Assembly (NCBI GenBank): GCA_021785175.1
Contig: JAJYGH010000013.1
Location: 1-64,000, forward strand
From: Chloroflexota bacterium
GTDB taxonomy: Bacteria > Chloroflexota > Limnocylindria > Limnocylindrales > CSP1-4
Direction of reading: 5' to 3'
DNA length: 64,000 bases
A model generated the notes under the pieces. The model worked only from the letters and a program-made list of their open reading frames with translations. It was not told the DNA's origin and ran no database searches. Numbering within the stretch: position 1 is the first letter of the stretch; each line of letters opens with the position of its first letter. The translations under genes and the position numbers were made by a program. Shown in pieces: positions 1 to 64,000 of this stretch.

Positions 1-7
1 GTTCGGC

Positions 8-628
8 CTAGCCGACCTTCGCGCCGCAGTTTCCGCAGAACCGGGCCCCGGTGGCCAACTCCCCGCCGCACTGCGTGCAGTGGCTCGTCCCGAGGGCCGT
101 CCCGCAGTTCGCGCAGAACTTCTCGGAACCGACCGGCCGCCCGCAGCTCGGGCAGACCGTCTGCCGGGCGCTCGTGTCGCCCGAGAAGACCGTCCGGGTC
201 CGCATCGCCTCGCGCATCTGGTCGAGCTCGACGGACTGGCGCTCGGCTTCCATCTCGGCCGCGAGCTTCGGGGCGCACCCCACGCACAGGTTGCGCTGGT
301 CGTTCCAGCACGTCTCGTCCACCCACCGGTTGCACCGCGGGCAGCGCTGGAACAGCTGCATGATCTCGTTCGACGCCGTCTTCAGCGCCTCGTCCCGCGC
401 GCCGCGGTCGGCGACGTCGCGCGCCGTGTCGGCCACACGGCTCGCGCCCCACAGGCTGCCGAACAGGCCGGACGCGCCCGACAGGATCGTCCCGGCGGTC
501 CGCAGGTTCGACCGGATGAACTCGCTCCGGTACCCGCTCCCGCACACGTCGCAGCGGAACTCGAACTGGTAGCCGTTCGAATCGGACAGGTCCTGGTAGT
601 TCGACGTGAAGGGCGTGAACCCGGCCAT
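8..628 (-). CDS. Multi zinc-ribbon protein (four or more CxxC pairs)
   Basis: ORF 8..1069 re-started at MAGFTPFTSNYQ (ATG complement 626-628); CDVCGSGY, CPRCNRW, CVGC, CPSCGRPVGSEKFCANCG, CTQCGGELATGARFCGNCG. Confidence 0.75.
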   Translation of the reverse strand: MAGFTPFTSNYQDLSDSNGYQFEFRCDVCGSGYRSEFIRSNLRTAGTILSGASGLFGSLWGASRVADTARDVADRGARDEALKTASNEIMQLFQRCPRCNRWVDETCWNDQRNLCVGCAPKLAAEMEAERQSVELDQMREAMRTRTVFSGDTSARQTVCPSCGRPVGSEKFCANCGTALGTSHCTQCGGELATGARFCGNCGAKVG

Positions 629-857
629 GCGACCCTCCCAGCGATGCTCCACCCGGAGCGCGAAGCTCGTCACCGTGCGATCAGGCGGCGCCGGCCGACA
701 GACCCACGCCGCGCCTCCCTCCGAACGCGGCCATGGTAGCCGCGAGCGACGGCCGCGGAGGGCCGAATCGGAACCGCAGTCAGGCGCGACGGGTCCGGCG
801 ACCGGTGCCGGGGCGATCCGGCGGCGGGATCCGAGCGCGCGGCGGACCCGGGAGGGG

Positions 858-1997
858 TCAGACCTTCGCCGGACCCTCGTGCCAGGCGCCGGCCCGCATG
901 ACCCGCCGGACCTCGAAGCCCTCGCCGAGCTCGACGAGGTCTGCTCGGAGCCCGGCCACGATCCGCCCTCGGTCGGACACGCCGAGCAGGGCGAGCGGGT
1001 TGGCGCTCGCGGCGGCCGACACCACCGGCAGTGGCACCCCGAAGCGGGCGAGGTTGCGGACCGCCGCATCGAGCGCGATGACCGAACCCGCCAGGGCGCC
1101 GTTCGACACGAGCCTGCACTCGTCTCCGTGCACCTCGACGTCGAGGCCCCCGAGCGTCCCGCGGCCGTCGCCCGTCCCCGCCAGGCTGACCGCGTCGCTG
1201 ACGAGCACGAGGCGGTGCGCGGGCTTCGTCCGCAGGATCAGCTGCCACAGCAGCCGGTCGATGTGATGCCCGTCGAAGACGACCTCGGTGTACACGTCGT
1301 CGCGCGACAGCGCCACGGTCGCCAGCCCGGGGGTGTGCTGATGCACGCCAGACATCGCATTGAACAGGTGCGTGGTGGTCCGTGCCCCGGCGTCGTAGCC
1401 GGCCATCGCCTCGCCCGCGGTCGCGACCGAGTGCCCGAGCGACGTCCACGTTCGGCGCTCGGCGAGCGCGCCGATCAGGTCGAGGGCGCCGGGCGTCTCC
1501 GGTGCGATCGTCGTCAGGCGGAACACGTTCGGCGTCGCGGCGAGCGGCTCGAGCTCGCGGAAGGGCACGTCGGCGGGGGCACGCACGAACGCCGGGTTCT
1601 GGGCGCCGATCCGCCGGGGCGAGATGAACGGGCCCTCGAGGTTGAAGCCGAGCGGATCGGCGCCGTCGGCGGGCGCCACGGGCATCCAGCGGCGCACGCA
1701 CTCGCCGAACTCGAGCAGGGCGTCGATCGGCGCGGTCACGGCCGTCGGCACGAACGAGGTGACCCCGCGCCGGAGCAGCGCGCGGGCCATGCCGTCCAGC
1801 GATCCGTCCGGCCCCATCGCGTCGTGGCCGCCCCAGCCGTGGACGTGCACGTCGACGAAGCCGGGCATGATCCAGGGCCCCGCTGACTCGGCCTCGTCGA
1901 GCTCGACCCGTGCGATCCGCCCGCGATCGACGACCACCCGCCCCGGCAGGACGCTGTCCTCGAGCACGAGCCTCCCGCGCGCGATCACCTCCGACAC
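858..1997 (-). CDS. nagA: N-acetylglucosamine-6-phosphate deacetylase-like amidohydrolase
   Basis: MPGFVDVHVHGWGGHDAM, LEGPFISP, TTHLFNAMSGVHQHTPG, LVSDAVSLAGTG; GTG start. Confidence 0.85.
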   Translation of the reverse strand: MSEVIARGRLVLEDSVLPGRVVVDRGRIARVELDEAESAGPWIMPGFVDVHVHGWGGHDAMGPDGSLDGMARALLRRGVTSFVPTAVTAPIDALLEFGECVRRWMPVAPADGADPLGFNLEGPFISPRRIGAQNPAFVRAPADVPFRELEPLAATPNVFRLTTIAPETPGALDLIGALAERRTWTSLGHSVATAGEAMAGYDAGARTTTHLFNAMSGVHQHTPGLATVALSRDDVYTEVVFDGHHIDRLLWQLILRTKPAHRLVLVSDAVSLAGTGDGRGTLGGLDVEVHGDECRLVSNGALAGSVIALDAAVRNLARFGVPLPVVSAAASANPLALLGVSDRGRIVAGLRADLVELGEGFEVRRVMRAGAWHEGPAKV

Positions 1998-2072
1998 GGG
2001 GCCACCTCCATCGCTTCCACGCTCCGAATCCCCCGGCGCTGGCCTCCGAGCCGGGCCCCGGGCTTCGTTCGA

Positions 2073-3014
2073 TCAGGCCGGGACGGCGACCGTCTTCGGC
2101 ATCGCCTGCCCGAGACCGGACGCCTCCGCCCCGAACACCGCGGCCCCGATCGCGCCCGCCAGCGTCCCGAGCTCGGCCCGGACGAGGCGCACGGCATCGG
2201 GCGACGTCATGTGGACGCGGGCCCGGAGCTCCTCGCGCACGGGTCCGAGCAGCAGGTCGCCCGCGTTCGCGACCCCACCACCGAACACGACGACGTCCGG
2301 GTTGAGCAGCGTCACGAGCCCCGAGACGGCGATCCCGAGGTATCGCCCGGCCTCGGCCAGGCCCGCCACGGCGCGGCCATCCCCGGCGCGCGCGGCCTCC
2401 ACGGCCTCCTCCGCCGTCTGGGTGCCACAGCCCGCGGCGATCGCCTGTGCCTGCGCGTACGTCTCCACGCAGCCCCGGCTGCCGCAGCCGCACCGCGGCC
2501 CATCGGGGTCGATCGTCAGGTGCCCGATCTCGCCAGCGGCGCCATCCAGCCCGAGGTGCAGCCGCCCGTCGACCGCGATTCCGCCGCCGATCCCGGTGCC
2601 GAGCGTGATCCCGACCATCGTCCGCGCGCCGCGCCCTGCGCCCAGTCGAAGCTCCGCGAGCGTGAAGGCGCGTGCGTCGTTGATGAGGTGCGCGGAGACG
2701 CCCAGCGCCGCGGCGACCGCGGGGGCCACCGGGACGCCGTCCCAGTCGACATGGATGTTCGGCGTGAACCGCACGGTGCCCGCGACCGGGTCGTACCGCC
2801 CCGGGACCGCGATCCCGGCGGACGCGACGGGGCCGAACCGCGCCCCGGCGTCGAGCGCGCAGCCGACCAGCTCGGCCACGATGGCACGCGCGCCGCCCTC
2901 GGCCCGCGTCGGCACCGAGCCGGAGTCCATGCACCGCCACTCCGCACCGTCGTGCCCGACGACGGTCCACTTCAGGAACGTGCCTCCCAGGTCGAGCCCG
3001 AGGTGAGACGTCAC
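2073..3014 (-). CDS. ROK family sugar kinase
   Basis: LGLDLGGTFLKW, GITLGTGIGGGIAVDG, GEIGHLTIDPDGPRCGCGSRGCVETYA; GTG start overlaps upstream stop (GTGA). Confidence 0.85.
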   Translation of the reverse strand: MTSHLGLDLGGTFLKWTVVGHDGAEWRCMDSGSVPTRAEGGARAIVAELVGCALDAGARFGPVASAGIAVPGRYDPVAGTVRFTPNIHVDWDGVPVAPAVAAALGVSAHLINDARAFTLAELRLGAGRGARTMVGITLGTGIGGGIAVDGRLHLGLDGAAGEIGHLTIDPDGPRCGCGSRGCVETYAQAQAIAAGCGTQTAEEAVEAARAGDGRAVAGLAEAGRYLGIAVSGLVTLLNPDVVVFGGGVANAGDLLLGPVREELRARVHMTSPDAVRLVRAELGTLAGAIGAAVFGAEASGLGQAMPKTVAVPA

Positions 3015-5389
3015 GCCGTGCCTCCTCCCCCCGCCGCCTTCGGCCCGGCGTCCCTCCTCATCGCGCGCCAGACCCGTTCGGGCGAGAGCGGCAGCTCGCG
3101 GATCACCGCGCCGGTCGCGTCCCGCACCGCGGCCGCGACGGCCGGCGCCACGCACAGCAGGGCGCCCTCGCTCATCCCCTTCGCACCATACGGCCCCGGG
3201 CCATCCCCGTTCTCGACGGTCGCGCTCTCGAGCTCGAGCGGCAGGTCCATGCTCGTCGGGATGCGGTAGTCGATCGCGCCCAGGTTCCGGATCCGGCCGC
3301 CCTCGTCGAAGATGTACGTCTCCATCAGCGTGTGGCCGAGCCCCATGACCGCGGCACCCTCGTCCTGGGCGCGGACCTGGAGCGGGTTCACCGCGCGTCC
3401 CACGTCCGAGACCGTCACGTGGCGGAGCAGCGTGACGTCGCCCGTCTCCTCGTCGACCGTCGCCTCGACGGCGGTGCAGTTGAACTCCCAGAACGCCGCC
3501 GACCCGCCCAGCGGATGCCCCGGCTCGTCCTCCTTGCGCATCTCGCCGTTGCCGATGACCTCGCCGCCCAGCCGTCCCAGCCCTCGCTTCAGCACGTCGA
3601 GGATCGGCAGCTCGCGGTCCGGCAGTCGCAGCGTGCCATGCTCGACGACGATGGCCCCCTCGGGCACGTCCTCCAGGCGCGCGGCCATCGACCGGATCTT
3701 CGACTGCACGTCGCGGCACGCGCGCAGCACCGCCGTTCCCATCAGCACCGACGACCGGCTTGCCGACGTCTGCGCGTCGTAGGGGACGAGCCGCGTGTCG
3801 CCCATGACGACGGTCACCCAGTCGAGCGGTGCGCCGAGCTCCTCGGCTGCGATCTGCGCGAAGATCGTCCGCGCCCCCTGCCCCATGTCCGATGTCCCGG
3901 CGTAGACGACCACGCTGCCGTCCGCGAGGAGGCGGACCGTGGAGTACGACAGCCCGGTGGTCGGGCCGGACTTGATGCCGATGGCGAGGCCACGCCCGTG
4001 CCCCTTCGGCAGCGGCGCGCCCCACCCGATCGTGTCGGCGGCCTTCCGCACGGTCTGTTCCCACGCACCGTCGGCCGGAGTGTCGAGCGGGATGAACGCC
4101 TCGCCCTTCCGCGCGAGATTCCGGAGCCGGATCTCGAGCGGATCGATCCCGAGCAGCCGGGCCGCCTCGTCGATGTTGGACTCGACCGCCCAGTTGACCT
4201 GCGGATTCCCGAATCCTCGGAAGGCGGTGGACGGCGGCGTGTGCGACAGGATCCCACGGGCGACGATCCGCGCGGCCGGGACTCGATACGGCCCGCAGGC
4301 GGGGTAGCTGCCCTTGCTGACGACGCGATCGGCGATGTCGGCGTACGCGCCCACGAGGTAGTCGGCCGCGATGTCCTGGAAGGCGAACGTGCCGTCGCGG
4401 TGGACGCCCGTCCGGACGCGGACGCGTGCCGCCGCACGCCGCACCGCCTGGAACGTCTCCTCGAGTGTCAGCACGAGCCGGACGGGGCGCCCGGCGCGCA
4501 GCGCCATGAGCGCGACGAGCGGCTCGTACTTGGGGTGCTGCTTGCCGCCGAACCCACCGCCGGGGTCGGGCGCCACGACGCGCACCTTCGAGAGCGGCAG
4601 GCCGAGCATCTTCGCCAGCACGCGCTGGAGCCAGTACGGGTGCTGGATCGTGCTCCAGACGGTGATGCCGTCCTCGTCGGCCGCGGCCGCGAACGCGTGG
4701 GGCTCGATGGCGAACTGGGTCACCATGGGGAACGTGTACGCGTGGTCGACGACGACGATGGGCGCGCCGGGCTCCCGCGCCGCCGTCCCGGCCGGCTCGT
4801 CCCCCGTGGGCCTGGCCTGCCCGGCTGCAGGACGCGGCTCCGCCGCCTCGAACCCCCGGGTCCGGTCGGACGCGGCGTCGACGTCGCCCCACCCGAACCG
4901 GTGCTCGCGGAGGACGTTCGTGCCCGCGCACGGGTCCCCCGGCCGCAGCGCCGGCTCCTGGACGAGCGGCGCGCCCGGGGCGAGCGCCGCATCGATCGTG
5001 AAGAGCGCCGGCAGTTCCTCGTACTCCACCCGCACGAGCCGCACGGCCTCCTCCGCGGCCTCGCGCGTCTCGGCGGCCACGGCCGCGACGGGCTCGCCGT
5101 GGTACTTCGTCTCGCCGACGGCGAGCACGGGACGGTCCTGGAACTGTGGCCCGAACCGCGGGACGGGCTGCGGCAGGTCGGCGGCGGTCATGACGAGCCG
5201 GATGCCACGAACGCGGCACGCTTCCGACGTGTCGATCGAGACGATCCGGGCGCGCGCGCAGTCGAGCGTGACGAGCTTCGCGTGGAGCGCGTCCGGGATC
5301 GGGATGTCGGCGAGGTACGGCTGACGACCCGTCACACGCTCGCGTCCGCCGCCTCGCGGAGCCGCAGCGCCGACCCCGTCGCGCGTCAT
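3011..5389 (-). CDS. Molybdenum hydroxylase large (molybdopterin-binding) subunit, xanthine dehydrogenase/CoxL-like
   Basis: VGETKYHGEPVAAVAAET, VVAPDPGGGFGGKQHPKYE, AFRGFGNPQ, GPYGAKGMSEGAL; ATG overlaps stop of upstream gene. Confidence 0.88.
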   Translation of the reverse strand: MTRDGVGAAAPRGGGRERVTGRQPYLADIPIPDALHAKLVTLDCARARIVSIDTSEACRVRGIRLVMTAADLPQPVPRFGPQFQDRPVLAVGETKYHGEPVAAVAAETREAAEEAVRLVRVEYEELPALFTIDAALAPGAPLVQEPALRPGDPCAGTNVLREHRFGWGDVDAASDRTRGFEAAEPRPAAGQARPTGDEPAGTAAREPGAPIVVVDHAYTFPMVTQFAIEPHAFAAAADEDGITVWSTIQHPYWLQRVLAKMLGLPLSKVRVVAPDPGGGFGGKQHPKYEPLVALMALRAGRPVRLVLTLEETFQAVRRAAARVRVRTGVHRDGTFAFQDIAADYLVGAYADIADRVVSKGSYPACGPYRVPAARIVARGILSHTPPSTAFRGFGNPQVNWAVESNIDEAARLLGIDPLEIRLRNLARKGEAFIPLDTPADGAWEQTVRKAADTIGWGAPLPKGHGRGLAIGIKSGPTTGLSYSTVRLLADGSVVVYAGTSDMGQGARTIFAQIAAEELGAPLDWVTVVMGDTRLVPYDAQTSASRSSVLMGTAVLRACRDVQSKIRSMAARLEDVPEGAIVVEHGTLRLPDRELPILDVLKRGLGRLGGEVIGNGEMRKEDEPGHPLGGSAAFWEFNCTAVEATVDEETGDVTLLRHVTVSDVGRAVNPLQVRAQDEGAAVMGLGHTLMETYIFDEGGRIRNLGAIDYRIPTSMDLPLELESATVENGDGPGPYGAKGMSEGALLCVAPAVAAAVRDATGAVIRELPLSPERVWRAMRRDAGPKAAGGGGTA

Positions 5390-6876
5390 CGCGCGTCCTC
5401 GTCCGCGACGCTGAGGATCGCCTCCTCGATCTGCCGGTATCCCCCGCAGCGGCACAGGTTGCCCGCCAGTGCCTCCTGCACCGCGGCGAGCGTGGGACGG
5501 GGATCGAGGTCGAGGAGTGAGCGCGCCGACATCAGCTGGCCGGGGATGCAGTACCCGCACTGTGCGGCGCCCTTCTCGAGGAACGCCTCCTGCAGCCGGC
5601 TGAGACGCCCGCCTTCCGCGAGGCCCTCGACCGTGCGCACGTCGGCGCCGTCCGCCTCGACCGTCAGCACGAGGCACGCGTCCACGGTCCTCCCGTCGAC
5701 GATCACGGTGCAGGCCCCGCACTCGCCGACGAGGCAGCACTCCTTCGCCCCTGTGAGCCCCAGGTCGTCCCGGAGGGCCTCGAGCAGCGTGCGGTGTGCC
5801 GGAACCTCGAGGCGACGTTCACGTCCATTGACGACCATCGCGATCGCCACGGGCGAGTCGTCGTCCGCGTCGGTCGAGGAGGGGGTCGCGGCCTCGGCTG
5901 GCAGAGTCCGCGGTCGGGCCGCCGGTGCCGGTCCGGCCGCAGGTGCCACCGCGTCCGCCGGTGCCGGCCCGGCCGCCGACGTCACGCGACGCGGCGGCGC
6001 TGCCGTGCTCGCGCGGCTCTGCTCCACCAGCCGCTCGGCCGCCCTCGCCACGGCCCGCGCGGCCAGCACCCGCAGCATCGCGAGCCGGTACTCGGGGCTT
6101 GCCCGCATCGAGCGCGGCGACGGGCTGGCCGCCGACAGCATCCGCTCGAGCCTCGCCGCACGAGCGTCGTCGCTCGACGACGGATCGGCGAGCACGCCGC
6201 TCTCGTCGATCGCGAGCACCGGCCGCGGCCCGACGCTCCCGTACGCGATCCGCACGACCCCGCGCCCGTCGACCGCGGACGACAGCGTGACCGAGGCGAG
6301 GTCGTGACCGCGCCGGCGGGTCCGGCGCAGGTGCGCCGCGCCCACGCGGCCGCCGGCCAGCGGCAGTTCGACCGCGGTCACGATCTCGCCCCGCAGCAGG
6401 GTCGTCGCGCCGGGACCGACGAAGAACTCGTCGATGGGGATCCGTCGGACCCCACCGCGTCCCGCGACGACGACGACCGCCCCGTACACGAGCAGGGGAG
6501 TGGCCGTGTCTGCCGCCGGCGACGCGTTGCAGATGTTCCCGCCGAGCGTGGCCCTGTTCCGGATCTGCACGGACCCGACGACGGCCGCCGCCTCCGCGAG
6601 CGCGACAAACCGGTCGCCAACGCGCGCATTCGCGGCGATGTCGGTCATCACCGTCGTCGCCGCGATCGCGAGCACTCCGTCCCGCTCCGCGATCCCCGGC
6701 CGCAGCTCCGCGACGTGCTTGACATCGACCACGACGCGCGCCGACTCGCTGCGGTCGCGGAGCCCGATGATCAGGTCCGTGCCGCCGGCGAGCAGCCGGG
6801 CATCCCCGCCGTGGCGCTCCAGCAGCGCGATCGCCTCGTCGAGCGTCGCCGGCCGCTCGTACCGGAACGGGTGCAT
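5386..6876 (-). CDS. Fused FAD-binding (CoxM-like, N-term) and 2Fe-2S (CoxS-like, C-term) molybdenum hydroxylase subunit
   Basis: N-term LAGGTDLIIGLRDR, RNRATLGGNICNASPAADTATPLL; Ala/Pro-rich linker; C-term ECGACTV, CGYCIPGQLM, NLCRCGGYRQI. Confidence 0.88.
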   Translation of the reverse strand: MHPFRYERPATLDEAIALLERHGGDARLLAGGTDLIIGLRDRSESARVVVDVKHVAELRPGIAERDGVLAIAATTVMTDIAANARVGDRFVALAEAAAVVGSVQIRNRATLGGNICNASPAADTATPLLVYGAVVVVAGRGGVRRIPIDEFFVGPGATTLLRGEIVTAVELPLAGGRVGAAHLRRTRRRGHDLASVTLSSAVDGRGVVRIAYGSVGPRPVLAIDESGVLADPSSSDDARAARLERMLSAASPSPRSMRASPEYRLAMLRVLAARAVARAAERLVEQSRASTAAPPRRVTSAAGPAPADAVAPAAGPAPAARPRTLPAEAATPSSTDADDDSPVAIAMVVNGRERRLEVPAHRTLLEALRDDLGLTGAKECCLVGECGACTVIVDGRTVDACLVLTVEADGADVRTVEGLAEGGRLSRLQEAFLEKGAAQCGYCIPGQLMSARSLLDLDPRPTLAAVQEALAGNLCRCGGYRQIEEAILSVADEDAR

Positions 6877-6891
6877 CCCCGGTCGCCTCGC

Positions 6892-7779
6892 TCAGAGCAC
6901 CCGGTCCACCTCGTCCATCAGCGCCTGCGGCGTCGCTGCACGGACGAAGTAGAAGGGGCGCTCGCAGAACCGTGAGAGGAAGGCCGCACGCTTCCGCCGG
7001 AGCGGCTCGGCGTCGACGATCGGCATCACGAACCCCGGCGCGAGGAGCTCGTTGAGCAGGAAGTAGTTCTGCAGCGAGTGCAGCGCCTGGAACTGCCGCT
7101 CGAACTGGATCATCCCGGCCAGCGTCGCGTCGAAGTTGCCGTCGATCGCCGGGACGATCACGACGTCGACGTCGCTCGGCTCCGGGAAGATCTCCCAGGT
7201 CGGCATCCCGCCGAAGAACTTCTCGACGCCGCGCTCCGGGGCCGCCTTGTCGGCCCGCTCGGTCCCCTCGGTGCGCTTCTTGATGAACGGCGCCTTCGAG
7301 CCCACGACCGCGCACCCGTCCTCGTCGACGACCGTGGTCTCGGTCGAGACGAGCAGCCCGCCCCGGCGGCACGCCTCGATCTGCCCCATCGACTTGCCGT
7401 GGTTCGACTCGCCCCCGAGGAACATGACCGTGCGGCCCCGGTAGCGGGTGGCGGAGGCGTGGAATGGGTGGAGGCCCTTCTCTTCCATGCGGAGCGCCAG
7501 CAGCGCGACGATGACCTTCTGGAGCGGACCGGCGGGCCAGGGACCCGTGAACGTCATGCGGCGCCCGTCGTACGAGACGTTCTTGGCGCCATCCGCCTGC
7601 CACACGATGTCGGCGGCGGGGAGGGTGACCCCGGGTTCCAGCCGGACGTCGGCGAGCCGGTAGTTGAGGAAGTTCATGTCGTCGAGGACGTGCTCGCGCG
7701 GCTCGCCGCCCAGCACGTCGACACGCAGCCGCGCGCTGCCCGCGGACATCTCCTCCGACAACCGGAACCCGTCGCTCAT
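6892..7779 (-). CDS. HPr kinase-like P-loop protein
   Basis: Walker A GGESNHGKSM preceded by HPFHASATRYRGRTVMFLG; SD-like GGAAAGAGAG upstream of ATG. Confidence 0.6.
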   Translation of the reverse strand: MSDGFRLSEEMSAGSARLRVDVLGGEPREHVLDDMNFLNYRLADVRLEPGVTLPAADIVWQADGAKNVSYDGRRMTFTGPWPAGPLQKVIVALLALRMEEKGLHPFHASATRYRGRTVMFLGGESNHGKSMGQIEACRRGGLLVSTETTVVDEDGCAVVGSKAPFIKKRTEGTERADKAAPERGVEKFFGGMPTWEIFPEPSDVDVVIVPAIDGNFDATLAGMIQFERQFQALHSLQNYFLLNELLAPGFVMPIVDAEPLRRKRAAFLSRFCERPFYFVRAATPQALMDEVDRVL

Positions 7780-7934
7780 GTGTCTCTCTTTCCAAACCGG
7801 AGCCGAGGCGCCGAGCGCCACGACCCCTGCCTTCCCCCGACTCTGCCGCGGCGCCGCGACGGACGCCGATGGCTCGTCGTGCCGCCCGATGGTGTGCGGT
7901 GCCGCGCCGGCCGGACCGCCCGCGTCGCGTGTCT

Positions 7935-8702
7935 CTACGCGCCTCCCCGCCCGCGGCGTGCGAGCAGTCCCGTGATCGGCTCCATGGGGAGCGTGGCTGC
8001 GTGCCCCGCGCTCCCGCCCGCACCGGCCCGCACCGACCCCGCGCCCGCGGCACCGGATCCCGGGAACGCGGCGTCGAAGCTGGAGCCGGCGATCTCGAAG
8101 TGGCGGCGGATGGCCGACACGGCGAGGTCCGGGTCGCGCAGGCGCAGCGCGTCCAGGATCGGCTGGTGGAGATCGGCTGCCGCGATGGCGTCGACGCCCG
8201 GCGCCGTCAGCGTGATGAACGTCCGCGCGACGGGCACGAGGTAGCGCCACACGCGCTCGAGTGTCCGGTTCCCCGTGATCCCGATGAGGCGGGCGTGGAA
8301 CTCACCGTCGACGACCGCCTCCTCGTGCGTGTCCCCGGCGGCTGCGGCACGGTGCATCGCATCGATGGATCGCTGGAGCGCGGCGAGGTCCGCGTCGGAC
8401 ACGCGCTTCAGCGCGAGCTGCGCGCCGTACGACTCGAGCTCCGCCCGGACGCCGTACGCCTCGAGCAGCTCGGCCTTGCTTGGGCTCCGGACGCTGGCCC
8501 CGCGGAACGCCGTGATCTCGACGACCCCGAGCGCCTCGAGGTCCCGGAGCGCCTCCCGGACCGGTGCCTGGCTGACGCCCAGCTCGCGCGCCACGCGCGA
8601 CTCGACGATCCGCGAGCCGGGCGGGTAGCGGCCGGACAGGATCGCCTGGAGCAGGTGGTCCTCGACCTGGTCGCTCAGGACGTCGCGGGTGATCTGGGCC
8701 AT
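7935..8702 (-). CDS. GntR family transcriptional regulator (FCD type)
   Basis: N-term wHTH ILSGRYPPGSRIVESRVARELGVSQAPVREALRDLEALGVVE; FCD-like helical C-term. Confidence 0.88.
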   Translation of the reverse strand: MAQITRDVLSDQVEDHLLQAILSGRYPPGSRIVESRVARELGVSQAPVREALRDLEALGVVEITAFRGASVRSPSKAELLEAYGVRAELESYGAQLALKRVSDADLAALQRSIDAMHRAAAAGDTHEEAVVDGEFHARLIGITGNRTLERVWRYLVPVARTFITLTAPGVDAIAAADLHQPILDALRLRDPDLAVSAIRRHFEIAGSSFDAAFPGSGAAGAGSVRAGAGGSAGHAATLPMEPITGLLARRGRGGA

Positions 8703-8711
8703 CGGTCGGAC

Positions 8712-10487
8712 CTACAGCCCGAGCAGGTCGTTCTTGAACTGCGCGGCCGCCTGCACGACCTCGACGAGGCCCGTCGTCCCGTTGACGCGGATCCGGTCGC
8801 CGTCGCGGATCATGCGGGTCGCGTTCGACGCCCCGACCACGGCCGGGATGCCGAACTCGCGCGAGAGGACCGCGGGGTGCGACGTGGTGCCCCCGGCGTC
8901 GGTCACGAGGCCGACGATCTTCGTGAACAGCACGACCCATGCCGGGTTCGTCATCTGGCACACCACGATCTCGCCCGCGCGGACCTCGTCGAACTGGTCC
9001 TCGCGCAGCACGACCCGCGCGACGCCCTCGACGACCCCCGGCGACCCGCCGATGCCGGTGACCTGGCCGACGACCTCGGACGGCTTCCGGTAGAACTTGT
9101 CCGGGAAGCCCCAGTTCACCCAGTACGGGAAGCCCAGCTGGCTTGGCGTCGCGGTGCCGATCCAGTCCCGGGGCCGGACCGCATACGCCGCCTCGCGCTC
9201 CGCCCGCCGCTCGGCGACGAGCGCGCGCGCATCGAACACCTCGCGGTTGCCGATGAGCTCGCGCAGCTCGTTGTACCGGAGGAACATGACATCGTCCTCG
9301 GTGCCGAGGGTGCCGTCCGCGACCAGCTTCTTCCCGATCGCGATGAGCACGAGCCGGACGTGCGCGTTGGCACCCTGGTCGATGTAGAAGTGGTGGTCGG
9401 GGGTCAGCGGAGCCATCTTCAGGTTGAGCTCGTTCGCCGCTCGCATCGCCTCCAGGTCCTCGCCCGCGAGCCCCTCCAGGATCTCCGCGGACGCCCGCTC
9501 GATGTCCGCCGCCATGGCGGCGATCGCGGAGGGATAGTCGTAGTCGGTGTCGATGTAGCCGCGCACGGTCTCGATCACCGGCTCCATGTGCTCCCGCACC
9601 GTCGGGAACACGAACTCGTGGCTCCAGACGGCGTGCCAGCCGAACTCGCGCTGGTACGGCTCCACGCGCTCCGCGATGAAGCGCCGCCCGCGCTCCGACG
9701 AGCGCAGCACGGCGATGATCTCGGGCGCGGTCTCGTGTCGGAACGCGCCCGAGAGGCCCGGATCCCCGACGACCTCCTGCTTCATGGTCCAGAGCGCCTC
9801 GATCGAGTCCCAGTTCCGGTCCCGGGCCGAGTTCTGGAGCCGGCCGAGCAGCGCCTCGTCGACCGCGCCGCGCGTCCGCTGCGCGACGGCCCTCAGGTTC
9901 AGCGTCGCCGACAGCTGCGCGAAGTTCAGCATCCAGTGGATCTTCCAGTGGCGGTCGTGGATGTCGATCGCGTCCTCGAGCAGGCACGCGAGGTCGGGCA
10001 GGTCCAGCTCCTCCTGGTGGTCCAGGCGCTCCTCGAGGTACGCGAAGTTGCGCCGCATCTCGGGCACGAGCCGGTCCCGCCACCAGTCCGCGAAGTGTGC
10101 GCCGTAGACCGGCAGCACGGTGTCGAGGTACGCCCCGATTCGCTCATCGTACGTGGGGTCGAGCGGCACGCGGGCACCGTAGCGGGCGCCGTACTCCATC
10201 GCGTCGACGCGCATCTCGGGGGAGGCGGGCACGGCGGCCGTGTAGAGGTAACCGTTGACCTTCTTCGTGATCCAGTCGCAGGCAAACGGGGTCCCGAAGC
10301 GCCGGAACATGTGGTCGCAGGTCAGCCACCAGCCGCCGACGTCGAAGAACATCGGGCTGAGGGGGTGCGGGCAGTGGAGGTCGTCGTAGACCCAGAAGAG
10401 CGATCGCTCCGCATCCGACGCCCATTCGACCGGGAAGTCGTCGTCGCCGAGGAACTGGCCCAGCACCTCTTCCGTGCTCACCGCCAT
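8712..10487 (-). CDS. PEP-utilising-enzyme mobile (phosphohistidine) domain protein with large helical N-terminal region
   Basis: C-term TDAGGTTSHPAVLSREFGIPAVVGASNATRMIRDGDRIRVNGTTGLV; no ATP-grasp or PEP-binding barrel motif seen. Confidence 0.75.
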   Translation of the reverse strand: MAVSTEEVLGQFLGDDDFPVEWASDAERSLFWVYDDLHCPHPLSPMFFDVGGWWLTCDHMFRRFGTPFACDWITKKVNGYLYTAAVPASPEMRVDAMEYGARYGARVPLDPTYDERIGAYLDTVLPVYGAHFADWWRDRLVPEMRRNFAYLEERLDHQEELDLPDLACLLEDAIDIHDRHWKIHWMLNFAQLSATLNLRAVAQRTRGAVDEALLGRLQNSARDRNWDSIEALWTMKQEVVGDPGLSGAFRHETAPEIIAVLRSSERGRRFIAERVEPYQREFGWHAVWSHEFVFPTVREHMEPVIETVRGYIDTDYDYPSAIAAMAADIERASAEILEGLAGEDLEAMRAANELNLKMAPLTPDHHFYIDQGANAHVRLVLIAIGKKLVADGTLGTEDDVMFLRYNELRELIGNREVFDARALVAERRAEREAAYAVRPRDWIGTATPSQLGFPYWVNWGFPDKFYRKPSEVVGQVTGIGGSPGVVEGVARVVLREDQFDEVRAGEIVVCQMTNPAWVVLFTKIVGLVTDAGGTTSHPAVLSREFGIPAVVGASNATRMIRDGDRIRVNGTTGLVEVVQAAAQFKNDLLGL

Positions 10488-10538
10488 GTCGCTCTCCCTC
10501 GTCTCCGCGGGCCGACCGAGCCGCTCCGTCCAGCGCGC

Positions 10539-10552
10539 GATTATCGATAATC
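10539..10552. promoter_or_regulatory. Candidate operator 1 (perfect 14-bp palindrome GATTATCGATAATC)
   Basis: Read directly; lies 7 nt past a minus-strand TAGACT -10. Confidence 0.7.
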
Positions 10553-10559
10553 CTGGCCG

Positions 10560-10587
10560 AGTCTACTCTCGCCCGAGCCCCCGTCAA
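10560..10587 (-). promoter_or_regulatory. Candidate promoter TTGACG-16-TAGACT for the leftward operon
   Basis: Minus strand -35 TTGACG (10582-10587), -10 TAGACT (10560-10565). Confidence 0.6.
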
Positions 10588-10637
10588 GCGTTCTCTTGCG
10601 CGCACCTTGCAGGAGCGCCGCGACCGTGACAAACGGG

Positions 10638-10666
10638 TTGCGGTGCTGTCGATTATCGATTATCTT
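10638..10666 (+). promoter_or_regulatory. Candidate promoter TTGCGG-17-TATCTT for the rightward operon
   Basis: -35 10638-10643, -10 10661-10666; overlaps operator 2. Confidence 0.45.
10651..10664. promoter_or_regulatory. Candidate operator 2 (GATTATCGATTATC, 13/14 match to operator 1)
   Basis: Second copy of the same motif, 112 bp centre to centre. Confidence 0.7.
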
Positions 10667-10770
10667 GGCGGACGTTCGACGCTGGACGGACGTCGACGAC
10701 ACGGGACGCCGGCGGGCCCCCGGCGTCAGACGTCGCGCGGGCGCGCGAGGGCAGGGAAGCGGAGGCTCCC

Positions 10771-11877
10771 ATGACGATGGTCGACGCTCCGGCGATGATC
10801 GACTCCCCGATGCTGCGGACCGCGCGCATCGGGCTCACCGACTACTGGAACGACTCGTGCGCGGTCGAGGAGCTGCGGTACGCGATCGAACGCGGGGCGG
10901 TCGGGGGCACGACGAACCCACCCATCGTGCTCGAGGTGCTCGACAAGGAGCGCGCGTACTGGGTGCCGCGTGTCCGCCAGCTGGCGGCGGCCAACCCGGC
11001 CTGGAGCGAGGTCGACCTGACCTGGGCGCTCGTCGAGGCGATGGCGGTGCGCGGCGCGGCGGAGCTCGCGCCGGTCCACGCACGCACGGCTGGGCGCAAG
11101 GGCTGGCAGTCGGTCCAGACGAATCCGCAGCACTACACGAACGCCGAGCGGATGGTCGAGCAGGCCGTCCACTTCACCGGCCTCGCGTCGAACATGCAGG
11201 TCAAGATCCCGGCCACGGCCGCAGGCATCGTTGCGATCGAGGAGGCCACTGCGCGCGGCGTGAACGTCAACGCCACGGTGTGCTTCACGGTCCCCCAGGC
11301 GCTCGCGGTCGCCGAGTCGCTCGAACGCGGCCTCCGCCGGCTGGCAGCCGCCGGCGGCGAGCCGGCGCGGCTGGCGCCGGTCGTGACGATCATGGTCGGG
11401 CGCCTGGACGACTGGATGAAGGCGATCGTCGAGCGCGACCAGCTGGCGATCGACCCGCGGGTGCTCGACTGGGCCGGCATCGCGGCGTTCAAGCGGGCCT
11501 ACGGGATCTTCCGCGAGCGGGGCTACCGCGGCCGACTGCTCGTGGCGGCGTTCCGGCACGTCCTTCACTGGACCGAGTTCGTCGGCGGCGACGTCGTGCT
11601 CACGATGCCCCACGCCTGGCAGGTCCGCTACAACACCAGCGGGATCGACCCGGTCTCGCGCATCGACGTGCCTGTCGAACCGGCCATCGTCGACGAGCTG
11701 TGCCGCCGCATCCCCGACTTCTCGCGCGCGTACGAGCCGGACGGCCTCGCGCCCGCCGAGTTCGACGCGTACGGCGCCACCGCCCGCACCCTTCGCCAGT
11801 TCATCGGCGCGTACCACGATCTCACGGCGAAGGTCCGAGACATCGTGCTGCCCAACCCGGACATCGCCGCGGCCTGA
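10771..11877 (+). CDS. Transaldolase family protein
   Basis: GGTTNPPIVLEVL, NMQVKIPATAAGIVAIEEATARGVNVNATVCFTVPQAL. Confidence 0.8.
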   Translation: MTMVDAPAMIDSPMLRTARIGLTDYWNDSCAVEELRYAIERGAVGGTTNPPIVLEVLDKERAYWVPRVRQLAAANPAWSEVDLTWALVEAMAVRGAAELAPVHARTAGRKGWQSVQTNPQHYTNAERMVEQAVHFTGLASNMQVKIPATAAGIVAIEEATARGVNVNATVCFTVPQALAVAESLERGLRRLAAAGGEPARLAPVVTIMVGRLDDWMKAIVERDQLAIDPRVLDWAGIAAFKRAYGIFRERGYRGRLLVAAFRHVLHWTEFVGGDVVLTMPHAWQVRYNTSGIDPVSRIDVPVEPAIVDELCRRIPDFSRAYEPDGLAPAEFDAYGATARTLRQFIGAYHDLTAKVRDIVLPNPDIAAA

Positions 11878-12064
11878 CCGCGGCGGAGCGCAAGGAGCGA
11901 CACCATGACCGCGCCCGTACCCGCCGAGCCGGCGACGCCGGCCGCGCTGCCGATCCTGTCGGACCGGACCGACGCTCGCCCCGTCGAGATCCTGCCCGGT
12001 CGTGCCCGCTCCGGATGACGTCCCGGCAGCTGCCGGCGTCCCCTCGACACTCCTGGAGGCACCC

Positions 12065-12850
12065 ATGAACCCACTCGACACGTTCCGGCTCGACGGCCGC
12101 GTCGCCTTCGTCTCGGGCGGCGGGGGCGCGATCGGCGCCGCCCTCTCCGAGGCGCTGGCGACCGCCGGGGCCAGCGTCGTGGCCGCGGACCTGGACGAGG
12201 CACGCGCGAAGGAGACCGCGGATCGGATCTGCGCGGCGGGCGGCCAGGCGATCGGCGTTGGCGCCGACAGCACCCGTGAGGCCGACGCGGAGCGGGCCGT
12301 GGCAGCCGGCCGCGAGCGGTTCGGCCGGCTCGACATCCTCATCAACGCCGTCGGCGGGGGTGCCGGCGAGGTGCTCTTCGATGCGCAGGAGTACCCGCGC
12401 GACGCGTGGGACTGGATCATGGAGATCAACCTGCGGAGCACGCTGATCGCCACCCAGGCGAGCGTGCGCGAGATGATCCGCGAGGGGCACGGCGGGCGCG
12501 TCATCAACATCAGCTCCGTCCGCGCCACGCTCGGCATCAACGCGGGCTACTCGGCGTACGTGGCCGCCAAGGGCGCCGTCTCGTCGCTGACGCGCCAGTG
12601 GGCGACGGAGTTCGCGAAGCACGCGATCACGGTCAACGCGATCGCGCCGACGTTCGTCGACACGCCGCAGGTGGCGCGCCTGCTCGCGGATCCCGATTTC
12701 AAGTCCGGGCTCGTCAACCGCGTCCCGCTCCGCCGCATCGGCACCACCGACGACCTCGTCGGCCCGGTCATCTTCTTCGCCTCGGATGCGTCGTCATTCG
12801 TGACCGGGCAGATCCTTGGGATCGACGGCGGCCTCACCGCGACGCAGTAG
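12065..12850 (+). CDS. Short-chain dehydrogenase/reductase (SDR)
   Basis: VSGGGGAIGAALSEALATAGA, INAVGGGAGE, YSAYVAAKGAV, GQILGIDGGL; SD ggagg upstream of ATG. Confidence 0.9.
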   Translation: MNPLDTFRLDGRVAFVSGGGGAIGAALSEALATAGASVVAADLDEARAKETADRICAAGGQAIGVGADSTREADAERAVAAGRERFGRLDILINAVGGGAGEVLFDAQEYPRDAWDWIMEINLRSTLIATQASVREMIREGHGGRVINISSVRATLGINAGYSAYVAAKGAVSSLTRQWATEFAKHAITVNAIAPTFVDTPQVARLLADPDFKSGLVNRVPLRRIGTTDDLVGPVIFFASDASSFVTGQILGIDGGLTATQ

Positions 12851-13015
12851 CGGAAGCCCGCCCGCGTCCTGCCCGACGGGCGCACCACCGCCCGGCGCGG
12901 GTGCGTCGCGCGGCCGGCGCACCAGCCGCGCGACGAGGCAGCCGAGCGGCACGACCATGGCGGACGGCACGACGGCCACACCGAACGACCGCCGCTCGAC
13001 GAAGGGGCACGATCG

Positions 13016-13903
13016 ATGGAACAGCTCAGCCCGAACGCGTGGACCGAGACCCGCTGGCGCGGGTGCAACCCGAGCTTCGTGACCACCTCCGAAGGCGTGG
13101 TGGTCATCGACACGCCACAGCTGCCGACGAAGGCGGTCGAGATGCGGCGCGAGGCCGAGTCGCACGGGCCGATCCGGTACGTGATCAACACCGAGCACCA
13201 CGTCGACCATATCTTCGGAAACCACTGGTTCAGGGGCGCCGGGACCGTCGTCCACCACCAGGGCGTCCACGACAACTTCATGGTCGTGTTCCCGGAGCTC
13301 GACCCGTTCGAGTACGCCATGGAGGCGATCCCGACCGACGACCCCGAGGGGGGCGCGCTGGTGCCGGACCGCGAGACGTACTACGCCGGCCTGAACCGAA
13401 ACGGGATCGTGTTCAGCGGCGACCTCACGCTGCACGTCGGCGACCACACGTTCCGGCTGCTGTACACGCCCGGGCACACGCCCGGCCAGGTCGCGGTCCA
13501 CGTGCCGGAGGAGCGCATGGTCTTCACCGGTGACACGGTCTTCTCGGACTGCGCGACGTGGCTCATGTCGTCCGACGTCGACCAGTGGATCGCGTCGCTC
13601 GACCGGATCCGCGCGCTCGAGGACATCGACTTCCTCGTGCCCGGCCACGGCCCGGTGACCACGCTCGACTACCTCGCGACCCAGCGCGCGATGCTGCTCG
13701 AGTGGAAGGCCGCGGTGGCCGTCGCGGTGGCGAAGGGCTGGGGCCGCGAGGAGACCATGGAACGGGTCAGCTTCGCGAGCCGCTACCCGGTCGACGTCGG
13801 GCAGGAGTACATGATGGAGTACATCCAGACGCGGAACGCCGGGGCGCTCTGGGACAGGCTCACGGCGAAGCCGCCGGCCGGCCCGGCGGGCGCCGCGCGC
13901 TGA
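13016..13903 (+). CDS. MBL-fold metallo-hydrolase
   Basis: NTEHHVDHIFGN, YTPGHTPGQVAVHVP, VFTGDTVF, VPGHGPV. Confidence 0.88.
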   Translation: MEQLSPNAWTETRWRGCNPSFVTTSEGVVVIDTPQLPTKAVEMRREAESHGPIRYVINTEHHVDHIFGNHWFRGAGTVVHHQGVHDNFMVVFPELDPFEYAMEAIPTDDPEGGALVPDRETYYAGLNRNGIVFSGDLTLHVGDHTFRLLYTPGHTPGQVAVHVPEERMVFTGDTVFSDCATWLMSSDVDQWIASLDRIRALEDIDFLVPGHGPVTTLDYLATQRAMLLEWKAAVAVAVAKGWGREETMERVSFASRYPVDVGQEYMMEYIQTRNAGALWDRLTAKPPAGPAGAAR

Positions 13904-14036
13904 GCGCCGGACGCGGCGAGCTCTGCACGCGCCGCGCGAGCGCGCCGCGCGCGAGCGCGTCGACCCGCGTTCTGCCGGAGGGACGCGGGGACCTCCCGTC
14001 CGTCACGCCAGGAGCACGAAAGGACGCCCTCGAACC

Positions 14037-16214
14037 GTGACGCTCGTCCACGACCTCGATCACCGCCACGACCTGCCGCCGGACGAGCTCACGCGCCTCG
14101 TCGGCGGCAAGGCGGCCAACCTCAACGTCATGTCGACCCAGCTCGGGTTGCCGGTGCCGCCCGGCTTCGTCATCGCGACCGCCGCCTGCCGCGCGTACCT
14201 CGGCGACGGCTGGCCGAACGGGCTCGACGAGGAGGTCCGGGCCCACCTGCGGGTCGTCGAGCAGCGAGTGGGCAGGCGGTTCGGGGACGCGTCGGATCCG
14301 CTGCTCGTCAGCGTCCGTTCGGGCGCGCCCGTGTCGATGCCCGGCATGATGGACACGATCCTCAACCTCGGGCTGTCCGGATCCGCGGTCGCCGGCCTCG
14401 CGGCCGTGGCCGGGGACGCGGCGTTCGCGGAGGACTGCCGGCGACGGTTCCGCGAGCAGTACGCGGCGATCGTCGGCATCGACCCGCCGGACGACCCGTG
14501 GCTCCAGCTCCGCGGAGCGATCGAGGCCGTGTTCCGGTCGTGGAACGGTGAGCGTGCCCGCGCGTACCGCGAGCGCGAGGCGATCCCGGACGATCTCGGG
14601 ACGGCCGTGACCGTCCAGGCGATGGTGTTCGGGAACCGCGGCGCGGATTCGGGGACGGGCGTGGCGTTCACGCGGAACCCTGCGACCGGCGAGCCGATGC
14701 TCTACGGGGACGTGCTGTTCGACGCACAGGGTGAGGATGTCGTCGCGGGCACCCACCGAACGGAGCCGCTCGCCGTGCTCGACGGGCGGCTGCCGGACGT
14801 CGCGCGCGAGTTCCGGGGCCACGCGGACCGGCTGGAACGCCACTACACCGACCTGTGCGACATCGAGTTCACGATCGAGCAGGGCCGGCTCTGGCTGTTG
14901 CAGGTGCGCGTCGGCAAGCGCAGCCCGCGGGCCGCGCTGCGGATCGCGCGCGACATGGCGGAGGACCCGTCGTTCCCGCTCACGCGCGCAGAGGCCGTCG
15001 GGCGCGTCGCCCGCATCCTGGAGCACCCGCCGCTCGTCGACATCCGGACGGCAGGCGAAGCGGGCCCGCCGATCACCGTGGGCCTTCCGGCGTCGCCCGG
15101 CGCGGGGTGCGGCGGGATCGAGACGTCGCCGGAGGCCGCGATCGCCGCCGCCGCGTCCGGCCGTCCGGTCGTGCTCGTCCGATCGGAGACGTCGCCCGAC
15201 GACGTCCCGGCGATGGCCCGCGCGGCCGCGGTGCTGACGGCCCGTGGCGGGCTCGCGAGCCACGCGGCCGTCGTGGCGAGGGGCTGGGGCATCCCCGCGG
15301 TGGTGGGGGCGCGCGGTCTCGAGGTCGGCGAGGACGGGATCGTCGCCGGCGGGCGGAAGCTCGCGTGCGGCGAGATCATCACGATCGACGGGACGAGCGG
15401 CGAGGTGTTCGCCGGCGAGGTCACGGGGCGGCGCGAGGTCGCGCCCGAGGCGGCCGAGCTGCTGCGGTGGGCCGCCGAGCTGGGGATCGCGATCGGGGAG
15501 GGGGCGGCGACCGGGCAGGCGGCGGTGGAGCCCTCAGCCGCTCCACCCACCCGGTCGCCGGAGCCCGACGCCGGCTCACAGCCGCCCGCCTCAGCCGGCC
15601 CGGACGACCTGCTCCGGACGATGCTCGTGAAGGGACCCGCGACGTCCGAGGCGCTTTCGGCCGCGCTCGGCGAGCCAGCCGACCGCGTCTCGGCGATGCT
15701 CGCGAACCTGCGCTCAGACGGCCTCGTCGAGACGGGGCCGGCCGGGCCGCGGCTGTCCGCCACGGGCAGGCTTCGTGCGCTCGAGACGTTCGCGGCGGAG
15801 ACGGGGCGCCTGGGAGGCGAGGCGACCTGCGGCGGGATGCTCGACGAGTTCCTCGCCTTCGACCGGCGGATGAAGGACGCGGTCACGGCGTGGCAGCTGC
15901 GGGATGTCGGCGGCGAGCAGGCGTTCAACGACCATTCCGACTCCGCCTACGATGCGGCGGTGCTCGACCGGCTGACCGTCCTGCACGCCGACACGACGGC
16001 CTGGCTGGCGTCCCGGACCGCCGGACTGCCGCGCCTCGACAGGTACCGGGCGCGGCTGGCGCGCGCGCTCGACCTTGCGCGCGGCGGCGACCAGCGATAC
16101 GTCGCGTCGCCGCGCGTGGACAGCTACCACGGCGTCTGGTTCGAGCTGCACGAGGACCTGATCCGGCTCGCGGGCCGGCGCCGGTCCGAGGAAGCAGCGG
16201 CGAGCCGGGCGTAG
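14037..16214 (+). CDS. Pyruvate phosphate dikinase-like protein: ATP-grasp plus phosphohistidine domain, no PEP-binding barrel, novel C-terminal region
   Basis: VGGKAANLNVMSTQLGLPVPPGFVI, SVRSGAPVSMPGMMDTILNLGL, TARGGLASHAAVVARGWGIPAVVGA; then wHTH-like LLRTMLVKGPATSEALSAALGEPADRVSAMLANLRSDGLVE; GTG start. Confidence 0.85.
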   Translation: MTLVHDLDHRHDLPPDELTRLVGGKAANLNVMSTQLGLPVPPGFVIATAACRAYLGDGWPNGLDEEVRAHLRVVEQRVGRRFGDASDPLLVSVRSGAPVSMPGMMDTILNLGLSGSAVAGLAAVAGDAAFAEDCRRRFREQYAAIVGIDPPDDPWLQLRGAIEAVFRSWNGERARAYREREAIPDDLGTAVTVQAMVFGNRGADSGTGVAFTRNPATGEPMLYGDVLFDAQGEDVVAGTHRTEPLAVLDGRLPDVAREFRGHADRLERHYTDLCDIEFTIEQGRLWLLQVRVGKRSPRAALRIARDMAEDPSFPLTRAEAVGRVARILEHPPLVDIRTAGEAGPPITVGLPASPGAGCGGIETSPEAAIAAAASGRPVVLVRSETSPDDVPAMARAAAVLTARGGLASHAAVVARGWGIPAVVGARGLEVGEDGIVAGGRKLACGEIITIDGTSGEVFAGEVTGRREVAPEAAELLRWAAELGIAIGEGAATGQAAVEPSAAPPTRSPEPDAGSQPPASAGPDDLLRTMLVKGPATSEALSAALGEPADRVSAMLANLRSDGLVETGPAGPRLSATGRLRALETFAAETGRLGGEATCGGMLDEFLAFDRRMKDAVTAWQLRDVGGEQAFNDHSDSAYDAAVLDRLTVLHADTTAWLASRTAGLPRLDRYRARLARALDLARGGDQRYVASPRVDSYHGVWFELHEDLIRLAGRRRSEEAAASRA

Positions 16215-16350
16215 CGCGACCGGCCCGCAGCATGTGCGGCCGACGATGCGCGATCGCCGGTCCGGGAGCGCCGTCGGGTGTGGCGCGGCCGGATGAAGAA
16301 GCGCGGCCGAGCCGGGGGCGCCGCCGGGTGTGCCGGCGCGGCAGGCCGGG

Positions 16351-17208
16351 TCAGTACCCGACCGACGGCATGTACGCGCCGCGCGGCTCCTGGTAGAGCC
16401 CCACGGTCAGCATGTTCAGGACGAAGAACACGCGCAGCCCGTGGTGCAGGCACCAGCGGAACAGCTCGGTGTTCGCCAGCGGGACGAGGAAGCCCGGGGT
16501 GCCGTAGTCGCGGGCCGCGCCGATCAGCGCGGCGAGATCGTCGCTGGTCTCCGCGACGGAGTGCGTGAAGTACGTGACGCCGGTCGTGTAGGCGGTGATC
16601 CGCCCCAGCCGCTCGACGACCATCGCGCCGCCCGACTCGATCGCATCGCTCACCTCGCCCGCCCGGGTGTGCCCGTGCACGCGCAGGCAGAGGTCGTTCA
16701 TCGCCGGCTCGTCGTCGCACGTCGCCGCCCGCACGTCGTAGCCGGGCAGCGCGACGCCCACGGGCTCGCCGTACATCGCGGCGAACGAGCCCCGCACGTC
16801 CATCCCGAGCTTCGCGTACAGGCTCAGCGAACGGTTGTGGTACGCGAGCTGGAGCAGGCGCACGCCGGCCGCCCGGCGCTCGGCCGCCCGATCGAGCATC
16901 GCCGCCATCAGCGCGTGGCCGACCTGCCGGTTCTGGGCTCCGGGGTCGACGCTGACCGGCCCGATCGCCGAGATGATCGAGCGTTCGTCCATGAAGCTGC
17001 TGCCCACGATCCGGCCGCCGTCCTCCGCCACCACCCCGTGGAACTGCGGATGGTTGATCATCCAGCGGATCGGCTCCGCCGCCGCGGCCACGGTGGGGAA
17101 GTCGTGCGGGAAGCCGTGCGCGTCCGCCAGCGTCGCGAACGCGTCGTAGCAGATCCTGCCGGCCTCCTCCCAGTCGGCGTCGACGGCCTCGCGGATCGTG
17201 ACGGTCAT
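16351..17208 (-). CDS. Tandem GNAT acetyltransferase
   Basis: Two GNAT-like halves; SVDPGAQNRQVGHALMAAMLDRAAERRAAGVRLLQLAYHNRSLSLYAKLGM. Confidence 0.75.
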   Translation of the reverse strand: MTVTIREAVDADWEEAGRICYDAFATLADAHGFPHDFPTVAAAAEPIRWMINHPQFHGVVAEDGGRIVGSSFMDERSIISAIGPVSVDPGAQNRQVGHALMAAMLDRAAERRAAGVRLLQLAYHNRSLSLYAKLGMDVRGSFAAMYGEPVGVALPGYDVRAATCDDEPAMNDLCLRVHGHTRAGEVSDAIESGGAMVVERLGRITAYTTGVTYFTHSVAETSDDLAALIGAARDYGTPGFLVPLANTELFRWCLHHGLRVFFVLNMLTVGLYQEPRGAYMPSVGY

Positions 17209-17302
17209 CTGGTCGGCTCCTCCTGCCCCCCGTTTCCCCGTTTCCGCCCCGTGCCCCGGCCCGCCCCGGGCGTCGCCCTCGAGCGGACGCGGCTGCCCGC
17301 TG

Positions 17303-18292
17303 TCAGGATTCCGACGTCACCCTCGTGTAGGCGGCGGCCACGATCACGATGATCGAGCCGAAGACGACCTGGTTCGTCGGCTCCGGCATCCCGAGGACCG
17401 TGATCAGCGCCGAGAGGACCGTGAGGATCAGCGCGCCGACCATCGTGCCGCCGAAGCCGCCCCGGCCGCCGAAGATCGAGGTCCCGCCGATGACCGCGGC
17501 CGCCACGGACGGCAGGAGCGAGGTGTCCACGAGCGTGACGCTGGCCGTGTTCGTGAGCCCCGAGATCAGCAATCCGGCGATGGCGGCCATGAGTGCCGAG
17601 ATGACGTACAGCACGACGAGGACCTGCCAGGAGCGGACACCGGACAGTCGTGCGGCGACGGGGTTGTCGCCGATCGCGAACAGCAGGCGACCGTATCCCG
17701 TGCGCCGCAGCCCGAGCATGATGGCCGCCGCGAGCGGGACGAAGACCACCAGGCTGTACGGCACGACGTCGCCGACGATGCCGCTGCCCATGGTGCGGAG
17801 CACCGGCGGGACTCCGGCGCCCGTCTGGACCGTCTGCAATTGCCAGACGTTCGCGAGGCCATCCACGACGAAGCTCATGCCGAGGGTCGTGATCAGCGGG
17901 TGGACCCTGAAGACGCCCACGCCGACGCCGTTGACCAGGCCGACCAACGCGGCCGCGACGAGCACGACGACGATTCCCTGCGCGACGCCTCCCGGGCTGT
18001 TGACCAGAGTTGCCGTCACGAAGCCCGCCATCGACGCGACCGAGGCGACCGAAAGGTCGATCCCGCCGGTCAGCATCGTGAGGGTCTGGCAACCGGCGAG
18101 GATTGCGAGAGGAATGGAGGCGCGGACGATCACGCCCGCCCATTCCGGCGTGACGATCCCGAAATCCGCCGCCTCGATGGCCAGCACGAGGAGGGCGAGC
18201 AGGCCGATCAACGGGATGATCGGCCGGTCCCGCAGCGTTGTGCGCCATGCCGCGGCCGCGTGTCCGCGACCGCTTGCCGCCACGACCGCCAT
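17303..18292 (-). CDS. Ribose-type ABC transporter permease
   Basis: LTGGIDLSVASVASMAGF, RTGYGRLLFAIGDNPVAARLSGV, GGTSIFGGRGGFGGTMVGALIL. Confidence 0.88.
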   Translation of the reverse strand: MAVVAASGRGHAAAAWRTTLRDRPIIPLIGLLALLVLAIEAADFGIVTPEWAGVIVRASIPLAILAGCQTLTMLTGGIDLSVASVASMAGFVTATLVNSPGGVAQGIVVVLVAAALVGLVNGVGVGVFRVHPLITTLGMSFVVDGLANVWQLQTVQTGAGVPPVLRTMGSGIVGDVVPYSLVVFVPLAAAIMLGLRRTGYGRLLFAIGDNPVAARLSGVRSWQVLVVLYVISALMAAIAGLLISGLTNTASVTLVDTSLLPSVAAAVIGGTSIFGGRGGFGGTMVGALILTVLSALITVLGMPEPTNQVVFGSIIVIVAAAYTRVTSES

Positions 18293-19281
18293 CAGCCTGC
18301 CCTCCGGCTCTCGAGAAGGCTGCCGAGGATCAGCACGCCGACGAGGATGACGCCCTGCACGACCAGGGCGTAGTTGGGGTCGATCCCAAGGAACGTCGTG
18401 TCGTTCTGGATGAGCTGCAGGACGATGACCGCGACGAGCGGGCCGAAGACGCCGCCGCGGCCCCCTGCCAGGCTGACGCCTCCGAGCACGACGGCCGCGA
18501 CGCTCTGCAGCGTGTACGGCCCGGGAACCGGCGTCCCGATGCCGGTGCTTGCGGTGAGCGACAGACCGGCCAGGCCGCCGAAGAGACCGGCGATGGCGTA
18601 CGCGATCACTTTCGTGCGGCCGATCGCGACCCCGCTCCGGAAGGCGGCCAGCTGGTCGCTGCCCACGGCGTAGAGCGAGACCCCGAGTCGTGACCTGGAA
18701 AGGGGGATCCAGATGGCGGCGACGATCACCACGAGCACGATGGCCGCCTTGGGCAGCCAGTCGCTCAGGAATGCCCCCGTCGTCAGGCTCATCAGCCAGG
18801 GCGCCGCCGCTCCTCCGGGAGCGGCCGTGACGAGCAGAGCCAGGCCAGCCCACACGAACGACGTGGCCAGGGTGACGATGATATCGGGGACGCGCGTGGC
18901 CACGACGAGCGCGCCGTTGAGGGCGCCGAGGGCGATCCCCAGGAGCAGCACGCCGGCAACGACCGCGACGCCGAAGGTGCCGCTCTGGCCCTCCATCTGG
19001 GTCGCCGCGACGACGCTGGTCAGCGCCATCATCGACCCGATCGACAGGTCGATTCCGCCGGCGATCACGACGATCGCCTGCGCGACCGCGGCGAACGCCA
19101 GGGGCATGATCGAGATCCCGAGACCCTGGATCCCGAAGGCGCCGTAGTTCGGCTGGATGAGCTTGGTGAAGCCGAGCAGGAGTGCGAGCAGGACCATGAG
19201 CCCGATCGTCCAGGAGTCGCGACGAGCCCACTCGGCAAGGTCGGGATTGTGCCGTCGGGTCGTGACGGCCAGCGCGGTCAT
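18292..19281 (-). CDS. Ribose-type ABC transporter permease
   Basis: IAGGIDLSIGSMMALTSVVAA, LGGVSLAGGRGGVFGPLVAVIVL; ATGA overlap with the next permease. Confidence 0.88.
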   Translation of the reverse strand: MTALAVTTRRHNPDLAEWARRDSWTIGLMVLLALLLGFTKLIQPNYGAFGIQGLGISIMPLAFAAVAQAIVVIAGGIDLSIGSMMALTSVVAATQMEGQSGTFGVAVVAGVLLLGIALGALNGALVVATRVPDIIVTLATSFVWAGLALLVTAAPGGAAAPWLMSLTTGAFLSDWLPKAAIVLVVIVAAIWIPLSRSRLGVSLYAVGSDQLAAFRSGVAIGRTKVIAYAIAGLFGGLAGLSLTASTGIGTPVPGPYTLQSVAAVVLGGVSLAGGRGGVFGPLVAVIVLQLIQNDTTFLGIDPNYALVVQGVILVGVLILGSLLESRRAG

Positions 19282-20864
19282 GCGGGAACCTCCGGCTCGT
19301 GAGTCGCGGCGGCCGGTTCTTCGCCGCCGGTCGCTTCGACGGCAGTCGCGGCCAGCTCCTGCGGCAGCGCCGCCCCGGACTGGAGGTGGTAGGCAGCGTG
19401 CAGGAGGGTCGCTTCATCCGCGTCGGCGCGATCGATCTCGGCCACGACCTGCCCGCCGAAGATCACGATCGCACGGTCGCAGACGAGCTGGACCTCCTTG
19501 AGTTCGGACGTGTACAGGAGAACCGCGGCGCCGGCCTCCGCCAGCTCGCGGAGCAGCACGTAGATCTGCTGCTTCGTCCGGATGTCGATGCCGCGCGTCG
19601 GGTCGAAGCAGAGCATGGTGTGGACGCCACCCGCGACCCAGCGTGCGATCGTCACCTTCTGCTGGTTGCCGCCCGACAGCCGGCGGACCTCGTTGCCCGC
19701 CCGGGCGTCGATCTGCAGGCGCGAGACGGCTTCGTCCACCGTGCGGCCTTCACGATGCAGGTCGATCAGTCCCCACCTGCCGATGCGCGCGATGAACGGG
19801 AGGGCGATGTTCTCCCGCACGGAGCGCTGCATGAGGAGCGCCTCGGCGCGGTCGGCGGCGACGTAGACGAGTCCGGCCCGGATGGCATCTGCCGGATGCC
19901 GGAAGGAGACGCTCGTGCCGTCGACGACGATCTGGCCGCTGCTCGGGCGCCTCGCCCCGGAGAGGATCTGGAAGAGCTCGTCCTGGCCCTGCCCCTCGAG
20001 CGCCACCACCCCCAGGACCTCACCGGGATGGACGTCGAACGAGACGTCGTGCAGCCTGGTGCCCTGGCTCAGGCCCTGCACCGACATCCTGGGCGGGAGC
20101 GTCTCGTCGCGCGCGGCGGCGTGCTCCGCCTGCGGGATGACCTGCTCGACGATCTGGCCGAGCATGAGGTCGACGATCCGCTCCTCGGATCCCGCGGTCA
20201 CGTCGACCACGCCGACGGTCTCGCCTTCGCGCAGGACGGTCGCGCGATCGCAGACCGAGCCGATCTCGCTCATCCGGTGCGAGATGAACACGACGGAGCG
20301 GTCGCCGCCCCGCATGCCGCCGATCACCTCGAGCACGCGCTCGGTCAGGTTCGCGGGGAGCGCGGCCGTCATCTCGTCGAGCATCAGGACGTCCGGCTCG
20401 ATCGCGAGCGCCCGGGCGAGGTCGATGATCCGGAGCGAGGCGAGCGGCAGGCGCCGCGCCAGGCTCGACAGATCGAGGTCCGCGAGGCCGAACTCCGCGA
20501 GCCAGTGCCGGAACGGCTCGAGCCGGGTCTCGGTCAGGCGGAGGTTCGCGCGGATGTCGAGGTCGGGGATGATCGCGGGGTCCTGGTACACGGACACCAG
20601 GCCGCCGTGTCGCGCCTCGGCCGGCGAGTGGACGGTTCGCTGGCGCCCGCGCACGGCGATGCTGCCGCCATCGGGCCGGACGGCCCCCGTCAGGATCTTG
20701 ACGAGCGTGCTCTTGCCGGCGCCGTTGGCCCCCATGAGGGCGTGCACCTCGCCCGGGCGTACGGCCAGCGAAGCGGACTTCAGCGCCACCACGGCGCCGT
20801 ACGTCTTCGAGATTCCGGTCGCCTCGAGCACGAGGCCGGTGGTGGCGATCGTCATGGCTCCCAT
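19278..20864 (-). CDS. Ribose-type ABC transporter ATP-binding protein (two ATPase domains)
   Basis: GANGAGKSTLVKIL, LMLDEMTAAL, RRLSGGNQQKVTIARWV, DPTRGID; start at 20864 or 20855. Confidence 0.88.
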   Translation of the reverse strand: MGAMTIATTGLVLEATGISKTYGAVVALKSASLAVRPGEVHALMGANGAGKSTLVKILTGAVRPDGGSIAVRGRQRTVHSPAEARHGGLVSVYQDPAIIPDLDIRANLRLTETRLEPFRHWLAEFGLADLDLSSLARRLPLASLRIIDLARALAIEPDVLMLDEMTAALPANLTERVLEVIGGMRGGDRSVVFISHRMSEIGSVCDRATVLREGETVGVVDVTAGSEERIVDLMLGQIVEQVIPQAEHAAARDETLPPRMSVQGLSQGTRLHDVSFDVHPGEVLGVVALEGQGQDELFQILSGARRPSSGQIVVDGTSVSFRHPADAIRAGLVYVAADRAEALLMQRSVRENIALPFIARIGRWGLIDLHREGRTVDEAVSRLQIDARAGNEVRRLSGGNQQKVTIARWVAGGVHTMLCFDPTRGIDIRTKQQIYVLLRELAEAGAAVLLYTSELKEVQLVCDRAIVIFGGQVVAEIDRADADEATLLHAAYHLQSGAALPQELAATAVEATGGEEPAAATHEPEVPA

Positions 20865-20883
20865 TCGAGAATCCGTGCGGATA

Positions 20884-20915
20884 CGAGGGATGCCGGCCTG
20901 GGCCGGCATCCCTCG
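20884..20915. repeat. Perfect 15-bp-arm inverted repeat between substrate-binding-protein and ATPase genes
   Basis: CGAGGGATGCCGGCC-tg-GGCCGGCATCCCTCG. Confidence 0.85.
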
Positions 20916-20936
20916 GAGTCGTCACCCGGGGTCCGG

Positions 20937-22163
20937 TCAGCCGCCGCTGCAGGTGGCAGGCACCGTGTTCGGATCGTACGTTGTCCAGCCCGGGATAGAA
21001 AGGCTGAGTGGCCACAGTGCGTTCAGGCCGGGCACCGAGACCCACTTCTGCAGGTCGGCACGGCCCTGCGCGGTCGTGTTGTCGAGGATCTGGGGGGTCA
21101 GGAGAACCGTGTTGGGGTGACCCGCATTCGGGTCGGCCTGCACGGGCTGATGGTTGAGGAGCTTCAGCGCCAGCGTGATGCCCGCGCCGCCGACGGCCGC
21201 CGTGTTGCTCACGGCTGCCCCCGTGAGGCCCGGGAAGTCCTTGGTGTCGAGGAGCTGGTTGACGAACCCGCCGATGTCGGCGTCTGCGATCGGCACGTAC
21301 TTCTTGCCGGCCGCCTTGATCGCGTCGACGATCTGCTTGCCCATGCCGGACGCCCAGATGCCGTTGATCTTGTCGTACTGGCCGCTCTGGATGAAGTCGT
21401 TGGTGATCCGGGTGGTGGTGGCCGGATCCCAGCCCGTGAAGACGCCCTGGTCGTTCGGGACGACCTTGATGCCCGGGTACTGCTTGAGGACGGTCTGGAA
21501 GCCCTCGTTACGGTCGTCGTCCGCCGGGTTACCGGCGAGGCCGCGGGTGTACCAGACGGTGCCCTTGCCGCCGAGCTGTTCGAACAGCCACTTCGCGCCG
21601 AGCTCCGCGTACATCACCTGGTTGTTGTACAGGTTCCAGGTGTTCGGATCGGTCACATAGGAGTCGACGGAGACGGTGACGATGCCGGCCGAGTGCGCTT
21701 CCGCGAGGGCCGGGTTGAGGGCGCTCGGGTCGTTCGGGTTGAAGACGATCGCGTTGACGCCCTTGGCGATGAGGCTGCGGATGTCGGATGCCTGGCCCGC
21801 GGCGTCAGTGTTGCGGTGGATGACGGTGAGGGCGGACGGAGAGCCGCCGTACGCCTTCCACTGGGCCTTCGCGGTGCAGACCTGCTCCTCCCGGAACCCG
21901 TTGCCGACACCGGCCGCGTTCGAGTAGCCGATCTTGTAGCTACCGGCCGAGAGGGCGGCAGCGCTGGCGGCACCGGTCGAGGCGGCGGCGGTCGCCGCGG
22001 CAGAAGCCGGCGCAACCGACGGGGCCGCCTGCGACGCAGCCGCCGCCGACGCCTGAGCCGCCGCCGTCGGGGCCGTCGAGGCGCCGGCGGAGGAGCACGC
22101 TCCGATGATGGAGGTGACCGCGAGGATCGCGGCCAACCTTCTTGCCACTTGGTCTCGTTTCAT
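20937..22163 (-). CDS. Sugar ABC transporter substrate-binding lipoprotein
   Basis: Lipobox-like IIGAC after signal peptide; SLIAKGVNAIVFNPNDPSALNPALAEAHSAGIVTVSVDS. Confidence 0.88.
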   Translation of the reverse strand: MKRDQVARRLAAILAVTSIIGACSSAGASTAPTAAAQASAAAASQAAPSVAPASAAATAAASTGAASAAALSAGSYKIGYSNAAGVGNGFREEQVCTAKAQWKAYGGSPSALTVIHRNTDAAGQASDIRSLIAKGVNAIVFNPNDPSALNPALAEAHSAGIVTVSVDSYVTDPNTWNLYNNQVMYAELGAKWLFEQLGGKGTVWYTRGLAGNPADDDRNEGFQTVLKQYPGIKVVPNDQGVFTGWDPATTTRITNDFIQSGQYDKINGIWASGMGKQIVDAIKAAGKKYVPIADADIGGFVNQLLDTKDFPGLTGAAVSNTAAVGGAGITLALKLLNHQPVQADPNAGHPNTVLLTPQILDNTTAQGRADLQKWVSVPGLNALWPLSLSIPGWTTYDPNTVPATCSGG

Positions 22164-22451
22164 GAACCGGAACCATCCTCCATTGACTGCGATCTCCCCG
22201 CTGGGAACGGTCGGCCAAGGATCGCCGCCTGCTGTTCGGTCAATCGCCTGTGAGCCACCTCCTGTCCGGGACGACCGGCCGATGCGCGCACGTTCCCCAT
22301 CCCAGTCTCGCGGTCGGCGCCGGCCGCCAGCAATGGCAATTGCGGCTGAGAAACTGACAGGAGCGGCGGCCGGCTGCGCGGCCCGGTCGGGACGACCGGG
22401 CGGGCGTCGCGCCGGAGCGATCCGGGCAGACGCGGGCCGCGTTTCCCGCGA

Positions 22452-23195
22452 TCAATGGCCGCCCTCCCGGCCGCCGCCGGCGGCGGGCGCCACCTCGAGC
22501 CCGGCCTTGCGCGCCCGGAAGTCGTCCAGCATGGGCTTCGTCTGCGTGGCGCCGACGCGGCTGACACCGAGATCGAGGACGGCCAGCAGCGCGTCGAGCG
22601 TGCGGACGCCGCCCGCGGCCTTGACACGGATGTGCGGCGAGACGGATCGGCGCATGAGCGCCAGGTCCGCGTGCGTCGCCCCCCCTGGTGCGAACCCCGT
22701 CGACGTCTTCACGAAGTCCGCCCCGGCCGTCTCCGACAGGTGACACGCGCGGACCTTCTCGTCGTCGGTGAGGTAGGCGTTCTCGAAGATCACCTTCACG
22801 AGCGCGCCGGCGTCGTGGGCGACGCGCACGACCGCCTCGATGTCGGCCTGCACGTCGGCGTCCCGCCCGGACTTGAGCGCGGCGATCTGGAGCACCATGT
22901 CGAGCTCGACCGCTCCGTCCCGCAGGGCGCGCTCCGCCTCGAACACCTTGGTCCCGGTGAGGTGGTTGCCGTGCGGAAAGCCGATCGTGGCGCCGACTGC
23001 CACGTCCGTGCCGGCGAGGATCGCCGCGGCCCGCCGGATGTCCGCCGGCCGGCAGCAGACCGAGGCCACGTCGTACTCCGCGGCCAGCCGGCACCCCGCC
23101 TCGACGAACGCATCGTCGAGCTCGGGCTTCAGCAGGGAGTGGTCGATCGTCTTCGCGACGTCGCGGTAGGAGAGCTGGTCGATCGTCAGTGTCAT
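22452..23195 (-). CDS. deoC: Deoxyribose-phosphate aldolase
   Basis: IDHSLLKPELDDAFVEAGC, GFPHGNHLTGTKVFEAE, VKVIFENAYLTDDEKVRAC, DFVKTSTGFAPGGAT, IRVKAAGGVRT. Confidence 0.9.
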   Translation of the reverse strand: MTLTIDQLSYRDVAKTIDHSLLKPELDDAFVEAGCRLAAEYDVASVCCRPADIRRAAAILAGTDVAVGATIGFPHGNHLTGTKVFEAERALRDGAVELDMVLQIAALKSGRDADVQADIEAVVRVAHDAGALVKVIFENAYLTDDEKVRACHLSETAGADFVKTSTGFAPGGATHADLALMRRSVSPHIRVKAAGGVRTLDALLAVLDLGVSRVGATQTKPMLDDFRARKAGLEVAPAAGGGREGGH

Positions 23196-23224
23196 CGCAT
23201 CCTCACGCCATTCGCCGCGCGGCC

Positions 23225-24139
23225 TCACACGACCCACGGTCGCAGCACGTCGCGCGCCAGCAGGAACCCGCGCTTCACGAGCTCGTCGGACCCCTCGAAC
23301 GCGCGGTCCTCGTGCTCGACACAGATCACGCCGTCGTAGCCGACCCGGTAGAGGGCGGAGAAGAGACGTGCCCAGGGGACGTCGCCGAGGCCGGGCAGGC
23401 GCGGGACCTGCCAGCCCATGCCGAGCGAGAGAATGCCGTGCTCGTACAGCCCCTCGCGGTCGATCTGCAGGTCCTTGGCGTGGACGTGCCAGATCCGCGG
23501 GCCGAACTCCCGAACGACCCGCTCGATGTCGATCATCTGCCAGACGAGGTGCGACGGATCGAGGTTCAGTCCGACCGTCTCGCCGAACGCCTCGAACATG
23601 CGGCGCCAGATGCGCGGCGAGTACGCGAGGTTGTGCCCGCTCGGCCACTCGTCGTAGCTGAAGATCATCGGGCAGTTCTCGATCGCGATCCGCACCCCCC
23701 GGTCCTGCGCCCGCCGGACGATGTCCGGCCAGACCGTCAGCGCCGTCTCCCAGTTCTGGTCCTGCGTCTTCGACGCGTCCGCGCCGATGAACGTGTTGAC
23801 GACCGGCACGCCCATGAGGCCGGCGGCATCGATCACCTTGCCCAGGTGGTCGACGACGACGGCCCGGTGGCCGACGTCCGGGTGCAGCGGGTTCGGGTAG
23901 TAGCCGAGCCCGCTGATCGAGATGCCCTTCGAGGCGAGCTCGTCGACGATCTCTCGCGCACGCTCCGGCGACAGCCCGGCCACGTCGATGTGGGACGTTC
24001 CGGCGTAGCGTCGCTGCGCGCCTTCGCTCGCCGGCCAGCAGGCGACCTCGAGCGCCTCGAAGCCGTTCGTCGCGGCCCAGCCGGCCACCTCCACGAGCGG
24101 CGTCTGCGGGAACGGCGCGGTGAGCAGGCCGAGTTTCAC
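23225..24139 (-). CDS. Sugar phosphate isomerase/epimerase (AP endonuclease 2-like TIM barrel)
   Basis: IAIENCPMIFS, NLDPSHLVWQMIDIERVVREFGPRIWHVHAKD, VICVEHED; GTG start overlapping upstream stop. Confidence 0.85.
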   Translation of the reverse strand: MKLGLLTAPFPQTPLVEVAGWAATNGFEALEVACWPASEGAQRRYAGTSHIDVAGLSPERAREIVDELASKGISISGLGYYPNPLHPDVGHRAVVVDHLGKVIDAAGLMGVPVVNTFIGADASKTQDQNWETALTVWPDIVRRAQDRGVRIAIENCPMIFSYDEWPSGHNLAYSPRIWRRMFEAFGETVGLNLDPSHLVWQMIDIERVVREFGPRIWHVHAKDLQIDREGLYEHGILSLGMGWQVPRLPGLGDVPWARLFSALYRVGYDGVICVEHEDRAFEGSDELVKRGFLLARDVLRPWVV

Positions 24140-25353
24140 GCGTGTCCTCCCAATGCGGCGGCCGTCTCCGCCTCGCGAGCGAGCTCGGCGGCGGGTCCCG
24201 CGCGCCGGACCTCCACCCAGCGCCCCGTGCGGGCGCTCTCCGCGATCGCGTCGCCCACGAGCATCTCGTCGTGTCCGTCGGCGAACGTCGCGTACGCAGG
24301 TCGCTCGGACGGCCGCCCCGCAGCGACGTCGGCATAGATCGCCGCGAAGTGGGCCCGGAACGTCTCGCCGAAGCCCTCGACGTGGCCGCCCGGGAGCCGC
24401 GCCGCCGCCCGACCGGCCGCGTTCATCAGGGCCGGGTTGCGCAGCAGCAGCTCGTTCGGGCGCTCGCGGTGCCCGATCCACAGCTCGTCGGGCTGTTCCG
24501 AGTTCCAGGCCGCCGCGGCCAGCGATCCATCGATCTCGTAGCGCAGGGAGTTCTTCCGCCCGTGGCTGATCTGGGAGATCGCGACCACGCCCCGTGCCCC
24601 GTTCTCGAAGCGCAGCAGGATCGTGGCCGCGTCCTCGGTGCTGATCTCGCGCGCGACGGTCTCGCTCGCACGCTCGCTGGAGAACGTCAGCACCGGTCCG
24701 CGCGGTTCCCGGCGGACGGGGATGAACGTCGCGAGGTCGGCCATGACCGACACGATGCGTTGCCCGGAAAGGAACGTGGCGAGGTCGAGGAAGTGCGATC
24801 CGATGTCGCCGACGGCGCGCAGCGCCCCCCCACGTGCCGGCTCGAGGCGCCAGTTCCAGTCCGTCTCGAGCGCCAGCCAGTCCTGCAGGTAGTGACCGCT
24901 CACCAGGCGCACCTCGCCCAGGGCGCCGGCCTCGGCCTCGGCCGCGAGGTGCTGGTTGAGCGGGTAGAACCGGATGTTGAAGTTGACGGCGTTGACGAGC
25001 CCGGTCGATGCGGCGAGCGCGACGAGCTCGGCCGACTCGCCGGACGTCATCGCGAGCGGCTTCTCGCACACCACGTGCCGGCCGCTGGCGAGGATCTCAC
25101 GCACCTGCGCGTGGTGCAGGTGGTTCGGTGACGTGACGTGGACGACCTGGACGGCATCGTCCGACAGCAGCGCTGTGAGCGACGCGTACGCGCGCGGCAG
25201 GCCCAGCTCGGTCGCGCGCGCGGCACCGTGCTCCGGCGTGTCCTCGAGGATGCCCAGCACGTCGACCCCGAGCCGGCGCAGGGCCTCGACGTGCACGCTC
25301 CCGATGAACCCGGTCCCGATGACCGCGGTGCCGATGTCGCTGGCGGCCGCCAT
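24136..25353 (-). CDS. Gfo/Idh/MocA family oxidoreductase
   Basis: AVIGTGFIGSVHVEALRRLG, VTSPNHLHHAQVREILASGRHVVCEKPLAMT. Confidence 0.9.
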   Translation of the reverse strand: MAAASDIGTAVIGTGFIGSVHVEALRRLGVDVLGILEDTPEHGAARATELGLPRAYASLTALLSDDAVQVVHVTSPNHLHHAQVREILASGRHVVCEKPLAMTSGESAELVALAASTGLVNAVNFNIRFYPLNQHLAAEAEAGALGEVRLVSGHYLQDWLALETDWNWRLEPARGGALRAVGDIGSHFLDLATFLSGQRIVSVMADLATFIPVRREPRGPVLTFSSERASETVAREISTEDAATILLRFENGARGVVAISQISHGRKNSLRYEIDGSLAAAAWNSEQPDELWIGHRERPNELLLRNPALMNAAGRAAARLPGGHVEGFGETFRAHFAAIYADVAAGRPSERPAYATFADGHDEMLVGDAIAESARTGRWVEVRRAGPAAELAREAETAAALGGHA

Positions 25354-25560
25354 CGTTCCGCGCCTCCTCCCCCGCTGCGCGGCCCCGCCGTCGGGCCGCC
25401 GGCGTCACCGCCGAACCGTCTCGAACCCACGCGCGTCGAGCCCGCGTGCGAACGCCGTCTTCCCCATCGGGCCGGCGCCGCTTCGTCTGATCGGGATACT
25501 ACTTCAGCCTGTCAAGTGCAAAAGGGTTGTCACTCCGGGCAGATGCCGTATGATCGCCGG

Positions 25561-26886
25561 GTGACATTCCCGCCGCCCGCTCGCCCAGGCCAGCGGCCCG
25601 ACGACCGCGCGTCTGCCCGCCCCCACGGTGGCGTCGACGAGTCGCTCGACACTCTGCTGCCCGTCCTCGACGAGGTCCGGCTGCGCGGCGCGCGCTCGCG
25701 CAGCGAGGTGATGGCGGTCACGGGCCTCGGGCGCAACGTCGTGTCGGAGCGGGTCACGCAGCTGCTCGAGCGCGGGCTGCTCGTGGAGGGGCCGCTGCGG
25801 CCGAGCACGGGCGGGCGGCCACCGAGGAGCCTGACGTTCAACGAGGACGCCGGGCACCTCCTCGTCGCCGACCTCGGCGCGAGCAGCGTCGACGTCGCCG
25901 TCACGTCGCTCGCGGGGCGCCTCATCCGGCACCGGGCGGCCGTCGCCCGTATCGACGCCGGCCCCGAACTGGTGCTCGAACAGGTCGACGGCCTGTTCGA
26001 CGACATCCTCGCAGCCGGCGGGACGCCGCCGGGACGGCTGTGGGGGATCGGGATCGGCGTGCCGGGGCCGGTCGAGTTCCGGACGGGACGTCCCGTCTCA
26101 CCGCCGATCATGCCGGGCTGGGACGGATACCCGGTCCGCGAGCACTTCAGCGGGCGGCATGACGTGCCGGTCTGGGTCGACAACGACGTGAACATCATGG
26201 CGCTCGGCGAGATGCGCGCGGGCATCGCGGGCGGGCACGCGAACGTCGTCGTGATCAAGATCGGCACCGGGATCGGCGCAGGCATCATCTCGGAGGGCCG
26301 GCTGCACCGCGGCGCGCAGGGCAGCGCGGGCGACGTCGGCCACATCCAGGTGTCCGACGATCCCAGCGTGGTGTGCCGGTGCGGGAACCGCGGCTGTCTC
26401 GAGGCGCTCGCGGGAGGCGCCGCGATCGCGCGGGCCGGCGAAGTCGCGGGCCGCAACGGAAGCAGCAGCCGGCTGGCGGCGCTCGTCGCGGGCGGGCGGG
26501 AGATCACCGCCAAGGACGTCGCGCGCGAGGCGGTGCACGGGGACCCTGTCGCGGTCGACATCCTCCAGTCCGCCGGACGGCACGTTGGGGCGATGCTTGC
26601 GAGCATCGTGAACTTCTTCAACCCCTCGCTGATCGTCCTCGGCGGCGGTGTGTCGAGGAGCGGCGACCAGTTGCTCGCCGCGATCCGCGAGACGGTCTAC
26701 GGGCGTTCGCTCCCGCTCGCCACGCGCGATCTCGTGATCCAGCGCTCGTCGCTCGGGGACCGCGCCGGCGTCATCGGCGCGTCGGCGATGGTCGTCGACC
26801 AGCTCTTCTCCCGTGAGGTGCTCCCGCGGTGGTTCGATCGGGGGACCCCGGCGGGCCTGCGCGAAGCGGTCGAGCCCGCGGCCTGA
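25561..26886 (+). CDS. ROK family transcriptional regulator
   Basis: N-term wHTH RSRSEVMAVTGLGRNVVSERVTQLLERGLLVE; KIGTGIGAGIISEGRLHRGAQGSAGDVGHIQVSDDPSVVCRCGNRGCLEALA; GTG 25561 (alternative ATG 25543). Confidence 0.88.
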   Translation: MTFPPPARPGQRPDDRASARPHGGVDESLDTLLPVLDEVRLRGARSRSEVMAVTGLGRNVVSERVTQLLERGLLVEGPLRPSTGGRPPRSLTFNEDAGHLLVADLGASSVDVAVTSLAGRLIRHRAAVARIDAGPELVLEQVDGLFDDILAAGGTPPGRLWGIGIGVPGPVEFRTGRPVSPPIMPGWDGYPVREHFSGRHDVPVWVDNDVNIMALGEMRAGIAGGHANVVVIKIGTGIGAGIISEGRLHRGAQGSAGDVGHIQVSDDPSVVCRCGNRGCLEALAGGAAIARAGEVAGRNGSSSRLAALVAGGREITAKDVAREAVHGDPVAVDILQSAGRHVGAMLASIVNFFNPSLIVLGGGVSRSGDQLLAAIRETVYGRSLPLATRDLVIQRSSLGDRAGVIGASAMVVDQLFSREVLPRWFDRGTPAGLREAVEPAA

Positions 26887-26927
26887 GACCTGGCGGAGAC
26901 GGGCGGAGACGGGGCCCAGGGCGCGTC

Positions 26928-27608
26928 CTAGACCGGCGCCTGATCCTCGTGTTCGCCGATCAGGAGCCGCCGGACGTCGTCCTGGCAATCCATCCGGCTC
27001 AGCGCAACGAGCTTGTCCCCGGCCTCGATCGTCGTGTCGGGCCGGACCGCCTGGGCCACGTCGCCGCGGATGACCACGAACAGCATGCAGCCCTCGGGAA
27101 GCGGCAGGTCGCGCGCCGCGCGACCGGCGGCCGGCGAGCCGGGCTCGATCTGCGCCTCGACGAGCTCGAGCTCGCCCGTCGACAGCTGGGCGAGGTGCAG
27201 CAGGTCGTGGACCGGGATGTCCTGCTCGATCGCGCCGAGCGCCATCCGCGTGGGGTTGATGACCTCGTCGACGCCGAGCTTCCGGAACAGCGCCTCGTTC
27301 CGGGGGCTGTTCACGCGGGCGATCGTGCGCGGCACGTCGAAGTGGTGCTTGGCCATCTGGCACACGACCAGGTTGTCCTCGTCGTCGCCCGTGACCGCGG
27401 CCACGATCGATGCACGGTTTGCGCCCGCCTCGGCAAGGTGCTTGCCCTCGCAGCCGTCGCGGTTCAGCACGACGCTGCCGATCTCGTGCGCAATCTCCGC
27501 CGCGCGCCGCGGGTCCTTCTCGAGCAGCACGACCTCGTGGCCCGAGGCGAGCAGCTCGCGCGTCAGGTAGTACCCGACCTTGCCACCGCCGACGACGACG
27601 ATGAACAT
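26928..27608 (-). CDS. TrkA/RCK family K+ uptake regulatory subunit
   Basis: MFIVVVGGGKVGYYLTRELLASGHEVVLLEKD; RCK_C-like tail. Confidence 0.88.
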   Translation of the reverse strand: MFIVVVGGGKVGYYLTRELLASGHEVVLLEKDPRRAAEIAHEIGSVVLNRDGCEGKHLAEAGANRASIVAAVTGDDEDNLVVCQMAKHHFDVPRTIARVNSPRNEALFRKLGVDEVINPTRMALGAIEQDIPVHDLLHLAQLSTGELELVEAQIEPGSPAAGRAARDLPLPEGCMLFVVIRGDVAQAVRPDTTIEAGDKLVALSRMDCQDDVRRLLIGEHEDQAPV

Positions 27609-28057
27609 CAGCGTGCCTCCACCGGCTCGGCCGTCAGAACCCCGGCATCCGGGTCGCCCGGCAGGCCCAGCGCGCGCGAGAGCACGTCGACCATCATCGA
27701 CGTGCGGCACACCACGGCGAGGCCCATCGTGCGGTAGGCGGCCGCCCGGACCGGGTCGTTGATCTTCGCGACGACGTGCGGAATGCGCAGCGTGTCGCGG
27801 GCGACCTGCGCCGCGAGCGCGTTGCGGTTGTCGCCCTCGGTGAGCGCGAAGAACCAGTCGGCCGTTTCCGCCCCCGCCCGATGCAGCACGTCCTCGTCCG
27901 TCCCGTCGCCGCGGACCGCCTGCCCGCGGAAATCCCCGTTGAGACGGTTGAATGCCCGGGACGTGACGTCGATGATCGTGACGTCGTGTCCGGCCCGGGA
28001 CAGTGCGTCGGCGAGGCCCGCCCCGACTCGACCGCACCCCACGATGATCGCGCGCAC
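27608..28057 (-). CDS. TrkA-N/RCK family protein
   Basis: VRAIIVGCGRVGAGLADALSRAGHDVTIID; GTG start; ATGA-type coupling to the next gene. Confidence 0.85.
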   Translation of the reverse strand: MRAIIVGCGRVGAGLADALSRAGHDVTIIDVTSRAFNRLNGDFRGQAVRGDGTDEDVLHRAGAETADWFFALTEGDNRNALAAQVARDTLRIPHVVAKINDPVRAAAYRTMGLAVVCRTSMMVDVLSRALGLPGDPDAGVLTAEPVEAR

Positions 28058-28068
28058 CGATCGCTCCT

Positions 28069-28563
28069 TCAGTCGCGGCCGACGGCATGCCGCTCGCCGC
28101 CGCCTGCAGTGTCCCCGGGAATGGCGCTCCGCACGACGAGCACGGCCATCGGCGCGTTCTGCAGCACGTACGGGACCACGCTGCCCATCGCGAACTCGCC
28201 GCCGAACTTCGTCCGGTACGGCAGCCCCGTGACGACCAGGTCGGCGCCGATCGCCGCCGCCTCGTCCACGATCGCCGCACCCACGTCGCGCGCCTGGAGC
28301 AGGGTCGTCTTGAGCGACACTCCCGTCCGCTCGGCCTGCGCCTCGGCGCGATCGAGCACCTCGGATGCGCGCTGCTGACTCCCCGGGACGACGTCGCCCA
28401 GGTCGTGGGTCCAGTCGACCTCGATCACGTGGACTGCGACGACTTCGGTCTTGGCGCGTCCCGCAAACTTCGCCGCGGCCCCGACCACGAGCGCGTCCGT
28501 GGGCCCCCCGTTCAGCGCGAGCACGACGCGCGCGAAATGCCCCTGTCCGCTGCTCTCTCCCAT
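28069..28563 (-). CDS. Universal stress protein
   Basis: IVDEAAAIGADLVVTGLPYRTKFGGEFAMGSVVPYVLQNAPMAVLVVR. Confidence 0.82.
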   Translation of the reverse strand: MGESSGQGHFARVVLALNGGPTDALVVGAAAKFAGRAKTEVVAVHVIEVDWTHDLGDVVPGSQQRASEVLDRAEAQAERTGVSLKTTLLQARDVGAAIVDEAAAIGADLVVTGLPYRTKFGGEFAMGSVVPYVLQNAPMAVLVVRSAIPGDTAGGGERHAVGRD

Positions 28564-28688
28564 CGGGGCACAGCGTATCACCGCCGATCGGGCCCGAGCG
28601 GCGCCGCGTGGCCGCGTGCCCGAGCACCGGAGCCCGCACACCATGCCGCCCGGGACCGCTCGCGGCGACGGCGCGCGGGGCGCCGCCG

Positions 28689-30713
28689 TCAGTGCGTCAG
28701 CGCGTGTTCCTTCCGGTACGGCACGAGCGCGACCACCGTGTTCGGCCGGCCGATCAGGACCTGGCGGAGGCGGGCCGCCGTGCGATTGTGCAGGACGCGC
28801 TCCCACCAGTGGCGGACGACGAACTCCGGCACGACGACGATCGTGATCGCGTCCGGGTCGGGTTCCATGACGTCGAGGTACGTGACGAGCGGGCCGATCA
28901 GCTGGCGGTACGGCGATTCGACGATGACGAGCGGGATGCCGGGCAGCTGTCGGGAGAACCGCTCCCGAAGCCGCTCGCCTTCCTCGATGTCGTCCGTCAC
29001 GTAGATGGCGCGAACGTCGGGCGAGAGCGTCCGACCGAAGGCGATCGCCCGGACGACGGCCCGGGTCATCCCGGGCACGGGCACGACGACACGCTGACGC
29101 CGATGCGGTTGTCCGAACACCAGGTCGTCGCGGACCTTCAGTTCCTCGGCCTCGCGGGCGTACTCGCGATGGATGAACAGCATCGTCGCGACGATGATGG
29201 GCACGAGCACGACGACCATCCACGCGCCGGCCGTGAACTTCACGCTCGCGACGACGACGGCGACGACGCCGGTGAGGACCGCGCCGATGCCGTTCGTGAC
29301 CAGCCGTGTCGGCCACCCGCGTCCCCTGGCGTTCCACCAGTGCCGGACCATGCCGGTCTGCGAGATCGTGAAGCTCACGAACACGCCCACCGAGTACAGC
29401 GGGATCAGCGCGGCGGTGTCGGCGTCGAAGGCGACGAGCAGGACGCAGGCCATCACCGCGAGCACGACGATCCCGGTCGAGAACGCAAGCCGGTCGCCGC
29501 GGAACGCGAACGCCCGCGGGAAATAGTCGTCCTGGGCGAGGATCGCGGCGAGCCGCGGGAACGCGTTGAAGCTCGTGTTCGAGGCAAGGATCAGGATCAG
29601 GGCCGCGGAGGCCTGGAACACGTAGAACATCGGTCCTGTGCCGACGGACGCGCGCGCGACCAGGGCCGGGACGGACTCCGTCCCGCCCGGGAGGATCCCG
29701 TACGACACGGCCACGGCGGTCACGCCGACGAAGATGATCGCGAGCAGGGCCGCCATCATGAGCAGCGTGCGGGCGGCGTTCCGGGGTTCCGGCGGCTGGA
29801 AGGCCGGGACGCCGTTGGCGATCGCCTCGGTGCCGGTCAGCGCCACCGAACCACCCGCGAACGCCCGGAGCACGAGCAGGATCGTCAGCGCCTCGAAACC
29901 GCCGGACGGGGTCGGCACGTTGGCGGCGTGGTAGCCGGTGGCCGCGACGTCGTGGAACACGAACGCCTTGAGCAGTCCCGACGCGACGACGAACAGGGCG
30001 GAGCCGATGTAGATGTACGTGGGCAGGGCGAAGATGTTGCCCGACTCGCGCAGCCCGCGCATGTTCCCGAGCAGGATCAGGGCGACGGCGAGCACCGAGA
30101 CCTCGACGCGGAGCGGATAGAGCGGCGGGAACGCGGAGTAGATCTGCTCGATCGCGGACGAGGTCGACACCGCGACGGTCATCACGTAGTCGATGAGCAG
30201 CGCCGCCGCTGCGATCAGCGCGAAGATCTTGGGCAGGTTCGCGCTGCCGACCGCGTACGCCCCGCCGCCTGAGGGGTAGGCGTAGCCGATCTGGCGGTAG
30301 CTGATGGCGACCACGGCGAGCAGCGCCGAGATCGCGATCGCGATCGGCAGCGTCAGCGACAGCGCCGCGGCGCCCGCCAGCACCAGGATGTTGAGGATCT
30401 CCTCTGAGGCGTACGCGCTCGACGAGATCGCGTCCGAGCTCATGATCGCGAGCGCCTTCTTCTTCGAGAGGCGTTCCTCGGACTCCTGCTCGGTCGCCAG
30501 CGGTGCGCCGATGAGGACCCGGCGGACGCGCCCGTACGCGCGCCCGACCTGCGTGGTCGGTGCGCTCGCCTTGGGCTTCGCGCGGATGATGCCGGGGCCG
30601 GCGTAGCGGAAGTACTCCGCCTGCGGCCGGGCCACGCGCACCCGCTGATCGCCCAGCTTTCGCCCGCGCAGCGGCGCGGCGCGCTTCGGCTCGGTCTGGT
30701 GCTGCTCGTCCAG
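28689..30713 (-). CDS. kimA: KimA-type APC-superfamily potassium transporter
   Basis: RRVLIGAPLATEQESEERLSKKKALAIMSSDAISSSAYASEEIL, SYRQIGYAYPSGGGAYAVGSANL, ALTGTEAIANGVPAFQPPEPRNAARTL, C-term VVIVESPYR-like cytosolic domain; start uncertain (no ATG near the SD). Confidence 0.75.
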   Translation of the reverse strand: MDEQHQTEPKRAAPLRGRKLGDQRVRVARPQAEYFRYAGPGIIRAKPKASAPTTQVGRAYGRVRRVLIGAPLATEQESEERLSKKKALAIMSSDAISSSAYASEEILNILVLAGAAALSLTLPIAIAISALLAVVAISYRQIGYAYPSGGGAYAVGSANLPKIFALIAAAALLIDYVMTVAVSTSSAIEQIYSAFPPLYPLRVEVSVLAVALILLGNMRGLRESGNIFALPTYIYIGSALFVVASGLLKAFVFHDVAATGYHAANVPTPSGGFEALTILLVLRAFAGGSVALTGTEAIANGVPAFQPPEPRNAARTLLMMAALLAIIFVGVTAVAVSYGILPGGTESVPALVARASVGTGPMFYVFQASAALILILASNTSFNAFPRLAAILAQDDYFPRAFAFRGDRLAFSTGIVVLAVMACVLLVAFDADTAALIPLYSVGVFVSFTISQTGMVRHWWNARGRGWPTRLVTNGIGAVLTGVVAVVVASVKFTAGAWMVVVLVPIIVATMLFIHREYAREAEELKVRDDLVFGQPHRRQRVVVPVPGMTRAVVRAIAFGRTLSPDVRAIYVTDDIEEGERLRERFSRQLPGIPLVIVESPYRQLIGPLVTYLDVMEPDPDAITIVVVPEFVVRHWWERVLHNRTAARLRQVLIGRPNTVVALVPYRKEHALTH

Positions 30714-30727
30714 GGTGGGGTTTCCTC

Positions 30728-31450
30728 CTAGAAGCCCTGCTCGAGCCGGTCGATGAGCCGCTGCGGGAGGCCCGCGGCGCGCATGGCCTGCTGCGTCACG
30801 CTGATCTGGTACGGCACGCGCCGCCACGTGACGGTCCGGGCGTCCGTGTCGAGCAGTGCCGCGGCCGCCCGCGGGTCGCCGTCCCGGGGCTGTCCGACGC
30901 CCCCCGGGTTCAGGATCGCGCGACGACCGTCGAGTTCGAGGACCGTCCCGTCCCGCGGCACGATCGCCTCGATCCGCCCGTCGGTCTCGCGGAACGCGAC
31001 CGGCACGTGCGTGTGCCCGACGAGGCAGTACGGGCTCGTGAACGCGTCGACGTTGGCGCGCGCGAGCGAGGTCGAGAAGAGGTACTCCCACAGCGGATCG
31101 CGCGGCGAACCGTGCGCGAACGTGAAGTCCCCCTCGACGCGGGACCTCGGGTTGGACGCCAGCCACTCGACCGCGGCCGGCGTGAGCTGCCCCGTCGTCC
31201 ACTCCACGGCCGTGCGGGCGGCGTCATTGAACCACTCCGTCGAGATCTCTCCGAGGGCCGCGGCGTCGTGGTTCCCGCGCACGCCCACCGCACCGGCCGA
31301 CTGGAGCCGGCGGATGACGGCGACCGGCTCGGGCCCGTAGCCGACGACGTCGCCGAGCTGCCAGACGGCGTCGAACGGCTCGAGAGCCGACAGGACGGCA
31401 TCGAGCGCGGCCAGGTTCCCGTGGACGTCGGAGATCAGCGCAATGCGCAC
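30728..31450 (-). CDS. Metallophosphoesterase (YfcE/MJ0936-like)
   Basis: IALISDVHGNLAALDAVL, QLGDVVGYGPEP, GVRGNHDAA, FAHGSPRDP, LVGHTHVP. Confidence 0.88.
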   Translation of the reverse strand: MRIALISDVHGNLAALDAVLSALEPFDAVWQLGDVVGYGPEPVAVIRRLQSAGAVGVRGNHDAAALGEISTEWFNDAARTAVEWTTGQLTPAAVEWLASNPRSRVEGDFTFAHGSPRDPLWEYLFSTSLARANVDAFTSPYCLVGHTHVPVAFRETDGRIEAIVPRDGTVLELDGRRAILNPGGVGQPRDGDPRAAAALLDTDARTVTWRRVPYQISVTQQAMRAAGLPQRLIDRLEQGF

Positions 31451-31454
31451 CCGG

Positions 31455-32270
31455 TCAGGGTAGCAAACGGCGCCGCCGCGGAGGCCGGCGCGGCCAGCGT
31501 TCGGGCGTTGGTCGCCGCTTCGTCACCACGACGAGTCGGTGGTCGGCCAGCCCCTCCAGCGTCACTGCCTGGATCTCCGGTTCCGGGTCCGCGCCCATCT
31601 CATCGAGGAGTGGACGTGCGGCGTCGAGTTCGGCGGTGAAGGCGCCGTCGCCCGCGTCGCGCTTCCAGGCGACGAAGCACCCCCCGGGCCGGACGAGCGG
31701 CAGCGCGAGCTCGAGCAGCCACGGCAGCCCGGAGACGGCGCGGGCGGTGACGATGTCCCATCGGTCCCGCTGCCCCGCCCGTCGGGCCAGCTCCTCGCCG
31801 CGCGCCGTCACCACGTGCATGCGGACCGGCTCCTCGTCGCGCTGGCGGAACGCGGCGGTCGTCGCGGCGGCGGCCACGTCGAGGAAGGCCGTCTTCCGCG
31901 CGACCGAGTCGACGAGGGTTGCCGTCGAGGCGGGGATCGCGACCGAGACGGGGATCCCGGGGAACCCCGCCCCGCTCCCGAGGTCGAGCACGCCGGTGGG
32001 CCGGCGGCGCCGCGAAGCGAGCCGGTCGAGCAGGAGTGGAACCGCGGCGAGGCTGTCGGCGACGTGCTCGCGGGCGATCGCGGCCGGCTCGCGGATGGCC
32101 GTCAGGTTCACGTGCGGGCTCCACGCGAGCAGCAGCCGGGCGTGCGCGTCGATCGCGGCGCGCATGCCGGGAGTCAGGTCGAGGTCGAGGGTCGCGAGCG
32201 CGCGATCGAGGACGGCATCGAACTCCGCTCCGGGTGCCGGGAGCGTCGACGCGTCGCGCGGGAGCGGCAC
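31455..32270 (-). CDS. rsmG: 16S rRNA (guanine527-N7)-methyltransferase
   Basis: WSPHVNLTAIREPAAIAREHVADSLA, VLDLGSGAGFPGIPVSVA, DIVTARAVSGLPWLLELALPLVRPGG; start approximate. Confidence 0.85.
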   Translation of the reverse strand: MPLPRDASTLPAPGAEFDAVLDRALATLDLDLTPGMRAAIDAHARLLLAWSPHVNLTAIREPAAIAREHVADSLAAVPLLLDRLASRRRRPTGVLDLGSGAGFPGIPVSVAIPASTATLVDSVARKTAFLDVAAAATTAAFRQRDEEPVRMHVVTARGEELARRAGQRDRWDIVTARAVSGLPWLLELALPLVRPGGCFVAWKRDAGDGAFTAELDAARPLLDEMGADPEPEIQAVTLEGLADHRLVVVTKRRPTPERWPRRPPRRRRLLP

Positions 32271-32873
32271 GCGGACGGACTGGCCGGGCCCGGCGGGTGG
32301 GGTCGGCTCCCCCGGTGGAAACGGGGCCAGCCCCGGCCCATGGTGGTCGCTGTCCGAGTCCACAGGCGGGAGGGCTCCCGCCGTCGCGAGGCCGTCCGTC
32401 GCGGGCGGCAAGCTCGCAGCCGCGAGCCCGCCGTCCGCAGGCGACCGGTCGTGGGCGGCGCGGAGCGGCCGGCTCGCGGGGCACCGCGAAGCCGGAAGGG
32501 AGCGCGCGATGTCCGGCTGCGGCCCTCTCCGTGGCTCGCTTCGGACTCCAGTCGGCTCGACCTTCCGGCGTCGCGAATTCGAGGGCACCTTCCGCCTTTC
32601 AGTCTTCCGCCGCCAGTCAGGACCTCCGGCCGGTTTCCCGGCCCCCTCGCGGGCGGCGTTACCGTACTCGGCCTGCGGTGCACGGGGAATCTCGCGCCGG
32701 ACGGCCGGCGATATCAAGCGGCTTATCCACCAATCGGCGTACGCCCCGGGGCGGAGTGTGGAAAACCGCTGGGACGCGCGAGAACGAGGCCTGCGCGAGG
32801 GCCGTGCCCATGGCCGCGCCGGTACTCCCTGCCCGTGCTCGTACGAGCGTGGCGAGCGCACCGCGGCCGCCGC

Positions 32874-34154
32874 CTACGAGGGCCCGGCTCCGGCTTCCTC
32901 CGGGCGGAGCGCGCGTTCGAGCGCCGCCAGCACCGTCGCGCGGTCGGTCGCCTCGGTGGCGGGAAGAGCCACCACGAACAGCGAGCCGGGTCCCGGCGTA
33001 GACGAGATGCCGACGTCCCCGCCCATGCGGCGCGCCAGGTCGCGCGCGATCGGCAGCCCCAGCCCCGTCCCAGCCACGCGCTCGGCCCCGGCCGCCCGGT
33101 GGAACGGCTCGAAGATCCGCTCGCGCTCCTCCGGCGCGACCCCGGGTCCGTCGTCGCGGATCGCGTAGAGGGCGACTCCGCCGTCGAACCGCAGCGAGAT
33201 CGCGATCCGTCCGCCCACGTGCGAGAACTTCACGGCGTTGGCGAGCAGGTTGACGAGCACCTGCTGCACGCGGCGCCGGTCCGCATAGACGGTCCGCAGC
33301 CGGCCGCCGAGCGCGGGCTGGAGGACGATCCCGCGCTGGAGCGCGAGCGGCGCGACATCGTGCATCGCGGTCTGCGCCGCCTCCGCCGCCGAGAAGCGCG
33401 CCAGCTCGAGATGCAGCTGACCGGCCCCGAGCCGGCTGAGCTCGAGCAGGTCGGCGACGAGCGTCGACATGCCCGCCACGAGATCCCTCGACCGGGACAG
33501 GAACTGCCCGTCGGAGTCCGCGGTGAGCAGGTCGAGGTAGCCGGTCAGGGCCGCGAGCGGTGTCCGGAGCTCGTGGGCGACGACACTCACGAACGTGCGC
33601 TGCTCCTCGTCGGCACGCCGGAGCATCGCCAGCTCGCGCTCCGTCCCGATTTCCCGAACCAGGCGCCCGCCCAGCCCGGCCGCAGCGCGGGACACGGACA
33701 CGGGGAAGCGTCGTTCGAGGTCTCCGGCGGCGCGCAGCGTCCGAAACCGCAGCCCGATCATCGCTCGTCCGGGACCTTCGACGGTGCGTGTGCGGCCGTC
33801 CTCGTCTCCGGCCTCGATGGCGGCCACCTCGCCAGCCTGCCCGAGATCCTCGCCGTCCGCGCTCCCCAGCACCAGGAACGACGTGCGCGATCCGTCGTCG
33901 CCCCGCCGGCCACGGGTCTTCGCGTCGAGCCAGCCGCCGGTGATCGCGGCGTCATCGCCGTCCACCTGGCGCCACGCCACGGTGCGCCGCTCCCCGTCGT
34001 CGACGAACACCACCGCGCACGCGGCGCCGGCGGTGCGTGCGATCAGCCGCAGGAGACGGTCCAGGCGGACCGACGGGCGAGCGTCCGAAACGCCGATCTC
34101 GAGGAGCCGCGAGAGGACGTCCCGGTGGCCGCGCGCCCTGCCCTCGTCCGCCAT
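32874..34154 (-). CDS. Sensor histidine kinase with N-terminal GAF-like region
   Basis: SVVAHELRTPLAALTGYLDLL, VNLLANAVKFS, IRDDGPGV, GTGLGLPIARDLARRMGG. Confidence 0.88.
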   Translation of the reverse strand: MADEGRARGHRDVLSRLLEIGVSDARPSVRLDRLLRLIARTAGAACAVVFVDDGERRTVAWRQVDGDDAAITGGWLDAKTRGRRGDDGSRTSFLVLGSADGEDLGQAGEVAAIEAGDEDGRTRTVEGPGRAMIGLRFRTLRAAGDLERRFPVSVSRAAAGLGGRLVREIGTERELAMLRRADEEQRTFVSVVAHELRTPLAALTGYLDLLTADSDGQFLSRSRDLVAGMSTLVADLLELSRLGAGQLHLELARFSAAEAAQTAMHDVAPLALQRGIVLQPALGGRLRTVYADRRRVQQVLVNLLANAVKFSHVGGRIAISLRFDGGVALYAIRDDGPGVAPEERERIFEPFHRAAGAERVAGTGLGLPIARDLARRMGGDVGISSTPGPGSLFVVALPATEATDRATVLAALERALRPEEAGAGPS

Positions 34155-34161
34155 TCGCTCC

Positions 34162-34671
34162 CTACCCCGGCCCTGTGGCCCGTGGCGCCCGGACCGGTCT
34201 CCCGATCGTCCGCCGGACCACGTCCATGACCTCCTCTGTATACGCCGTCGCGTCCCCGGTCTCCACGGCCGTCCGCAGGCAGCCGGCCACGTGGTCCTCG
34301 AGCACGAGCAGCGAGATCGCGTCGACCGCGGCCCGCAGGGCGGCCGTCTGCTGAAGGATGTCGATGCAGTATTCGTCGCGCTCGATCATCCGCGCGATGC
34401 CGCGGACCTGCCCCTCGACGCGCGAGAGCCGGCGCAGCAGTTGCTGCCGATCCTTGTCGTAGCTGTGCCGGAAGTGCGGGTCGGCCGTCGCGCGCGACCC
34501 CGCGCGGTCGGCGTCCGCCTCATCCGTTCCCTCGCCGGTCGCCGTCTCGCGCGTCCCGCCGTCCGCGCCGTTGGCAGCCTCCGCGCCCCGGCCTGCGACG
34601 TGGCCCCCGGCCGCGTCATCCGTGCCGTACGTGCCCTCGTCCTGGTCGTTCGTGTCGATGTCCTCCGCCAC
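34162..34671 (-). CDS. CsoR/FrmR-type metal-sensing repressor with acidic disordered N-terminal extension
   Basis: LLRRLSRVEGQVRGIARMIERDEYCIDILQQTAALRAAVDAISLLVLEDHVAGC (Cys/His/Cys ligand pattern). Confidence 0.87.
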   Translation of the reverse strand: MAEDIDTNDQDEGTYGTDDAAGGHVAGRGAEAANGADGGTRETATGEGTDEADADRAGSRATADPHFRHSYDKDRQQLLRRLSRVEGQVRGIARMIERDEYCIDILQQTAALRAAVDAISLLVLEDHVAGCLRTAVETGDATAYTEEVMDVVRRTIGRPVRAPRATGPG

Positions 34672-34783
34672 CGCCCGGGCTCCCGATACTCCCCCCCAGT
34701 GTGTTGCCAGTGTACTGCCGGCGAGGCGATCCGGGCCCGTCCGGCGACTCCGCGTGCGCGCCGGAGCGGGTAGACTGGGGCCG

Positions 34784-35497
34784 ATGCACGTCGATCCGAG
34801 GCCGCGGGCCGTCCCGTTTGCGCATGCGAGCGAGGCGGAGCTGGCGCGGATCCTCGACTACTACGGGATCGCGTGGGAGTACGAGCCGCGACCGTTCCCG
34901 ATCCTGTGGAATCTCGACGGGGCCGTCGTCGAGAGCTTCACGCCCGACTTCCACCTCCCGGAGCTCGACCTGTACATCGAGCTCACGACGCTCCGACAGA
35001 GCCTGGTCCGGAAGAAGAACCGGAAGCTCAGGCGGCTGCGCGAGCTGTACCCGGACGTGCGGATCAAGCTGTTCTACGCGCGGGACTTCCGGGCCCTCAT
35101 GCTGAAGTACGGCCGGATCGGGCTGCTGGATTCGCTGTCCGGGGCCGAGGGGCAGGCGACACGGCCGCGGATCGAGGCCGAGCCGGAATCCGGACGAGGG
35201 CGGGCGGAGTCCGCGTCGCCGGCTGCCGCCTCCGCCCCACCGGCTGCTGACGCCGTGATCGGCTCGTTCGGCGAGACCCCGGCCGGTGCCGCGTCGGCGG
35301 GCGACGAAGCGGATGCCCGATCTGGAGATCCGATCGCTCGATCTGCGGCCGGGATCCGAACTGCGGCGTGCGAGCCCGTCGGCGCCGACGGGGACGGGGA
35401 TCGGGCGGGCAATCCGCCGCCGAGGGCGGCACGTGGAGGAGGGGATCGACGCCGCGGGGCCCGGCGAGCCCGTGCTCCGCAGGCGTCGCGGGCATGA
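34784..35497 (+). CDS. Hypothetical protein, possible PD-(D/E)XK nuclease fold
   Basis: YEPRPFPILWNLDGAVVESFTPDFHLPELDLYIELTTL followed by KLRRLRELYPDVRIKLFYARDF; low-complexity C-term. Confidence 0.5.
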   Translation: MHVDPRPRAVPFAHASEAELARILDYYGIAWEYEPRPFPILWNLDGAVVESFTPDFHLPELDLYIELTTLRQSLVRKKNRKLRRLRELYPDVRIKLFYARDFRALMLKYGRIGLLDSLSGAEGQATRPRIEAEPESGRGRAESASPAAASAPPAADAVIGSFGETPAGAASAGDEADARSGDPIARSAAGIRTAACEPVGADGDGDRAGNPPPRAARGGGDRRRGARRARAPQASRA

Positions 35498-35520
35498 CCT
35501 GTCGGAGGGGCTGAGAGCGA

Positions 35521-36081
35521 ATGCGCATGCCGGACCTCGTCGCCGACGTCGCGAGCATCCTGCTGACCGAGGAGCAGATCCATCAGCGGGTGCTCGAGCT
35601 GGGCAGCGTCATCTCGACGGACTACCAGGGCCGCGAGGTGACGCTGGTGAGCGTGCTCAAGGGCTCCCTCCCGTTCATGGCCGACCTCATGCGCGCGATC
35701 TCGATTCCGGTTTCGATCGACCTCATGGAGGTCAGCTCGTACGGCGGCACGACCACGGAATCGTCCGGGCTCGTGCGGATCCTGAAGGACCTCAGCAAAC
35801 CGATCGAAGGGCGTCACGTGCTCGTCGTCGAGGACATCATCGACACGGGGCTCACGCTGAACTACCTGTCCGGCTACCTGCGCGGCAAGAACCCGAGCTC
35901 GCTCCACATCTGCACCCTGCTCGACAAGCCCGCACGCCGGCTGGTCGACATCCCGATCGACTACCTGGGGTTCACCATTCCCGACCAGTTCGTCATCGGG
36001 TACGGCCTCGACTACGGCGAGTACTACCGGAACCTGCCGTTCATCGGCGTGCTGCGGCCCGAGGTCTACACGACGCCATGA
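35521..36081 (+). CDS. hpt: Hypoxanthine phosphoribosyltransferase
   Basis: LVSVLKGSLPFMADLMRAI, VLVVEDIIDTGLTLNYL, DYLGFTIPDQFVIGYGLDYGEYYRNLPFIGVL. Confidence 0.93.
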   Translation: MRMPDLVADVASILLTEEQIHQRVLELGSVISTDYQGREVTLVSVLKGSLPFMADLMRAISIPVSIDLMEVSSYGGTTTESSGLVRILKDLSKPIEGRHVLVVEDIIDTGLTLNYLSGYLRGKNPSSLHICTLLDKPARRLVDIPIDYLGFTIPDQFVIGYGLDYGEYYRNLPFIGVLRPEVYTTP

Positions 36082-36494
36082 ACCGTCGATCGCTCGGGCG
36101 CGGCCGGCTCGTCATCGGGGCTGGGGCGGTCCTCGCGCTCGTTGGCTGCCTGTTCCCCTGGGGTCAGACGGCCGGCGTCGGGCTGCCGCCCGAGTCCACC
36201 GGCGCCTTCGACGGCTTCGGCATCCTCGTGTTCGTGGCCGCCATCGGCCTGCTCGCCCTGATCGCGCTGCCGTATGCCGCGGGCGATCAGCCGATCGGGC
36301 TCGATCGACCCCTGGCGTTCGTGATCGTCGGCGCCGTCGGGGTGATCGGGTTCCTGCTGAAGCTCATCCAGATCCTCGGAGCCGGCCTGCTCGCGTTGCC
36401 GGACAAGGGGCTCGGGCTCTGGGTCGCCGCCGTGGGGCTCGTCATCGTCATCTGGGGCCTTGCCGAGATGGCCGCGGAGCACCCGCGGGCCTGA
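36078..36494 (+). CDS. Small multi-pass membrane protein of unknown function
   Basis: ATGA overlap with hpt stop; four hydrophobic segments. Confidence 0.6.
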   Translation: MNRRSLGRGRLVIGAGAVLALVGCLFPWGQTAGVGLPPESTGAFDGFGILVFVAAIGLLALIALPYAAGDQPIGLDRPLAFVIVGAVGVIGFLLKLIQILGAGLLALPDKGLGLWVAAVGLVIVIWGLAEMAAEHPRA

Positions 36495-36538
36495 TCCGTC
36501 TGGCCATCCGCGGCGCTGGTGCCGGACGGGGAGAGCCA

Positions 36539-36904
36539 TCACCAGGGCTTCACGATCGCGACCAGGATCAGGACCGCGGCGACGATCGTGACCACCAGTG
36601 GCTGACGGCTGGTCGAGGTGCGGCCGACGTGGAGGCGCGCGGCGAGCGGCCGTCGATCGTCGCTCCCAGCAGCGGCGGACGCCGCGAGCGACGAGACGAG
36701 GTCGGCGAGGCCGCCACCGGCCAAGGGCGATTCCGTGGGTGCCGCCCACGCCTCCAGGGGATCGATGGCGGCGTCGTCGGGGTGCCCGCGTGCGGCCTGC
36801 TCGCGGCGCTCGAAACCTCGGAACCGCCGCGCCCCGAGGCGCGTGACGGTGACCGGTTGCGCGGCAACGGCGTCTGGGCCGTGGAGGTCGGCGGGGTCGG
36901 GCAA
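36539..36904 (-). CDS. Small C-terminally membrane-anchored hypothetical protein
   Basis: Single C-term TM PLVVTIVAAVLILVAIVKPW. Confidence 0.4.
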   Translation of the reverse strand: MPDPADLHGPDAVAAQPVTVTRLGARRFRGFERREQAARGHPDDAAIDPLEAWAAPTESPLAGGGLADLVSSLAASAAAGSDDRRPLAARLHVGRTSTSRQPLVVTIVAAVLILVAIVKPW

Positions 36905-37111
36905 TGGGAACCTCGCGGGCGTCTCTGAGGAATGCCCGCAAGGTGCGCCGGCGGATGAAGCCAGACCGTAAAGCGTTGCGCTGGGCGCCTATCAGGTGTC
37001 TCGGCACGCGTGGAGGCACCGCGGGCCGGCGGCCCGCCGCACGACACGGCCGGCAGCGCCCGGCGCATTCCCGCCGTTCGCGGCCCCGCGGCGTCGGGGC
37101 CCCCTCCGCGG

Positions 37112-37480
37112 TCAGATCTCCCCGAGGTACGCCTTCCGCACGGTCTCGTTCTGCCGCAGCTCGGATGCCGTGCCCGACAGCACCACCCGCCCGGTCTGCA
37201 GCACGTAGCCGCGGTTCGCCACGGACAGGGCCTGCAGCGCGTTCTGCTCGACGAGCAGGATCGTCATGCCCTGCTGGTTGATCTCGCGGATGATCCCGAA
37301 GATCTGCTGGACGAGCAGCGGCGACAGGCCGAGCGAGGGCTCGTCGAGGAGCAGGACCCGCGGCCGACACATGAGCGCGCGCCCGATCGCGAGCATCTGC
37401 TGCTCACCGCCCGAGAGCGTGCCCCCGTTCTGCCGCGCCCGTTCCTTCAGCCGGGGGACCACGCGTGAGGCCACAAGACC
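37112..37480 (-). pseudogene. livF: livF remnant (branched-chain amino acid ABC ATPase, C-terminal half only)
   Basis: RLKERARQNGGTLSGGEQQMLAIGRALMCRPRVLLLDEPSLGLSPLLVQQIF to end; no Walker A or N-terminal half in any frame upstream. Confidence 0.72.
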
Positions 37481-37732
37481 GCGCCGCCGGGGGACCCGAC
37501 GCCGAACGGAGGAGGAGTGAGGCCGCGGGCAAGCAACGCTCGCGCCGCGGGGCCCGCTCCTCATCGAGCCCAGCTTCGAGACGACCGACCACTCGCGGCC
37601 TTGATGCCATCAATCGATGGGTTAGCGTAGGATATGGAAAGGCGGCAGTAATGCAAGTCCGAGCGCCCCGGTGGCTGGCTGCAGGCCGGCCGAGCCGGTG
37701 CGGCGCCCGGGGCCGAAGTCGGAGCAGCGGCC

Positions 37733-38245
37733 TTGGCCACTGCGGTCGACGCCGAACGCCACCTCGAGGTATCGCTCGCCATCGTGCAGTACCAGGTCCG
37801 CACAGCCCGGATCACGGACGTCGACCGCATCGTGGACATGCTCGGCGCCGCGCTCCGATGCCCGGACGACGGTCGGCCAGCCCCGCGCTCGTCCGACCTG
37901 CTCCGGCAGATGATCGATCTTCCGCACGCCGTCGTCGTCGTCGCCGAGTCGGGCCGCCGCGTGACGGGCGCCGGCATCATGGCGCTGCGGCCCAGCGTTT
38001 CGCTCGGCGGCATGGTCGGCACGATCGACGTGCTGCCCGTCGATCCGGCATCGCCGCCCGCAGCGGTCCGCGAGACGCTCCTGGAGGAGCTGCTCCGGTC
38101 GGCACGGAACAAGGGCTGCGTGGCGGTCGAGGGGGTATCTCCGGACGATCCGGTGGAGCGGGAGCGCTGGGTCGAACACGGCTTTGTCGAATCCGAGTCC
38201 CGCATGGTCCGGTCCCTCGCGCCCGTCGGCGCGCGCCCGGCATGA
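37733..38245 (+). CDS. GNAT-like acetyltransferase
   Basis: QVRTARITDVDRIVDMLGAA...LLRSARNKGCVAVEGVSPDDPVERERWVEHGFVESESRMV; start uncertain. Confidence 0.55.
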   Translation: MATAVDAERHLEVSLAIVQYQVRTARITDVDRIVDMLGAALRCPDDGRPAPRSSDLLRQMIDLPHAVVVVAESGRRVTGAGIMALRPSVSLGGMVGTIDVLPVDPASPPAAVRETLLEELLRSARNKGCVAVEGVSPDDPVERERWVEHGFVESESRMVRSLAPVGARPA

Positions 38246-38333
38246 CATCGTCTCCCGTCGCCTCGCACGTTCATGTGCACGGCACGGGCATCCGGCCCGC
38301 TGCGGTGGAGCCGGAACTGAACAGGAGACTTGC

Positions 38334-40496
38334 GTGAGCAAGAACGTCGCCGTCTTCGTCGACGTCGCGAACATCTTCTACGCCGCCAAGGCGGCTGGCG
38401 TGGACATCGACTACGTGACCCTGCTGAAGGCGGCGAGCGCCGGCCGGGACCTCGTCCGGGCGTACGCGTACACCGGGCTCGATCCGGAGAACGAGAACCA
38501 GCGGCAGTTCCACGCGTTCCTCAACCGGAACGGGTACAAGGTCGTCAGCAAGGACATCCGGAAGTACGGCGACGGGAAGGTCAAGGCGAACCTCGACATC
38601 GAGCTCGTGGTCGACCTGATGCGGACCTCCGGGAACCTCGACATCGCGGTCGTGGTGTCAGGCGACGGGGATTTCGCGCCCGCCATCCGCGCCGTGCAGC
38701 AGACCGGCGTCCGAGTCGAGGTCATCAGCTTTCGCGGCAACACGAGCTCCGACCTCATCGACGTGGCCGATGTCTTCACCGACATCACCCAGATCGCACG
38801 CGTCGAGCGATCGTCGCGCAGCGGCCGGCGGGTCGCCGCCGAGGAAGAGGATCTCTCGATGACCGAGGTGCCCGACAAGGAGACCGAGGGTGCCTCCCGC
38901 CGGCGACGTGGACGCCGCGGCGAGTGGCGTGAGGGTCGCGAGGGATACGGGCGCGAGGAGCGCAGGCGGGAGCGCCCCGCCGCTGCCGCTGCCGTCGCGG
39001 CTCCGGTGGCCGCTGCGGCGAGCGGTGCCGCGGGTGGCGCGCTCGTCGTGCTTCCCGGCGAGAAGCTCAGCAAGGCGGCCGTCGTCGTGCCGCCTGCGCT
39101 CGACGAGGACGTCGAGGCCGCCGAGGAGGTCGAGGGCGTCGCGACGGTGGCGGAAGCCGCCGAGGAGGCTGCCGGCCAGGGCCAGGAGGGCGGCCGTCGC
39201 CGCCGCCGGCGGCGCGGCGGTCGCGGTCGCGGTCGGGGTCGCGGCCAGGAAGGGGCTGCCGAGGCAGGGGTCCCGGGCGAAGAGGTCGAGTCCGAGGCCG
39301 AGGAGACGCTCGAGGCCGAGGCGCCGCGGGTGCCCCAGCACTCCACGTTCGGCTCCGTGTGGGACAGCCAGCTCGGGATGCCGAGCGCTCCGGTCGCCGC
39401 GTCCGGCGAGCTTTCCGACGAGGAGCTCGAGGAGCCCGAGATCCCGGAGTACCTGCTGACGGAGCGCCGCCAGCGCGGGTCGCGTGGCGCACGGCCGATG
39501 GGCGGGCGCGGCGGCCGAGGGCCGCGCGGCACATACCAGCAGGCGATCGAACGCGAGCGCTTCGGTCGCGGCGGGATGCAGACGGGGCGCCCGATGCGCG
39601 GCGGCGAGCGCGGCCCTCGGCCGCAGTTCGAGCGGCCGGAGCGGAACCGGCCGGCGCGTCAGCCGCAGATCGAGGAACGGCCCGAGGCAGTGACCTCGGG
39701 CGGAGGCGCCGAGCCGTGGAGCGAGGTGCCGCCGGAGGTGGCCGAGCTGCTGCGTGCCGAGATGGCCCGCCGGACCGGACGACCGCAGGGCGAGGCCGGG
39801 GCGCGGCGAGAGCCCACCCAGTCGACCGGCGGACCGGCGGCGATCGGCGAGACTGCCGCGGCGCAGCCTGTGCCCGAGGCGGTGACGCCCGCGCCGGGAC
39901 ACGACAATGGTGCCGCAGCACCGGCCGGGGAGCTCGCTGCCCGAGCCGTGACCGCCGGACGTGGGCGGGGCCGCGGAGGACGCACTCGTCGTGTCGAGGC
40001 CGAGCCCGCAGGCGAGGCCGGGACGCCCGGGGCCGTCCTCGCCTCCGAGGCCGAGCCCGGCACGGTGGAGCAGGCATCTGCTCGGGCGGATTCCGCGCCG
40101 GCTCGCCGCACCCGCCGGCGGACGGCTCCCGCGGAGGCAGGCGCTGCCGACGCCGAGGGCGGAGCCGCGGAGGCCGCGCCCGCTCGCCGAGGCCGGCGAA
40201 CGGCAGCCGGTGAAACGGCAGCGGCGGCTTCGGGCGAGACGGGGGCTGCCGGCGCAGAGCCCGTGAGGCGCCGCGGACGGCGAGCGGCCGGTGAAGCGGG
40301 CACGGCTGCCGGAGTCGAAACGGAGGGCGCACCCGCCGCGACCGCAGCCGCTGCCGGTGAGAAGACGGCGGCCCCGCGACGCCGGGCGCGGCGCGCCGCT
40401 GCCGCCACCGAGACAGAGCCGGGGGCCCAGCCCGAGCCGGGGGTGGAGCCGGCGCCGCGCCGGCGCACGCGGCGCACGAGCGCCGAGGAGGCCTGA
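38334..40496 (+). CDS. NYN domain (LabA-like putative RNase) protein with long Arg/Gly/Ala/Glu-rich disordered C-terminal region
   Basis: VAVFVDVANIFYAAK, ELVVDLMRTSGNLDIAVVVSGDGDFAPAIRAVQQTGVRVEVISF; GTG start with aggaga. Confidence 0.82.
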   Translation: MSKNVAVFVDVANIFYAAKAAGVDIDYVTLLKAASAGRDLVRAYAYTGLDPENENQRQFHAFLNRNGYKVVSKDIRKYGDGKVKANLDIELVVDLMRTSGNLDIAVVVSGDGDFAPAIRAVQQTGVRVEVISFRGNTSSDLIDVADVFTDITQIARVERSSRSGRRVAAEEEDLSMTEVPDKETEGASRRRRGRRGEWREGREGYGREERRRERPAAAAAVAAPVAAAASGAAGGALVVLPGEKLSKAAVVVPPALDEDVEAAEEVEGVATVAEAAEEAAGQGQEGGRRRRRRRGGRGRGRGRGQEGAAEAGVPGEEVESEAEETLEAEAPRVPQHSTFGSVWDSQLGMPSAPVAASGELSDEELEEPEIPEYLLTERRQRGSRGARPMGGRGGRGPRGTYQQAIERERFGRGGMQTGRPMRGGERGPRPQFERPERNRPARQPQIEERPEAVTSGGGAEPWSEVPPEVAELLRAEMARRTGRPQGEAGARREPTQSTGGPAAIGETAAAQPVPEAVTPAPGHDNGAAAPAGELAARAVTAGRGRGRGGRTRRVEAEPAGEAGTPGAVLASEAEPGTVEQASARADSAPARRTRRRTAPAEAGAADAEGGAAEAAPARRGRRTAAGETAAAASGETGAAGAEPVRRRGRRAAGEAGTAAGVETEGAPAATAAAAGEKTAAPRRRARRAAAATETEPGAQPEPGVEPAPRRRTRRTSAEEA

Positions 40497-40505
40497 CCGG
40501 CCGCG

Positions 40506-41750
40506 ATGGGCGAGTGGCGGACGCGAGGCCAGCCGCTCGCGCTCGAGACCATCGAGCGAATCGCGTCGCGCGGGAACCTGCCGAACGCGCTGCTGCTCGT
40601 CGGCCCGGCCGGCGCCGGGAAGACGACGCTCGCCCTCGATCTCGCCGCGGTGCTGCTGTGCGGCGCGGCGGATCCCCGCGCGCGGCCGTGCCGCATGTGC
40701 GCCGCGTGCCGGCGCCTCGATCACGGCAATCACCCGGACGTCCACCGGCTCGTGCCCTCGGGTGCGGGCCGGCAGGTCCGGATCGGGGACCGGGTCGCGC
40801 CGGAGCCCGGCACCGTCCGCTCGCTGATCCACGAGCTCGCGCTCGCCCCTTCGGAGGGCGGGTGGCGCATCGCGATCGTCGAGGAGGCGGAGCGCATCAA
40901 CGAGGACGCCCAGAACGCCCTGCTGAAGCTCCTCGAGGAGCCGCCGGAGCGAACGGTGCTCGTCCTCTGCGCCGCGGACGAGGATCGCCTTCTGCCGACC
41001 GTGCGATCGCGCGGCTTCCGTGTCCGGCTGGGCCCCGTGCCCGCGGACGCGATCGCGGCTCTGCTGGTCGAGCGCGGTGCCGCCGACGCGTCACGTGCGA
41101 CGGCGCTGGCCCGGCGCTCGCGCGGTCGTCCCGGTGTCGCGCTCTCACTTGCCGCCTCGCCCGACACGGTCCTGCTCGAGCAGCGGCTCGAGCGCGAGAT
41201 CCTCGACCTCGCACGGCAGGGCCCGTCGGTGCGGCTTGCCGCGGCCGCGGACCTGTTCCGGTCCGGCGATCAGCTCGCGTCCGGGCTCCTGCCGGCCCAG
41301 GCCCCGGGCGTGGGCGGGTCGATGGCGGCGTCCGCCGGCGCCTCGAGTGCCTCCGGCGGCGAGGGAGATGCGGGCCTGGCCGCGGGAGGGCGGGGTGCCC
41401 GCGTCTCGCGGACCCGGACCCCGAGGGATCCGCAGGACGAGGTCACCGGCGAAGGGGCGCGTGACCGGCAGGCGCCTGCCGCTCGCCGGGCCGCGCTGCT
41501 CGCCCTGGGGGAGATCTGGCGCGCGGTCGCGCGGGACCTTGCGCTGGCGTCGCACGGCTGCCGTGCGGAGCTCGCGCACGTCGACCTGCTGGAGGAGATC
41601 GTGGCGCTCTCGGCCTGTCTGCCCGCCGGGGCGGCCGAACGCTTCCTCGCCCGCCTCGACGCCACCCTCGACGCCGCGCAGCGGAACGCGAACCCGGAGA
41701 TCGCCCTCGACGTCCTGCTGCTCGCGTGGCCGAGCGCACGCGCCGCGTGA
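40506..41750 (+). CDS. holB: DNA polymerase III delta-prime subunit
   Basis: NALLLVGPAGAGKTTLALDLA, CRMCAACRRLDHGNHPD, EEAERINEDAQNALLKLLEEPPERTVLVLCA. Confidence 0.9.
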   Translation: MGEWRTRGQPLALETIERIASRGNLPNALLLVGPAGAGKTTLALDLAAVLLCGAADPRARPCRMCAACRRLDHGNHPDVHRLVPSGAGRQVRIGDRVAPEPGTVRSLIHELALAPSEGGWRIAIVEEAERINEDAQNALLKLLEEPPERTVLVLCAADEDRLLPTVRSRGFRVRLGPVPADAIAALLVERGAADASRATALARRSRGRPGVALSLAASPDTVLLEQRLEREILDLARQGPSVRLAAAADLFRSGDQLASGLLPAQAPGVGGSMAASAGASSASGGEGDAGLAAGGRGARVSRTRTPRDPQDEVTGEGARDRQAPAARRAALLALGEIWRAVARDLALASHGCRAELAHVDLLEEIVALSACLPAGAAERFLARLDATLDAAQRNANPEIALDVLLLAWPSARAA

Positions 41751-41757
41751 GCGAACC

Positions 41758-42054
41758 ATGACGACCCGATCCGTCGAGGCGACCGTGCGTGGCGTCGTCC
41801 AGGGCGTCGGGTTCCGCTGGTTCGCCGCGCGCGCCGCGAGCGCGGCGCGCGTCTCCGGCTGGGTGCAGAACCAGCCTGACGGGTCGGTGCTCGTGGTGGC
41901 GGAGGGCGACGTGGCGGCGATCGAATCGCTCCTCGAGGCGCTGCGAGAGGGGCCGCCCGGAGCCTGGGTGTCGGACGTGGACGTTACCGAGATGCCGGAG
42001 CGCGGCATCCGGGGCGGCTTCGAGATCCGGGCCGGGGCACACCGCGGCGACTGA
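41758..42054 (+). CDS. acyP: Acylphosphatase
   Basis: VRGVVQGVGFRWFAARAA, VSGWVQNQPDGSVLVVAEG. Confidence 0.92.
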   Translation: MTTRSVEATVRGVVQGVGFRWFAARAASAARVSGWVQNQPDGSVLVVAEGDVAAIESLLEALREGPPGAWVSDVDVTEMPERGIRGGFEIRAGAHRGD

Positions 42055-42183
42055 CGCCGTCTCGACCTCCCCCGAAGCGGATGACGCGCCATCTCGATCG
42101 TCCGCGGCGGCGACTGAAGCTCGCGCGAAAGCAGCGCGCGCCCCGCGCCCGCGCACGCGACACGCCCCATCGGGTACTTATCG

Positions 42184-42759
42184 GTGTGGAGGTGGTCCAC
42201 GGACGGGTTCGTACGCAGCTGGTGGGTGCTCGCCCTGCGCGGCATCCTCGCGATCGTCTTCGGCATCGCCGCGCTCTTCTGGCCCGGGCTCACGCTCGTC
42301 GTCCTCGTGACGCTGTTCGGCCTGTACGCGATCGTCGACGGCGTCGCGGCGATCGCGTCTGTCGCGACGCATCGCGAGCGGGGCCGCTGGTGGGTCGTGC
42401 TTGCGGAGGGGATTCTCGGGATCGGCGCCGGGGTCGTCGCGCTGCTCGTGCCGGGAATCACCGCCGTCGCGCTGGTGCTGCTGATCGGTGCCTGGGCGAT
42501 CCTGACGGGGGTCATGGAGGTCGCGGCGGCGTTCCGGCTCCGGCTCGAGATGGAGGACGAGTGGCTGCTGGGTCTGGCCGGCATCCTCTCCGTCGTGTTC
42601 GGTGCCGGCCTCGTGATCTTCCCCGGTGCAGGCGCACTCGCACTGGTCGTGGTCATCGGCGCCTACTCGATCCTGTTCGGGATCGCGATGCTGCTGCTCG
42701 GCCTCAGGATGCGGGCGCTCGGCCGGATCGGGGGCCCCGGACTCGGGCTCCCGATCTAG
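42184..42759 (+). CDS. HdeD/DUF308 family membrane protein
   Basis: SWWVLALRGILAIVFGIAALFWPGLTLVVLVTLFGLYAIVDGV repeated motif. Confidence 0.82.
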   Translation: MWRWSTDGFVRSWWVLALRGILAIVFGIAALFWPGLTLVVLVTLFGLYAIVDGVAAIASVATHRERGRWWVVLAEGILGIGAGVVALLVPGITAVALVLLIGAWAILTGVMEVAAAFRLRLEMEDEWLLGLAGILSVVFGAGLVIFPGAGALALVVVIGAYSILFGIAMLLLGLRMRALGRIGGPGLGLPI

Positions 42760-42825
42760 CGCTTCCTCTCGGGAGCGGGGACCGGGACCCGGGTGTCGAC
42801 CACGCGCCCGCGACGGGCACAGCGG

Positions 42826-43341
42826 TCAGCGCGGATTCCGGTATCGGAACCGCCTGGGCCGCCGTCCCGTCTGGCCTCCGCTCTTCGGGACGACGCTGAT
42901 CGACCCGTCCTGTTCCAGCACCACGAGCTGCGCGTCCTGAACGCGCGCGACCCCATGCTCTCGCAGCGCGGTCTCGAGGTCCCCGTCGTCCAGCTCCTCC
43001 GCGTCGATCGCGCGCCGGATCCACTTGCCGCCCCGCGCGAGGACGGTCGGCTCCGACTCGAGCAGGCGCCGCACGATCGGGACGCGCTCCCGGGTCCACG
43101 ACACCCCCAGGTTCAGCACGAAGATCGTGCCGATGATGATGGCCGCACCGGGGATGGAGCTGTCCGGCCCCGTGATCGCAGGCTGCAGCGCGTTCGCTGC
43201 GAGCAGCACGAGCGCCAGGTCGAACAGCGTGAACTGCCCGATCTCGCGCTTGCCGAAGACGCGCAGCGCGACGATGAACATGAGATAGACGATGGCGGTC
43301 CGCGCCACCAGCTCGAGGGGCGGGGTCCCGAGATGCCACAT
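42826..43341 (-). CDS. DUF421 (YetF-like) membrane protein
   Basis: RTAIVYLMFIVALRVFGKREIGQFTLFDLALVLLAANALQPAI. Confidence 0.85.
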   Translation of the reverse strand: MWHLGTPPLELVARTAIVYLMFIVALRVFGKREIGQFTLFDLALVLLAANALQPAITGPDSSIPGAAIIIGTIFVLNLGVSWTRERVPIVRRLLESEPTVLARGGKWIRRAIDAEELDDGDLETALREHGVARVQDAQLVVLEQDGSISVVPKSGGQTGRRPRRFRYRNPR

Positions 43342-43385
43342 GGGTGCACCGGACGTGAAGGGGCGCGACCGCCGTCAGGGAACGC

Positions 43386-43461
43386 TGGCGCGCCCGGCGG
43401 GACTCGAACCCACGGCCTTCTGCTCCGGAGGCAGACGCTCTATCCACTGAGCTACGGGCGC
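43386..43461 (-). tRNA. tRNA-Arg (anticodon CCG)
   Basis: GCGCCCGTAGCTCAGTGGATAGAGCGTCTGCCTCCGGAGCAGAAGGCCGTGGGTTCGAGTCCCGCCGGGCGCGCCA; CCA encoded. Confidence 0.95.
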
Positions 43462-43543
43462 ACGTGCGCATCGTACAGGATGGCGGCCCGGCGCCCCGGG
43501 ACGGCGGCTGCGCGGTGCGCGAGCGCGAATGCCCCGACAATGC

Positions 43544-43571
43544 GGAAGGCCCCTCCGAAGAGGAGCCTTCC
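43544..43571 (-). other. Stable hairpin GGAAGGCTCCTC-TTCG-GAGGGGCCTTCC upstream of tRNA-Arg
   Basis: Two helical segments with UUCG-type loop on the minus strand. Confidence 0.75.
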
Positions 43572-43725
43572 GACACTGTCCCGGTGAAGTCTCCGATCAC
43601 CTCACGATGACACGGAGCTTCTGCCACGCTGCAAGGGCATCTATCACGCCGGCTGCACCGGCTACCCTAACCCGACCTTCCCATGACCCTGCTGCTGGGG
43701 CAGTTGCTGACGAGCAGCGAGGTAG

Positions 43726-43754
43726 AGTGTACCCGCGGGCATGGTCCGGCTCAA
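43726..43754 (-). promoter_or_regulatory. Candidate promoter TTGAGC-17-TACACT
   Basis: Minus strand -35 43749-43754, -10 43726-43731. Confidence 0.55.
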
Positions 43755-43958
43755 GGGATACACATAGCAGGCTGGTGAATATTCCGTAATCTTACGGTAC
43801 TTGCGCACTGCAGCGGCATTGCGGCGCCTGGCGGAGCCGCGAACGACCGGGGCCCGAGATTCCTCGCGGGCGTCACGACGGCCGGCCGGCGACCGCCGAC
43901 TCGTCGGGCGGGGCCGCGTCCCAGCGGCGGGCTCAGCGAGCGCTCTGCTCCAGCACCG

Positions 43959-44432
43959 TCACGCCGACGGTGCGTCGTCGACCACCACGCGGGTCATCTT
44001 CACGTCCTCGGCCGGTCGGTCGCCCGGCCCCGTGCGGACCTGCCCGATCCGGTCCACCACGTCCGTGCCTTCGGTGACGCGCCCGAAGATCGTGTAGTTC
44101 TTCGGCAGCCGCCCGCGCAGGTCGCTCAGGCACACGAACCACTGGCTGCCGTTCGTGTTCGGCCCGGCGTTCGCCATCGCCACGGTGTACTTCGCGTAAT
44201 CGAGGTCGCGTCCGGGCAGTTCGTCGGCGAACGTGTAGCCCGGGCCGCCGCGCCCGGTGCCGGTCGGGTCTCCGCCCTGGATGACGAACCCCGGCACGAC
44301 ACGATGGAACAGCACGCCGTCGTAGAACCCCTGCCGGGCGAGCTTGTCGAAGTTCGCGACGGCGTTCGGCGCGGCCGAGCGCTCGAACTCGATGTGGAAC
44401 GTCCCCAGGGTCGTGTCAACGGTCGCGCCCAT
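43959..44432 (-). CDS. Peptidyl-prolyl cis-trans isomerase (cyclophilin type)
   Basis: FYDGVLFHRVVPGFVIQGGDPTGTGRGGPGYTFADE, MANAGPNTNGSQWFV. Confidence 0.93.
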   Translation of the reverse strand: MGATVDTTLGTFHIEFERSAAPNAVANFDKLARQGFYDGVLFHRVVPGFVIQGGDPTGTGRGGPGYTFADELPGRDLDYAKYTVAMANAGPNTNGSQWFVCLSDLRGRLPKNYTIFGRVTEGTDVVDRIGQVRTGPGDRPAEDVKMTRVVVDDAPSA

Positions 44433-44593
44433 GGTCCTCCTGCTGTCCCTCCGTGGCGTCGCGCAACGCTATCACAGGGCGGCCGAATGGGCGGCGCGAG
44501 GGGCCCGGCCGAGCGGGGTTCGCGGCGACGACGGCGCGGGTTCCGCCGCTGAGGTCGGCAGGCCCGACGATGCCCCCGCGCGGCCGATCGCGC

Positions 44594-45346
44594 TCAGACC
44601 GATGGCGATGGCACGGCCGACGACGGGCCGGAGATGGCGACCGACAGGATCCGCACCGGCTGCAGCGCCTGGTCGTCCTGTGGACCGCCACGCGGTCCCG
44701 CCGCGATCTGCTCGGCGACGCCGAGGCCGGACGTGACGGTTCCGAAGATCGTGTAGGCGTGCGGGAGAGCCGCCGCCTGCGGCCCGACCACGATGAAGAA
44801 CTGTGACCCGTTCGTGTTCGGCCCGGCGTTCGCCATCGCGACGGTCCCCGGCGTGTATGAGCCGGCGAACGGCTCGTCGGGGAACGTGTAGCCCGGGCCG
44901 CCGTACCCGGTCCCGGTCGGGTCGCCGCCCTGGATCATGAAGCCCGGGACGATGCGGTGGAACGGCGTGCCGTCGTAGAAGCCGGCGCGGGCGAGGTCCA
45001 GGAAGTTCTGCGCGGCGACCGGCGCGCTGTTCGTGAAGATCGCGATCACGATGTCGCCCTTCGCCGTGCGGAGCGTCACCGTCGTGCCGTTGCCGCTGGG
45101 CTGCGCCGGGGCGGAGACCAGCGGGGTCGCTGTGGGCGGGCGGACGGACGGCACGGGGTGCGACAGGGCCGATTGGGCCGCGCCGGGGGCCCCGCCGGAC
45201 GGCGCGGCTCCGGCCGCCGAGCCCGCGGCGCCGGGCGTCGACGTCCCGCCGCATCCCGAGAGGAGGGCAGCGGCCAGCGCGAGGCCGAAGAGCCACGCCG
45301 CCCTGGGCCCGTGGGCACCTGGCCGGCCGTTCACGTCACCCGACAT
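44594..45346 (-). CDS. Peptidyl-prolyl cis-trans isomerase (cyclophilin type), predicted lipoprotein
   Basis: Lipobox LLSGC; FYDGTPFHRIVPGFMIQGGDPTGTGYGGPGYTFPDE, NTNGSQFFI. Confidence 0.92.
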   Translation of the reverse strand: MSGDVNGRPGAHGPRAAWLFGLALAAALLSGCGGTSTPGAAGSAAGAAPSGGAPGAAQSALSHPVPSVRPPTATPLVSAPAQPSGNGTTVTLRTAKGDIVIAIFTNSAPVAAQNFLDLARAGFYDGTPFHRIVPGFMIQGGDPTGTGYGGPGYTFPDEPFAGSYTPGTVAMANAGPNTNGSQFFIVVGPQAAALPHAYTIFGTVTSGLGVAEQIAAGPRGGPQDDQALQPVRILSVAISGPSSAVPSPSV

Positions 45347-46049
45347 CGTTCGCCGCCTCCACCGCCTCCCGGTAGTCCACCCGTCCGGACAGCAGCGCCT
45401 CGCCGAGGATGACGGCCACGACGCCGGACTGCGCGAGCCGCCGGATCGCGTCGAGCGACGCGACGCCTCCGGCCACCGAGAACTCGGCATCTGCCGCCGC
45501 GGTCAGCGCCGCGAGCAGCCCTCGATCCGGCTCCTCGCCGCCGTGGGACAGCACGAACCGCTGCACGCCCTCGCCCGCCAGCCGCTCGACGAGCTGCGCC
45601 ACCGTCGGTGGGGTCCCGCTCTGCCAGCGGTATTCGCGCATCCGCTCGGGGCGTGGGTCGAGGCCCACCGCGAGCCAGCTCCCGGCCACGTCGAGACAGG
45701 CACGCAGCCTGCGCGCGTCCTCGGCCACGGCGAGGAGTGGCATCACGACGCGCGTGGCGCCGGCCGCGAACAGCAGCTGGATCTGCTCGGGGCCGTCGGC
45801 GCCGCCGGCCACCTGGAGCGGCGCGGCGACCTCGGACGCGGTCCGGCTCACGACCTCGAGCGCGACGGGCCTGCCGCGGCGCGCGCCGTCCATGTCAACG
45901 AGATGGATCGCCGGCGCTCCGAGCTCGACGAACTGCCGGGCGATCCGCTCGGGCCGGTCCGTCGGCGCCCCCCTGCCGGTCGAGGCGCCCGGCCAGAACA
46001 CCAGCCGCGAGCGCCCCTCCGTGACGTCGATGCTCGGGATGACCTGCAT
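45336..46049 (-). CDS. HisA/HisF-related TIM-barrel protein
   Basis: MQVIPSIDVTEGRSRLVFWPG, FVELGAPAIHLVDMDGARRG, VAGGADGPEQIQLLFAAGATRVVM, VAGGVASLDAIRRLAQSGVVAVILGEALLSG. Confidence 0.75.
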   Translation of the reverse strand: MQVIPSIDVTEGRSRLVFWPGASTGRGAPTDRPERIARQFVELGAPAIHLVDMDGARRGRPVALEVVSRTASEVAAPLQVAGGADGPEQIQLLFAAGATRVVMPLLAVAEDARRLRACLDVAGSWLAVGLDPRPERMREYRWQSGTPPTVAQLVERLAGEGVQRFVLSHGGEEPDRGLLAALTAAADAEFSVAGGVASLDAIRRLAQSGVVAVILGEALLSGRVDYREAVEAANDVG

Positions 46050-47884
46050 CAGTCGTTCCGCGCAGCCCGCCCGATCTTGCCGCCGTCCCGCGCCGCGGAC
46101 GCGCCGCTCGCGCCCCGCCCCGCCTCCGTTCGGGTGGGCTCTGTTCTCGGAGCGGTCGCTCCCGGCGCGCCCGTGCTCGCCGTCCGAACCCGCGCCTGCA
46201 TCGCCTCGCCGGTCGGGTCGAGGTCGGCGGGCGGCAGCGTCGCGCCGCCGCCTTCGCCAGCGAGCAGCCGGCGATGGAACGAGATCGGGAGGCTGCCCGA
46301 GTACAGCAGCTGGTCGTGGAAGCGCCGGAGCGAGAAGTCGGGCCCCAGCCGGCGGCGCTCGTCCTCGCGCAGCCGGAGCAGCAGGACCTTGCCGACGAGG
46401 TAGCTGAGCTGGTACGTCGGCGTGTAGGTGTAGCGGAACACCTCCGCCTGCGCGTTTGCCCGCTCGAACCCGGTCTGCTCGACGAGGAAGTCCGTCGCCT
46501 GTTCGACCGTCAGATCGCCGCGGTGGAGGCGGACGTCGAGCACGACCCGGCAGGACCGCCAGATGGCGTCGGTGTACATCGCCACCATGTGTTCCGGGCT
46601 CGCGTCGAAGCCCTGCTCGCGCATCATCTGCTCGCTGTACATGCCCCAGCCCTCGCAGAACTCCGGGGCGTCGACGAGCGCGCGGACGAGGCTCGGGTGC
46701 GTGATCGCCGCCGACAGCTGGAGATGGTGGCCCGGGTACGCCTCGTGCACGCTCGTGTTGCTGATCGACGCGAAGTTGTGCTCGCGCATCGCGTCGGGGT
46801 TGTCGCCGACCGACGGGGTCACGACGTAGATGCCGTCCGGCTGCGGGTCGAACCGCGGCGGCTCGAAGTACGCGGCGAACGGGACCGACGCGTTCCGCAG
46901 GTACTCCGGCGTGGCCTGCACGTGCAGCCGCTCCCCGGCCGGCATCGTCGCGAGGTCGTGGTCGATGATGTGCTGCCGCGCGCGGAACATGGCGTCGCGG
47001 TACGCGTCGAGCGCCTCGTCGAACGTCACCGGGTGATCGTTCTTGATGCGGTCGACGACCTCGGCCTCGGATGCGCGGCGGTCGACGTCGCGCGCCGCCC
47101 GCCGGCGCGCCTCGCGGTTCTCGCGAAGCTGCTCCTCGCCGATCGCGAGGATGTCGTCCGGCGTGAGCCCGTCGAGGGCACGGAGCCGGATGAGCTGCTC
47201 GTACCGCTCGCGACCGAGCGGCCAGTCGTCGGTCGCGTCCGCGAGCCGGGCGCGAAGCCACTCCTCGTACGCGTCGACCGCCTCCGACGCGCGCGCCACC
47301 GCGGCGTCGAGCCGTCGCGCCGCCTGGCTTCCCTCGGGCCACTCGCGCCGTCCGGCGTTGACCACCTCCGCGAACAGTCCTGGCATCTCGGCGCCCGTCG
47401 CGAGGTCGATCTCATTCCAGAGCCGCACGGGGCGACCGGTGAGCCGGGACCGGTGCTCGCGGAGCCAGGTCGGGACCCCCTCCAGCCGCGCGGTGATGGA
47501 CCCGAGCCGGTCGGGGAGGGGCGCGAAGTCGCGCGCGAGGATCGAGAACACGGCGTCCCCGATCTCCTCCAGCGCCGACGACCGCCGCTCCCACGTGCGC
47601 TCCTCGCCGAGCGTGAACAGGTCGAGCCGCGACGCGTGCAGCGCGAGATCGCGTTCGAACCGTGCCTCCTCCGAGAGCCCCGCTGCGTCGAGGCCCTCGA
47701 GCGCCGACATGAACGCGCGCTCGTGGTCGAGCCGGTCGAGCACGGCGTCCCGCGAGCCGTCGCCGAGGCGATGATCCTCCGAGTGGATCCCGACGAAGGT
47801 GGCGAACACCGGCATGGTCCGGACGAGGTACCGGAAGTGGTCCTCGACGAGTGGCCAGAACCGGGCGTCGAGCGGTGCGCTCAT
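46049..47884 (-). CDS. DUF885 family protein (putative metallo-carboxypeptidase-like)
   Basis: HEAYPGHHLQ, EFCEGWGMYSEQMM, YTPTYQLSYLVGK. Confidence 0.85.
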   Translation of the reverse strand: MSAPLDARFWPLVEDHFRYLVRTMPVFATFVGIHSEDHRLGDGSRDAVLDRLDHERAFMSALEGLDAAGLSEEARFERDLALHASRLDLFTLGEERTWERRSSALEEIGDAVFSILARDFAPLPDRLGSITARLEGVPTWLREHRSRLTGRPVRLWNEIDLATGAEMPGLFAEVVNAGRREWPEGSQAARRLDAAVARASEAVDAYEEWLRARLADATDDWPLGRERYEQLIRLRALDGLTPDDILAIGEEQLRENREARRRAARDVDRRASEAEVVDRIKNDHPVTFDEALDAYRDAMFRARQHIIDHDLATMPAGERLHVQATPEYLRNASVPFAAYFEPPRFDPQPDGIYVVTPSVGDNPDAMREHNFASISNTSVHEAYPGHHLQLSAAITHPSLVRALVDAPEFCEGWGMYSEQMMREQGFDASPEHMVAMYTDAIWRSCRVVLDVRLHRGDLTVEQATDFLVEQTGFERANAQAEVFRYTYTPTYQLSYLVGKVLLLRLREDERRRLGPDFSLRRFHDQLLYSGSLPISFHRRLLAGEGGGATLPPADLDPTGEAMQARVRTASTGAPGATAPRTEPTRTEAGRGASGASAARDGGKIGRAARND

Positions 47885-48050
47885 TTCACTCCGTTTCCTG
47901 CTGGGCGGCAGGGCCCAGGTGCGCGTCGAGCGTCGGCGCCGGCGCGGCCGGTTGCGGGCGGTGCGACATCAGGCCGGCTGGTGGGACCGGCTGGTCCCCC
48001 TGCTGCGTCGCGTCGTGGCCGAGCGCCCGCCCGTGCCGCTCCCCGTCCCG

Positions 48051-49175
48051 TCAGTTGACCGGCGTTGCGGGTGCCGGCGCGGCCCCGCAGGCGGCGAGGG
48101 CCCTCCGGCACGCCTGCACGACCCGGTCCACGTCCTCGATGTCCACGCCGTAGTGCGTCACGGCGCGGACCGTGTCGTGCGCGTAGCTCACCATCAGGAC
48201 GCCCTCGGCGCGCAGCTCTTCGAGGAAGCGTTCCCGGAGCTCCCACCGCGAGAGCCGGGCCGCCTCGCCGCCGGGATCCGTGGCCGCGATACCGAAGATC
48301 ACGAAGTTGGTGGTCGCGCGCGTCGGGTCGAGGCCGACGATCCCCGGCATCGATGCGAGCCCCTCCGCCAGCCGGCGCGCGTTCACGTGGTCCTCGGCCA
48401 GCCGTTCGATCATCCCGTCGGGCCCGTCGCTCAGCGCGACCAGCCCTGCCGCCGCCAGCACCCCGACCTGCCGCATGCCGCCGCCGACGAGCTTGCGCGC
48501 GCGCCGGGCGCGGGCAACGAAGCCCGCCGATCCGACGACGACGGAACCGACCGGGCACGCGAGGCCCTTCGAGAGGCAGAACGTCGCGGAGTCGGCGTGT
48601 TCGAGCAGCTCCGCGGCGCTGACCCCCAGGGCAACCGCCGCGTTGAACAGGCGCGCCCCGTCGACGTGGAGGGGCACCCCGCGCCCGTGCGCGATCGCCG
48701 CGATCTCCGCGGTGTACGCCGGTCTCAGCGGCTGGCCCATCGAATGGGCGTGGGTGTTCTCGAGCACGACGAGGGAGGTCCGCGGCTCGTGAAGGTCGAG
48801 CGGATCGCGGAACGCCGCCGCGACGAGAGCCGGATCGATCGTCCCGTCCGGCCGGGCCGGGATCCCGCGGGCCGACGCGCCGACGATGACGGCGTGGCCT
48901 GCCTGCTCGTCGATGATCGTGTGAGACTCGGCTTCGGCGATGATCTCGCCGCCGCGCGGCACGTGCGCGATGAGCGAGACGAGGTTTCCCATGGTGCCCG
49001 ACGCGACGAACACACCGGCCTCCATGCCGGTGATCTCCGCTGCGCGCGCCTCGAGCGCGTTGACGGTCGGGTCGTCGCCGAAGACATCGTCACCGACCTC
49101 GGCCTCGGCCATCGCGCGACGCATGGCGGGCGTGGGGTGGGTGACGGTATCCGAGCGCAGGTCGATGGGGGGCAT
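48051..49175 (-). CDS. Low-specificity L-threonine aldolase
   Basis: IDLRSDTVTHPTPAMRRAMAEAEVGDDVFGDDPTVNALE, LHVDGARLFNAAVALG, TFCLSKGLACPVGSVVVG. Confidence 0.92.
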   Translation of the reverse strand: MPPIDLRSDTVTHPTPAMRRAMAEAEVGDDVFGDDPTVNALEARAAEITGMEAGVFVASGTMGNLVSLIAHVPRGGEIIAEAESHTIIDEQAGHAVIVGASARGIPARPDGTIDPALVAAAFRDPLDLHEPRTSLVVLENTHAHSMGQPLRPAYTAEIAAIAHGRGVPLHVDGARLFNAAVALGVSAAELLEHADSATFCLSKGLACPVGSVVVGSAGFVARARRARKLVGGGMRQVGVLAAAGLVALSDGPDGMIERLAEDHVNARRLAEGLASMPGIVGLDPTRATTNFVIFGIAATDPGGEAARLSRWELRERFLEELRAEGVLMVSYAHDTVRAVTHYGVDIEDVDRVVQACRRALAACGAAPAPATPVN

Positions 49176-49261
49176 CGCCGGGCAGTATAGGGCGCGGGCC
49201 GATCCGCGGCCTGCCGGTCAGCGGTGGCCTGCCGTACCTGCTACACTCCGCCGCGCCGCAC

Positions 49262-49338
49262 GGACCCGTGGTGTAGCGGCCCAACATGCCAGCCTGTCAC
49301 GCTGGAGATCGCCGGTTCGAATCCGGTCGGGTCCGCCA
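49262..49338 (+). tRNA. tRNA-Asp (anticodon GTC)
   Basis: GGACCCGTGGTGTAGCGGCCCAACATGCCAGCCTGTCACGCTGGAGATCGCCGGTTCGAATCCGGTCGGGTCCGCCA. Confidence 0.95.
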
Positions 49339-49623
49339 TCGCGCCCTCTCTCCCCTCCCGTCCCGTGATCGACCACGTCTTCGTCGTCTCCGCGGGCGCC
49401 GGCAGACGGGTACCGTCCGGGCGCCGCCGTGGTCGCCGATCGTTACGCGCGTTGCACCCATGCGCGTCGGCCCGCGTTTCCGGTGCGTTCGCACCATGCT
49501 TCGGCCTGCCCGACCGGGTAGCGTTGGCGCGCCGAAGGCGGGGGCCGGTTCGACCGGGCCGCCCGGCCTCAGGCTTCGCGCGGACACGATGCAGAGCGCG
49601 CCCGATTCGGGAGGACAGTCGCC

Positions 49624-51016
49624 GATGGATGCCCTGGACCTCGCCCGGTGGCAATTCGGGATCACCACCGTCTACCACTTCCTGTTCGTCCCGCTGACGA
49701 TCGGTCTGGCGTTCGTCGTGGCCGGCCTGCAGACGGCGTGGGTCCGGACCGGAAACGAGCGATGGCTCCGCCTGACGCGGTTCTACGGCGAGCTGTTCCT
49801 CATCAACTTCGCGCTCGGCGTGGTCACCGGCATCGTCCAGGAGTTCCAGTTCGGCATGAACTGGAGCGACTACAGCCGGTACGTCGGAGACATCTTCGGC
49901 GCGCCGCTGGCGATCGAGGGGTTGCTCGCGTTCTTCCTCGAGTCGACGTTCCTCGGCCTGTGGATCTTCGGCTGGGGCCGCCTCCCGCGCCGCGTGCATC
50001 TCGCGACGATCTGGCTGACGGCGATCGGCACCATGCTGTCGGCCTACTTCATCCTCGTCGCAAACTCGTGGATGCAGGATCCCGTCGGCTACACGTACAA
50101 CGCGGCGGCGGGTCGGGCGCAGCTCACCGACTTCCTCGCGGTCCTCACCAGCCCGGTCGCGATCGTCACGTTCCTGCACACGATCTTCGCCGCGTTCCTG
50201 ACGGCTGGGGCGTTCGTGGCCGGCGTCGCGCTGTGGCGGCTCGCACGCGGTGCCGGTGAGGACGAGTCGGTGTTCCGGACGGCGGCCCGCGTCGGCGCCG
50301 TCACGGTGCTGGTCGCCGCCGTGCTCGTCGTCGTTTCAGGCGACCAGCAGGGCAAGCAGATGACGGCCATGCAGCCCATGAAGATGGCGGCGGCCGAGGC
50401 GCTGTACAACACGAGCCAGCCCGCCGGACTCAGCCTCTTCACGGTCGGCACGCTCGACGGCAGCCGCGAGCTCTTCTCGATCCGCGTCCCCGACATCCTC
50501 TCGTTCCTCGCGACCGGGAGCTTCGACGGGAAGGTCGAGGGGATCAACCAGCTGCAGGCACAGTACGCAGCGACCTACGGGCCCGGCGACTACCGTCCGA
50601 TCATCCCGGTCAGCTACTGGTCGTTCCGGCTCATGATCGGCACGGGCGGTCTCGCGGCCATCGCGGCGCTCTGGATGCTGTGGGCGCTCCGGCGCGGTCT
50701 CCGACCGAATCGGTGGGTCGTTGCCGCGGGCATGGTCCTCCCGCTCCTGCCCCTCGCGGCCAACTCGTTCGGCTGGATCCTGACCGAGATGGGCCGGCAG
50801 CCGTGGATCGTCTTCGGCCTCATGCAGACCTCGTCCGGCGTCTCGCCCAGCACCGCCCCGTGGGAGGTGCTCGTGACGCTCGTCGGTTTCACGGTGCTGT
50901 ACGGCGCACTCGCCGTCGTCGAGGTCGGGCTGCTCGTGCGACGCATCCGCGCCGGGCTTCCGGCGCCGGCGGAGACCGGCGAGGAGTCCGAGCGGCCGAT
51001 CGCGTTCGCGTACTAG
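49624..51016 (+). CDS. cydA: Cytochrome bd ubiquinol oxidase subunit I
   Basis: ARWQFGITTVYHFLFVPLTIGLAF, GVVTGIVQEFQFGMNW, ANSFGWILTEMGRQPWIVFGLMQTSSGVSP. Confidence 0.95.
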
Positions 51017-51029
51017 GAGGATCACGGAG

Positions 51030-52049
51030 ATGGCCCTCACGGACATCTGGTTCGGCCTCATCGCGGTCCTCTGGGTCGGGTACCTCGTCCTCGACGGGTT
51101 CGACTTCGGCGTCGGGATCCTGCTGCCCGTGCTCGGCAGGTCCGAGGGGGAGCGACGCCTGATGCTGCGCACGATCGGGCCGGTGTGGGATGGCAACGAG
51201 GTGTGGGTGCTGGTCGCCGGCGGCGCGACCTTCGCGGCATTCCCGGCCTGGTACGCCTCGCTGTTCTCGGGCTTCTACCTGGCACTGTTCCTGGTCCTCG
51301 TCGGGCTGATCCTGCGCGGCGTCGCGATCGAGTACCGGAACAAGCGCCCGGAGCCGACGTGGCGGACGCGCTGGGACCGGGCGGTCTTCGTCGGGTCGCT
51401 GCTCCCCGCGATCCTGTGGGGCGTGGCGTTCGCGAACATCGTCGCGGGCGTGCCGCTCGACGCGCACCACGACTACACGGGCACGCTGCTCACGCTGCTC
51501 AACCCGTTCGGGCTGCTCGGCGGGCTCACGACGCTCGGCCTGTTCGTCACCCACGGGGCGACGTTCCTGGCGCTCAAGACCGAGGGCGACATCCGGACAC
51601 GCGCGAACCGTCTGGCCGGGCAGACCGGGCTCGTGACGGCCGTTCTCGCCGTCGCATTCCTCGCCTGGACGCAGGTCCAGCGCGGCGACGCGGCCTCGCT
51701 CGCAGTCTCGGTGCTCGCCGCGGTCGCGTTCGTGGGCGCCCTCGTCGCCAACCGGCTCGGCCGGGAGGGCTGGAGCTTCATCGGCACGGCCGCGACGATC
51801 GCGCTCGCGGTCGTGGCGCTGTTCGCGGCGCTCTACCCCGACGTCCTGCCCTCGACGACGAACGCGGCGTACAGCCTGACAACGACGAATGCGGCGTCGA
51901 CGGACTACACGCTCTCGATCATGACGGTCGTCGCGGTGGTCTTCACACCGATCGTCCTGATCTACCAGGGGTGGACGTACTGGGTCTTCCGGAAGCGGCT
52001 CTCGATGCAGCTGGTGGGGGACGAGGAGCCGGCGGCGCACGGCGCCTGA
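51030..52049 (+). CDS. cydB: Cytochrome bd ubiquinol oxidase subunit II
   Basis: DIWFGLIAVLWVGYLVLDGFDFGVGILLPVLGRSEGERRLMLRTIGPVWDGNEVWVLVAGGATFAAFPAWYA. Confidence 0.95.
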   Translation: MALTDIWFGLIAVLWVGYLVLDGFDFGVGILLPVLGRSEGERRLMLRTIGPVWDGNEVWVLVAGGATFAAFPAWYASLFSGFYLALFLVLVGLILRGVAIEYRNKRPEPTWRTRWDRAVFVGSLLPAILWGVAFANIVAGVPLDAHHDYTGTLLTLLNPFGLLGGLTTLGLFVTHGATFLALKTEGDIRTRANRLAGQTGLVTAVLAVAFLAWTQVQRGDAASLAVSVLAAVAFVGALVANRLGREGWSFIGTAATIALAVVALFAALYPDVLPSTTNAAYSLTTTNAASTDYTLSIMTVVAVVFTPIVLIYQGWTYWVFRKRLSMQLVGDEEPAAHGA

Positions 52050-52230
52050 CCCGGGGACTGCCGGCGCGGGTGCCGGCTGGCAACTCCGGCGCGCTCCGGC
52101 AGACGCGATCGCGCCGTGCGGCCCATGATTCCCGAGTGCCTCGATCCTGCGCGACCCGAGCCTGCATGACTCGATCCCCGGTGACTGGCTGTCGGCGCCA
52201 TCGGCAGGCGTCACCCGGCACGCTGCGGCG

Positions 52231-53889
52231 GTGAGGCGCCTCGACCCGCGCCTGCTCCGGCGCGCCCGGGATGCGCGCGCTCCGATCGCGCTCGTGGTCG
52301 TGCTCGGGTTCGCGGCCGCGGCGCTCGCGATCGCGCAGGCGGCCCTCCTTGCCGACGCCATCAGCGCCGCCGTCGAGCGCGGGGCGAGCGTCGCCGATCT
52401 CGGTGGCGTCCTGGCCTCGCTGGCCGTCGTCCTCGCCGGCCGGGCCCTCGTCGCCTGGGCGAACGAGTCGGCCGCCCATCGCGCGTCGGCCGGGATCAAG
52501 TCGAGCATCCGGATGGATCTTCTGCGGAGGCTCGTCGAGCTCGGCCCGCGGTGGGCCGCCGGGGCGCAGTCCGGCGCTCTCGTTGCGCTGGCCACCCGCG
52601 GCATCGACGCGCTCGACGGGTACTTCGCGCGGTACCTGCCGCAGCTCGTGCTCGCGGCCGTGCTCCCGGTGGCCGTGGTGCTGACGATCATTCCCGCGGA
52701 TCCGCTCTCGGCGTTGATCGTCGCGCTGACCATCCCCGTGATCGTGCTGTTCCTCGTGCTCATCGGCATGGCGACCGTGGCCCAGCGGAAGCGGCGATGG
52801 CACGCGCTCGCCCGTCTCTCCCACCACTTCCTCGACGTCGTCACGGGGTTGCCGACGCTGCGCGCGTTCGGCCGGTCGCGGGCGCAGATGGCATCCCTGG
52901 AGCGAGCCACGGACGCCTACCGGCGCGAGACGCTGCGCGCGCTGCGCGTGGCGTTCCTGTCGGCGTTCGTGCTCGAGATGGGCGCCACGCTCTCCGTGGC
53001 GCTCGTGGCAGTGGGGATCGGGCTGCGGCTCGTCGACGGCCTGCTCGATCTTCGGACCGGGCTGTTCGTGCTGATCCTCGCCCCGGAGGCGTACCTGCCG
53101 CTCCGCGCGCTCGGTGCGCAGTTCCACGCGAGCGAGGAGGGGCTCGAGGCCGCCGAGTCCGCGTTCCGGGTGATCGAGACGCCGCTCCCGCTCGGCGGAA
53201 GCCGGACCGACGTGCCGGATCTCCGGTCCGGAGAGCTGCGCATCGAGAGGGTGACCGTCCGGCAGCCGGGGCGCGGCCTCGCCGCCCCGTGCGACGTCTC
53301 GTTCGCGGTCCGAGGCGGAGAGATGGTGGCGATCGCGGGTCCCAGCGGCGCGGGGAAGACGACGCTGCTCGAGGTGCTCGCCGGGCTCATCGCCCCCGAC
53401 GAGGGAAGGGTGCTCGCCACGGGTCGCGATGGCGCGATCGCCGTCGCCGACCTCGATCCGGCCGCGTGGCGTCCGAACCTCGCGTACGTCGCGCAGGAGC
53501 CGTACCTGTTCCCCGGCACCGTCGCCGAGAACGTCCGCCTCGCGGCCCCGTCGGCGACCGACGACCAGGTGGCCGGCGCGCTCGCGTCGGTCGGGCTCGG
53601 GGAGCTCGACCCGCTGACGCCGCTGGGCGAGGGCGGGTCGGGCCTGTCGACCGGGCAGCGCCGGCGGATCGCCATCGCGCGCGCCGTGGTTCGCGACGCG
53701 GCCCTGCTCCTTCTGGACGAGCCGACGGCCGGGCTCGACGAGGCGAGCGAGTGCCAGGTGCTGGCCACGGTGAAGGCGCTGGCGAGGCGGGATCGGCGGG
53801 CGGTCGTGGTCGTGGCGCACCGGTCGGCTGCGCTGGCGTCGGCGGACCGCGTCGTCGACGTGGTTGCGGCCGGCGGAGCGGTGGCATGA
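52231..53889 (+). CDS. cydD: Thiol reductant ABC exporter subunit CydD
   Basis: GPSGAGKTTLLEVLAGL, ABC-exporter TM region; GTG start; follows cydAB. Confidence 0.92.
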   Translation: MRRLDPRLLRRARDARAPIALVVVLGFAAAALAIAQAALLADAISAAVERGASVADLGGVLASLAVVLAGRALVAWANESAAHRASAGIKSSIRMDLLRRLVELGPRWAAGAQSGALVALATRGIDALDGYFARYLPQLVLAAVLPVAVVLTIIPADPLSALIVALTIPVIVLFLVLIGMATVAQRKRRWHALARLSHHFLDVVTGLPTLRAFGRSRAQMASLERATDAYRRETLRALRVAFLSAFVLEMGATLSVALVAVGIGLRLVDGLLDLRTGLFVLILAPEAYLPLRALGAQFHASEEGLEAAESAFRVIETPLPLGGSRTDVPDLRSGELRIERVTVRQPGRGLAAPCDVSFAVRGGEMVAIAGPSGAGKTTLLEVLAGLIAPDEGRVLATGRDGAIAVADLDPAAWRPNLAYVAQEPYLFPGTVAENVRLAAPSATDDQVAGALASVGLGELDPLTPLGEGGSGLSTGQRRRIAIARAVVRDAALLLLDEPTAGLDEASECQVLATVKALARRDRRAVVVVAHRSAALASADRVVDVVAAGGAVA

Positions 53890-53912
53890 GCGGTGGCATG
53901 AGCGGTGGAGTG
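53877..53912 (+). repeat. 12-bp tandem repeat spanning the cydD stop/cydC start
   Basis: AGCGGTGGCATG x2 exact plus a 10/12 third unit. Confidence 0.9.
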
Positions 53913-55730
53913 GCACGCCGCGTGGGGGACGGCGGAGCGTCCGGGGGGGCCGTGCGCCGACTCGGCGGTGCGCCGTCCGGACGGCCAGGCGGCGGCGGTG
54001 TGTTCCAGGCCGCGAATCTCGTCGCATGGGCGCGCACGCTTGCGCGTCCCGCTCGCGGCCGCCTCGGGCTCGGCATCCTCGCCGGGGTCGCCGCCGCGGT
54101 GTCCGCGGTTGGCCTGACGGCCGTCTCCGCGTGGCTGATCTCGCGCGCGGCGGAACGGCCGCCCGTGCTCGCACTGATGGTCGCGATCGTCGGCGTGCGG
54201 ACGTTCGGGATCGGACGCGGCGCGTTCCGGTACGCCGAGCGGCTCGTCTCCCACGACGCCGCGTTCCGGATCCTCGCGGGCGTCCGAAGCACGGCCTACG
54301 CGCGCCTCGAGCGCCTCGCCCCGGCGGGCCTCGCCGAGCTCCGGAGCGGCGACCTCCTGACGCGGCTCGTCGTGGACATCGACGGGCTCGCCGACGTCTG
54401 GCTCCGCGTGCTCGAGCCGTACGCGATCGCCGCGATCGTGGGGGGAGGCGCCGTCCTGCTCGTCGGCGCGCTCGTCCCCGCGGCAGGACTGGCGCTCGGC
54501 GCGACGCTCCTCGCCGTCGCGCTCGGGGGGCCGCTCGCCGCCTCATACGTCGCGGCCGCCGCCGAGCGCCGCGTGTCCCCGGCGCGTGGCGCGGTCGCTT
54601 CCGCCGCGCTCGAGCTGCTCCGCGGGGCCCCGGAGCTCGTCGTGCACGGGGCGGCCGACAGCCGCCTGGCTGCGCTCGCGGGCCTCGACGGCGACCTCCG
54701 TGCGATCGAGGCGCGCTCGGCGAGGGGCTCGGGGATCGGCTCGCTCGTCGCGGGCCTGGGCGCGGGCGCCGGGATCTGGCTCGCGCTGGTCGCCGGCCTC
54801 CTCGCGCTGCGGTCCGGCTCGCTGCCAGGGGTCGCGCTCGCGGTCGTGGTGCTCACACCGATCGCCGCCCACGAGCTGGTCGCCGGGCTCGCTCCCGCGG
54901 CGCAGCAGCTGCCGCGACTCCGATCCGCCGCCCGGCGCGTCACGGAGGTGCTCGAGCGTCCCGATCCGGTTCGCGAGCCGGAGATGCCGGAGCCGCTGCC
55001 GCACGGTCCCTACGGCATCCGGATCCGCGGCCTCCGCGCCCGATACGGCGACGGTCCCGAGGTACTCGGCGGCGTCGACCTCGACCTGCCCGCCGGCGGC
55101 ATCGCGCTCGTGACGGGCCAGAGCGGCGCGGGAAAGACGACGCTTGCGTCCGTCCTGCTGCGCTTTCTCGAGCCTTCCGCCGGCACCGTCGAACTCATGG
55201 GCGTGGACGGCAGCGTGGCCCTGGCCGACCTGTCGGATGACGACGTCCGCCGCGTCGTGGGCGTCTGTGCGCAGGACGTGCACGTCTTCGACACGACGAT
55301 CCTCGACAACGTCCGGCTGGCCCGACCGGCGGCGACGCCCGAGGACGTGGATCGGGCGCTGCGCGCCGCGCGGCTCGACACGTGGGTCGCGTCGCTCCCC
55401 GACGGCGGCGGGACGCTCGTCGGCGAGCACGGCGCGCGGCTTTCGGGCGGCCAGCGACAGCGGCTCGGGCTTGCTCGTGCGCTCCTGGCCGACCCACCGA
55501 TCCTCGTCCTCGACGAGCCGACGGAGCACCTCGACGAAGCAACGGCGGCGGCGCTGGCGTCCGACCTGCTCGCTGCCACCGCGGGACGCACCGCGATCTT
55601 CATCACGCATCGGCCGGAGCTGATCCGGATGGTCGAGGGTCGGGGCGTGGCCCGGCTCGACCTGGGGAGGTGGGCGGACGGGGAGGAGCGGATCCCCTCC
55701 GTCGCGGCGGTTGGCGCCGCGGGGGCCTGA
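53886..55730 (+). CDS. cydC: Thiol reductant ABC exporter subunit CydC
   Basis: GQSGAGKTTLASVLLRFLEP, LSGGQRQRLGLARALLADPPILVLDEPTEHLD; ATGA overlap with cydD. Confidence 0.92.
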   Translation: MSGGMSGGVARRVGDGGASGGAVRRLGGAPSGRPGGGGVFQAANLVAWARTLARPARGRLGLGILAGVAAAVSAVGLTAVSAWLISRAAERPPVLALMVAIVGVRTFGIGRGAFRYAERLVSHDAAFRILAGVRSTAYARLERLAPAGLAELRSGDLLTRLVVDIDGLADVWLRVLEPYAIAAIVGGGAVLLVGALVPAAGLALGATLLAVALGGPLAASYVAAAAERRVSPARGAVASAALELLRGAPELVVHGAADSRLAALAGLDGDLRAIEARSARGSGIGSLVAGLGAGAGIWLALVAGLLALRSGSLPGVALAVVVLTPIAAHELVAGLAPAAQQLPRLRSAARRVTEVLERPDPVREPEMPEPLPHGPYGIRIRGLRARYGDGPEVLGGVDLDLPAGGIALVTGQSGAGKTTLASVLLRFLEPSAGTVELMGVDGSVALADLSDDDVRRVVGVCAQDVHVFDTTILDNVRLARPAATPEDVDRALRAARLDTWVASLPDGGGTLVGEHGARLSGGQRQRLGLARALLADPPILVLDEPTEHLDEATAAALASDLLAATAGRTAIFITHRPELIRMVEGRGVARLDLGRWADGEERIPSVAAVGAAGA

Positions 55731-55739
55731 GCGCCCCTG

Positions 55740-56090
55740 TCAGCGCAGACCGCGCGCCGGGGGCACGCGGTGGTATCGCTCCATCAGGCGTGCGAGCGCG
55801 GCTCTTGCCTCGGCCCACTCGAGCTGGTCCCCGACGAGCACGACATCGGGCCCGAACGGCGCGACCTGGCTCATCGCCATGAGCAGCGACTCGAACCGGC
55901 CGTCGTCCGCGGCGTCGCGGTAGCAGATCGGGCACGTCGGCGCCATGTACGCGCGGGGCGCCTCGCCGTACGGCAACCCGCACCGCCGGCAGAACGTCGC
56001 GCCGCTCCCCGTCGACTGGACGCCGCACTGGAGGCAGACCGGCAGCGAGGGCTGCGCCGGGGCAGGGCGGCCGACGAAGAGCGGGCTCAC
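55740..56090 (-). CDS. Zinc-ribbon hypothetical protein
   Basis: CLQCGVQSTGSGATFCRRCG, CPICYRDA; GTG start inferred. Confidence 0.55.
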   Translation of the reverse strand: MSPLFVGRPAPAQPSLPVCLQCGVQSTGSGATFCRRCGLPYGEAPRAYMAPTCPICYRDAADDGRFESLLMAMSQVAPFGPDVVLVGDQLEWAEARAALARLMERYHRVPPARGLR

Positions 56091-56302
56091 GGGAGACCGA
56101 CAGGACCGCGCGGCCGGACGGCGGAACCGAGCGCGCCGCGCGCTCCGGTGGGATTGGACCCGCGCTCCGCGGGCGTGTTCGGCATGCGCCCCTCTCTCCT
56201 GCACCGATCTCCCGGCCCGCCCGACGGGTCCGCGAATCGCCCCTGGCTCGTCCGCAGGCCCGCGGGACCTGATGGCGCGCGTCTGTCGAGAGGACCCGGG
56301 AC

Positions 56303-56794
56303 CTACTCCTGCCGGTCCGCGGGCCAGGTGCCCATCACCTGTCGCAGGATCGCGAACTCGCCGATGTGGTAGGCGTTGTGGTCGCCGAGCAGCCGGACCT
56401 CGCGCACGAGCGTGTGCCCGGCCGTCCCCGGAATGATCGCCAGCAGGTCGGTCGCCTCGTCGGCCACGAGATCGTGCAGTGCCGCGCGATCTGCCTTGAA
56501 TGCCGCCACGGTCGACGCGAACTGCTCGGGCGTCGCCGCCGTGTCGCGCGCTGGCCAGTACTCCTCCGGCCAGTTTGGGGCGATGTACGCGCGGTTCCGG
56601 ATGTAGTCGAGGATGTCCCACTGGGCGATGCGGATGTGCTCCAGCAGGTGCCACGGCGTGTACGGCACGTTCGGTGGCCGGCGGTTGATCGCACCGGCCG
56701 GGAAACTGGCCACGGCGGCGTCGAACGGCATGTGAGCCCCGCGCCCGTCCACCAGTTCCAGGAGCTGCCGCCGCAGGATGTCCGTGTCGGTCAT
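56303..56794 (-). CDS. DinB superfamily protein
   Basis: PYTPWHLLEHIRIAQWDILDYIRN, LLGDHNAYHIGEFAILRQVMGTW; SD ggaggaga. Confidence 0.82.
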   Translation of the reverse strand: MTDTDILRRQLLELVDGRGAHMPFDAAVASFPAGAINRRPPNVPYTPWHLLEHIRIAQWDILDYIRNRAYIAPNWPEEYWPARDTAATPEQFASTVAAFKADRAALHDLVADEATDLLAIIPGTAGHTLVREVRLLGDHNAYHIGEFAILRQVMGTWPADRQE

Positions 56795-56920
56795 CGTCTC
56801 CTCCGTGTCCTCGGACGATGGTACGTCCGCGTGACCGGCGCCTCGTGTCGCCGATCCGTCCGCGCGGAGACGGGCACGGCCGACCGACGGGCTTGCCCGT
56901 GGCCGTACCCTCCGTTCGTC

Positions 56921-57643
56921 ATGACGTCGCAGCGCCCCGACCGGCTCGATCCCCGCCTCCGCGCCCTCATCTGTGACGGCGACCCGCGGGTGGTCGGCGC
57001 GATCGCGCACGCGCTGGGCGAGGCGGGGCTCGAGGTGATCACGCTCTACCGGGCCGACGCGGCCGCGAGCCGCCTTGTGGAGGAGCGTCCGGACGTCGTG
57101 GTCCTGGGTCCCAGCCGGGAGACCGATCCGCTGCTCCTGATCCCGAGGCTCCTCGGCCGGGCCGCGATCCCGATCCTCGCCATCTCGTTCGCCCGTGACG
57201 AGGCGTCGATCGTCGCGATCCTCGAGGCCGGGGCGGACGACGTCCTCGACTCGGCCTTTCGACCCCTCGAGCTGGTGGCGCGGGTCCGCGGGCTGCTGCG
57301 ACGGCGGACGGCCGCTCCCGCTCCTGCCGAGTCGGCATTGCCGGACGGGCTTCGCATCGACAGCGGCCGCCGCGAGGCCAGCGTGGACGGACGACGCATG
57401 GATCTGACGCCGATCGAGTTCGAGCTGCTCTGCGTGATCGGGTCCCGGCGTGGGGACGTGGTCGACCACCGGACGCTGCTGCGCGCGGGGTGGCCCGGAC
57501 GATCGGACGTGGATCCCGACCTGCTCCGGACTCACCTGACGCACCTGAACGGCAAGCTCGTCGCGGCCGGTCACCCCGGCCTGCGCAATGTCCGCTCGAT
57601 CGGCTACGCCCTGCGGGTGGAAGGCGGCGTCGCTCCGGCCTGA
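56921..57643 (+). CDS. OmpR-type response regulator with degenerate receiver domain
   Basis: C-term wHTH LTPIEFELLCVIGSRRGDVVDHRTLL...THLTHLNGKL; receiver lacks canonical Asp and Lys. Confidence 0.82.
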   Translation: MTSQRPDRLDPRLRALICDGDPRVVGAIAHALGEAGLEVITLYRADAAASRLVEERPDVVVLGPSRETDPLLLIPRLLGRAAIPILAISFARDEASIVAILEAGADDVLDSAFRPLELVARVRGLLRRRTAAPAPAESALPDGLRIDSGRREASVDGRRMDLTPIEFELLCVIGSRRGDVVDHRTLLRAGWPGRSDVDPDLLRTHLTHLNGKLVAAGHPGLRNVRSIGYALRVEGGVAPA

Positions 57644-57942
57644 CCCGGTCGCGGCCGCGGCGCCGGCCGGAACGTCGGCCGGTCCGAGTCGATCCGGCCA
57701 TGCCGCCGACGAGCACGACTCCGGCCCGACCGGCCCGTCGACGAATCGTCACCGTCTCGCAACCGGGCCTCCATGGAACCTCCCTGTGCCCCTCCGGCTC
57801 CGGCACATAGCGTGCGGTGGGTGGCGGAGGCGGCCGGCCGCCCTCGCCCGGCAGATGGCATCGCCGGCTGACGCGTCGCAGCACCGCGTGACACGGGGCC
57901 GCGGGGCGGCATGCCCGTGGCGGGACGAGAACGAGGACAGGC

Positions 57943-59502
57943 GTGGCAGAGACCAGCGAAGACGGCATGAAGCGGACGCTCGGCCTCACCGGGCTGACGA
58001 TCAACGCGATGGCGCTCATCGCACCGGGCGCGTTCCTCTGGACCACCTTCCAGTCGCAGGCGCTCCAGTCGAATGGCGGCCATACCACCGCCTTCGACAT
58101 GGTCCCGGGTCTCCTCTTCGCGCTCCTGCTCGCTTTCCTGACCGCCTGGTCGTACTCGGAGCTCTCCGACCTGTACCCGGACGCCGGCGCCGGATCCTCC
58201 TACTACTTCGCCCAGGCCGCCTTCCTGGAGCGCGAGGAGGCGTTCCACTACAGGTTCGCCAGGCTTGCGAAGTTCGTTGTCGGCTGGATCTCGCACCTCT
58301 ACTACTGGATCTACCCGGGAATCATGGTCGCGTTCAGCGGCACCCTGGTGGTCTACATCCTCGGCCTGTTCGGCATCACGCTCACCACGCCCTTCGAGAT
58401 CCTCGCGGCGGTCCTGTTCGCCATCCTGACCGGGCTGATCGCGTTCCGCGGGATCGTCGCCTCGACGATGACCGCCGTCGTGATCAACGTGATCCAGCTC
58501 ACGGCACTGGTCGCGTTCAGCGTGCTGGCGATCGTGTTCCGCCTTGCGCACCCCGAGCTCGCGTACGCGCAGCACGACGTGGCGGCGGTGGTCCTGCCCC
58601 ACAACGTCATGAACGTCCTCTTCCAGGGGACCATCGCGATCCTGCTGCTCGTCGGCTTCGAGTCCGTCACGGCGCTCGGAGCCGAGGCCGTGAACCCCAG
58701 GCGCGACATCCGCCGCGCGATCCTGCTCTCGCTGGCGATCCAGGGCGGCCTCGCCTACATCCTCGAATACGTCTCGGCCAACCTGTTCGTGAACTCGGGT
58801 GTCACGGCCCAGGTCACGGGCGCCGGCGGCAGAGTGTCAACGGTGGGCGGGTACGCCGCGGCGGCCGCCTCCAGCGCCCCGATCGGCGACATGGTCCGGT
58901 TCATCGGCGACACGATGCTCGGCGGCACGGGCCTTGCCCTGAGCCTGATCCTGGCGGTCACCGTCCTCGTGGCGCTCACCGGCACGACGCTCGCCTGCCT
59001 CAACAGCGGGGTGCGCATCACGTACGTCATGGGACGCGATCGCGAGGTGCCCGGCATCCTCGGCCTGCTCCACGGCCGGTATGCGACCCCGCACTACGGG
59101 ATACTCGCGCTCGCGGCCATCTCGGCGCTGCTCGGCGCATACGGCGTCCTCTCGGCCGACAACCTGCTGCAGATCATCCTTGCCGCGAACGCCGGCACGT
59201 TCCTCGTCTACGGCATGACGAACGCGATCGTGGTCGTCGCGTTCTGGCACCGGGCCGAGCGGAGCGCCCTCAGGCACGTCGTCATCCCGGGGATCGGGCT
59301 CCTTGCCAACCTCGCCATGCTCGCGGCCGTCGTCTTCCTCAGCTTCTCCGGGGGCGGATCGACCCAGTCCGACACGCTGATCGCCCTCGGGATCGTCGCG
59401 GCGTGGATCGTCGTCGGCGTGGCGTGGCTGCTGACCAACTCCCGCTCGAGCCGGCGGTCGCTCCTCGTCAGGTCCGTCGCGGACCGGGGCGCCGCGTCGT
59501 AG
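57943..59502 (+). CDS. APC family amino acid permease
   Basis: LGLTGLTINAMALIAPGAFLWTTF, GFESVTALGAEAVNPRRDIRRAILLSL; about 12 TM; GTG start. Confidence 0.88.
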   Translation: MAETSEDGMKRTLGLTGLTINAMALIAPGAFLWTTFQSQALQSNGGHTTAFDMVPGLLFALLLAFLTAWSYSELSDLYPDAGAGSSYYFAQAAFLEREEAFHYRFARLAKFVVGWISHLYYWIYPGIMVAFSGTLVVYILGLFGITLTTPFEILAAVLFAILTGLIAFRGIVASTMTAVVINVIQLTALVAFSVLAIVFRLAHPELAYAQHDVAAVVLPHNVMNVLFQGTIAILLLVGFESVTALGAEAVNPRRDIRRAILLSLAIQGGLAYILEYVSANLFVNSGVTAQVTGAGGRVSTVGGYAAAAASSAPIGDMVRFIGDTMLGGTGLALSLILAVTVLVALTGTTLACLNSGVRITYVMGRDREVPGILGLLHGRYATPHYGILALAAISALLGAYGVLSADNLLQIILAANAGTFLVYGMTNAIVVVAFWHRAERSALRHVVIPGIGLLANLAMLAAVVFLSFSGGGSTQSDTLIALGIVAAWIVVGVAWLLTNSRSSRRSLLVRSVADRGAAS

Positions 59503-59524
59503 CGAGCATCCGCACGCGATCGCC

Positions 59525-60595
59525 GTGACGGAGTCCGCCGCGGATGGGCGCCGGGTGTCGCAGGCGGTGATGGCTTCGCTGCAGAAACGGCACGCCCGGC
59601 AGATCCGCCTGCGATCCTGGCCCGAGCTTTCGCCCGCGCACGCGGAGGCGGCCGCCGTCCGGGCCGAGGTCGCCGGCCTCTCCCTGACGGGTCCCGTCCG
59701 GAGACGCAACGAGGACCGCCTCGGCTGGGCCGTGCCGGGGGATCGCGTGTGGGTGCCCGGGCACGCGGGTGACGAGTGGCTGCCGAAGGTCCGGCTGTCC
59801 GGCCCGATCGTGGTCGTGGCCATCGCCGACGGCCTGGGCGGGCATGCCGACGGCGACCTTGCGAGCCGTTTCGCGATCACGACCCTCCTCGAGCGTATGG
59901 CGCCGCCCGGCGCACTCGGGCGCATCGCCGACGTCCTGCGGGGGACGTTCGAGGAGGTGAACGGCCGCCTGCTGACGGGAGACGCGTGGGAGGACGCGGG
60001 CACGGCGAGGGGAAGCGGTGGCCCCGGCTCTGACGGCCAGGGCGACAGGCGCGACGCGCGCCAGGGCGCCGAGTCGCATCGGCGTCGCGGCTCCCAGACC
60101 ACCCTCACGGCCGTTGCGATCACAGCGACCTCCGCCTGGATTGCACATGTGGGCGACTGCAGGGTCTACCGCCTGCGTGATCAGACGCTCGAGCTGCTGA
60201 CCACGGATCACTCGCAGGCAATGGACCTGCTGCGGATGCGGCTGATCCGGCCCGAGCAGGCGGCGACGCATCCCGGACGCCACCTCCTGACACGGTCGCT
60301 GGGTGGCGACATCACCGTGCGCGTGGACGTGCGGTCCGGTGAGATCCGCGATGACGACGTGTTTCTGCTCTGCACGGACGGCGCCTGGAGCGGGATCCCG
60401 TCGGGCGACATGATCGCGGCGATGGAGGGCGATCTGGAGCGCGGCGTGCGCGACCTCGTCGATCGTTCGATCGCGAGGGGCGCCGACGATAATGCGAGCG
60501 TGATCGCGCTGCGGATCCTGGGGACCGGGACGGCCCGCTCACCCGACGGGACTTCCGGCCGGCGCCCCCTCTGGCGCCGCGTGCTCGGCCCGTGA
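59525..60595 (+). CDS. PP2C-family protein phosphatase
   Basis: RRRNEDRLGW, VVAIADGLGGHADGDLAS, WIAHVGDCRVYRLRD, LLCTDGAW, DNASVIAL; GTG start. Confidence 0.9.
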   Translation: MTESAADGRRVSQAVMASLQKRHARQIRLRSWPELSPAHAEAAAVRAEVAGLSLTGPVRRRNEDRLGWAVPGDRVWVPGHAGDEWLPKVRLSGPIVVVAIADGLGGHADGDLASRFAITTLLERMAPPGALGRIADVLRGTFEEVNGRLLTGDAWEDAGTARGSGGPGSDGQGDRRDARQGAESHRRRGSQTTLTAVAITATSAWIAHVGDCRVYRLRDQTLELLTTDHSQAMDLLRMRLIRPEQAATHPGRHLLTRSLGGDITVRVDVRSGEIRDDDVFLLCTDGAWSGIPSGDMIAAMEGDLERGVRDLVDRSIARGADDNASVIALRILGTGTARSPDGTSGRRPLWRRVLGP

Positions 60596-60608
60596 TCCGG
60601 CCCGCATC

Positions 60609-61592
60609 GTGAGCCCCGAGCCCAATCCCGGCGACACCCTGGACCGGTTCCACATCCTGGAGGCGATCGGGCACGGCGCGTTCAGCGACGTCTACCTCGC
60701 CACCGACGCCACGGGTCGCCGCGTGGTGCTGAAGTGCCCACACGAATCGCAGATGGGCGACGTGTCCGCCTTCGATCGCTTCCGGCGGGAGCTCGAGATC
60801 GTGCAGCGCCTGGACCATCCTGGCATCCAGCGCTCGTTCGACCTGGGCGAGGACCGCAGCAGGCCCTACCTGGTCATGGAGTACATCGAGGGCGAGACAC
60901 TGCGCGCGCGGCTCAGGCGGGTCGGGCGCCTGCCTGTCGCAGAGGCGGTCGACGTCGCCGAGCAGCTGGCCCGGGCGATGGCCTCGGCGCACCGGCTCGG
61001 CATTCACCATCGCGACCTGAAGCCGGAGAACGTCCTGGTCGCGCCGGAAGGCCGGGTCGTGGTCACCGACTTCGGCATCGCCCTGATGACCGGTGCTCGC
61101 AGGCTCACGTGGCGCTGGCTGACGTCGACGATCGGGACGCCGGACTACATGGCCCCCGAACAGGTCGAGGGCCGGCGCGGAGACGCCCGGACCGACGTCT
61201 ACGCGCTGGGCGTGGTGCTGTTCGAGATGCTGGCGGGGCGGGTGCCGTGGGAAGGCGACAATCCGCTGGCGGTCATGAGCCAGCACGTGAACGCGCCGGT
61301 GCCGTCGCTGCGCGAGATCGACGCGGCGATCCCGCCGCCGCTCGAGGCCATCGTGCGGAAGGCGCTCCGCAAGGACCCAAAGGAGCGGTACGCGGATGCG
61401 GGCGCGATGCTGCGGGACCTGGAGTCGTGGCAGGACCTCGACCTCTCCGAGTTCGTCTTCGGCGAGGAGCGGCCGGTCGCCGTGGACTCGCGCCGCGGGC
61501 TGTGGCTGCTGGTGGCGGGGATCAGCGTCGGTTTCCTGGCGGCATGCACGATCTTCGTCGTCGCCGTGTACCTGCTGCAGCACGCGCGTTGA
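60609..61592 (+). CDS. Serine/threonine protein kinase with C-terminal TM helix
   Basis: IGHGAFSDVYLA, VVLKC, HHRDLKPENVLV, DFGIAL, GTPDYMAPEQ; GTG start. Confidence 0.92.
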   Translation: MSPEPNPGDTLDRFHILEAIGHGAFSDVYLATDATGRRVVLKCPHESQMGDVSAFDRFRRELEIVQRLDHPGIQRSFDLGEDRSRPYLVMEYIEGETLRARLRRVGRLPVAEAVDVAEQLARAMASAHRLGIHHRDLKPENVLVAPEGRVVVTDFGIALMTGARRLTWRWLTSTIGTPDYMAPEQVEGRRGDARTDVYALGVVLFEMLAGRVPWEGDNPLAVMSQHVNAPVPSLREIDAAIPPPLEAIVRKALRKDPKERYADAGAMLRDLESWQDLDLSEFVFGEERPVAVDSRRGLWLLVAGISVGFLAACTIFVVAVYLLQHAR

Positions 61593-61681
61593 CGACGGCG
61601 CCTGCCGGCCCCGGTTCGTCCGGGCAGACCGCTCGCGGTTCGTCGGGGGAGACCTGGCCGCGCACGGCGGCGAGCCGGTGT

Positions 61682-62599
61682 CTACCGGCCGCGCACCCCC
61701 GCGAACAGGTCCGTCTCGGGAATCTGCGTCGGCACCACCCACGATTCGCGCAGCGTGAAATCCTCGCTCGGCGCGAAGCGGGCCCATTCCTGCGGTCCGA
61801 GCGCGACGAACGGATTGTCCGCCGCCATCTGCGTCACGTGCTCACGCAGCGCGGCGTGCTTCGCCGACAGGTACGCGCGGACGTCGATGCGGGTCGTCGT
61901 CGGCCCGGTCGCCGCGCCCATCCGCTCCATGAACTGCTCGCGTTCCGCGCGCTGCTCATCCGTCTCGTCCGGATGTGGCGCCCACCACGAATCGAGGCCT
62001 CGTTCCTTCAGTAGCGCCGCGAGTTCGTCACGCCGCTCGATGTCGAAGACGGACTCGTAGAACTTCAGCGGCCGCCACGGCTCGAGCGCGTCGCGTCCTT
62101 CGAGCTGTTCCGGGTACCAGATCGGGTCGCCGGCCCGCGCGAACGCCGCCTTCGCCACGAGCGCGGCGCGGATGTGGTCGGGGTGACCGTACCCGCCGAA
62201 GTCGTTGTAGCTGACCATCACGTGCGGCCGGTCCTCCCGCACGTGCCGCACGAGCCGGCCTGCCGCCTCGTCCATGTCGGCCTGCCAGAACGCGCGCGGA
62301 TCCGTGTTCTCCGGGTCGCCCATCATCCCCGAGTCGCGGTAGCCGAGCCATCGGTGCTCGATCGCCCCGAGGTGCGCGAGGGCACGGGCCAGCTCGATTT
62401 CGCGGATCTCGGCAAGGCGGGCGTGGTTCTCCGGCGTATCGAGCTCGGGGACGAAGATCTTCCCGTTCTCCCCCTTGTTCGACGTGACGCAGACGACACG
62501 GACGCTCTCCGCGGCGTACTTCGCCATGATCCCGCCCGTCGTGATCGTCTCGTCGTCGGGGTGGGCATGGACGGTCATGAGGGTCAGGCGGTCGCTCAT
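61682..62599 (-). CDS. PIG-L family deacetylase, Mca/MshB-like
   Basis: LTLMTVHAHPDDETITTGGIMAKYAAESVRVVCVTSNKGENG, GYGHPDHIRAALVAKAAF. Confidence 0.85.
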   Translation of the reverse strand: MSDRLTLMTVHAHPDDETITTGGIMAKYAAESVRVVCVTSNKGENGKIFVPELDTPENHARLAEIREIELARALAHLGAIEHRWLGYRDSGMMGDPENTDPRAFWQADMDEAAGRLVRHVREDRPHVMVSYNDFGGYGHPDHIRAALVAKAAFARAGDPIWYPEQLEGRDALEPWRPLKFYESVFDIERRDELAALLKERGLDSWWAPHPDETDEQRAEREQFMERMGAATGPTTTRIDVRAYLSAKHAALREHVTQMAADNPFVALGPQEWARFAPSEDFTLRESWVVPTQIPETDLFAGVRGR

Positions 62600-62651
62600 G
62601 CCGCCCATGGTATCGGGGAGCGGGCGCAGCGCCCGCGGCCGGCACGACCGG

Positions 62652-62741
62652 CCTCCTGTCCAGGCTCGCGAGGACCCCGGTTCTGGCGCGTCGACGCCTG
62701 GGGCTTCTCGTTCCTCCCGTCCAGGCTCGCGAGGACCCCGG
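62652..62741. repeat. 29-bp intergenic direct repeat, two copies, period 61 bp
   Basis: CCTCCTGTCCAGGCTCGCGAGGACCCCGG (62652-62680) and CCTCCCGTCCAGGCTCGCGAGGACCCCGG (62713-62741), 28/29 identical. Confidence 0.9.
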
Positions 62742-62890
62742 GACAGCGTGCGCACGGCACCCCGCTTCCCGGCCAGCACACCGACGAGGTGCCGGGGAGC
62801 CCCGAGCTGCGGACCGGACGAGGTGAGGCGGATGGGGGCCTCCGGGGTGATCTAGACTCGGCCGGATCAGGGGTGGCAGGGAGGAGCACG

Positions 62891-63709
62891 GTGGCGGACG
62901 AACGCGAGCGGTGGGCGCTGATCCTCGGCGCCAGCAGTGGCTTCGGGGAGGCGGCGGCTCTGGCCCTCGCGAAGGACGGCTACCACATCGCCGGCGTCCA
63001 CCTGGACCGGCGCTCCGGGATGCGGCACGTGGATGAGATCTGCGCCCGGATCCGGGCGCTCGGGCGCGAGGCGCACTTCTTCAACGTGAACGCGGCCGAC
63101 GACGACCAGCGAGCGGGCGTTCTTCGCTCCATCCGCGAGCGGTTCGACCAGACCGAGTCGGCGGGCGGCCACGCGTACGTGCGCGTGCTCCTGCACTCGC
63201 TCGCGTTCGGGACGCTCAAGCCGTTCCTGGCTGCGGATGCGGCGAACGCGATCAGCCGCAAGAACATGGAAATGACGCTCGACGTGATGGCCAACAGCCT
63301 CGTGTACTGGGCGCAGGACCTGGTGCGGGAGCGGTTCATCGAGGCCGGGTCGCACATCTACGCCATGACCAGCGAGGGGTCCAGCCGCGTGGTCGAGAGC
63401 TACGGGGCCGTCAGCGCGGCGAAGGCCGCGCTCGAGTCGCACTGCCGGCAGCTTGCGACCGAGCTGGCCCGGCTTGGGATGGGGGCGACCTGCAACGCGA
63501 TCCGGGCCGGCGTGACGATGACCCACGCGCTCATGCAGATCCCCGAGCACGACGCCCTCGTGCGCGAGGCCGGCCGGCGCAACCCGAGCGGCCGCCTGAC
63601 CACGACGGAGGACGTCGCCCGTGCGATCGTCACGCTCTCGTGCGAAGGCACCGAGTGGATGACAGGCAACGTCCTTGGGATCGATGGCGGGGAGTTCGTG
63701 ACCGGATGA
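62891..63709 (+). CDS. SDR family oxidoreductase (enoyl-ACP-reductase-like)
   Basis: ILGASSGFGEAAALALAKDGY, YGAVSAAKAALESHCRQLATELA, GNVLGIDGGEFVTG; GTG with gggaggag SD. Confidence 0.87.
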   Translation: MADERERWALILGASSGFGEAAALALAKDGYHIAGVHLDRRSGMRHVDEICARIRALGREAHFFNVNAADDDQRAGVLRSIRERFDQTESAGGHAYVRVLLHSLAFGTLKPFLAADAANAISRKNMEMTLDVMANSLVYWAQDLVRERFIEAGSHIYAMTSEGSSRVVESYGAVSAAKAALESHCRQLATELARLGMGATCNAIRAGVTMTHALMQIPEHDALVREAGRRNPSGRLTTTEDVARAIVTLSCEGTEWMTGNVLGIDGGEFVTG

Positions 63710-63921
63710 CCGCCGCGGAAGCGCGGGGCGACGATCGGTCGTCGGCGGGCGACGCCAGGGTGTCGGGCGGCGCGCTCGCGACTGGGCTGGCCGAGGGGCG
63801 GCTGTTCGTCGAGACGGTCAGGCGCGGTCGCAGCGCCGGCGGGCTCGCGGCGCAGCGGCCGGGAGCGCGGGAAGGGATGCCGGCGCGCGCCCAGGCCCAC
63901 CACGCGAAGGAGCCGCGATGA
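63706..63921 (+). CDS. Small hypothetical protein (71 aa) translationally coupled on both sides
   Basis: ATGA overlaps at start (63706) and end (63918). Confidence 0.35.
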   Translation: MTAAEARGDDRSSAGDARVSGGALATGLAEGRLFVETVRRGRSAGGLAAQRPGAREGMPARAQAHHAKEPR

Positions 63922-64000
63922 GTGGATCGCTGCCCCCGACACGCCTGGGCGCGGTGCCCGATTTCGAGCTCGAACGGTTCTTCGACCGCTTCGAGTTCGA
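63918..64000 (+). CDS. Class I/II aminotransferase, N-terminal fragment (runs off window)
   Basis: MSGSLPPTRLGAVPDFELERFFDRFEF; SD aaggag. Confidence 0.6.
   Translation, partial: MSGSLPPTRLGAVPDFELERFFDRFEF

Follow-up and report, generated by a model that had tools for sequence, protein, structure and literature searches.

Two divergent operons of a Chloroflexota-type bacterium are separated by a short gap in which a 14-bp word occurs twice, raising the question of whether these words are operators, which protein would read them and whether they would act singly or together. Within the 64,000-nucleotide stretch of DNA analysed here (the window), the two 14-mers are, very probably and as judged from sequence, the operators of an autoregulated GntR/FCD catabolic repressor that would block each promoter locally until a metabolite released the protein.

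Two probable operator copies at divergent promoters

The gap between the operons spans 283 bp, from the ATG of the PEP-utiliser gene at 10487 (minus strand) to the transaldolase-family gene at 10771 (plus strand), and holds both 14-mers at the coordinates originally predicted, together with a candidate promoter for each operon:

10539 to 10552, no strand: operator copy 1, GATTATCGATAATC, a perfect palindrome where the leftward transcript is expected to begin
10560 to 10587, minus strand: predicted leftward-operon promoter TTGACG-16-TAGACT, the sole promoter-like site found, kept in loci L006, L007 and L096
10638 to 10666, plus strand: predicted rightward-operon promoter TTGCGG-17-TATCTT, kept in L006 and L007
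10651 to 10664, no strand: operator copy 2, GATTATCGATTATC, lying across the spacer and -10 box of the rightward promoter

On the minus strand, the TTGACG (10587-10582) and TAGACT (10565-10560) boxes form the one promoter-like site in a scan of positions 10440-10800 (0.0 in shuffles). As first described, copy 1 starts 7 nt past this promoter and, beginning so close to the -10 box, covers the expected leftward transcript start; L006, L007 and L096 show the same arrangement, their -10 box and operator being 7-10 nt apart. The plus-strand boxes TTGCGG (10638-10643) and TATCTT (10661-10666) fall under the scan threshold, yet TTGCG and a TATTCT -10 box are kept in L006 and L007, and copy 2 does fill the spacer and overlap the -10 box. 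At 14 of 23 transaldolase-proximal sites, a TTG begins 11-16 nt upstream of the operator, where a -35 box would be expected, against 0-5 in the other 6-nt bins. No terminator was found in the gap between the operons, and a search for RNA elements across 10300-11000 returned only a sub-threshold snoRNA match.

The two copies were the sole matches in the 64-kb window when up to two mismatches were allowed (0.02 expected from shuffles). The genome-wide scan proposed with the original prediction, run as a pattern search of the 2.69-Mb assembly, revealed no abundance of the motif: the two copies were unique, with three further two-mismatch words, all on other contigs, and a genome-wide repeat was thereby ruled out. 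From 55 sites near the transaldolase or PPDK-like genes and PEP-utiliser-GntR operons we derived the family consensus CGATNATCGATNATCG, in which positions 4 and 11 are nearly free. Because these sites were gathered with the motif itself, the information content of the consensus is inflated and it is the gap between matrix scores that counts, with copy 1 at 27.1, copy 2 at 31.9 and the best non-operator match in the window at 9.5. The freedom of positions 4 and 11 also means that both copies are full-strength, ruling out copy 2 as a degraded palindrome or weakened form of copy 1.

Gene cluster and recurrence of the motif

The genes flanking the operators were assigned as follows:

5386 to 6876, minus strand: molybdopterin-dehydrogenase FAD and 2Fe-2S subunits in a single frame (Pfam), kept in relatives
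6892 to 7779, minus strand: conserved third gene of the leftward operon, also kept in relatives' clusters
7935 to 8702, minus strand: GntR/FCD regulator of 255 aa, the proposed cognate repressor (Pfam GntR 9.5e-16, FCD 2e-24)
8712 to 10487, minus strand: PEP-utiliser mobile-domain protein, first leftward-operon gene (Pfam PF00391, 2e-24)
10771 to 11877, plus strand: transaldolase-family protein, first rightward-operon gene (Pfam TAL_FSA, 1.8e-36)
12002 to 12850, plus strand: SDR dehydrogenase (Pfam)
13016 to 13903, plus strand: metallo-beta-lactamase-fold hydrolase (Pfam, 2.9e-23)
14037 to 16214, plus strand: PPDK-like protein (Pfam PPDK_N and PEP-utilizers)

On these predictions, the operons are a sugar-type breakdown gene cluster of a Chloroflexota-type bacterium, in which the GntR/FCD gene indeed occupies the second position of the leftward operon, 9 nt behind 8712-10487. 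The open frame of the SDR gene begins at 12002, its true start probably being an in-frame ATG further in, and its closest NCBIfam models are gluconate 5-dehydrogenase-like, under the cut-off. Two proteins of the cluster are PEP-synthase-like: that of 8712-10487 matched the phosphohistidine domain alone in Pfam, while in that of 14037-16214 the ATP-binding and phosphohistidine domains were matched and the PEP-binding domain was not. Together they are perhaps a split dikinase. The 6892-7779 protein had no family match in Pfam or NCBIfam; it shares 67-94% identity with its counterparts in relatives and carries a P-loop-like GESNHGKS.

Further differences in gene content were seen among relatives. 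A 37-codon frame after the transaldolase gene (11905-12018) resembles, by eye, the truncated start of an aldehyde-dehydrogenase (MmsA-like) gene, and a search of the window for the rest of that gene gave no match; such a gene comes after the transaldolase in L009, L011, L014, L016, L088 and L140 (the last named from reading its sequence). In distant relatives, the space from the operator to the PEP-utiliser gene holds a gene for a small multi-pass membrane protein (L009 5125-5862, L011 4313-5134, L015 1559-2140, L016 4963-5820 and L018 5527-6123); the window has no such gene. The sugar ABC operon of the window (17205-22163) has no recognisable operator, unlike its homologue in L080, L109 and L115, which the motif precedes; this counts against our main reading. 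A conserved G+C-rich inverted repeat, for example AGTGCCGTTCGGCACT, abuts the transaldolase-proximal operator just upstream in L009, L011-L014, L016, L106 and L110, and is perhaps the site of a second regulator.

Sites, promoters and gene order are all kept in sister genomes, and a three-way alignment of the window with L006 and L007 gave 13 of 14 invariant columns for each operator versus 114 of 259 in the remaining gap. At farther loci (Chloroflexi or Dormiibacterota), counted wherever the contig reaches the operator region, the motif is kept beside a transaldolase or PPDK-like gene and the PEP-utiliser-GntR operon, with one-mismatch forms in L017 and L019. Among 177 genomes of the class, the exact motif occurred at 41 places in 29 genomes. 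By our reading of the loci, about 32 of these places adjoin pathway genes, namely transaldolase, PEP-utiliser, GntR paralogues, ribose-type sugar ABC and Liv-type ABC operons, SDR/MBL pairs, and Gfo/Idh-like and zinc-ADH/UPF0261-like genes, the last of these named by eye. Three further exact places are intergenic with plausible targets.

The six remaining exact matches lie within unrelated coding frames, so some chance matches do occur, and those in G019, G166, G176 and G021:C58 were set aside as such. They are what would favour a chance repeat of an AT-rich word at our locus as well, a reading that we practically discount in view of the 0.02 matches expected in the window and the conservation of the motif across genera. 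A control pattern with the ATCGAT core and permuted arms likewise had 0 matches in the same class genomes, a lenient comparison since it contains TAG/CTA words that are rare in such genomes. Dozens of related genomes carry the motif next to the same genes and regulator, so we regard it as a real but fairly ordinary repressor site. A literature search found no paper with this motif and none on a GntR regulon with a transaldolase in Chloroflexi.

The GntR/FCD regulator and its proposed mode of action

The 7935-8702 protein belongs to the FCD subfamily of the GntR superfamily, scoring 57.7 bits against PF00392 (cut-off 27) and 86.8 bits against PF07729 (cut-off 24.3). The residues of the FCD metal site are an Asp-x3-His pair plus two further His, and the corresponding Asp132, His136, His179 and His201 are invariant in 14 homologues; with this set intact, family membership makes a carboxylate or sugar-acid ligand plausible. 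Also invariant in homologues is the recognition helix, SQ[AGT]PVREA.

The motif associates with this regulator across genomes as it does with the target genes. A homologue (E<=1e-30) was detected in 24 of the 29 motif genomes versus 25 of 148 others (Fisher p 1.1e-11, a guide only as the genomes are related and often incomplete). Of the five motif genomes without a homologue, G019, G166 and G176 carry the motif in coding frames only and G014 is 62% complete. G006 was rejected as a counterexample, its contig ending in the first transaldolase codons, where gntR sits in G001 and G007. Among the 25 genomes with the regulator and no exact motif, many of the loci read show one-mismatch sites.

Were the sites to belong to a different regulator, the GntR/FCD gene would merely be their neighbour. 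Pointing that way, GT/AC boxes, which are usual for the subfamily (PMC4494728), are missing from the operator, and one motif locus, L114, has a HutC-type GntR-like frame nearby. We nevertheless judge this reading quite unlikely, given the strong co-occurrence and the adjacency of the motif to GntR paralogues at L110, L112 and L113, the motif being found too at unlinked transporter and SDR operons. The ROK protein was ruled out as the rival regulator, since its gene is not kept with the motif and was matched in only four relatives' loci.

The TKGT/ACMA boxes, common in the FCD subfamily and not universal, are absent from CGATNATCGATNATCG. In the regulator, residue 45 is Gln, and the three other FCD proteins of the genome have Arg there. 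Gln45 aligns with Arg45 of the Agrobacterium fabrum repressor Atu1419, the winged helix-turn-helix domains aligning gap-free over residues 16-62. It would fit an operator without GT/AC boxes, as supporting rather than decisive evidence; the argument is weak by itself because LutR has Arg at this position and also a non-GT site. We tentatively raise the possibility, one we doubt, that the operators are arrays of modular 7-bp units (GATNATC, each palindromic) in which a CG step returns every 7 bp; a distinct FCD branch would read them with Gln45 in place of Arg45, and two or three units would tune occupancy through overlapping dimers. Of the 55 sites, 28 are flanked by an adjoining half-unit and 8 by a near-complete third unit; the copies in the window have two 7-bp units only.

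In the mechanism that we propose, copy 1, when bound by a regulator dimer, would be blocked at the start of the leftward transcript, and the regulator, whose gene lies on that transcript, would so repress itself; on copy 2, a dimer would overlie the -35/-10 spacer and -10 box of the rightward promoter. Each site would stop RNA polymerase at its own promoter by separate steric repression, until the regulator was freed from DNA by a metabolite of the pathway, probably a small carboxylate or a sugar acid held at the FCD metal site. We infer here direct binding, repression over activation, the ligand and the independent action of the two sites. Going by sequence alone, the protein might instead activate the rightward promoter or have mixed roles; as copy 1 sits where the transcript begins and copy 2 over the spacer and -10 box, positions typical of repression, we consider this very unlikely.

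The original prediction also held that the 112-bp spacing is close to an integral number of helical turns and would allow looping. At 10.5 bp per turn it amounts to 10.67 turns, and eight paired-site loci spanning 43-130 bp (112, 120, 127, 72, 90, 118, 130 and 43 bp) share no common phase (R 0.17, Rayleigh p ~0.8), and we therefore reject looping by helical phase. A loop could still form if a regulator tetramer bridged copies 1 and 2 and so repressed both promoters, as in the FCD/VanR-group repressor Atu1419, a tetramer that loops the DNA of a divergent region between two palindromes spaced 190 bp from each other (PMC7797058). A flexible tetramer of this kind may be compatible with the sequence; set against the spacings above and the single site present in many loci of the family, such bridging appears unlikely. 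The original interpretation is thus upheld in part: strongly as to operator, divergent control and cognate gene, the motif travelling with the gene and its targets, and not as to phase-dependent looping.

For a catabolic pathway in uncultivated bacteria of Chloroflexota type, these findings supply an operator, a regulator and a regulon of several operons. As a search pattern, the motif can be used to find missing pathway genes (transporters, dehydrogenases and aldolases) at unlinked loci, helping to name the substrate. They also add an FCD regulator with an operator that departs from the usual GT/AC pattern, a departure coupled to a swap at a base-reading residue.

Comparison with known systems

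Atu1419 is an FCD/VanR-group GntR repressor in which Arg45 reads an operator guanine (PMC7797058). Shared with our locus are the FCD regulator and the palindromes of a divergent region, where one covers a -10 box and another sits between -10 and -35, and Glu34, Ser44 and Arg49 are kept within the aligned domain. Residues 45 and 46 differ (Gln and Ala here, Arg and Thr in Atu1419), as do operator and pathway, and the tetramer and loop known for Atu1419 are here considered from sequence alone.

The operator core resembles the site of BioR and, less closely, that of LutR, both published exceptions to the TKGT/ACMA boxes (PMC4494728, PMC11734750). BioR is the FCD/GntR biotin repressor of alphaproteobacteria, with the site TTATMKATAA, for which paired sites and autoregulation have been described (PMC4494728, PMC4554459). 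Copy 1 contains TTATCGATAA, which fits TTATMKATAA, whereas copy 2 has one mismatch to it and the consensus CGATNATCGATNATCG is longer, with positions 4 and 11 free; no biotin genes were found among the neighbouring proteins scanned. LutR, the GntR L-lactate repressor of Bacillus subtilis, binds TCATC-N1-GATGA (PMC11734750) and shares with our system the ATC/GAT half-sites, an operator downstream of the promoter and the role of catabolic repressor. Its site has a one-base spacer that CGATNATCGATNATCG lacks, its helix is SRSAVREAL with Arg, and no lactate-utilisation families were found among the neighbours scanned. We do not file the regulator, a GntR/FCD member by its domains, as BioR or LutR.

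In layout, our system follows the FadR-subfamily divergons with double sites and resembles Atu1419. Those divergons differ in the common TKGT/ACMA boxes, which our operator lacks, and are alike in having divergent operons, one of which holds the regulator gene, and a site by each of the two promoters; most of them are believed to use each site for its own operon (PMC4494728).
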